In this document: positions 1 to 33,801 of the stretch, in pieces | How positions within the stretch are numbered: the stretch's first letter is position 1 | Layout of the letters: each line of letters begins with the position of its first letter | NCBI GenBank assembly: GCA_029001845.1 | Contig: JAREWP010000051.1 | Location: 1-33,801, forward strand | DNA length: 33,801 nt | Direction: 5' to 3' | Origin: Candidatus Magnetocorallium paracelense | GTDB lineage: Bacteria; Nitrospirota; Thermodesulfovibrionia; Thermodesulfovibrionales; Magnetobacteriaceae | Notes under the pieces: generated by a model | What the model was told of the DNA's origin: nothing | What the model saw: the letters and a program-made list of their open reading frames with translations, nothing else | Database searches by the model: none | Program-made: the position numbers and the translations under genes

Positions 1-1
1 C

Positions 2-3000
2 AAAATCGTACCCTCCCATTTAGCCGCTTTACTGGCTAACGATTCGGAAAAGCTTTTTTCCTCATGCGAACTTCTGATTCTGGGCGGAGAAGCTTCTCAA
101 CTCGAATGGATTAAAAGGCTTCAGACTCAAAATCCCCAATGCGGAATACTCAATCATTACGGTCCTTCTGAAGCAACCGTAGGCGTGCTCACTTATGAAG
201 CAGGCATACTCCCCGACAATACAGCAACTCTTCCCATTGGTCGTCCCCTGGCAAATACCCGAATTTATATTTTAGATGAGTACAACAACCCCACACCACC
301 GGGCATTCCCGGAGAACTCTGCATAGCAGGCCGCGGACTGGCAAGAGGTTACCTGAACCGGCCGGAACTTACGACGGAAAAGTTTATAGAACCCCCACTG
401 TTTGGCAAAGAAGAGAGAATTTATAAAACCGGAGATCTGGCCCGATGGCTTCCGGAGGGTAATATAGAATTCCTGGGACGTCTTGACCATCAGGTGAAAT
501 TACGCGGTTATCGAATTGAGTTGGGTGAAGTTGAAGCTGTTTTAAGACAACAGGAAGCAATTAAGGAAGCTGTGGTAGTGCTTTATAATAAGCAATCAGC
601 ATATAACAATTCCATGTTAATCGCCTATCTTACATTAACTATCGGTGGATCGGTTTTCGATACAGAGGATCTTCGCACCCGACTTAAAATCAGCTTGCCT
701 GAATATATGATTCCCGCTGTTTTCATGGTATTGGATAAATTACCCTTAACTCCCAACGGCAAGATCGACAAAAGAGCGCTTCCTGATCCCGATTTTTCCA
801 TTGGAACCGGCCAACAGCCTCCCCGTACGGAAATTGAACATCTATTGTGTACACTTTGGTCCCAAGTGCTGAGTAGTGAGATTACAGGTATAGAGAGTAA
901 TTTTTTTGAATCAGGCGGGCATTCCCTCTTGGCCACTCGATTGGTGTCACGAGTCCGTGAAGGCTTTGGCATTGAAATGCCTTTGCCCGTTATTTTTGAA
1001 AAGCCGGTTCTTATGGAACAGGCATTGTGGCTCGAACAACAACAGAGAGGTTCGGAACTGCCTCAAATTGAACCCTTGGTCGAAGGCGATCCTCTGGTCC
1101 TCTCTTTCGCGCAGCAACGCCTGTGGTTCCTGGCCCAACTGGAAGGAGAAAATGCGACCTATAATATGCCGGCGGTCCTCCATCTCTCCGGACAACTGAA
1201 CGCAACAGCATTACAACAAGCACTTAAGACTTTAGTGGAACGTCATGAAAGCCTGCGAATCTGCTTCCCCGTCGTCAATGGAGAGGCCACAGTCCGAATC
1301 AATGATGTTTATAATCCGTTACTCATTACCGATCTGAGCGAGATTATCGACTCGGAGCAACAAATCCGAATAAATGAATTAATAGAGAGTCATATTTTAA
1401 CGCCTTTCAATCTGAACAGCGGACCACTGTTGAGTTTACATCTTCTCAAATTAAGCGCAGATAAGCATGTATTGATATTCAATATGCACCATATTATCAG
1501 TGACGGCTGGTCATTGGGTGTTCTGATTCGTGAATGGAGGGAGTTATACAATTCATATGCTCAAAATCAGAAGCCCCAATTACCGGAACTGCCGATTCAA
1601 TACACCGATTATGCGGCCTGGCAGAGAAAGTGGCTGGAACAAGAGATTTTGACTCAGCAACTGACCTATTGGAAGGAGAAACTGAAGGATGTCCCTGAAT
1701 TGTTGGAGTTACCCTCGGATTTTCCCCGTCCCGCAGTGATGCGTTTTAAGGGAAGGCATCTGCAATTCATTATGGATCAGGAACTGATGCAGCGTGTTAA
1801 GCAAGTTGGCAGACAACAGAGTGCCACTCTTTTTATGACCCTCTTGGCTGCCTTTAATGTACTGTTGTATCGGTACAGCGGACAAACTGATCTGGTGGTG
1901 GGAAGTCCCATTGCCAATCGCACTCAACGCAGGACAGAGGATTTGATCGGCTTTTTTGTCAATACCCTTGTATTACGCACCCAGATCAATAGTGATCAAA
2001 CATTTCTCGAATTACTGAAAGAGGTCAGGCAAACATCCCTTGAGGCCTACACTCATCAGGATATTCCATTCGAGTATCTGGTGGAGCAGATAAATCCGAC
2101 ACGCAGTATGAGTCACTCCCCTTTGTTTCAGGTAATGTTTGTATTACAAAATGCGCCAAGTGAAGAGTTGGAACTTGGGGATTTAAAAATGACTCTTGTA
2201 AAGCCGGATAAGAAAACAGCTAAATTCGATCTCACCCTGACGGTTACCGAACAGGAGGGTAAACGGTTTATTTGCGAGTGGGAATATAACACCGATCTTT
2301 TTCGTGAAAGTACGATCGAGCGAATGACCGAACATTTCCAAGTACTGTTAAAGGGGATTATCGATAACCCGGAACGTTCCCTTTCCCAATTACCAATTCT
2401 TACTGAGTCAGAGATACAACAATTAACAACCTGGAACCAAACGGAGATCATTTATCCCGAAGAGCTGACCATAGTGGACTTATTCGAAACGCAAGTCGAA
2501 AAAACGCCTCAAAACATAGCAGTTGTATTTAAAGACCAACAACTAACCTATCTGGAACTAAACCAAAAAGCCAACCGGTTGACCAATTACCTGATAACCC
2601 TGAACCTTGAACCTTTGAACCCGGAACCCCTAATCGCTATTTGCATGGAACGTTCCATAGAGATGGTAATCGGTTTGTTGGGAATTTTGAAATCAGGATG
2701 TGCTTATGTTCCCCTTGATCCCGATTATCCGAAGGAGCGGTTAAAATTTATGCTGGAAGACTCTTCCGCAAAAATTTTATTAACCCAAAACCACTTATTA
2801 AAAAGATTGCCTGAAAACAACCTGGGGGCAGGTTTGAAACCTGCCCCTGCCGCCCTTTGTCTGGACGGTCATTGGGAACAAATCGCCTCTTGTTCTGAAA
2901 TAAATCCTCCAAAACAAAGTACACCTGATAATTTAGCTTATGTGATTTACACATCCGGTTCTACAGGCAAACCCAAAGGAACACTGATCACCCATAAAAG

Positions 3001-6000
3001 CGTCAGCAACTATTTAAATTGGGCTCTTTGTGAGTACGATTTGAATCAGGGGATCGGTGCACCGGTTCAATCCTCTATTGCATTTGACGCCACGATTACC
3101 AGCTTATATTTGCCCCTTCTTAGCGGTACGCAGGTTATTCTCATGCCTGAAAAAGAGGAGGTTGAGAGTCTTGCCGAGCTGTTAAAGGATTCCGATACTT
3201 TAAGCTTGATAAAAATCACCCCCTCCCATTTGGAAATATTGAACAGTCAACTGGAAGAAAACCAATATACAGAAGCAACGAAAGCCCTGATTATCGGCGG
3301 AGAAGCACTCACTGCAGGGCAAATCAAACCCTGGCTTACCCATGGGCCGCAGGTTCGACTGATTAACGAGTATGGTCCCACCGAATCGGTAGTAGGATGC
3401 GCTGTATATGACGCAAAGGGGCAAACCGGTTTATCCGGTAATATACCGATTGGCCGTCCCATAGCCAACACTCGAATTTACATATTAGACAAAAACCATA
3501 ACCCTCTACCAACCGGTATTCCGGGAGAACTGTGCATAGCAGGCGCCGGGTTGGCAAGAGGTTACCTGAACCGGCCGGAACTTACAGCAGAAAAATTTAT
3601 AGAAGTTCAATTGTTTGGAGAAAAACAGAGAATTTACAAAACCGGAGACCTGGTCCGACTGCTACCGGACGGCAATATGGAATACCTGGGACGCATGGAT
3701 CATCAAATCAAGATTCGGGGCTACCGGATTGAATTGGGTGAAATCGAAAATACCATAGTCCGGCATGAAGCGGTTCAGGAGGCTGTGGTTGTGCTTTATG
3801 ATCAGCAGTCAGCAACCAGCCGTCAGCAGTCAGCTTTAGGTGATGGATATTTGGCTGTTTACATTACTTTATCTGCCCACAACCTGCAAGATGGCGCACC
3901 GGTTTTTGACAGGGAGATTTTGCGTACCTGGTTAAAAGCCCGTTTACCTGAATATATGATGCCCGCCGGTTTTGTGGTGTTGGATAAATTCCCTTTAACG
4001 CCTAATGGAAAAATAGATAGAAAGGCGCTGCCTGAACCGAATTTATCCATTCGCACCGGACAACAACCGCCTCGCACCGAAAGTGAGCGCTTACTGTGCG
4101 CTCTTTGGTCTCAGGTTTTGGGGATTGAAGTGATCGGAATAGAGAGTAATTTTTTTGAATCAGGCGGGCATTCACTATTAGCCACCCGATTGGTTTCCGG
4201 AATTCGGGAAAGCTTTGGTATTGAAATGCCCTTACGTATGGTTTTTGAAAAACCTCTTCTTATGGAACAGGCGGAATGGCTGGAAAAAAAGCAACGAGAT
4301 TCCAAATTGCCTCAAATCGAACCATTGGCTGAAGGCGCCCCCCGGGAACTCTCTTTCGCGCAGCAAAGGTTGTGGTTTTTGGTCCAACTGGAAGGAGAGA
4401 GCGTATCCTATAATATACCTGCTTCCCTACGTATTACCGGAAAACTCAATGAATCGGCATTACAGCAGGCCTTCACAGCTCTGGTGAAACGTCACGAAAG
4501 TCTGCGAACCTCCTTCCCGGTGATCAATGGAGAAGCCACAGTGCGAGTCAATGATGTTTATAATCCATTGAAAATTACGGATATAAGCGATTTATCGGAA
4601 CCGGAACGGAAAAGCCGGATCGATGAATCGATCACTGAACATGCCCAAACACCCTTTGACCTGAGCACAGGCCCTTTGTTGAGTTTACACCTTCTGAAGT
4701 TTGGAGAAGAAGAGCATCTTTTACTCTTTAATATGCATCACATTATCGGCGACGGCTGGTCCATGGGCGTGCTGATTCGCGAATTGAATCATTTGTACAA
4801 TGATTACAATAAAAACCGTGAATTGCAATTGCCGAAATTGCCTGTTCAATACACCGATTACGCAACATGGCAGAGAAAGTGGCTGGAACAAGGGGTTTTA
4901 GCCCGTCAACTTGCCTATTGGATGGAGAAACTCCACGGCGCGCCCGAATTATTGGAATTGCCCTCTGATTACCGACGTCCTTCGATGATCAGTTATGAAG
5001 GAGACTCTCTGAAAAGCACCTTAAATCATGAACTGACATATGGAATTAAACAAATAAGCCGGCAAGAGGGGGCAACTGTTTTTATGACCCTATTGGCGGC
5101 CTTTCATGTCCTGCTCTATCGTTACAGCGGACAAACCGATTTGTTGACAGGCACTCCCATCGCCAATCGCACCCATAGCAGGACAGAGGATTTGATCGGT
5201 TTTTTTGTAAATACCCTTGTATTACGCACTCAAATCGACGGGAATCAAACATTTTCCCAATTATTGAAACAGGTAAGACAAACATCCCTTGAAGCGTACG
5301 CCAATCAGGATACCCCCTTTGAGTATCTTGTGGAAGAGATAAATCCGAGCCGCAGCATGAGTCGCTCCCCATTGTTCCAGGTGATGTTTGTACTGCAAAA
5401 CACACCGCAGGGGGATTTGAAACTTGACGGACTGAAGGTATCCCCAATAAAACCGGATAAAAGAACGGCTAAATTCGATCTGACCCTGACGGTTGAGGAA
5501 AAGGGCGAGATTTTTGTCTGCGACTGGGAATACAGCACCGATCTGTTTCGCAGGGAAACCATTACACGAATGACCAGGCATTTTCAACTTCTGTTAAAAA
5601 GAATTATAGAAAATCCCGAGCTTTCCCTCTCACGTTTACCATTGCTGACAGAATCTGAGAAACAACAATTAATAGCCTGGAATCAAAGAGAAACGGATTT
5701 CCCAAAAGACCGGACAATAGTGGATTTATTCGAGGCACAAGTCAAAAAAACGCCTAATAACATAGCAGTGGTCTATAAGGATCAACAACTGACCTATCTG
5801 GAACTGAACAAAAAAGCCAACCAACTCGCTCATTATCTGATAACCCGAAACCCTGAACCTCTGAACCCGGAACCCCTAATCGCTCTTTGCATGGAACGTT
5901 CCATAGAGATGATGATCGGATTGTTTGGCGTATTGAAAGCCGGAGCAGCCTATGTACCCATTGATCCTAACTATCCGGTGGAACGATTACAGATAATGCT

Positions 6001-9000
6001 GGTGGATTCTTCAGTGTCGATTCTGTTAACCCAATCCCATTTGCTGGAAAGGCTGCCGATAAACACCGTAGGGGCAGGTTTCAAACCTGCCCTCTGTGTG
6101 GACAACAAACGGGAACAGATCGCCTCATGTTCCGATGAAAATCCTCCCATACAAAGCACACCTGAAAGTCCGGCTTATGTAATCTATACATCCGGCAGCA
6201 CGGGGAAACCGAAAGGAGTCGTAATCCGCCAATCTTCAGTAGTCAATTATATCTATTCAAATATTAGCTTATCCGATCTGAGCGAAGAGGATATAGTTCT
6301 TCAATTCTCATCCATCTCTTTCGACGCCTCGGTGGAAGAAATTTTCCCCTGTTTATCTGTGGGAGGAAAACTGATATTAAGAACAGAAGAGATGATGAGC
6401 TCGACAGAACACTTTTTACAAACCTGTCAGGATTGGAAGATAACCCAATTGATTTTGCCCACTGCCTATTGGAATCAAATCATATCGGAGATGGCGGAGG
6501 TTATGAGCAAACCTTATGCTATAAAAAAGAGAAGTGTCGTCGGCAACTCACTATACGCCACTCAAAGCTATAAAAAAGGAGAAACCGTAATAACACTGGA
6601 TGGAAAAATATTGGATCGTCCTACGAGGATATCAGTGCAAATAGGAAAAAATCAGCACATTGATGACAGATTTTACGGGAGGTTTATTAACCACTCCTGT
6701 AATCCCAATACAACGGTTGAAGGCAGATCCATGGTGGCCATAAAAGATATAAAGTTTGGAGATGAAATCACATTCGATTATTGCGAAACAGAAGATAAAA
6801 TGCACAGCCCCTTTCTCTGTAATTGTTGCAATGAACCCATTGAAGGCAGGCTGAGTAAAAAAGAGCGGAGAAAGGTCGATACAATCGAGACGAACAACCT
6901 CTTTTTCTCACCCCATTTACGGCTTGTAAATATGGGGGGAGAGAAAACCACAGAGGACAAACTGAAGATATGGGAAGCCATAGGAGATTATCCCGGATTA
7001 TTAAACGGATACGGCCCCACGGAAGCAACAGTGGCCGTTACATTTTGGAAATATTATAAAGACTATGACAAAGAGAAGTTTAATGAAGTCCCCATAGGCC
7101 GTCCCATACCCAACATTAATATATATATTCTTGACAAGCACAATCAACCTCTTCCCATAGGAATATTCGGCGAACTTCATATTGGGGGGGCCGGACTTGC
7201 TAAGGGTTACCTCAATCACCCTGAATTGACCTCCGAGAAGTTTTTTGAAATCGAAATCTTTGGTAAAGTGCATCGACTTTACAAAACAGGCGACCTGGCC
7301 CGCTATCTTCCTGACGGTAATATTGAATACTTGGGACGTATGGATCATCAGGTCAAGATTCGGGGTTTTCGGGTAGAACTTGGAGAGATAGAAGCCACCC
7401 TGTGCCGACATGAATCGGTTAAAGAGGCAGTGGTCATACTTTATAATGAAAAGGATCATCCCCGTTTAGCGGCTTACCTGGTTCAAACATCTCCTGTTGA
7501 TGATATATCCGGAGAGCTGCGTATGTGGTTACAGGCGAGATTACCGGAATATATGGTTCCCTCAGCTTTCATTGCAATAGATAAAATACCCTTAACAACT
7601 GTAGGTAAGATCGACAGAAAAGCCCTTCCCAAACCCGACTTTGCAAGCCTTTCAATGCAATCGGATAAACAATCGAAACCACCACGCACGGAGACTGAAC
7701 AATTTTTATCGATTCTCTGGTCCGAGGTGCTGGGATTCGAAGTTACCAATATGGAGATCAACTTTTTCGAAGCAGGCGGACACTCCCTCTCCGCCACTCG
7801 ACTTGTTTCCCGTATTCGCGATAGTTTTGACATAGAAATGCCCTTGCAGATTATCTTCGAAAAGCCCGCTCTTTTGGAACAGGCCCAGTGGGTGGAAAAA
7901 CAACATCGCAGTTCCGAACTGCCGCAAATCGAGCCGGTGGCCGAAGAGATACCACCGGTTCTCTCATTCGCCCAGCAGCGGTTGTGGTTTCTGGCCCAAT
8001 TGGAAGGTCAAAGCGCAACCTATAATATGCCGGTTGCCTTACGACTGGAAGGCCGACTTAATGAAGAGGCGTTACAACAAGCGATGTTCGCTTTAGTAAA
8101 GCGCCATGAAAACCTTCGCTTCTCTTTTCCGGAAGTAAATGGAGAGGCCACGGTAAGGATCAGGGAAGTTTACAATCCCCTGACGATTACAGATTTGTGC
8201 AATCTGTCTGAGTCTGAACAGCAAATACAAGTGAATGACTTAATAAACATACATGCACAAACACCCTTTGATCTGACCTTAGACCCGCTGCTGAGATTAC
8301 ACCTCCTGAAACTTGGAGAAGAAGAGCAGATATTGCTCTTCAATATGCACCACATCATCAGTGACGGCTGGTCAATGAGCATACTGATTCGTGAGTGGAG
8401 AGAGTTTTACAATGCCTATGATCAGGATCTGGAACCAAACCTGCCGAAACTCCTGATTCAATACACCGATTACGCGGCATGGCAAAGAAACCGGCTAAAA
8501 CAGGGAGTACTGTCAAACCAACTCACCTATTGGAAGGAGAAACTTGAAGGTGCGCCTGAATTGCTTGAACTGCCCACAGATTATCCCCGTCCGGCGGTAA
8601 CGAACTATAAAGGAAAACAGCTGAAAAGCAGACTGGATCGGGAACTGACACATGGAATTAAACAGTTAAGCAAACAACAGGGAGTAACCGATTTTATGAC
8701 ACTCTTTGCGGCCTTTAATATCCTCTTGCATCGTTACAGCGGACAGACCGACCTTGTCGTGGGAAGCCCCATCGCCAATCGCACACATCAGCAAACAGAG
8801 GATTTAATCGGCTTTTTTGTAAATACACTTCTATTTCGCACTCAAATAGAAAGGGATCAGCAATTTACTCACCTGTTAAAACAGGTGAGACAAACATCTC
8901 TTGAGGCATATACTCATCAGGATATCCCCTTTGAGTACCTGGTTGACCAAATAAACCCGACACGCAGCACGAACCGCTCCCCTTTGTTTCAAGTGGGATT

Positions 9001-11197
9001 CGTACTGCAAAATACACCGGAAGAAGAACCGGATATTACAGGCTTAAAGATAACTTTCCTGAGATCGGAGCACAAAACATCCAAATTCGATTTGACCCTC
9101 AATATAGAAGAGCAAGACGGAATGTTTCTCTGCAATTGGGAATACAGCACCGATCTCTTCCGTCCTGAAACAATCAGCTCCATGACAGAACACTTCCAAC
9201 TCTTATTAAAAGGTATTCTAAACAACCCGGAACAATCGGTCTCAACAATACCACTATTGACTGAAACGGAAAAACAGCAGCTACTGAACTGGAATCAAAG
9301 AGAAACCGATTATCCCAAAAATCAAACTATTATCAGTTTATTCGAGGCGCAGGTTGAAAAAAACCCGAACAATAGAGCCGTCGTTTTTGAAGATCAACAA
9401 CTAAGCTACATGGAACTAAACAAAAAAGCCAACCAACTTGCACATTATCTGATAACCCTGAACCCTGAACCTATGAACCCCGAATCCGTTATAGCCATTT
9501 GCATCGAGCGCTCATTGGAGATGATCATCGCTTTGTTGGGAATATTAAAAGCAGGCTTCGCCTATATGCCCCTTGATCCCAATTATCCAAAAGAACGACT
9601 TCGATTCATGCTGGAAGATTCATCTGCACCCCTTCTCTTAACCCAAAGTGATCTACTGGAAAAATTACCGAAAAACCCTGTAGGGGCAGGTTTAAAACCT
9701 GCCCTCTGTGTGGACAACAAACGGGAACAGATCGCCTCATGTTCCGAAGAGAATCCCAGGGTAAAAATCAACCCGGATTCGCTGGCCTATATAATCTACA
9801 CCTCCGGCTCAACAGGCAAGCCTAAAGGTGTAATGATCGAGCATAATGGACTTACAAATCTGATTCACGCCCAAAGGGAAGCATTCAAAATTACCGAAAA
9901 AAGCCGATTACTCCAATTCGCCTCATTTAGTTTCGATGCCTCTGTATCGGAAATCGCTGTCACCTTAACCGGTGGAGCAGCTTTGCATTTAAGCAGTAAC
10001 GAAAAATTTCTGCCTGACCGGCAATTCATCGAATTACTGAACCGTCAATCCATCACCCACGTAACCCTGCCTCCCTCTTTTCTGAGTTTGTTACCCCGTG
10101 AAGAACTACCGGATTTAGAAACAATCGTTGTAGCAGGTGAGGCATGTTCCATGGAATTGAAGGAAAAATGGTCAAAGGGGCGTAGGTTTATCAATGCCTA
10201 TGGGCCCACTGAATCAACAGTCTGCGCCACTTTGATCGATTTGACAGATTACAAAGGTGACAGATATTCGCCTCCCATAGGCAAACCCATAAGGAACACC
10301 GAAATTCATATTCTCGATGCCAACAACAACCTTCTCCCCCCGGGCATACCGGGTGAATTGTCCATTGCAGGCAACTGCCTGGCAAGGGGATACCTCAACA
10401 GACCGGAACTGACTGCGGAAAAATTCATAGAAACCGAACTCTTCGGCAGAAGGACGCGAATTTATAAAACAGGCGATCTGGCAAGATGGCTCACTGACGG
10501 TAATCTCGAATTTCTTGGCCGCATGGATCATCAGATCAAACTGCGGGGATTCAGAATCGAGCCCGGTGAAGTGGAACACAGGCTGCGAGAACACCCGGGA
10601 ATCAATGAGGCCGTTGTGGTTTACAATCCGGATGATGAAAAACTCAATGCCTGTGTGATTTTGAAGGATCCTATTGCCCAAGACAGGGGTTCCCGACCTC
10701 CCGGGGCGGATACCGGATTGTTAAGAGATTATCTGTCAAACCTTTTACCTGATTACATGATACCGTCAGGTTTCATAATACTGGACGAATTACCTGTAAC
10801 ACCGGCCGGAAAGATCGACAGGCAGGCTCTTGCAACATTATCGATGGACAGTCGACAACCGGCAGACAGCTATATTGCGCCCCGAAATGACGTAGAGGAG
10901 ATAATAGCTGAAATCTGGTGCAAAGTAATAAAAACAGACACTATAGGCGTATACGACAATTTCTTTGAGCTGGGAGGGGATTCTCTACTCACAGTACAGG
11001 TAGTAAACAACATACAAAAAATCTTCAAAGTCCAGTTGGCAGTTAAAGACATATTCAAAAAACCGACAGTGGCGGGGATAGCAAAAACCTTAATAAAATT
11101 GGAACCACAAAAGGGATTTATAGAAACAATAGCCGCTTTGCATAAAGAGATAAGTCAGATGTCTGATGAAGAGGTTGAAACAGCACTTAGAAATTGA
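2..11197 (+). CDS. Non-ribosomal peptide synthetase, four modules, 5'-partial, with SET domain inside third A domain
   Basis: The frame is open from base 2, so the gene starts upstream; about 3731 residues are visible. Domain order by base: partial A (2-790; A5 NHYGPSE, YKTGDL, NGKID), T (Ser 923), C (about 1090-2400; HHIISDGWS), A (2470-4030), T (Ser 4172), C (4340-5650), A interrupted by SET (5710-7630), T (Ser 7784), C (7950-9250), A (9310-10840), T (Ser 10982), then a 25-residue acidic tail. All C domains carry HHxxxDG and there are no epimerisation domains, so LCL type is likely. Specificity codes read by alignment to GrsA: module 1 ???KIGHVGK (Asp-like), module 2 DATKIGEVGK (Asn-like), module 3 DAEINGGVAK (not recognised), module 4 DASTVAAVCK (a published Tyr code). 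There is no thioesterase or reductase, so release or further extension needs another protein not seen here. It assembles a peptide on phosphopantetheine arms in the cytoplasm. The family is certain; the substrates are inferred. Confidence 0.97.
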   Translation, partial: KIVPSHLAALLANDSEKLFSSCELLILGGEASQLEWIKRLQTQNPQCGILNHYGPSEATVGVLTYEAGILPDNTATLPIGRPLANTRIYILDEYNNPTPPGIPGELCIAGRGLARGYLNRPELTTEKFIEPPLFGKEERIYKTGDLARWLPEGNIEFLGRLDHQVKLRGYRIELGEVEAVLRQQEAIKEAVVVLYNKQSAYNNSMLIAYLTLTIGGSVFDTEDLRTRLKISLPEYMIPAVFMVLDKLPLTPNGKIDKRALPDPDFSIGTGQQPPRTEIEHLLCTLWSQVLSSEITGIESNFFESGGHSLLATRLVSRVREGFGIEMPLPVIFEKPVLMEQALWLEQQQRGSELPQIEPLVEGDPLVLSFAQQRLWFLAQLEGENATYNMPAVLHLSGQLNATALQQALKTLVERHESLRICFPVVNGEATVRINDVYNPLLITDLSEIIDSEQQIRINELIESHILTPFNLNSGPLLSLHLLKLSADKHVLIFNMHHIISDGWSLGVLIREWRELYNSYAQNQKPQLPELPIQYTDYAAWQRKWLEQEILTQQLTYWKEKLKDVPELLELPSDFPRPAVMRFKGRHLQFIMDQELMQRVKQVGRQQSATLFMTLLAAFNVLLYRYSGQTDLVVGSPIANRTQRRTEDLIGFFVNTLVLRTQINSDQTFLELLKEVRQTSLEAYTHQDIPFEYLVEQINPTRSMSHSPLFQVMFVLQNAPSEELELGDLKMTLVKPDKKTAKFDLTLTVTEQEGKRFICEWEYNTDLFRESTIERMTEHFQVLLKGIIDNPERSLSQLPILTESEIQQLTTWNQTEIIYPEELTIVDLFETQVEKTPQNIAVVFKDQQLTYLELNQKANRLTNYLITLNLEPLNPEPLIAICMERSIEMVIGLLGILKSGCAYVPLDPDYPKERLKFMLEDSSAKILLTQNHLLKRLPENNLGAGLKPAPAALCLDGHWEQIASCSEINPPKQSTPDNLAYVIYTSGSTGKPKGTLITHKSVSNYLNWALCEYDLNQGIGAPVQSSIAFDATITSLYLPLLSGTQVILMPEKEEVESLAELLKDSDTLSLIKITPSHLEILNSQLEENQYTEATKALIIGGEALTAGQIKPWLTHGPQVRLINEYGPTESVVGCAVYDAKGQTGLSGNIPIGRPIANTRIYILDKNHNPLPTGIPGELCIAGAGLARGYLNRPELTAEKFIEVQLFGEKQRIYKTGDLVRLLPDGNMEYLGRMDHQIKIRGYRIELGEIENTIVRHEAVQEAVVVLYDQQSATSRQQSALGDGYLAVYITLSAHNLQDGAPVFDREILRTWLKARLPEYMMPAGFVVLDKFPLTPNGKIDRKALPEPNLSIRTGQQPPRTESERLLCALWSQVLGIEVIGIESNFFESGGHSLLATRLVSGIRESFGIEMPLRMVFEKPLLMEQAEWLEKKQRDSKLPQIEPLAEGAPRELSFAQQRLWFLVQLEGESVSYNIPASLRITGKLNESALQQAFTALVKRHESLRTSFPVINGEATVRVNDVYNPLKITDISDLSEPERKSRIDESITEHAQTPFDLSTGPLLSLHLLKFGEEEHLLLFNMHHIIGDGWSMGVLIRELNHLYNDYNKNRELQLPKLPVQYTDYATWQRKWLEQGVLARQLAYWMEKLHGAPELLELPSDYRRPSMISYEGDSLKSTLNHELTYGIKQISRQEGATVFMTLLAAFHVLLYRYSGQTDLLTGTPIANRTHSRTEDLIGFFVNTLVLRTQIDGNQTFSQLLKQVRQTSLEAYANQDTPFEYLVEEINPSRSMSRSPLFQVMFVLQNTPQGDLKLDGLKVSPIKPDKRTAKFDLTLTVEEKGEIFVCDWEYSTDLFRRETITRMTRHFQLLLKRIIENPELSLSRLPLLTESEKQQLIAWNQRETDFPKDRTIVDLFEAQVKKTPNNIAVVYKDQQLTYLELNKKANQLAHYLITRNPEPLNPEPLIALCMERSIEMMIGLFGVLKAGAAYVPIDPNYPVERLQIMLVDSSVSILLTQSHLLERLPINTVGAGFKPALCVDNKREQIASCSDENPPIQSTPESPAYVIYTSGSTGKPKGVVIRQSSVVNYIYSNISLSDLSEEDIVLQFSSISFDASVEEIFPCLSVGGKLILRTEEMMSSTEHFLQTCQDWKITQLILPTAYWNQIISEMAEVMSKPYAIKKRSVVGNSLYATQSYKKGETVITLDGKILDRPTRISVQIGKNQHIDDRFYGRFINHSCNPNTTVEGRSMVAIKDIKFGDEITFDYCETEDKMHSPFLCNCCNEPIEGRLSKKERRKVDTIETNNLFFSPHLRLVNMGGEKTTEDKLKIWEAIGDYPGLLNGYGPTEATVAVTFWKYYKDYDKEKFNEVPIGRPIPNINIYILDKHNQPLPIGIFGELHIGGAGLAKGYLNHPELTSEKFFEIEIFGKVHRLYKTGDLARYLPDGNIEYLGRMDHQVKIRGFRVELGEIEATLCRHESVKEAVVILYNEKDHPRLAAYLVQTSPVDDISGELRMWLQARLPEYMVPSAFIAIDKIPLTTVGKIDRKALPKPDFASLSMQSDKQSKPPRTETEQFLSILWSEVLGFEVTNMEINFFEAGGHSLSATRLVSRIRDSFDIEMPLQIIFEKPALLEQAQWVEKQHRSSELPQIEPVAEEIPPVLSFAQQRLWFLAQLEGQSATYNMPVALRLEGRLNEEALQQAMFALVKRHENLRFSFPEVNGEATVRIREVYNPLTITDLCNLSESEQQIQVNDLINIHAQTPFDLTLDPLLRLHLLKLGEEEQILLFNMHHIISDGWSMSILIREWREFYNAYDQDLEPNLPKLLIQYTDYAAWQRNRLKQGVLSNQLTYWKEKLEGAPELLELPTDYPRPAVTNYKGKQLKSRLDRELTHGIKQLSKQQGVTDFMTLFAAFNILLHRYSGQTDLVVGSPIANRTHQQTEDLIGFFVNTLLFRTQIERDQQFTHLLKQVRQTSLEAYTHQDIPFEYLVDQINPTRSTNRSPLFQVGFVLQNTPEEEPDITGLKITFLRSEHKTSKFDLTLNIEEQDGMFLCNWEYSTDLFRPETISSMTEHFQLLLKGILNNPEQSVSTIPLLTETEKQQLLNWNQRETDYPKNQTIISLFEAQVEKNPNNRAVVFEDQQLSYMELNKKANQLAHYLITLNPEPMNPESVIAICIERSLEMIIALLGILKAGFAYMPLDPNYPKERLRFMLEDSSAPLLLTQSDLLEKLPKNPVGAGLKPALCVDNKREQIASCSEENPRVKINPDSLAYIIYTSGSTGKPKGVMIEHNGLTNLIHAQREAFKITEKSRLLQFASFSFDASVSEIAVTLTGGAALHLSSNEKFLPDRQFIELLNRQSITHVTLPPSFLSLLPREELPDLETIVVAGEACSMELKEKWSKGRRFINAYGPTESTVCATLIDLTDYKGDRYSPPIGKPIRNTEIHILDANNNLLPPGIPGELSIAGNCLARGYLNRPELTAEKFIETELFGRRTRIYKTGDLARWLTDGNLEFLGRMDHQIKLRGFRIEPGEVEHRLREHPGINEAVVVYNPDDEKLNACVILKDPIAQDRGSRPPGADTGLLRDYLSNLLPDYMIPSGFIILDELPVTPAGKIDRQALATLSMDSRQPADSYIAPRNDVEEIIAEIWCKVIKTDTIGVYDNFFELGGDSLLTVQVVNNIQKIFKVQLAVKDIFKKPTVAGIAKTLIKLEPQKGFIETIAALHKEISQMSDEEVETALRN
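2597..2630 (+). repeat. TGAACC-type minisatellite inside A domains
   Basis: Tandem variants of TGAACC(T/C) encode the segment NLEPLNPEPL between motifs A1 and A2. Equivalent tracts lie at about 5843-5876 and 9455-9486 in A domains 3 and 4. Other A domains usually have a plain short loop here. The three copies are similar but not identical. Confidence 0.6.
2825..2847. repeat. Intragenic palindrome in A domain 2
   Basis: A perfect inverted repeat, GGGGCAGGTTT / AAACCTGCCCC with a one-base centre, lies inside the NRPS reading frame between motifs A2 and A3. It is read as part of GAGLKPAPA, a segment absent from ordinary A-domain consensus at this linker. Similar palindromes occur at the equivalent place in A domains 3 and 4. 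Confidence 0.9.
3803..3834 (+). repeat. Short direct repeat in A domain 2 C-terminal subdomain
   Basis: The 11-mer CAGCAGTCAGC occurs at 3803-3813 and 3824-3834, encoding a QQSATSRQQSA loop between motifs A8 and A10. The low-complexity loop is not typical of A domains and looks like an in-frame repeat insertion. Confidence 0.6.
6072..6092. repeat. Intragenic palindrome in A domain 3
   Basis: A 10-bp inverted repeat, GGGCAGGTTT / AAACCTGCCC with a one-base centre, is read in frame as GAGFKPAL, in the linker before motif A3. The downstream sequence up to about 6133 is nearly identical to that after the A domain 4 copy, suggesting gene conversion between modules. Confidence 0.9.
6503..6895 (+). 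other. SET methyltransferase domain inserted in NRPS adenylation domain 3
   Basis: About 131 in-frame codons interrupt the A domain between the LPTAYW helix (before 6503) and the strand LRLVNMGGEK (from about 6914), that is between core motifs A4 and A5. Flanking A motifs are intact (YTSGSTGKPKG, FDASVEE, NGYGPTE, YKTGDL). The insert has SET hallmarks in order: a G-N-S-L-Y-A-T segment like the N-terminal GxGxFA motif, RFINHSCNPNT (NHSC at 6689-6700), GDEITFDY with the presumed catalytic Tyr at 6779-6781, and a Cys cluster FLCNCC resembling post-SET. The third canonical post-SET Cys is replaced (CNEPIEG). The insert begins exactly at an ATG followed by SKPYAIKK, as if a free-standing SET gene had been captured. 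SET proteins transfer methyl from SAM to amines, usually lysine. The target here is unknown. Confidence 0.9.
9684..9704. repeat. Intragenic palindrome in A domain 4
   Basis: GGGCAGGTTT / AAACCTGCCC with a one-base centre, preceded by GTAG, is read as GAGLKPAL in the A2-A3 linker. It is the third member of the in-frame palindrome set in this gene and shares its following bases with the A domain 3 copy. Confidence 0.9.
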
Positions 11198-11445
11198 GAA
11201 ATAACATTTTATAAATTCCCCTATTATGATAGTCTGAACCTGTTACAATTTAACATCCCCTTCCATAGGATTTCATGGTGACATAGTTTTAATGCATATG
11301 TTAGAATTGCTATAAATAATGCTTACGATTATCACACTGAATTCAACTTTCAATGCGTAATACCATAAATATTTATAGTTCCCTAACCCGGCGAAGCCGG
11401 AACCAAAGAGGTTTGGGGAATTTCGAAGAAATTCCCTTCAAGTCT

Positions 11446-11563
11446 CTTCTCCCCTTGAGGGGAGAGGATTAAGGTGAGGGGTGACGGTGGAGAAGCGTTA
11501 CCCTGTCGAGTACCTTACCGCACCCCCTCACCCCAACCCTCTCCCCCTTCAAAGGGGGAGAGG
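11446..11563. repeat. GC-rich intergenic inverted repeat downstream of the NRPS
   Basis: Two hairpins face each other: CTCCCCTTGAGGGGAG at 11449-11464 and CTCCCCCTTCAAAGGGGGAG at 11540-11559. Their flanks (AAGGTGAGGGG and CCCCCTCACCCCAACCCT) are also inversely complementary, giving a nested structure of about 118 bp. It resembles the widespread CCCTCACCC-type intergenic repeat of many bacteria. Smaller hairpins precede it: CCGGCGAAGCCGG and GGGAATTTCGAAGAAATTCCC at about 11416-11436. I see no gene in 11198-11737 and no clear poly-T terminator for the NRPS. Confidence 0.75.
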
Positions 11564-11737
11564 GAGTAAAAAAACTTTGCTTTTGCAGCTTTACTTAAAA
11601 AGTCAGATCATATTTCTAAATGCTTAAATGCCATATAAATAAAAGCTAAAACTGTGACATTCATAAATATTGGTGCTTTTTCGCGCGCAATTTCATTTAT
11701 AAGCGACTAATTGTAAGGTGCATGGAGGTTTTTTAAG

Positions 11738-11983
11738 ATTGCTAAAACATTAACCATTAATTTTGCCGAAGAAATTCAGCTGCCAGATAAGATTCAGGAA
11801 AATCAGGAATTATTACGTTATGCAATAGCCGGAGTACTGTACACGAAAGGAATCTTATCCGGGTTTGAAGCTCGTAAGCTTACCGGTGATCATAAACGTG
11901 CGTTTGAAGAGAAATTCAATCAGTATGGATTTACTCTTATGCCGGATGATGAAGAGAATATCTTAATAGAACTGAATGCTTGA
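11738..11983 (+). CDS. UPF0175-family antitoxin-like protein (near-cognate ATT start)
   Basis: An 81-residue product begins IAKTLTINFAEEIQLPD and contains YAIAGVLYTKGILSGFEARKLTGDHKRAFEEKF, the pattern of UPF0175 proteins. In that family these are usually small antitoxins paired with a PIN-like DUF3368 toxin. There is no ATG, GTG or TTG at the start. A good Shine-Dalgarno GGAGG (11724-11728) sits 9 bases before an ATT codon, so either ATT is used or an ATG has mutated. The next gene's ATG overlaps its stop, as in toxin-antitoxin operons. Because the partner is truncated, this may be a decaying module. Confidence 0.7.
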   Translation: MAKTLTINFAEEIQLPDKIQENQELLRYAIAGVLYTKGILSGFEARKLTGDHKRAFEEKFNQYGFTLMPDDEENILIELNA

Positions 11984-12149
11984 TAATGAATACAAAAATG
12001 ATCGTGAAATAGTTAGCAATACAGGCCCATTTATTTCTTTAGAGCGATTTAGTTATGGTTTCAAGTTAATGCGTCAACTATACGACAAAGTTTTTATTCC
12101 TACACAAGTTTTAGAAGAATTACAAAGAGGATCACCTTTTATTTTTTAG
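11976..12149 (+). pseudogene. Truncated PIN-like toxin (DUF3368 family)
   Basis: A 57-residue frame starts at an ATG overlapping the antitoxin stop. It reads IVSNTGPFISLERFSYGF, then KVFIPTQVLEELQRGSPF, matching the N-terminal third of DUF3368 PIN-like toxins (SNTGPLI motif with an early acidic site). Full-length members are roughly 150 residues; here a TAG comes at codon 58 and the rest is missing. The sequence runs directly into an unrelated ATPase fragment, so a deletion or recombination probably joined the two. It is unlikely to encode an active RNase. Confidence 0.75.
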
Positions 12150-12184
12150 ATAATTTATATCATATTGAGAATTGCTGTAGTGAA

Positions 12185-12532
12185 ATGACAAAACTTAAAC
12201 TTGAAGAAGTATTTAAAATGTCAGGAATTCCTAAACGGACATTTGTCCGCCCCATGGAATACGAGAAACTACTTATCGCTCTCAGGACGCCTGGAAGAGG
12301 TGTTGTAATTGAAGGTCCGTCTGGAATTGGGAAAATTACAGCTGTCAGCAAGGCTTTAAGACAACTTGCTTTAGACAATAATGTTCTATCGTTAAGCGCC
12401 CGAAAAAGTGAAGATCGTGAGTTAATTGCGAGCTTGCCTGAATTTGAGGATGTGGGTATTCGTTTTCTTCTATATCTTACTCATAATCGTAATCCGTCAG
12501 GTTATGAGTATGAGTATGTAAGAATGAGATGA
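12185..12532 (+). pseudogene. Truncated AAA-type ATPase fragment
   Basis: A 115-residue frame contains LRTPGRGVVIEGPSGIGKIT, an obvious Walker A P-loop (GPSGIGK, with I where T is usual before the final T). The segment LKLEEVFKMSGIP upstream is typical of a family of bacterial ATP-binding proteins. The homology seems to stop near PEFEDVGI, before a Walker B strand could be completed, and continues as an unrelated Arg/Tyr-rich tail ending at 12532. The frame may extend upstream of 12185 without a start. It is most likely the N-terminal remnant of a longer gene, with unknown function. Confidence 0.6.
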
Positions 12533-12630
12533 TATTATACTTCAAACCGTATAAATTTGTGAAAATCACAGGAGATAATTTAATCTAATGTCACTACAAA
12601 TTTTAGACAATAATAAAAGAGGTACAGTTT

Positions 12631-12894
12631 ATGTTGACATTAGAGCTAAGTGAAACAGAAATACAGGAAATTAATTATGGACGTTATAACTATCCATGTC
12701 CTATAGTGCAGAAAAGACTGCATGTATTATATGTGAAATCAAAGGGTTACGGCCATCAATTAATAGCTGATATTTTCAATATACATATCAATACAGTGAC
12801 CAATTATATCAAGATGTATCAAAGTGGCGGATTAGAGGAAATCAAGCAGGTTAACTATGGTACAAATGGGTGTTGGTCTGATATTACGTATTAA
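12631..12894 (+). pseudogene. N-terminal fragment of IS630-like transposase
   Basis: The 87-residue product has a helix-turn-helix region, GYGHQLIADIFNIHINTVTNYIKMY followed by QSGGLEEIKQVNYGTN, characteristic of the DNA-binding part of IS630-type transposases. The DDE catalytic domain is absent: the frame ends soon after the HTH in an unrelated tail (CWSDITY), where it meets a fragment of a different transposase on the opposite strand. An ATG follows AAAGAGGTACAG. The IS630 assignment is by pattern and not certain. Confidence 0.7.
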
Positions 12895-13150
12895 ATTCCG
12901 GGAAATGAGCTTTAACAAAATAGCTCCGGAATTGTTCCCAACGATTACTTAGAATCAAACTTCTAAGATTCAAAACATTTTGCCCGCCTTCTTTGGACCA
13001 ACTCATGCCGGATTTTTTCAATCTTGCGCCAATAAGATTTTTACAGGCCGCTTCAATTACACCACTACCGATAGGCAGATTGTTTTGCTTATACTCATAT
13101 AAAGAAATACAAGACGGCGTGGTTATATGGTGTAAACTACACCACTTCAA
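12884..13150 (-). pseudogene. C-terminal fragment of ISKra4-like transposase
   Basis: The reverse frame contains LPIGSGVIEAACKNLIGARLKKSG followed by MSW and GGQNVLNLRSLILSNRWEQF, the hallmark C-terminal region of ISKra4-family transposases (GSGVxEAxCK and GGQxxLxLR). Only the last 80 or so residues are present, and the N-terminal and most catalytic parts are missing. The recognisable homology begins near ISLYEYK; the nominal TTG start at 13150 is not meaningful. It abuts the stop codon of the next reverse-strand gene. Confidence 0.75.
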
Positions 13151-14836
13151 CTAATTGCAAGCTCCTTCAACCCATACCTTCTTCCCGTCCGATACGACGG
13201 CAAGTTTCATTATCTTGTCATATCCCTTTGCTTTGAGCTCTTCTGTATATCCTTTGCTGTCTATCTGATTCAGCGCATCTTTTATCGCTTTTTTCGGCTC
13301 TTCCTCATAAAAGCCGGTTATACTCTTCAGCTCCATTATTACCGCCTGTCTCCCCTTCTTATCTTTTGGCAGCACTAATACATCATACCTTCCATATCCT
13401 AACTCCCTGTTTGAGGTGACGTCATACTCTGAGGACAAGTTTAAAAGCATTCCAAGAATAAACGCCTGATACACAGCCTCCGGGTTCCTTCCCTTTGTGT
13501 CAAAGAATGAGAGTGTCGTTATCACAAATTCATTCAAAAGTCTTGAAAACAGATCGAGATTCCCCTCTGTCAATCCTCTGAGCATTGCCCTTAGCTTGCT
13601 ACTATCAAAGGACTCCTCCACCCACCGGGCGATAATACTTCTGTAAACATACCTGACCTCTCTGTTGGGAATCAGAAGTTTGCAGGTCATACTATCGTCT
13701 ACCAACTTTTTCTCTACGCACTTCAGATAACCGCTGAAAAAGAGCAGTGAATATATACTCCTTTCACTCTTTTTCAGCTCAGGAAACACGATGTTCTCGT
13801 CTATTACAGACTCCGGCGCCTCATCCTTCAACAGTCTCTCCAAATCCTCCTTTATACGGTCTGTTCCCTCTCTTATCAGCTCCTTTACCAATTCATTTGA
13901 TGAGGTATTCGCCCAGTAGTGCTTTGTAATTTTTCTGTTGGTGAAATTTATTATAGACCAGGGATTGAATATGACATTACCCCCAAAATCATACCCGTTG
14001 TACCACTCATTTACTTCCTGATATCTCTCTCCAAGTTCAAAATTGTCAAGTATCTCTTTTACCTCTCCTTCCGTAAAACCGAACTTGTCGGAAAACTCCC
14101 TGTCCAGTATAGTGCAGACATCGAGATTGTTCAAACCGCTGAATATACTCTCCTTCGCCACCCTCAGAATCCCTGTGACCACTCCCTTATAAAGATTTGG
14201 ATTGTCTTTATACGCTCCGCTCAACAGGCCCCTCATGAAATCTGTCATCTCCCTGTAATATCCGTTCACATAAGCAGAGTGTACGGGCGTATCGTATTCA
14301 TCTATCAATATGACCGGATTTATTCCATAAGCCCTTGCCAGAAGCGTGGAAAGCACTCTCAAACTCTCTTCACAGAGGCTCCTCTCCGACTCGCCCTCTC
14401 TTATCTTCATAAACAGCTCCAATTCCGGCTTGCTCTCTGTAACGGCTTTTACTTTTTTATAGTGACGCTCGAACTCCTCCCTTATGAGCCTGGAGAATTT
14501 TTTAAAAAAATCGCCGAAACTGTATTCTTTTAAGTCTTTTAATGTTAAATATATGACAGGATATCTGCCAAAGTGATTCTTAAACAAATCGCTTCTCTCA
14601 ACTGCCAGACCCTTAAATAACTCCTCCCGCTTTTTTTTCTCCTCTCCTTTGCAATACTCGAAGAAGTATCTCAGCATACTCAGATTCAGGGTCTTACCGA
14701 AACGCCTCGGCCTGGGGAGCAGGATGATCTCAGAGCCTGAGTTGATAACTTCATTAATGAGAAGAGATTTATCAATAAAATAAAACCCCTCCTGCCTCAG
14801 TTTACGGAAATCGCTTAAACCTATGGGAAGCTTCAT
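13151..14836 (-). CDS. AAA-ATPase-like / PD-(D/E)XK nuclease-superfamily protein
   Basis: 561 residues. The N-terminus, LPIGLSDFRKLRQEGFYFIDKS, then the P-loop PRPRRFGKTLNLSML (about 40-55) and VILIDEYDTPVH match the AAA-ATPase_like domain. The C-terminus has GRYDVLVL...VIMELKS, giving D485, E502 and K504, the PD-(D/E)XK triad of the PDDEXK_9 domain. These proteins are very common in Bacteroidota and delta-proteobacterial genomes, often in many copies. Their role is unproven, with mobile-element or defence functions proposed. Shine-Dalgarno GGGAG precedes the ATG. It lies 12 bases downstream of the phosphodiesterase gene and is probably cotranscribed with it. It looks intact. Confidence 0.9.
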   Translation of the reverse strand: MKLPIGLSDFRKLRQEGFYFIDKSLLINEVINSGSEIILLPRPRRFGKTLNLSMLRYFFEYCKGEEKKKREELFKGLAVERSDLFKNHFGRYPVIYLTLKDLKEYSFGDFFKKFSRLIREEFERHYKKVKAVTESKPELELFMKIREGESERSLCEESLRVLSTLLARAYGINPVILIDEYDTPVHSAYVNGYYREMTDFMRGLLSGAYKDNPNLYKGVVTGILRVAKESIFSGLNNLDVCTILDREFSDKFGFTEGEVKEILDNFELGERYQEVNEWYNGYDFGGNVIFNPWSIINFTNRKITKHYWANTSSNELVKELIREGTDRIKEDLERLLKDEAPESVIDENIVFPELKKSERSIYSLLFFSGYLKCVEKKLVDDSMTCKLLIPNREVRYVYRSIIARWVEESFDSSKLRAMLRGLTEGNLDLFSRLLNEFVITTLSFFDTKGRNPEAVYQAFILGMLLNLSSEYDVTSNRELGYGRYDVLVLPKDKKGRQAVIMELKSITGFYEEEPKKAIKDALNQIDSKGYTEELKAKGYDKIMKLAVVSDGKKVWVEGACN

Positions 14837-14848
14837 TTCAATATCTCC

Positions 14849-16504
14849 CTATCCCATATAACCTAATCCTCTCAGCATCTCTTTAATCTCTCCTGACTCC
14901 TTTTCGTCATGTATGCCGTTGTTCTCAGGAGAATACGGCGCTGATGCCGCCGAGGTTTTCAGTTGATTAGATTTCAGAAACTCTTTGTCGAATATCTCTT
15001 CCATGATCTTTCCGTCCATATCTTCAGGAACCGGCAGACCCATGGCATAAAGAATTGTAGGAGCGACATCGATTATATCGAAATGTCCTTTATTTCCGCC
15101 TTGTAAAATATGATTTCCCTTTGCCAAAAAAACGCCGTCCACTCTGTGGGTGCCTGAAGTTTTATTCGCTCTTTCAATGAGCTTTTTATGATATATCTCT
15201 TTTTGTATAAGGCATTTTCCTCCGGACATGAGTACCAGTAAATCAGGTGCAAGGTGGTCGTATGGGCCTGTGTAGAGTTCCTCTTTGTAGTATATTTTAT
15301 CCGCCAGTTTAAGCCCTTTGTCGTTCTTTAATTCGGCAAGTCCGTCTTTTATGTCATCCCTGATAGAATCGTATTCTTTATTATCGACAATCCCCCCTGG
15401 TTCTCTGCCTTTCAGATTGATGTAAACGCCCTGTTCAGTATGATTGCCGGAGTAAGCCTTTGTTTTGCTCCAGTCTATGAGCTCATGGGTGAATAATCCT
15501 TCTCTCGGGTCCAGGTTTCTATAGAGCCGCGGTAGGTGCTTTAGAGGAACGGTCCACTCAATGGCTTTTACTCCTGCTCTTCTCAATACTTTATAGAATA
15601 CATGGGGCCACCTGATTTTCCACAGTGGTTCGTATTCTTTTTTAAAAGTAAGCAGTCCCTTGTCGTGGAGCCAGTTGTTCATATAAAATGCCTCTGTCTC
15701 CATGCCGGCGCCATGATCGGATACAATTAAAAAGAGAGTGTTTTTATCGAGTTTTGCCATTATCCTGCCTAGTGAATTATCTACATATCGATAGAACTCG
15801 GGGATTATATCTTCATATGCAGATATTATATATTGGGGGTGGGCTTTATCGTAAAATCTCCAGAAGTGGTGCTGCATCACATCTATGGAATAGAAAACCG
15901 AGGCAAAAACGTCCCACTCGTATTTTTCCATGAGATAGAGAATGGTTTTTTCTCGTATATCTACGATTTCACGCCAGTTTTTTAAAAGGAGCCTGAAGTC
16001 GTCTTTATATATAGAGAGGATATCACCGTAAATAATCCTGTAATCGCCGACCTCTCTTTTGATTTCCTTTAACAGATCGGGCGGCCATGTGAGCGCTTTA
16101 TCGCTGTCAACGGCGTATTGCATGCCAGGTATCATGAAGCCGTTGATTTCTTCAGGAGGGCTTGTCATAGGCATATTGACAACGCCAACTCTCTTGCCGT
16201 AATCGGAGAGAATTCTCCATAAAGTCTTTGCCTTTATATATCCTGAATTAAGGACAGGTCTGTTGTATCCAAAAGAGGGGGCGGCGTAGAAGTCGAAGAC
16301 GCCGTGTCGTCCCGGATTCATTCCGGTCATAAATGATGTCCATGCCGGAGGCGTAACAGGCGGATATGTGGATTTCAGCTTTCCACTGCATCCGTTTTTT
16401 TTAAAGATCGAGAAGTTTTTTAGTTCTCCTTTGTCGATCAAAGGATCGATAACATCGAAAGTGGCGCTGTCGATGCCTGCAATAAATACTTTTTTGAATT
16501 CGAT
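14849..16504 (-). CDS. Type I phosphodiesterase / alkaline phosphatase superfamily hydrolase
   Basis: The conserved N-terminus KKVFIAGIDSATFDVIDPL lies upstream of the first usual start (TTG at 16441). It is in frame with an ATC at 16504-16502, 8 bases after a Shine-Dalgarno GGGAG (16517-16513), and a stop codon lies two codons further upstream. I therefore place the start at ATC, either a near-cognate start or a mutated ATG; from there the product is 551 residues. Motifs: metal-binding Asp in GID, nucleophile Thr in PPAWTSFMTG, VSDHGAGM, HLAPDLLV and SGTHRVDGVF. This is the metal-dependent alkaline phosphatase/nucleotide pyrophosphatase fold. There is no signal peptide, so it is cytoplasmic; substrate unknown. 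The C-terminus MLRGLGYMG is typical of the group. Confidence 0.88.
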   Translation of the reverse strand: MEFKKVFIAGIDSATFDVIDPLIDKGELKNFSIFKKNGCSGKLKSTYPPVTPPAWTSFMTGMNPGRHGVFDFYAAPSFGYNRPVLNSGYIKAKTLWRILSDYGKRVGVVNMPMTSPPEEINGFMIPGMQYAVDSDKALTWPPDLLKEIKREVGDYRIIYGDILSIYKDDFRLLLKNWREIVDIREKTILYLMEKYEWDVFASVFYSIDVMQHHFWRFYDKAHPQYIISAYEDIIPEFYRYVDNSLGRIMAKLDKNTLFLIVSDHGAGMETEAFYMNNWLHDKGLLTFKKEYEPLWKIRWPHVFYKVLRRAGVKAIEWTVPLKHLPRLYRNLDPREGLFTHELIDWSKTKAYSGNHTEQGVYINLKGREPGGIVDNKEYDSIRDDIKDGLAELKNDKGLKLADKIYYKEELYTGPYDHLAPDLLVLMSGGKCLIQKEIYHKKLIERANKTSGTHRVDGVFLAKGNHILQGGNKGHFDIIDVAPTILYAMGLPVPEDMDGKIMEEIFDKEFLKSNQLKTSAASAPYSPENNGIHDEKESGEIKEMLRGLGYMG

Positions 16505-16832
16505 TTTTTAATCTCCCTGATATTAATATTATTGATTTTTCACAATTCGTAACTACACAGGCATTTAGGCTGAATACTGAAAGCTGAAGCAAAAAATCAA
16601 ACAACTCAGGTGCTTTGGTCAAAAAAACTTAAAATTTATCAATAATCCATCTTTTACCTGACAGTCTTCGGCCTTCAGTCTATACGCATAAATTCTATTA
16701 TTAAACCTATGACAGAATAACAAGTCAAAGTCTGAAAAAGCAAAAGATGTAACTTTCATCCCCTCTACTTATGCTTTGTGTTTTGTGACTACACCTATAC
16801 ACTTATTTACCAAACTATGATATAATTTACAG
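16505..16832. other. Intergenic region between divergent genes
   Basis: It separates the leftward phosphodiesterase from the rightward PfkB kinase, so it must hold both promoters. I find a TATAAT at 16821-16826 close before the kinase ATG, but no convincing -35 boxes, hairpins or small genes. The overlapping short frames are not persuasive. Confidence 0.5.
16821..16826 (+). promoter_or_regulatory. Possible -10 box giving a leaderless transcript of the PfkB gene
   Basis: A perfect TATAAT ends seven bases before the ATG at 16833, and no Shine-Dalgarno lies between. If used, transcription would begin at or next to the start codon. The hexamer 17 bases upstream (TACACT) is a poor -35 match, so this is tentative. 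Confidence 0.35.
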
Positions 16833-17735
16833 ATGTTGGTAACCGGTATTGGTCAGTGCTCTCTTGATTATCTTGGTATTGTTGATTCTTTTCCCGAAGT
16901 CGATACAAAAAAAGAGGTTTCCGAGTGGATCGTGCAGGGTGGCGGCCCTGTCGCCACTGCTCTTGTCGCATTAACGAGACTCGGTCTTAACTGTCGTTTC
17001 CATGGAATTACATGTGATGACTTTGAGGGAGAGAAGATAAGGGATTCTTTGGTGAACGAAGGGATCGACATAAAAGGTGTTTTGGTAAGAAAGGGGTGCA
17101 GATCTCAGCTCGCCTTTATTGCAATCGAGAAAGAGACGGCAAAGAGGACTATCTTTTGGAAAAGACAAACAGGCAAAGTGTTGGGCTCCGGTGAGCTGGA
17201 TAATGATTTTTTAAAAGACGCCTCTTTTTTACACCTCGACGGTCTTATGACAGAAGTATCCCTATATGCTGCAAAAAAGGCGAAAAGTCTTGATATCCCG
17301 GTTATGCTCGATGGCGGACGGGTGCGGGAAGGGATGATCGAGCTTGCCGGGCTTTGCGAATATGTCGTTGTCTCCGAGGAGTTTGCAAAGGATTTGGGAT
17401 GGAGAGGCGATTCGGAAGAGTTTAAAAAGGAGATTGCCGTTCTCGGTAAGGGAGTCGTTACGGTTACTCTGGGAGCCAGGGGAAGTGTTACATATTTCAA
17501 TAATGAGATTATTGAAATACCGTCGTATCGTGTTGAAGCCGTAGATACGACGGGAGCGGGAGATGTCTTTCACGGCGGTTATATATACGGAGTGCTTAAG
17601 GGATGGGATATTTATAAGACCCTGAAATTCGCTTCGGCATTTGCAGCGCTTAAATGCAGGAAAATCGGGGGCAGGGCGGGGATACCAGGGCTTAGTGAGG
17701 TTTCGGGGTTTCTGGACGAGGCAGATAACAAATAG
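16833..17735 (+). CDS. PfkB-family (ribokinase-like) carbohydrate kinase
   Basis: 300 residues, the normal length for the family. It has the first signature, QGGGPVATALVALTRLG (about 34-50), and the second, DTTGAGDVFHGGYIYGV, with the GAGD anion hole and catalytic Asp. It phosphorylates a sugar or nucleoside with ATP in the cytoplasm; the exact substrate (fructose, ribose, adenosine-type or 2-keto-3-deoxygluconate) cannot be told from sequence. No sugar transporter or catabolic genes adjoin. The gene stops three bases from the convergent solute-binding gene. The start is preceded by TATAAT and no Shine-Dalgarno. Confidence 0.92.
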   Translation: MLVTGIGQCSLDYLGIVDSFPEVDTKKEVSEWIVQGGGPVATALVALTRLGLNCRFHGITCDDFEGEKIRDSLVNEGIDIKGVLVRKGCRSQLAFIAIEKETAKRTIFWKRQTGKVLGSGELDNDFLKDASFLHLDGLMTEVSLYAAKKAKSLDIPVMLDGGRVREGMIELAGLCEYVVVSEEFAKDLGWRGDSEEFKKEIAVLGKGVVTVTLGARGSVTYFNNEIIEIPSYRVEAVDTTGAGDVFHGGYIYGVLKGWDIYKTLKFASAFAALKCRKIGGRAGIPGLSEVSGFLDEADNK

Positions 17736-17738
17736 CTA

Positions 17739-18509
17739 TTATTTTTCTATTTCCAGTCCATACTTTTTCAGGATATTCCTGTAATCCGGCGTTGTCCCGA
17801 ATTTCTCAAGTGCTTTTTTGATCTTGCCGATAATTATATCTGAGGTGTCGAGACTTGCCGCCAAATAATATCCGTCTTTTGAAATATCGGAAAGCTCGTA
17901 AACTTTTTGGAGTATACGAGCGGGATCATCTCCGGCATTATTGGCAATATAAAAAGCAACGGCATCAGGAATTGGCCAGACCTCAATTCTTCCGCTTTTT
18001 AGTTTTTTATAGTTCCTGACATATGAATCTTCTCCGCTTATGCGTTGGAATGTTTTCAAGTCAAACCCTTTGTTTATCAAATATGTTTCCCGCGCATCCC
18101 CTATGGTCGTGCCAATCTGATATTTTTTTAAATCATTCATGCTTTTGATCGTGATATCACCTCGCTCCTTAAGCGCGAAGACTGATTGTATGGAAGGAAC
18201 AATCACACCGATCCATTGAAACTGCTTCTCACGTTTTGCACGTCTGCTTATTGAGTATATTAATGCATTTGTTCCGTTCACTGCATTGTTATAAGTCCTT
18301 ATCCAGGGATAACTTTTTATGTCATAAGCAATCTCTGCCTGCTTCAACACTGCCTCCACAACTTCCGTTGACATACCGGTAATGACTCCATTCGCCATAT
18401 AGTTATATGGCGGAAACTCCTCTGTATATACGGTTAATGATTGAGCGTATAGAGAGTTGAAAAAAAATAAAAAAATAAAAAAACATAGAGGTAAGGTGAC
18501 AGGTTTCAT
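17739..18509 (-). CDS. Periplasmic solute-binding protein, SBP_bac_3 (amino-acid type)
   Basis: From the ATG at 18509 the product is 256 residues and opens MKPVTLPLCFFIFLFFFNSLYAQS, a clear signal peptide cleaved near YAQ; an upstream ATG at 18533 is less likely. AAGGATGAG before this start can serve as Shine-Dalgarno. The mature part (LTVYTEEFPPYNY, GMSTEVVEAVLKQ, YPWIRTYNNA, and WIGVIVPSIQSVFALKE) matches the polar amino-acid-binding SBP_bac_3 family. There are no ABC permease or ATPase genes next to it, so it is an orphan binding protein, possibly a sensor or part of a distant transporter. Ligand unknown. Confidence 0.88.
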   Translation of the reverse strand: MKPVTLPLCFFIFLFFFNSLYAQSLTVYTEEFPPYNYMANGVITGMSTEVVEAVLKQAEIAYDIKSYPWIRTYNNAVNGTNALIYSISRRAKREKQFQWIGVIVPSIQSVFALKERGDITIKSMNDLKKYQIGTTIGDARETYLINKGFDLKTFQRISGEDSYVRNYKKLKSGRIEVWPIPDAVAFYIANNAGDDPARILQKVYELSDISKDGYYLAASLDTSDIIIGKIKKALEKFGTTPDYRNILKKYGLEIEK

Positions 18510-18594
18510 AATTATCTCATCCTTATTCATCATTATTATTTTTTGTCAGGCTTATCCGTAGACAAACATTCCTTGTTCATTGTGAGCTATAGTT

Positions 18595-18728
18595 CACTGT
18601 CATTAACTTAAGGAGCAAAGCACCATCCGCCTTCAGCGGCTAAACTCGAAGGCTCCGCTTCGCTGCGCCTTCTCAAACATGACCCGCTTCCGTCGGAAGG
18701 TGCTTCACCCCTTAAGTTAATGGTATTG
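18595..18728. mobile_element. MITE-like element, copy 1, with 10-bp target duplication
   Basis: A 134-bp non-coding element ends in inverted repeats (CATTAACTTAAGG at 18601-18613 and CCTTAAGTTAATGGTATTG at 18710-18728). It is bordered by the direct repeat AGCTATAGTT at 18585-18594 and 18729-18738. The interior contains AGCAAAGCACC and a small hairpin, GAAGGC...GCCTTC. A shorter copy of the same family lies at 27248-27294. The rest of 18510-18970 holds no gene I can support. Confidence 0.8.
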
Positions 18729-18970
18729 AGCTATAGTTATTAATGACAGGCAATTCAGTAGGAAAAATAAAGTATACTATAATTCTGTTGCAAATTACTT
18801 CTATTGTTTGTTTTTTTTAATGAGTTTCTTTACTTAACGATTAAGAGTAACAGTTTGGTAAAGCCGCTCATTTCAGTGAGCTGTTATCTGTTTTGGGAGT
18901 TTTTTGTTAATAATGATGCTGGAATTGTTATGATATGTTTTTGAAAACCGTGAAGAGAGGGAGATGGGGT

Positions 18971-19711
18971 ATGTCACAAACAAAGAGCATAGAAAAGGTT
19001 TTAAAAGCGGGGCGCGATCTGAGAAAATCGGTGAATGCTTTAACGTTTTCAGAACCGGTGACCCATGTTTACAATCCACTTGTTTATGCGTGGAAGCCAT
19101 ATCGCTCATGGGTTATGAAATACGGTATGGCGCCTAAAAAAATTATTTTTCTTGGAATGAATCCCGGGCCTTGGGGAATGGCGCAGACCGGCGTACCCTT
19201 TGGCGAAATAATATCTGTAAAGGAGTGGATGGGTATAAATGAGAAAGTCGGAAAACCGTCTTATGAACATCCCTCGCGACCGGTCAGCGGTTTTGACTGT
19301 CATCGATCGGAAGTGAGCGGGAGAAGGCTTTGGGGATTGTTTAAAGAACGTTTCGGTACTGCCTGTGTTTTTTTTAAAGAGCATTTTGTTGTCAATTACT
19401 GTCCTCTTCTTTTTATTGAAGAATCGGGGCGCAATATAACACCGGATAAACTACCTGTGTCTGAACGTGAGAGTCTGTTTGAATGCTGTGATAAACATCT
19501 ACAGGTGTTAACAGAGTTATATTCTCCTGAGTGGATTATCGGTGTTGGAGGGTTTGCAACAAAAAGAGCCGCTATTTCACTAAAAGATACTGGCGTCTTC
19601 ATCGATACAATTCTTCATCCAAGCCCTGCAAGTCCTGCTGCAAATCGTGGGTGGGGAGACGCTGTTACTCAAAAACTGATTGACATTGGCCTGTGGGGAG
19701 GATCATTATGA
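18971..19711 (+). CDS. SMUG1-like uracil-DNA glycosylase family protein
   Basis: 246 residues from the ATG at 18971, chosen because GGGAG (18959-18963) sits seven bases ahead; an ATG at 18935 lacks such a site. Motif 1, GMNPGPWGMAQTGVPFG, and motif 2, HPSPASPAANRGW, are those of single-strand-selective monofunctional uracil glycosylases (SMUG, family 3 UDG). The Asn in GMNPG and His in HPSP correspond to catalytic positions. It would remove uracil or oxidised pyrimidines such as 5-hydroxymethyluracil from DNA in base excision repair. It appears monocistronic. A strong inverted repeat follows the stop. Confidence 0.93.
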   Translation: MSQTKSIEKVLKAGRDLRKSVNALTFSEPVTHVYNPLVYAWKPYRSWVMKYGMAPKKIIFLGMNPGPWGMAQTGVPFGEIISVKEWMGINEKVGKPSYEHPSRPVSGFDCHRSEVSGRRLWGLFKERFGTACVFFKEHFVVNYCPLLFIEESGRNITPDKLPVSERESLFECCDKHLQVLTELYSPEWIIGVGGFATKRAAISLKDTGVFIDTILHPSPASPAANRGWGDAVTQKLIDIGLWGGSL

Positions 19712-19737
19712 TAATCAGCCTTTTATCCCTAAAATAA

Positions 19738-19837
19738 CCGGCATCGTGCCGGAAGGAGCAGTGATGTCCTGCCAAAACAAGCTGAAACTCGTAAACTCAA
19801 ACACCACCTTGTTTTGGCAGGACATCACTGCTCCTTC
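19738..19837. repeat. Hairpin plus perfect 30-bp inverted repeat after the glycosylase gene
   Basis: CCGGCATCGTGCCGG (19738-19752) forms a 6-bp stem. It is followed by 30-bp arms at 19752-19781 and 19808-19837 that are exactly complementary, with a 26-base loop. No T-run follows, so it is not a standard intrinsic terminator. It resembles a REP or MITE-like unit and would form a long RNA hairpin. Confidence 0.85.
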
Positions 19838-19843
19838 TAACGA

Positions 19844-19996
19844 TTTTCATGCTTTGTGGTGACTGGGAGAGTCATGGACGTTTATCCCGAAAATAAGTCC
19901 TTGGTAGCTTCGTTGTTAAAGATACCATGTTCTTCAATCACTATATATTTTCATGCTTTGTGGTGGCCCGGAGGGCCATGGACGTTTGTCACGAAA
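19844..19996 (+). repeat. Imperfect 50-bp direct repeat, two copies
   Basis: Copies at 19844-19893 and 19948-19996 share TTTTCATGCTTTGTGGTG, CATGGACGTTT and CGAAAA, with differing centres. Short frames across them are an accident of the repeat. No gene is recognised between 19712 and 20275. Confidence 0.7.
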
Positions 19997-20015
19997 ACAG
20001 ATAAACACAAAAAAT

Positions 20016-20043
20016 GTAGGGGCAGACCAGCGTGTCTGCCCCG
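20016..20043. repeat. GTAGGGGCAGACC palindromic repeat
   Basis: GGGGCAGAC (20019-20027) pairs with GTCTGCCCC (20034-20042) across a 6-base loop, preceded by GTA. It resembles the GGGGCAGGTTT palindromes inserted in the NRPS gene and probably belongs to a related family of genome-wide small repeats. Confidence 0.75.
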
Positions 20044-20275
20044 GCGGTGACGAACGAACAAACGCACCGGAGTAATTTCACACTAATTTTACCTGGTCCT
20101 TAAACTTATTTATTTCCGTTTCCTAAATACATAAAATAGTTCTGTTTTTAGTATAATTTATAGCATAGGAGCTTCAAATATATTACATACAATCAAGCAG
20201 AGTTTAAAAAGTCGATCAATGATAAGTATGATAGCATAGAAGTGATTGTGTCGGATTGATTATTGCCGGTGATTT

Positions 20276-21688
20276 ATGAAACATGACAAGATTTGTTTAA
20301 TAATTGCGATTTTTATGTTTACCTTTATTCATAATCTTTGTTTTGCCATCGATCCGGTAGTCGATATAAAAGCAAACGGATCGGATGGACCTGTGTCTAT
20401 AAAATCAGACGATATATTATTGATACAATTAAGCCTCGATCCGGGGGATTATTCTGACATGGAGTCGGATTGGTGGTTGGCAGGTTTATATGAGGATAAT
20501 CTTTTTTATTATGATCTCATGGAAAATGAGTGGCTTTTGAGTTCTGATCTTCCTGTCACTTATAGTGGCGAATTATTGCCATTCGAAAACATTGAAGTAG
20601 AAGACAATTCATTTATGATTAGCAGCTATACATACTTTTTCGGAATAGATATTGATATGAATTCAATATTGGATTACGACTCTTTTTATTATGACAGCGT
20701 GGAAGTTGAGGTTTTTCTTGCAGAGGAGGATGTAGACAACGGTGAACCATATATTGTTGTATATAAACCTTCTGCTGCATGCATCGGAAATACATTATTC
20801 TCGGATACTCACGATCTGCAACACCCGGCGATTGTCGAAGTTAATATGTCAGGAGAAATTTTATGGAAATATGAAATACCTGAGGATTTAAAAGAGGGTG
20901 GAATCATTGGTTTGGACGTCGAGAGACTTGAGAATGACAGAATTTTATTTAATCTTTCAAATAGTGGTATCTATGAGATTGACAGAGCCGGAAATGTTGT
21001 ATGGTCATACTCTGTTTCTCAAAATTCCCACGACACTGACCGTCTGTCTAATGGAAACACAATTTATGTATTTGGCAATGATGACGGAATAGATGACACA
21101 CAGATCAGGGAGGTGGACACCGATGGTAATCTCGTTTGGTCATGGTCGGCTAAAGACTATTTTTATAACGACAGTTTAAAGGATATTTACAGGCAGGGAT
21201 GGACTCATGCAAATGCTGTAACCAGACTTATCAATGGTAATACGCTTATAAGTCTGAGGAACTTTGATCGTACTGTTGAGGTGGATGCAGAGGGGGGGCC
21301 TGTCTGGTCATTCGATTGGCGTACATTGGGGGGGGAAGTGACAGATCCCCATGAGCCGGAGATTCAAGTCGATGATAATCTGCTGGTGTGCATGCAAAGA
21401 GAGTCTCCATACAGAGCTGTAGAGATTAACAGAACAACAGGTGAAGTCGTCTGGTCTTATGCAAATGATGATTTAAGAACGGCACGTGATTGTGACAGGC
21501 TTTCGAATGGCAATACTCTGATTGTCGCTGTACTTGAAAATGGTAGTGACAGCGACTTCAGCGATGATGAATCAGTAATACTGGAGATTACCACGGATGG
21601 TGAGATTGTGTGGCAGTTGCAGTTAAAGAATAGTTATACAGGTCAGGACCCGGGCTTTTTTTATAAAGCCGAAAGAATATGCGAATAA
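20276..21688 (+). CDS. Exported arylsulfotransferase-like beta-propeller protein
   Basis: 470 residues with a signal peptide (KICLIIAIFMFTFIHNLCFA). Residues about 25-165 form a domain also found alone in the gene at 27851: VDIKANGSDGP, LDPGDY, SDWWLAGL, YYDL, TYSGEL, YTYFFGIDIDMNS. The remainder has propeller-blade repeats typical of the ASST (arylsulfotransferase/PQQ-like) superfamily: GEILWKYEIP, GNVVWSYSVSQNSHDTDRLSNGNT, then WTHANAVTRLINGNTLIS, GEVVWSYAND and GEIVWQLQL. In true arylsulfotransferases a catalytic His accepts sulfate; His in NSHD and WTHAN are candidates, but activity is not assured. Likely periplasmic or secreted. A TATAAT lies at 20152-20157 upstream. Confidence 0.8.
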   Translation: MKHDKICLIIAIFMFTFIHNLCFAIDPVVDIKANGSDGPVSIKSDDILLIQLSLDPGDYSDMESDWWLAGLYEDNLFYYDLMENEWLLSSDLPVTYSGELLPFENIEVEDNSFMISSYTYFFGIDIDMNSILDYDSFYYDSVEVEVFLAEEDVDNGEPYIVVYKPSAACIGNTLFSDTHDLQHPAIVEVNMSGEILWKYEIPEDLKEGGIIGLDVERLENDRILFNLSNSGIYEIDRAGNVVWSYSVSQNSHDTDRLSNGNTIYVFGNDDGIDDTQIREVDTDGNLVWSWSAKDYFYNDSLKDIYRQGWTHANAVTRLINGNTLISLRNFDRTVEVDAEGGPVWSFDWRTLGGEVTDPHEPEIQVDDNLLVCMQRESPYRAVEINRTTGEVVWSYANDDLRTARDCDRLSNGNTLIVAVLENGSDSDFSDDESVILEITTDGEIVWQLQLKNSYTGQDPGFFYKAERICE

Positions 21689-21763
21689 TCACTGACCGGT
21701 ATGTTTTATATTTAGCACAGTCAACTTTACTAACTATTATTTGTAAGTGTATAATAGTCAATG

Positions 21764-21792
21764 TTACATCTTTTTAAATGAAATGGTATAAT
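21764..21792 (+). promoter_or_regulatory. Sigma70-like promoter of the lysine-rich protein gene
   Basis: TTACAT at 21764-21769, a 17-base spacer, and TATAAT at 21787-21792 precede the ATG at 21837 with a leader of roughly 38 bases. Another TATAAT at 21750-21755 has no good -35. Confidence 0.5.
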
Positions 21793-21836
21793 AATTTCGG
21801 TTTACTATATGAATACAAATTTTCAAGGAGGAAGCA

Positions 21837-22673
21837 ATGGGTAAATTCAAAGATGCAATAAACTACGCAGCCAAATTTATTGAGAAACAAAAAGGTAATT
21901 GGGATCATATAGGTTGGGAAAACTTTTTGAAAGGCGTTCAAAAAAAGGGATTGAAAGTCACTGAAGAGACATCTTCTTATCTTGGAGATATGCTGGAAGC
22001 TGCAAAGGGTATATATCATACTGTACCTTCAGGCGAACCGGAAGACGAAAAGACCGGCAAACAAAAAAGTAATAAGTCTCAGGTAAAGAAAAAACGTGCT
22101 TATACGCGCAGCAGCGATAAAAAAACCTATGGAGCAACTTCAAAACCCGGGAAAGCTGCGAAAACAAATGAGTCCAATATTCCTATAAAATCAGAAAGAG
22201 CACGTAAAACAGCAGATGAAAGCGCCATCAATATGAAAGTCGTAACACCACTAATCTCTGAAAAGATGTCAAAATCTTTTTTTATGGGGCTTGAAAAAGG
22301 ATTGTTTATGGCTGCCACTTCAAGAGGGAGTAATCCCTCTGCATTTAGTGAGAAAGTATCTCCCCTATCAAAAAGAGAGGAACAGTGGAAGAGGGTTATA
22401 GACGCAAAGGCCCAACAAAAGCAGTTCGTTGTTTTTAATAACAAAAGGGAATACGATAAATATATACTTCAGAAAACAGGACCTGTAAAATCCGAGAAGC
22501 CTGCTATAGAGAAAAGAACAAAAACGACTAAGTCAGCGAAACCCGCCATAACCAGGCAAAAGAGGGTTCTTAATCCAAAAAAAGATAAAACTGCCGGACA
22601 AGTTATATCAACTAAAAAAGAAAAATCGAGCATGACGAGATATGTTGGATACGGCGCCTATATGGGTAGATGA
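21837..22673 (+). CDS. Lysine-rich basic protein of unknown function
   Basis: 278 residues, start fixed by a strong AAGGAGGAAGCA Shine-Dalgarno. Residues 1-62 (KFKDAINYAAKFIEKQ, WENFLKGVQKKGLKVTEE and LGDMLEAAKGIYH) look like a compact helical domain. From about 75 onward the sequence is dense in Lys, Ser, Thr and Ala, as in VKKKRAYTRSSDKKTYG and KTTKSAKPAITRQKR, and is probably disordered. A short more ordered patch, SEKMSKSFFMGLEKGLFMAATSRG, lies mid-protein and a conserved-looking tail RYVGYGAYMGR ends it. There is no signal peptide or TM segment. The composition is compatible with nucleic-acid, polyphosphate or granule binding (H1-like or phasin-like), but I do not recognise a family. Confidence 0.75.
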   Translation: MGKFKDAINYAAKFIEKQKGNWDHIGWENFLKGVQKKGLKVTEETSSYLGDMLEAAKGIYHTVPSGEPEDEKTGKQKSNKSQVKKKRAYTRSSDKKTYGATSKPGKAAKTNESNIPIKSERARKTADESAINMKVVTPLISEKMSKSFFMGLEKGLFMAATSRGSNPSAFSEKVSPLSKREEQWKRVIDAKAQQKQFVVFNNKREYDKYILQKTGPVKSEKPAIEKRTKTTKSAKPAITRQKRVLNPKKDKTAGQVISTKKEKSSMTRYVGYGAYMGR

Positions 22674-22717
22674 AAATGACTCAATCGGTTCGGTGCGAGG
22701 TATTTTAATCGTTGTAA

Positions 22718-22771
22718 ACAAAGGAGCGAAAGCAAGTCGTAAACGTCTAATCATTGCATTGGCTCCTTTGT
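22718..22771. repeat. Inverted repeat between the lysine-rich gene and the response regulator
   Basis: ACAAAGGAGC (22718-22727) and GCTCCTTTGT (22762-22771) are perfectly complementary, with a 34-base loop. It could end the upstream transcript or sequester the leader of the downstream gene, which has no evident Shine-Dalgarno. The function is not shown by the sequence. Confidence 0.5.
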
Positions 22772-22783
22772 CATTTATAAACA

Positions 22784-23152
22784 ATGAAGACAGTAATGAT
22801 TATTGAGGACAATCCTGATAATATGGCGCTTATGGAAGCCATCCTTGAAGAGGAGTATTCTCTATTGAAAGCTGTTAGTTCTGTTGATGGATTAAACCTG
22901 TTGAGAACAAAAAAGCCGGATATTATACTTTTAGATATTTCTCTTCCCGGTATTGACGGTGAGGAAGTTATAAAAAGAATAAGAAATGACGAGACTTTTA
23001 AAAAGATTCCTGTTATCGCTGTAACTGCTCATGCCATGAAAGGTGACAAAGAGAGGTTTCTTGGACTTGGATTTGACGGATATTTTTCTAAACCAATAGT
23101 AAATGCGCAGGCGTTGTTGGATTTAATAAAAAATAAGAGCTCGGTTCTGTAA
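22784..23152 (+). CDS. Single-domain response regulator (CheY/DivK-like receiver)
   Basis: 122 residues consisting only of a receiver domain: acidic pair E8/D9, phospho-acceptor D51 in IILLDISLPG, the Thr in VIAVTAHAM and the Lys in YFSKPI. There is no output domain, so it acts by protein-protein contact, as CheY, DivK or Spo0F do. No histidine kinase gene lies nearby; the CheW fusion 1.6 kb away belongs to the same broad signalling class, but a link is not demonstrated. The start lacks a clear ribosome-binding site. Confidence 0.92.
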   Translation: MKTVMIIEDNPDNMALMEAILEEEYSLLKAVSSVDGLNLLRTKKPDIILLDISLPGIDGEEVIKRIRNDETFKKIPVIAVTAHAMKGDKERFLGLGFDGYFSKPIVNAQALLDLIKNKSSVL

Positions 23153-23221
23153 AGTTGTTATACCTCTTTTGTTAGTGTAAGGGTGGAAGGACGTTACTGT
23201 CCTTGTCGCCGGTTGTAGTGA

Positions 23222-23911
23222 CTATTTGCCTGTTCTTTCTCCAAATATTGCCGTTCCGATTCTTACATAGGTCGCTCCCTCCTGTATTGCTACTTCAAAA
23301 TCGTTTGACATGCCCATGGAGAGCTCAGGAAGAGAATAGCCAAAAGATTCAGCCTTATCTCTTAAAAGTCGCAATGCCTTAAAATAAGTCCTCCCCTCTT
23401 CAGGATTTGAAAAAAATGGAGGCATAGTCATTAAACCGTTGACTTTTATATTTTTAAAGGTAGATAAACTGTTCAGGAACGGCAATAAGTCATCTTCCCT
23501 TATACCGCTTTTGGTTTCCTCTTGAGAAAGGTTCACCTGAATCAGAACCTGTTGAATTTTTTTTATTTTTTTTGCCTCGCCATTAAGTTTCTCCGCCAGA
23601 GTCTCGGTATCAAGGGTATGGATAAGATCAAATAAACGCACTGCTGTGGATGCCTTATTTTTTTGTAAGTGTCCGGTCATATGCCATGAAATGTTTTTAT
23701 TGGAGATGGTATTGATTTTTGTCTTCGCTTCCTGGACAAAGTTTTCTCCAAAAAGTGTCACTCCGGCCTTTATCGCTGCACTAATATTTTCAACAGATAC
23801 CCTCTTCGATATAACAGTCAGATTAACGCTTTGAGGTTTTCTTCCGCTTTTTTCCGAAGCACTTGATATCCTGTTATTAATACTCTCAATTCTTGAGTGA
23901 ATATCTATCAT
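23222..23911 (-). CDS. YggS/PLPBP-family pyridoxal-phosphate homeostasis protein
   Basis: 229 residues, normal length. Lys36 in VISKRV is the expected PLP-binding lysine. Other hallmarks are FGENFVQEA, WHMTGHLQKNK, LIHTLDTETLAEKLN, VNLSQEETKSGI, GLMTMPPF and MGMSNDFEVAIQEGATYVRIGTAIFGER. The family is a TIM-barrel PLP carrier without known catalysis that affects vitamin B6 and amino-acid homeostasis. It stands alone between a convergent receiver gene and the upstream exported protein. A small hairpin, AAGGAC/GTCCTT, lies just beyond its stop at 23187-23204. Confidence 0.95.
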   Translation of the reverse strand: MIDIHSRIESINNRISSASEKSGRKPQSVNLTVISKRVSVENISAAIKAGVTLFGENFVQEAKTKINTISNKNISWHMTGHLQKNKASTAVRLFDLIHTLDTETLAEKLNGEAKKIKKIQQVLIQVNLSQEETKSGIREDDLLPFLNSLSTFKNIKVNGLMTMPPFFSNPEEGRTYFKALRLLRDKAESFGYSLPELSMGMSNDFEVAIQEGATYVRIGTAIFGERTGK

Positions 23912-24056
23912 AATGATATAGTTTTCTCATCGCTTATAAGAACCATCCCGTGAAAAATGGTTACAACTTTTTTTGTTTATGCTCTGTGCCTGAAACCGTG
24001 TTCGGCCCTTGCCTGTAAGGGGAAGTATTGTTGTTTCAATGGTATTAATTGTTGTT

Positions 24057-24530
24057 TTACTTGAAATACATAACCATATCGTTGAACTCAAAATCGTCGT
24101 AGTTTCCTTTGCACTGAAGGGCAGTGAATCCTATTTTGTTACGCCCCTTCCGTAAAAAAAACGATGGTAAGCTAATAACGTGCATTCTGTAGTCGTTGTT
24201 TAAGTTATCGGGGTCTATAACAGGGACAGCTATCCTTAAATCATTAATTAACAGATCCACACACTCGATACCACTGGCCATAAATGTGATATAAGTAGTG
24301 AAACCGCTTGTGCCGGGAAGGTTTACGAGTTTTTCCCAGACAGTACCCTCAGGCTCGGCATTGCGCATTCTTTCAGATCGTTCGTCTCCTATATGGTGAT
24401 AATCTTTGTCTATAATAATCTCCTGAAGTATCTCCTCTTCAAGTACTTTCTCGTCGAATGCAGCAGTTTCAAAACTATTTGACAAAAACAGAAGAGCTGC
24501 CATTATCAGCATCATTAGTGTTTTTTGCAC
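24057..24530 (-). CDS. Small exported protein of unknown function
   Basis: I choose the GTG at 24530 because GGAGG (24541-24537) lies six bases before it and the product then opens (M)QKTLMMLIMAALLFLSNSFETAAF, a signal peptide. A longer frame from 24629 would bury that signal. The mature part (about 135 residues) has alternating strands, TVWEKLVNLPGT, GFTTYITFMASGIECVDLLIND, YRMHVISLPSFFLRKGRNKIGFTA and DDFEFNDMVMYF, suggesting a beta-sandwich such as a carbohydrate-binding-like module; that is inference. It sits between YggS and the CheW fusion, all leftward, but with 145-190-base gaps. Confidence 0.75.
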   Translation of the reverse strand: MQKTLMMLIMAALLFLSNSFETAAFDEKVLEEEILQEIIIDKDYHHIGDERSERMRNAEPEGTVWEKLVNLPGTSGFTTYITFMASGIECVDLLINDLRIAVPVIDPDNLNNDYRMHVISLPSFFLRKGRNKIGFTALQCKGNYDDFEFNDMVMYFK

Positions 24531-24722
24531 AATTAACCTCCGAAGTCCCTGAATCTGACTGTTGCCGTTATCAGGGTAGTTTTTAGGTAAGATTTCATGA
24601 AAACGGTCCATGATCTTTGATATCGCCACAATTCATGGAAATATGTTCCAAGCAGAATTCGTTTGGCAGATAATTTGTATTTCTAATCACAAGAGGGTTT
24701 GATTAAATGCAGAAACGAAAAG

Positions 24723-26648
24723 CTATACGCCAACAAACAACTGTTCTGTGTTTAAAAGCATTTTTATGGAGCCGTTCATCTTAGCCATTGCCAGGATAAA
24801 TCCCATATTTAAATCACTCAACTGATAAGAAGAAACGTCATCAATATGTTCAGCCTTAATATCTACAACATCTGAAACAGAATCTACTACCATTCCTAAC
24901 TGAGCGATTCCTGTATCACGAAGTACCTCAAGTACTATAATGCGTGCTTTGTCATCATTGTCGCGTTTATGAATACCGAGCTTGGTCCTAAGATCTATAA
25001 CAGGAAATACTTTGCCCCTGAGGTTCAGTAAGCCCATTATAAACTCAGGTGTGTGTGGCATCTGTCTAATGGGCTTCATGCCTATGATCTCTTTAACAAA
25101 GAGTATGTCGATACCATATTCCTGTGTATCCAGCCCAAAGATGAGATACTTGCCTTCTTTGTTAAGCATGGATTTGGAAAGGACTCCCGTAGACTGTCTT
25201 CGAACGATTTGAGATACGACTTCTTTCATGCTTTTTAGCGTTGATTTTTTACGTATAGCTCCTGAACCTTTGTAGGCCGCATCGGCGAATCTTGTATCTA
25301 CGAATCTGTCAATGTCTATAAGAGAACCTACTCCTATCTCATTGACCATATATTGTTGTATTCTTTCAAGGTCTTCCTTAACAGGATAAAGGTCGTCTGT
25401 TTTAATCCCCTGAGCTTCTTTTAAAACATTTTTAAGCACCGGTACTTTCAGGCCTACGGCTTTATTGGGGTCGAGAAAAGAGACACCTATCTCAGCAGCT
25501 GTTTCCGGTTTTTCCGAAATGAATTTTCCTGCTTCGATAAGCATGTTTACAAATTCCTGGATAGCATCCTCGTATTGCTCTATAACCTCGTCACGCATCG
25601 TTACGACACAACAGGGGTGGTTTTCCCATAATTCTCCTGACAGAAACAACATATCAGCGATCCCTTCGGCTATTGCTTTTGTACCAAGCGGCTCTGCAAC
25701 GAGAAAGCCCGCTACTTCACTGTTGGCTGCTAAAAACTCCGGCATTTTTACAGGCGGGACAACCTCGAACTGTGTATCAAAGTCACCTCTGCCAAAAAAA
25801 CCGGGAGTCAATCCAATCTCACGAAGAAACATATGGGACAGCATATGATGTATAGACATTTCATGGGGAATATAGAATGTCTTGCCTTTAAAAAATGATT
25901 TAACTTCCTCTTTGTGGCCGTCTACACTCTTACGGACACTGATACTGCCGTTTTTATGAGCGAATAATACAAGCTTGATTGGCGTTTTGTAATTAAAAAG
26001 GTCCATTGCAATAGGGGCGAGTACAAAAGCACCTTCAACCTTTCCCTTTTCAAGAGCACTCTGTACCGAATTCCAACTTGGCATACAGGTCGTTTCAAGC
26101 TCAAAGTGTTGAGGGGTCAGTTTGCCGGTAGCTATTAATTCTTTTAATACGCCCAGAGTCAGGTGATCGGTTATTTGAATATGGGCGATATTTAACAGCA
26201 GTTTACCGCTTGAGCCCAAACGAGGTATGCCTACAGAAGGGACGCTGTCCGGCCCTGCCTCTGTTTGAGTAAGTGTCTCATCTATAAGTTCCTTTAGTTC
26301 GACAGGACTGAAGGGTTTTGTAATAAAATTGCTGACACCTGCTTCAACGGCGGCAGCTGCCTGCTTTTTTTCACCTCTTGCCGTTGCCATGATAAAAGGT
26401 ATTTCCTTGGATTCTTCATTGGCCCGCACCTGGCAAAGAAGTTCATATCCGTCTTTGTTAGGCATATTCCAGTCACTGATTATTAACTCTATGCCTTCTT
26501 CTTGTTGCAGTTTATCTAATGCGTCTTGTCCGTCTTCTGCGGTGATAACATTATTAAACCCAAGCTCGCCCAATACTTTGACCTGCATTTTTCTTGCGAC
26601 CTTGGAATCTTCGACAAGCAGTATTTTTATATTTGTATCAATTGACAT
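24723..26648 (-). CDS. Receiver - NMT1/nitrate-type substrate-binding domain - CheW fusion protein
   Basis: 641 residues, with no signal peptide. Residues 1-125 are a receiver: D14, phospho-acceptor D59 in LIISDWNMP, T89, K111. Residues about 150-455 resemble cytoplasmic-located CmpA/NrtA/NMT1-type substrate-binding folds (LNIAHIQITDHLTLGVLKEL, ALEKGKVEGAFVLAPIAMDLF, YIPHEMSIHHMLSHMFL, GFLVAEPLGTKAI, HPCCVVTM). Residues about 500-641 are CheW: YLIFGLDTQEYGIDILFVKEI, LLNLRGKVFPVIDLR, MVVDSVSDVVDI. This combination would link ligand sensing and phosphorylation to a chemoreceptor-CheA array. The ATG follows a strong GGAGGAGGG. No CheA, MCP or CheR is in the window. Domain calls are firm for the ends and good for the middle. 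Confidence 0.88.
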   Translation of the reverse strand: MSIDTNIKILLVEDSKVARKMQVKVLGELGFNNVITAEDGQDALDKLQQEEGIELIISDWNMPNKDGYELLCQVRANEESKEIPFIMATARGEKKQAAAAVEAGVSNFITKPFSPVELKELIDETLTQTEAGPDSVPSVGIPRLGSSGKLLLNIAHIQITDHLTLGVLKELIATGKLTPQHFELETTCMPSWNSVQSALEKGKVEGAFVLAPIAMDLFNYKTPIKLVLFAHKNGSISVRKSVDGHKEEVKSFFKGKTFYIPHEMSIHHMLSHMFLREIGLTPGFFGRGDFDTQFEVVPPVKMPEFLAANSEVAGFLVAEPLGTKAIAEGIADMLFLSGELWENHPCCVVTMRDEVIEQYEDAIQEFVNMLIEAGKFISEKPETAAEIGVSFLDPNKAVGLKVPVLKNVLKEAQGIKTDDLYPVKEDLERIQQYMVNEIGVGSLIDIDRFVDTRFADAAYKGSGAIRKKSTLKSMKEVVSQIVRRQSTGVLSKSMLNKEGKYLIFGLDTQEYGIDILFVKEIIGMKPIRQMPHTPEFIMGLLNLRGKVFPVIDLRTKLGIHKRDNDDKARIIVLEVLRDTGIAQLGMVVDSVSDVVDIKAEHIDDVSSYQLSDLNMGFILAMAKMNGSIKMLLNTEQLFVGV

Positions 26649-27088
26649 TTAATCCCTCCTCCCCATGTGCTAAGAGGTTTTTACGTAACGTTGTTAACCG
26701 GTAAATGTGAATATGTTTAAAGTCTGTGACATTTACGAATGATTCTTGCATAATAGTTATGTTTCAGGATGGAAAGACAAAAGGAATTTAAATTTTATCA
26801 TAACGGTGCTTAAAAATACAAATGTCCGGAAATGCATCCGTTAAGGTTGTTGCACCGGAAGGCGTTATGTTTACGGTGGGAACGATAGTTTTCATTATAC
26901 ATTTGTGGTTCTCTGTATGAGAAAGTTAAGAGTGCGGTTTAAAAGCTGAATTAAAAAAAATGTTATATTGACCGATAAATATAGTATAACTTACCTGAAT
27001 GTGTTTAGGGCTACAGAAAGAGAGTTGCTTCTCTTGTATAATTCAATTGAGAGCTTAATACATCTGCATAGCAGTGAAGGAGAAGGTT
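26649..27088. other. Intergenic region, no recognised gene
   Basis: This stretch lies upstream of the leftward CheW fusion gene and of a rightward 30-codon frame. It is AT-rich and should contain the fusion gene's promoter, but I cannot identify boxes with confidence. I see no hairpins or repeat elements. Confidence 0.4.
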
Positions 27089-27181
27089 ATGGAATTAGTT
27101 GGATTTATAACAGCCTTTGTACTTTCTCATTACATGTTGGAGTATATGGAGCATGTAATTAAAGAGAGTAAACGTTCTTAA
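27089..27181 (+). CDS. Candidate 30-residue small membrane protein
   Basis: ATG at 27089 follows AAGGAGAAGGTT, a good Shine-Dalgarno at normal distance. The product, MELVGFITAFVLSHYMLEYM followed by EHVIKESKRS, has a hydrophobic N-terminal helix and a charged, Lys/Arg-ending tail, as small single-pass membrane proteins do. A palindrome ACCCTTGAGGGT overlaps and follows the stop. There is no homology I can name, and such short frames arise by chance, so this is tentative. Confidence 0.4.
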   Translation: MELVGFITAFVLSHYMLEYMEHVIKESKRS

Positions 27182-27247
27182 CCCTTGAGGGTAACTATAA
27201 TACATGAAATACAGATTGCCGATTGTCTCAACTTGTAATCTCTGTGT

Positions 27248-27294
27248 CAATACCATTAACTTAAGGTGCTTTGCTCCTTAAATTAATGGTATTG
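27248..27294. mobile_element. MITE-like element, copy 2 (47 bp), with 10-bp target duplication
   Basis: The element is almost all terminal repeat: CAATACCATTAACTTAAGG (27248-27266) pairs with CCTTAAATTAATGGTATTG (27276-27294), one mismatch, around TGCTTTGCT. The direct repeat ATCTCTGTGT flanks it at 27238-27247 and 27295-27304. Its reverse complement matches the left part of copy 1 at 18595, including AGCAAAGCA, so copy 2 looks like an internally deleted relative. Confidence 0.85.
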
Positions 27295-27420
27295 ATCTCT
27301 GTGTTTGAAGGTCAATTGTATTGCTGTATATGGTGCAGAATTTAAACGATTACGATCTGAGTTGTATCTTTATTGTGCTTTTGTGTATCATGCAGGCAGC
27401 GACAATTCTTTTTCCAAAAG

Positions 27421-27606
27421 CTTAGGGCTGACTCAAAAATAACTTTACATTCTATCATCTCATCTTCACGTCGTCTTTGGTTGAACCTCAATCGCAAAAC
27501 CCTCAATGTAACTCTGCTACGCCTGCGGTTTTGCTCAATCTGTTCAACCAAATCCAACATAAACCTGAGCGATATAAATGTAAACTTATTTTTGAGTCAA
27601 CCCTTA
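27421..27606. mobile_element. Second MITE-like inverted-repeat element
   Basis: The left end (27421-27457) and the right end (27570-27606) are imperfect inverted repeats of about 37 bp sharing TGACTCAAAAATAA and TTTACAT. Inside are nested inverted repeats: TTTGGTTGAAC with GTTCAACCAAA, and GCAAAACC with GGTTTTGC. The flanks show TTA on both sides, a possible 3-bp duplication. There is no transposase, and frames across it are an effect of the symmetry. Confidence 0.75.
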
Positions 27607-27693
27607 GTACCGGTATGCAGCGCTCGGTTATGTAAATTTATACCCTTCTGACAAACGATCTTATTCGAACAGCCTCATCTAATTCTTTTCAGG

Positions 27694-27722
27694 TTGACCT
27701 TTTAACAATAATCTGGCATAAT
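27694..27722 (+). promoter_or_regulatory. Sigma70-like promoter of the secreted-protein gene
   Basis: TTGACC (27694-27699), a 17-base spacer and CATAAT (27717-27722) give a good match to the consensus. The predicted leader is about 120 bases, ending in AGGAGG before the ATG at 27851. Confidence 0.6.
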
Positions 27723-27850
27723 ATAAAGAATATAATTTATAATTTCAATCACTGCTAAAATCACTATGAATTTTTATATATGAAACAGCAGTACAGGATA
27801 AAATTATATTCACACAAATTATTAATCAAATATTTTAGGAGGAAAACGGT

Positions 27851-28375
27851 ATGAAAAAAACATTAACAGGTAAGGGAGTTTTATTTGGTCTGTCATTTTT
27901 TTTAATATTATTGCTAAGTGCTTTTAGCACTGTGTCCGCAGCCGAAGTTATGATCGACATACAGGCAAACGGCAAAGACGACATGATCGAAGTCACTGAC
28001 AAGGATACTGTCACTATAACCGCAATGATAGACCCCGGTTCGCATGAAGGTATAGATGGTGACTGGTGGGTCGGAGCAATCGCTTCTGATGGATATATGG
28101 GAGACCCGGCAGGTGTCTACTATTACGATCTCTCTACTTCTACATTACTTTATGATCAAAGCGCAGGCTTAGGCGAGCTTACCGTTACCTATCAGGGTGA
28201 GTTGTATAACCATGTCTTCGGCAGTTTTACGGTTTTAACTGTAACAGACTTAACGCCTGATTCAACCTATACCTTTTATTTTGCCATCGATACTGACGAT
28301 AATGGAGTCCTCGACGACGACGCATCCTATGATTATGTTCTTGTAAATGTAATCAACAGCGATGACATTATCTAA
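27851..28375 (+). CDS. Secreted protein sharing the N-terminal domain of the 20276 propeller protein
   Basis: 174 residues with a signal peptide (GVLFGLSFFLILLLSAFSTVSA, cleaved before AEV) and a strong AGGAGG site. The mature 140 residues align along their length with residues 25-165 of the exported propeller protein at 20276: MIDIQANGKDD, MIDPGSH, GDWWVGAI, YYYDLST, TYQGELY, YTFYFAIDTDDNGVLDD. This stand-alone domain is rich in Asp and has a DxDxNGxLD loop that could bind calcium. The function is unknown; secretion to periplasm or outside is likely. An intrinsic terminator follows. Confidence 0.85.
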   Translation: MKKTLTGKGVLFGLSFFLILLLSAFSTVSAAEVMIDIQANGKDDMIEVTDKDTVTITAMIDPGSHEGIDGDWWVGAIASDGYMGDPAGVYYYDLSTSTLLYDQSAGLGELTVTYQGELYNHVFGSFTVLTVTDLTPDSTYTFYFAIDTDDNGVLDDDASYDYVLVNVINSDDII

Positions 28376-28398
28376 GTTCGTTGCTCTGAAATGCCGTT

Positions 28399-28447
28399 GC
28401 CGTTCAGAAGAGGTCTTAAGCAAACCCTCCTCTGAACGGCTTTTTTT
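28399..28447 (+). terminator. Rho-independent terminator of the secreted-protein gene
   Basis: A 15-bp stem (28399-28413 with 28426-28440, one mismatch; GCCGTTCAG...CTGAACGGC) with a 12-base loop is followed by seven Ts. It lies 23 bases after the stop codon. Confidence 0.95.
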
Positions 28448-28454
28448 GCTTAAC

Positions 28455-29522
28455 TTATACCTCGACGACAGAATCGTCACTTATAAGAAGCCTTAATGCT
28501 TTATGATGTCTATCATTCCTTTTAACTTCCGTATTTCTGCCTAAAACAGAGTCTTCAAGCCTTTCTATTCCTTCAATACAAGCTTCGTTCAGTATTACGG
28601 AATGCTCAATGACGGAACTATTAACAGATACATTACTGCCTATACTTGTAAATGGTCCGATAAAGGAATCTTTTATAATCGATTTTTCACCGATATTGAC
28701 AGGCCCTCTGATATTACTATTTATAATTTTTACATCTTTTTCTATGGTGACTCTGCCGGATATTGAACTTTCAGAATCTACAAAGCCTTTAATATCGAGA
28801 CGGGCATATTCATCGAGAACAATTGTATTGGCCTGGAGGAGATCGTCTTTTTTACCTGTATCGAGCCACCATCCTTTTAAAATCTCACTTTTAACATTAC
28901 ACCCCATATGAATCAGTTCCTCTATGGCGTCTGTAATTTCCAGTTCATTTCTGGCCGAAGGTTTAATATGAGATATTGCTTCAAATATCCTGTTCGTAAA
29001 AATATATACACCAACCAGGGCCAGGTTGGTGGGGGGAGAAGCGGGTTTTTCTACGAGGTGAAAAACATTTCCATACTCATCCAACTCTGCGACACCGAAA
29101 CGCTTAGGATCGTCTACTTCTTTAAGGAAGATAAGGGCTTCAGCACCACAATGATTAAATCTCTCTATCGCTCTGTTCAAGCCGTAACTGAGGAGGTTAT
29201 CGCCTAAATACATTACAAATCTATCGTTGGCGAGAAAATTTTCGGCTGTTAAAACAGCATGTGCAAGGCCAAGAGGCTTGTCCTGTATAATAAATGTAGG
29301 TTTAATTCCCCATTTCTCTCCGTTTCCTATATAGGACTTAACATGATGTCCCGTCTCCGGCGAGATAATGATCCCTACATCGTCAATTTTTGCTTCAGAT
29401 ATATGATCAAGGACATAACCGAGTATAGGTTTGCCTGCAACAGGGACCAGTTGCTTGGCTATGGTGTGTGTAAGAGGACGTAAGCGTGTACCCATTCCTC
29501 CGCTTAATATCAATGCTTTCAT
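28455..29522 (-). CDS. Glucose-1-phosphate thymidylyltransferase (long form, RmlA/StrD-like)
   Basis: 355 residues. The nucleotidyltransferase domain (1-235) shows LSGGMGTRLRPLT, KQLVPVAGKPIL, IIQDKPLGLAHAV, MYLGDNLL, FGVAELDE, VEKPASPP, GVYIF, ELEITDAIEEL and GWWLDTG. The C-terminal part (SGRVTIEKDVKI, GPVNIGEKSII, GPFTSIGSNV) is a left-handed beta-helix as in the long StrD type rather than the short RfbA type. It makes dTDP-glucose from glucose-1-phosphate and dTTP for deoxysugars of polysaccharides or glycosylated natural products. No RmlB, C or D genes adjoin, so a link with the distant NRPS is only speculation. No clear Shine-Dalgarno. Confidence 0.93.
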   Translation of the reverse strand: MKALILSGGMGTRLRPLTHTIAKQLVPVAGKPILGYVLDHISEAKIDDVGIIISPETGHHVKSYIGNGEKWGIKPTFIIQDKPLGLAHAVLTAENFLANDRFVMYLGDNLLSYGLNRAIERFNHCGAEALIFLKEVDDPKRFGVAELDEYGNVFHLVEKPASPPTNLALVGVYIFTNRIFEAISHIKPSARNELEITDAIEELIHMGCNVKSEILKGWWLDTGKKDDLLQANTIVLDEYARLDIKGFVDSESSISGRVTIEKDVKIINSNIRGPVNIGEKSIIKDSFIGPFTSIGSNVSVNSSVIEHSVILNEACIEGIERLEDSVLGRNTEVKRNDRHHKALRLLISDDSVVEV

Positions 29523-29576
29523 CGTATCAGTAAAGTTTTACGTTTTTTCCTGATCAAAACTCCTTACGTCGATATC

Positions 29577-29606
29577 TTGATATTATAACTCCTTTAATTA
29601 TATAAT
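29577..29606 (+). promoter_or_regulatory. Promoter of the isochorismatase-protease operon
   Basis: TTGATA (29577-29582), an 18-base spacer and TATAAT (29601-29606) lie just upstream of the ATG at 29639. On the other strand a TATAAT at 29588-29583 points toward the thymidylyltransferase gene, suggesting overlapping divergent promoters. Confidence 0.5.
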
Positions 29607-29638
29607 TGAAAAATTTACTATTATAAATCGTATTTATT

Positions 29639-30190
29639 ATGAAAAGACCTGTATTGGATAAAGCATCTACCGGCGTCCTGATTATAGATTTTCAGGAAAA
29701 GCTCTTTTCTTTGATGAAGCACAGACAAAAGGTTGCTGATAATACCATTAAACTTATCCGTCTTGCAACGGTTTATGATTTGCCGATTCTGTTAACCGAG
29801 CAGAATTCCAAACACCTGGGAGGAACGGTAGAAGAGATACGCAGCGTTCTTCCCGATTACAGTCCGATCGAAAAAATTGACTTCAACTGCGGAGCCGTAG
29901 ACGAGTTCAATACCAGGCTTGATTCCCTTAACTTAAAAAACCTGATAGTAATCGGTATCGAGACTCATATCTGTGTTTATCAGACATGCATGGACCTTTT
30001 GGAAAGGAACTATGGTATTCATGTACCCGGGGATGCCGTAGACTCTAGAAAAGAAAGCGATATGCGCACCGGGTTAAACCTTATGGACAAATACGGAGCA
30101 ACAATCACATCGACTGAAACAATAATCTTTCAACTACTTGAACGGGCCGGAACAAATGAATTCAGGGAGATGTTAAAAGTAGTAAAATAA
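29639..30190 (+). CDS. Isochorismatase-family cysteine hydrolase
   Basis: 183 residues. The catalytic triad is visible: D17 in LIIDFQEK, K79 in PIEKIDFNC and C112 in ETHICVYQT. This is the YcaC/nicotinamidase-like Rossmann-type hydrolase group; true isochorismatase activity cannot be assumed, and hydrolysis of an amide or similar bond is the general expectation. Five bases separate it from the M48 protease gene, so the two are probably one operon. No Shine-Dalgarno is obvious before the start. Confidence 0.92.
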   Translation: MKRPVLDKASTGVLIIDFQEKLFSLMKHRQKVADNTIKLIRLATVYDLPILLTEQNSKHLGGTVEEIRSVLPDYSPIEKIDFNCGAVDEFNTRLDSLNLKNLIVIGIETHICVYQTCMDLLERNYGIHVPGDAVDSRKESDMRTGLNLMDKYGATITSTETIIFQLLERAGTNEFREMLKVVK

Positions 30191-30195
30191 TTTCC

Positions 30196-31452
30196 ATGAA
30201 CGGAATCCTCTTCTTATTTTTTTCCCTCTATATTCTTTCGGAGTGCTTTGAATATTGGCTTGAATTCCTGAATCTCAGACATCTTGAGAGAGAGGGTTCG
30301 AATATCCCCCCTGAATTTCAGGGACATATCGACGGAGACCTCCTGAAAAAAACAAGAGATTATATAATCGAAAACAGCAGATTCGGATTTTTCTCCTCAG
30401 TTTTTAATAATATAATTGTTATACTATTTATTTTTTGCGGTCTTCTGAATATCTACAACTCATGGCTCTTGTCGTTCAATTTCTCGTTTATCTCTTCGGG
30501 AATATTGTTTTTTTTATTAATAAGCCTGGCCGGGACTCTCTTGTCAACTCCTTTCAGCCTCTACAGCACTTTTAAGATAGAGAATAAGTATGGATTCAAT
30601 ACGACCACAAAAGGTCTCTGGATTGGCGATTTTATAAAATCGTTGATAATTTCGACAATTCTGATGTCTCTGCTACTTGCCGCCGGATTATGGCTTATAC
30701 AATGGAGTCATGACTTCTGGTGGCTTTGGGTTTGGGGATTCTTCCTTGTATTCAGTATTTTTATGATGTATATTTCCCCTTATGTCATAGAGCCTCTGTT
30801 TAATAAGTTCACTCCTATAGAGGAGGAGTCTCTTGAAGAGGGAATTCGTACTGTGATGAGTAAGGCAGGCATTAAGGTAAGCCGAGTGTTTAAGATGGAC
30901 GCTTCTAAAAGAAGCAAACATACTAACGCCTATTTCACTGGTATTGGAAAGGTAAAAAGGATCGTTTTGTATGATACTCTTATCGAAAGTATGACAAGAG
31001 AGGAGATACTCTCCGTACTTGCTCATGAAGCAGGTCATTGGAAAAAAAAGCACTTACTAAAGCATATGATAGTTTTTGAAAGCATATCTCTGGTTGTCAT
31101 ATATGTATCTTTCCATATACTTAAGAGTGATTTTCTTTTGGATATATTCAATATTGAACAGGCGACTCTGTTTGCAAAGCTTGTGGTGCTCGGCTTTATC
31201 GGGGGTATTGTGTTCTTTCCTTTTACGCCTTTGTTCAACCACTTTTCCAGGAAAAACGAAAATGAAGCCGATCGATACTCTTATGAGATAACAGGAGATC
31301 GCGAAAGTATGATCAGCGCCCTGGTTAAGCTCTCAAAAGACAATCTTTCCAATCTCTCTCCCCATCCGTTATATTCTAAATTTCACTACTCCCACCCTCC
31401 TGTACTGGAGCGAATAAAAAACATCCGAAGTCTGGATGCGGTAGTTTCTTAG
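30196..31452 (+). CDS. M48-family membrane metalloprotease (Ste24/CAAX protease-like)
   Basis: 418 residues. Zinc motif HEAGH at 277-281 (LAHEAGHWKKKH) and the third ligand E357 in NENEADRYSYE. Several membrane segments precede and follow it (for example VFNNIIVILFIFCGLL, ISSGILFFLLISLAGTLL, LIISTILMSLLLAAGLWL, GFFLVFSIFMMYISPYVI, LVVLGFIGGIVFFPFTPLF). Length and layout match bacterial Ste24 homologues, which lack prenylated substrates and probably act in membrane-protein quality control. It is the second gene of a likely operon with the isochorismatase-like hydrolase. Confidence 0.94.
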   Translation: MNGILFLFFSLYILSECFEYWLEFLNLRHLEREGSNIPPEFQGHIDGDLLKKTRDYIIENSRFGFFSSVFNNIIVILFIFCGLLNIYNSWLLSFNFSFISSGILFFLLISLAGTLLSTPFSLYSTFKIENKYGFNTTTKGLWIGDFIKSLIISTILMSLLLAAGLWLIQWSHDFWWLWVWGFFLVFSIFMMYISPYVIEPLFNKFTPIEEESLEEGIRTVMSKAGIKVSRVFKMDASKRSKHTNAYFTGIGKVKRIVLYDTLIESMTREEILSVLAHEAGHWKKKHLLKHMIVFESISLVVIYVSFHILKSDFLLDIFNIEQATLFAKLVVLGFIGGIVFFPFTPLFNHFSRKNENEADRYSYEITGDRESMISALVKLSKDNLSNLSPHPLYSKFHYSHPPVLERIKNIRSLDAVVS

Positions 31453-31553
31453 AGGAGAATATTGTTCATCATATCGTAACTTGTATAGTCTTACTATAAT
31501 GTAGTCCTTACAGATGATGCACATTTGAGGACAGACACTGAAAAAGAATATGT

Positions 31554-31727
31554 ATGAAAGAATTGGTAGTATATAGAAATGAATGGTTGTTGCAGAGTCT
31601 GCTTACATTAAACCGTTGGAGCTGTAAATTTTTTGGCTTCAATCTAGAACCAACGCCTATTACTTTAGGGTATTGTCTTTTTTATTATAGTTTCCTTCCC
31701 ACTTTCTCTTGGTGGGTGGTTAACTGA
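31554..31727 (+). CDS. Possible 57-residue hypothetical protein, perhaps frameshifted to the next frame
   Basis: ATG at 31554 opens MKELVVYRNEWLLQSLL, then NRWSCKFFGFNLEPTPITLG and a hydrophobic stretch, stopping at 31727. The following frame is open without a start from 31669 and reads IVFFIIVSFPLSLGGWL over the same hydrophobic bases. One reading is a single gene broken by a frameshift near 31669; another is that neither is expressed. No family is recognised. Confidence 0.3.
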   Translation: MKELVVYRNEWLLQSLLTLNRWSCKFFGFNLEPTPITLGYCLFYYSFLPTFSWWVVN

Positions 31728-31755
31728 CTCAAACCCTAAAATTATTTGTTCAGCC

Positions 31756-32064
31756 TTGTTAAGCTCCAATGATATAAAGTCTCCAACGCTTTTAGCTGCC
31801 AAACTTAGAAATCAAAAGGATTATATCTCTTATTTTCTATTTGATGAATTCTCTTCTCCAACTCAGAATCAGTTGTTGTCTTATCATGAAAGCCAGGGGC
31901 CACCATCATCAAAGCTTATGGCTACTATAGTGCAAGATATTAATCTGGTGCTCAAAAAGTTTAATTTAGTTCAGGAATTCGATAGACTTAATCAAGTGCT
32001 CAAATATCCTGACTTAACTTTAGAAAATGTTTTATCAGAAAAAAAATACAAAGATTCTCATTAG
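31756..32064 (+). CDS. Hypothetical protein, start uncertain
   Basis: 102 residues from a TTG; the frame is open back to 31669 with a signal-like hydrophobic stretch but no standard start codon there. The body (SPTLLAAKLRNQKDYISYF, SPTQNQLLSYHESQGPPS, INLVLKKFNLVQEFDRLNQVL) looks like a real soluble helical protein. It ends 17 bases before the membrane-protein gene at 32082, so they may be cotranscribed. No family is recognised. Confidence 0.5.
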   Translation: MLSSNDIKSPTLLAAKLRNQKDYISYFLFDEFSSPTQNQLLSYHESQGPPSSKLMATIVQDINLVLKKFNLVQEFDRLNQVLKYPDLTLENVLSEKKYKDSH

Positions 32065-32081
32065 GCATTAACGAGAAATCT

Positions 32082-33287
32082 ATGTTGCATGATTATGAAA
32101 ATTTATTGAAAATGAAAAAAGCAGGCATAGCTCTTGAAGAAATTCTGAATAAATCGAAAGAGGTGTCTACTAAACTATTCTTCAAGGTTGGAGGAAATCT
32201 GTTGTTGAATGTACCTCAGACTAATAAAACACTATACGAAAATCGTGTGTTGCTTCATCAAGCTTATCCTCAGGAGATAGGCTCGATTAAATCTAATTTT
32301 ATCAGTTATTTCGCCAACATCAGTTGGTCTATATCGATGATCATCCTTTTCCCGCCCATTATTGGATTAACTTTTAAATACTATATTGAAATACCGAGAC
32401 TGTATGCTTGGGTTGCCGTGCCTATTGAAGCAAATGATATAGAAGATAACCAACAAAAAGAATTTGATGAATTTTTGGAAAAACAAGATTCAAATTTCAA
32501 TAATGCCACGATACAGCTTGTCTTCCTACTGCTTACGATTGTGTTGAACATTTTATATTATCGACAAATCTTGAATGGGGAACCTGCTTCAAATTGGATT
32601 GCCAATGGTGAAATTCTTCGGGAGATTCTTCAGACTAATTCAGGATTTACGCCTACAGGTCTTTTTTCAGCATTTGTACAAATGGCGCTTATATATTGGG
32701 TTTTTAATCTTGTCTGGAGGAGTTTTGTTTTTTCCAGAGGATTGTTGTGTCTATTTAACAAAAAGAACATTGCTATATGCGTTGACCCTTTGCATCAAGA
32801 TGGTTGTTGTGGCCTTAAGAGGATTGGGGAGGTGGGAATAATCTTTAATGTGATTCTTTTTCTGCTTGGTATCTATCTTTCTTTAAAAGTTATTGATAAA
32901 ATTGTTGTTCAAGAACTGCCGTTAACTAATGATATCGGTAATCCATTTTTTTTGGCCTGCTATGCTTTGTTAGCGCCTGTTTTATTTTTTATGTATTTAT
33001 ATGCACCCCACAAGAGGATGAAAGATGCAAAAGACAATTTTATAAATCCATTAATCGAGACGTATAGGCGTGAAATTCAACGTGTAACCACAAATGAGCC
33101 TATATGCACTGACTCCCTCGATAGTTTGAGTAAACTCGACAGCCAAATTAAGGATTTGAATAAAAAAATTCCGGTTTGGCCTTTTAATCTCCGCTCAATT
33201 GAATCCTTCTTTGGAACTGTTATTGTTCCGATTTTACCAGTTATATTACCGTTTATTGTCAGCTCCATAAGCAGTTTTTTCAAGTGA
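32082..33287 (+). CDS. Uncharacterised multi-pass membrane protein
   Basis: 401 residues with about six hydrophobic segments: near 80-100 (ISMIILFPPIIGLTF), 143-160 (LVFLLLTIVLNILYY), 200-220 (FVQMALIYWVFNLVW), 255-275 (IIFNVILFLLGIYLSL), 290-310 (ACYALLAPVLFFMYLYA) and the C-terminal end (VIVPILPVILPFIVSSI). Between the third and fourth lies VDPLHQDGCCGLKRIGEVG, which resembles an HPDxxGGL motif seen in some uncharacterised bacterial membrane proteins. No enzymatic motif is evident. The lead gene 31756 may be its partner. An intrinsic terminator follows. Confidence 0.8.
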   Translation: MLHDYENLLKMKKAGIALEEILNKSKEVSTKLFFKVGGNLLLNVPQTNKTLYENRVLLHQAYPQEIGSIKSNFISYFANISWSISMIILFPPIIGLTFKYYIEIPRLYAWVAVPIEANDIEDNQQKEFDEFLEKQDSNFNNATIQLVFLLLTIVLNILYYRQILNGEPASNWIANGEILREILQTNSGFTPTGLFSAFVQMALIYWVFNLVWRSFVFSRGLLCLFNKKNIAICVDPLHQDGCCGLKRIGEVGIIFNVILFLLGIYLSLKVIDKIVVQELPLTNDIGNPFFLACYALLAPVLFFMYLYAPHKRMKDAKDNFINPLIETYRREIQRVTTNEPICTDSLDSLSKLDSQIKDLNKKIPVWPFNLRSIESFFGTVIVPILPVILPFIVSSISSFFK

Positions 33288-33329
33288 GTTGTTTCAGTAA
33301 ATCGTTAATAAAGCGAAGACTAATGTATG

Positions 33330-33355
33330 AGTCTCTTCAAGGAGAGGCTTTTTTT
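33330..33355 (+). terminator. Rho-independent terminator after the membrane-protein gene
   Basis: AGTCTCT (33330-33336) pairs with AGAGGCT (33343-33349), one G-T wobble, and is followed by a run of Ts. It lies about 45 bases after the stop at 33287. Confidence 0.8.
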
Positions 33356-33617
33356 ATGTCTTTCGATGTAGTTTCATTATAAGAAGGGAAAAAAGAGAAC
33401 AACTATCTTCAAGCTTTTTCTCAACTCCAATAAAATGGCATTACTTGTTGATTTTGTAGAATATATCACTAATGTCCAAACGTTCCTGAAATCGACACTC
33501 AACGATTTCTAACTTATTGATTTATATCGATATTTTATAGATGATTCCTAAGTACAGGACAAAAAAATACTATACAAATGTATAGACTAGACATTTTATA
33601 GTAAACTAGTAGAAAAT
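33356..33617. other. Upstream region of the right-edge transposase
   Basis: An AT-rich, non-coding stretch that should contain the left end of the insertion sequence whose transposase begins at 33618. I cannot fix the terminal inverted repeat because the right end is outside the window. Confidence 0.4.
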
Positions 33618-33801
33618 ATGGCGTCAGCAACAGCTAACGCCATGAAAAGAGTAAAGAAATTAGAGAAGATACTGAAGGAGAACAAAATAAATTGGCACGG
33701 AGCACGTATAAATTTTTTGGCTCAATTTATAATAGCTCTGATAAAGGTCAAGACAGTAAACCTTGCAGAGATAGCGTTAGGATTTGTAGGAGATATTAAG
33801 A
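33618..33801 (+). mobile_element. IS4-type transposase, 3'-partial
   Basis: The frame starts at ATG 33618 (MASATANAMKRVKKLEKILK) and runs off the window. The segment INWHGARINFLAQFIIALIK followed by VKTVNLAEIALGF is typical of the N-terminus of IS4-family DDE transposases. The catalytic DDE residues lie beyond the edge, so completeness cannot be judged. Confidence 0.7.

Follow-up and report, generated by a model that had tools for sequence, protein, structure and literature searches.

A SET domain between motifs A4 and A5 of a nonribosomal peptide synthetase adenylation domain may methylate the domain's own, probably lysine, substrate

We identified a SET domain lying in frame within the third adenylation (A) domain, A3, of a nonribosomal peptide synthetase (NRPS), between the core motifs A4 and A5. 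The window (the whole stretch of DNA analysed, 33,801 nucleotides, C81:1-33801) belongs to the 6.0-Mb genome of an uncultured bacterium, 99.6% complete in 103 contigs. The NRPS reading frame occupies positions 2-11197 of its + strand, encodes at least 3731 residues and is open at its 5' side, where the contig ends. As an explanation of this architecture, we put at roughly even chances that A3[SET], as an interrupted A domain, is bifunctional and adds methyl to the side chain of its own substrate, most likely to the epsilon-amine of lysine. The fuller statement, that this would be the first NRPS A domain with an embedded SET domain, of the histone-methyltransferase type, methylating the epsilon-amine of its own lysine substrate, at a site (A4-A5) unused in the interrupted A domains described, is advanced a shade more tentatively, at slightly below an even chance.

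The insert comprises 132 codons (6503-6898, + strand; MSKPYAIKK...KVDTIETNN), its boundaries being set by A-domain alignment. Searched as a 136-aa query, it matches the SET profile PF00856 with 43.5 bits (E 4.8e-11; cut-off 22.4), and the profile also scores against the whole NRPS protein (E 2.7e-8). A reading of the DNA made from its letters alone had proposed a SET-type methyltransferase within an NRPS A domain at 6503-6895, about 131 codons; the profile match bears out the assignment and the location stands, while the exact end moves, within 3 bases, to 6898. The motifs on which that proposal was founded are intact: INHSCNPN, the SAM-binding pseudoknot motif of SET domains (6686-6709, + strand), and GDEITFDY, which includes the conserved tyrosine equivalent to Tyr124 of the methyltransferase BurB (6758-6781, + strand). 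They are followed by a variant post-SET cysteine cluster, FLCNCC (6812-6829, + strand), which retains CxC and lacks the third cysteine of the usual CxCxxxxC, as does the phage SET protein L057. No NCBIfam family was found for the insert, PHROGs gave no significant match, and a profile search of the 6.0-Mb genome found no second SET domain beside it.

Structure prediction led to the same assignment. The model of the insert, built with 16 viral SET relatives in the alignment, has a mean pLDDT of 60.9, with values of 64-93 per ten-residue block in the core (about residues 21-110) and a disordered C-terminal linker. Its top PDB match in Foldseek is the BurB-SMM-SAM complex (E 2.7e-6) and in VIA-align BurB-Met (Z 12.0 over 101 residues), so that the predicted core adopts a SET fold, as the initial proposal required. 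Lysine methyltransferases (EZH2, SETD8 and others) score Z of about 10-11 in VIA-align, within about 1 of BurB; the SET fold is secure, whereas BurB does not decisively outrank the lysine methyltransferases. A PDB search with the sequence of the insert likewise places BurB at the top (E 7.7e-9), followed by the lysine methyltransferases ASH1L and MLL. Joint prediction of the A domain with the insert gave a poor A core, owing to the shallow alignment, and the SET-only model was used for all claims about the fold. The insert is thereby confirmed, by sequence and predicted fold, as a genuine SET domain, and we infer that it would bind SAM and transfer methyl groups.

By sequence, the insert comes closest, among the relatives found, to free-standing SET proteins on viral contigs (L055-L057, IMG/VR), with 44% identity over about 95 residues. 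A PTRxSIQxG stretch is common to the insert and the viral group L055-L059, and L057 also shares its unusual post-SET spacing; unlike the insert, the viral proteins are encoded by small stand-alone genes without an assigned function and without an A domain. In a tree of 59 SET domains the insert clusters with a SET from a Streptomyces plasmid and three of viral origin, and it falls into one broad group with a BurB-like protein (L033) of a PKS-type cluster in Eleftheria terrae, the joins around the insert having long branches and moderate support. By eye, the small SET gene on the phage-like contig L055 (2932-3306) stands beside peptide-deformylase-like and IMP-dehydrogenase-like open reading frames, the latter apparently split by intein-like and endonuclease-like sequence.

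The interrupted domain A3 extends over approximately 5687-7642 (+ strand; PF00501, PF13193 and motifs). A-domain alignments place the insert between the helix that follows code position 278 and the strand that carries positions 299-301, in GrsA terms between motifs A4 and A5. The A4-motif region with code positions 235, 236 and 239 (D, A, E) and 278 (I) lies 5' of the insert (6305-6472, + strand), and the strand with 299 and 301 (N, G), together with motif A5 and positions 322, 330 and 331 (G, V, A), lies 3' of it (6920-7033, + strand). The loop concerned is naturally variable, its length differing by about a dozen residues among the other A domains aligned, and the insert stretches the distance between motifs A4 and A5 to about 234 residues, compared with about 89-101 in those domains. 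Around it the core motifs YTSGSTGKPKG, FDASVEE, NGYGPTE, YKTGD, IRGFRVELGEIE and GKIDRK are intact. The SET domain is thus an auxiliary domain held in frame inside a single A domain with all its core motifs, upholding the earlier description of an A domain that is otherwise complete and split between A4 and A5.

The NRPS frame remains open through both junctions of the insert, at which no direct repeats or mobile-element scar were found. At 0.396, the GC content of the insert is near the lower limit of the range of the ORF (mean 0.450), nothing stands out in its GC3, and in synonymous codon usage it is more typical of the gene than 99% of the other windows of the ORF. The intact frame and motifs together with this codon usage indicate that the insert is neither decayed nor very recent, and the suggestion that a free-standing SET gene had been captured at its Met codon was not borne out as a recent event, the codon usage being host-like.

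Searches for the same architecture returned no second example. No SET domain within an NRPS was found in the other 175 of the 176 genomes of the host's order, where SETs occur only free-standing, encoded by open frames about 120-250 aa long, in a 296-genome sample of the phylum, or in 60 relatives and elsewhere in the host's own genome. Plasmids gave none among 12 SET matches, which were separate small SET genes wherever the annotation was read; the phage search gave no match; viral contigs gave none among 37 SET loci, those translated being free-standing; and one genome per species, scanned with a limited pattern, gave a single match, which was free-standing. The architecture searches cover the host order, the phylum sample, plasmids, phages and viral contigs and, within the limits of the pattern used, one genome per species, and among these collections the arrangement was seen once, in the host.

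A single occurrence provides no conservation argument for the fusion of SET and A domains, and it is one of the points in favour of a tolerated passenger, that is, a captured SET gene that a permissive loop accommodates and that is either inactive or without action on the peptide. The natural length variation of the loop, the free-standing viral genes as nearest sequences and the differences at several of the SAM contacts of BurB point the same way. The intact frame, SET motifs and A domain and the gene-typical codon usage speak against such a passenger, which we regard as unlikely while still granting it some weight.

The alignment-based reading of the specificity code across the insert gives DAEINGGVAK, the same code as was derived before from the sequence alone, with the proposal that Glu at position 239 could favour a basic substrate. 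Published lysine codes are for the most part in line with a pocket of the lysine type: in Pls-A the glutamate at the third code position forms a salt bridge with the side-chain amine of lysine, and glutamate is common there among Lys A domains, 26 of which are listed, including DAEDIGSVVK (ApnA A2) and DTEDIGSVVK (AptA2 A2) (PMC12195549). Nine of the ten positions of the A3 code hold residues that occur in these 26 codes, Ile at position 4 being the one never seen; the best match, DAEDNGTVSK, is identical at 7/10 positions, and Glu at 3, Gly at 6 and Val at 8 are as in most published Lys domains. With ApnA A2, AptA2 A2, Pls-A and BacB A1, A3 has Asp235, Glu239, Gly301 and the code framework in common, and it differs from them in Ile at 278 (where the listed Lys domains have D, S, N, E or P), in Gly at 322 and in the SET insert. 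The pocket of A3 thus appears lysine-like with polarity lost at 278, and a less polar pocket of this kind may be compatible with a methylated amine.

A tree of whole A domains did not resolve the placement of A3, presumably through subdomain mixing, and the specificity tree was therefore built from the subdomain between motifs A3 and A5, with the insert left out. The nearest relatives in this subdomain (49-51%) are five uninterrupted NRPS domains on cyanobacterial plasmids, of which four have the codes DAEDIGSVVK (twice), DAEDIGSIVK and DTEDIGSIVK. The fork uniting A3 with these relatives of lysine code has support of 94/81 and also contains other codes. As judged from code and relatives, A3 probably selects lysine as the third amino acid of the NRPS.

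Characterised SET enzymes mostly methylate lysine epsilon-amines, and with a lysine-type A domain joined to a SET domain the simplest mechanism would be side-chain N-methylation of the domain's own lysine. The A part would select and activate an alpha-amino acid that is cationic, most probably lysine, before loading it onto the carrier domain downstream; the SET part, which protrudes from the loop that joins code positions 278 and 299, would methylate the side chain of the same building block once or more with SAM as donor, most likely on the lysine epsilon-amine. Methylation could take place on the free amino acid, as in the action of BurB on methionine, or after loading, as is reported of class I methyltransferase domains within A domains, and the product would be an N6-methylated lysine at that position of the peptide. 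Activity, substrate, timing and product of A3[SET] are all inferred here from a combination of results: the identification of the SET domain by HMM and predicted fold with its key motifs intact, the intact A motifs, the lysine-type code and subdomain relatives of A3, and the gene-typical codon usage. Furthermore, BurB demonstrates that a SET domain is able to take a free amino acid (PMC12542666). Against methylation of the domain's own lysine are the methionine sulfur targeted by BurB, the nearest solved relative; Ile at code position 4, in none of the 26 Lys domains, and the mixed-code fork; and the unconserved BurB SAM contacts Arg133 and His138 with the incomplete post-SET cysteine cluster.

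As BurB is the nearest solved relative of the insert, S-methylmethionine has to be considered as a product, and it is the main chemical rival to methyl-lysine. BurB (PDB 9l4t, 9l4v) is a free-standing SET protein that S-methylates free methionine for the NRPS-PKS line of the malleicyprol pathway (PMC7496086, PMC12542666); Met occupies its substrate pocket, and proximity together with desolvation is the proposed basis of methyl transfer (PMC12542666). Both it and the insert are small SET domains in a thiotemplate pathway, with the equivalents of His93 and Tyr124 and the TED motif that follows the catalytic tyrosine kept in the insert, which differs from BurB in being fused within an A domain. 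Among the side-chain SAM contacts of BurB, the insert keeps His93 and lacks His72, Arg133 and His138, and the contacts of BurB to methionine are main-chain ones, so that a methionine pocket is not readable from sequence. The SET part might S-methylate methionine, with A3 activating S-methylmethionine and Glu239 holding the sulfonium cation. The top rank of BurB by sequence, Foldseek and VIA-align, the common broad tree group with the BurB-like protein of the Eleftheria PKS cluster and the TED motif favour this, as does BurA, an A domain preferring sulfonium substrates (PMC7496086). We nevertheless consider it quite unlikely: the Z-scores of lysine methyltransferases come within about 1 of that of BurB, the pocket relatives of A3 have lysine codes, Asp235 is present in A3 and absent from BurA, and the nearest sequences are viral SETs without assigned function, not BurB.

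Methylation of a protein, either a lysine of the synthetase itself or another protein, as a form of regulation, would be the classical SET activity, and many such enzymes are among the fold matches; this appears rather improbable, however, being without an evident target, and the location in a substrate-selecting domain with a lysine-type pocket better fits modification of the substrate. An assembly or binning chimera is very improbable: the assembly is a draft in 103 contigs and cuts the NRPS itself at a contig end, but two in-frame junctions falling precisely on the two ends of one loop would be required, no second SET gene was found in the genome, and the codon usage of the insert, which is the gene's own, makes such an origin unlikely.

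The proposed methylation by A3 of its own lysine can be compared with the chemistry of interrupted A domains that carry class I methyltransferase (M) domains, such as TioN, TioS, KtzH, MarQ and McyA, in which the amino acid is activated and then methylated after its transfer to the T domain (PMC11355689). Insertion at a8-a9, and sometimes at a2-a3, is given as typical, not as required, and the inserts named are methyltransferase, oxidase, monooxygenase and reductase domains, SET going unmentioned (PMC11355689, PMC8949500). A3 resembles the M-interrupted domains in holding a putative methyltransferase within one A domain with complete core motifs and in having the building block of its own module as the expected target; it departs from them in that the insert is a class V SET domain of about 132 aa and lies between A4 and A5, a site that is neither a8-a9 nor a2-a3. 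Since the reviews give only those two sites, the A4-A5 site and the SET class look new, and no earlier report of a SET domain in combination with an NRPS A domain emerged from a literature search. The sequence-only reading knew of no SET domain used in this way, which stands for the site and the class; a natural-product precedent for SET does exist in BurB, presented earlier as an unusual SET methyltransferase in secondary metabolism (PMC7496086). With BurB known, what is new is the joining of the two domains, the place where they are joined and, probably, the use of lysine as substrate.

In nature and in engineered systems alike, interrupted A domains serve to make methylated peptides. If our reading of A3[SET] is right, these domains would gain a second class of methyltransferase at a third site, with a compact module only about 130 aa long, and side-chain amine methylation would probably join their repertoire; the loop would offer a new permissive position for engineering insertions, and a building block on an assembly line would be added to proteins and free methionine as targets of SET chemistry. 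As a two-domain protein, A3[SET] is open to direct testing.

The NRPS has the domain order (A1)-T-C-A2-T-C-A3[SET]-T-C-A4-T, and the Pfam matches in the frame amount to three condensation domains, four each of the AMP-binding and carrier types, and one SET domain; a Pfam domain scan of the fragment at 2-11197 found no thioesterase. Genome-wide there are 24 condensation domains. Within the SET-bearing module the condensation domain lies at 4349-5671 (+ strand; PF00668, E 9.8e-128) and the carrier core FFEAGGHSL, with the phosphopantetheine serine, at 7763-7789 (+ strand; PF00550). The neighbouring domains A2 (2450-4045) and A4 (9299-10843), both on the + strand, with ends approximate from A-domain alignment, are uninterrupted; their codes DATKIGEVGK and DASTVAAVCK are taken from code tables to be Asn-like and aromatic-like, respectively.

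The start of the NRPS, consisting of a condensation domain plus the N-terminal half of A1, is probably on contig C6, where the candidate 5' part (L043) lies at 3-2054 on the - strand. The 5' end of the window has no sequence overlap with C6, the terminal A domain of which ends about 45 codons ahead of the start of A1 in the window; this short gap and a palindromic element found in frame on both sides support the assignment. The element, GTAGGGGCAGGTTTNAAACCTGCCCT, is REP-like and occurs in frame at 2822-2850, 6068-6093 and 9680-9705, where it encodes (V/L)GAG(L/F)KPA in one and the same loop, before motif A3, of domains A2, A3 and A4. A similar palindromic stretch is present in the A domain ending contig C6 (the left end of L043), and none was found in the other NRPS regions retrieved; repeat elements within NRPS reading frames are unusual.

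Elsewhere in the window, at 24723-26648 (- strand), three domains are joined in an unusual way: a response-regulator receiver, an NMT1-like solute-binding domain and a CheW domain. On contig C96, at about 117037-117243, a single 330-aa frame contains two magnetochrome motifs (PF18509) above the cut-off, which suggests that the host organism is magnetotactic.
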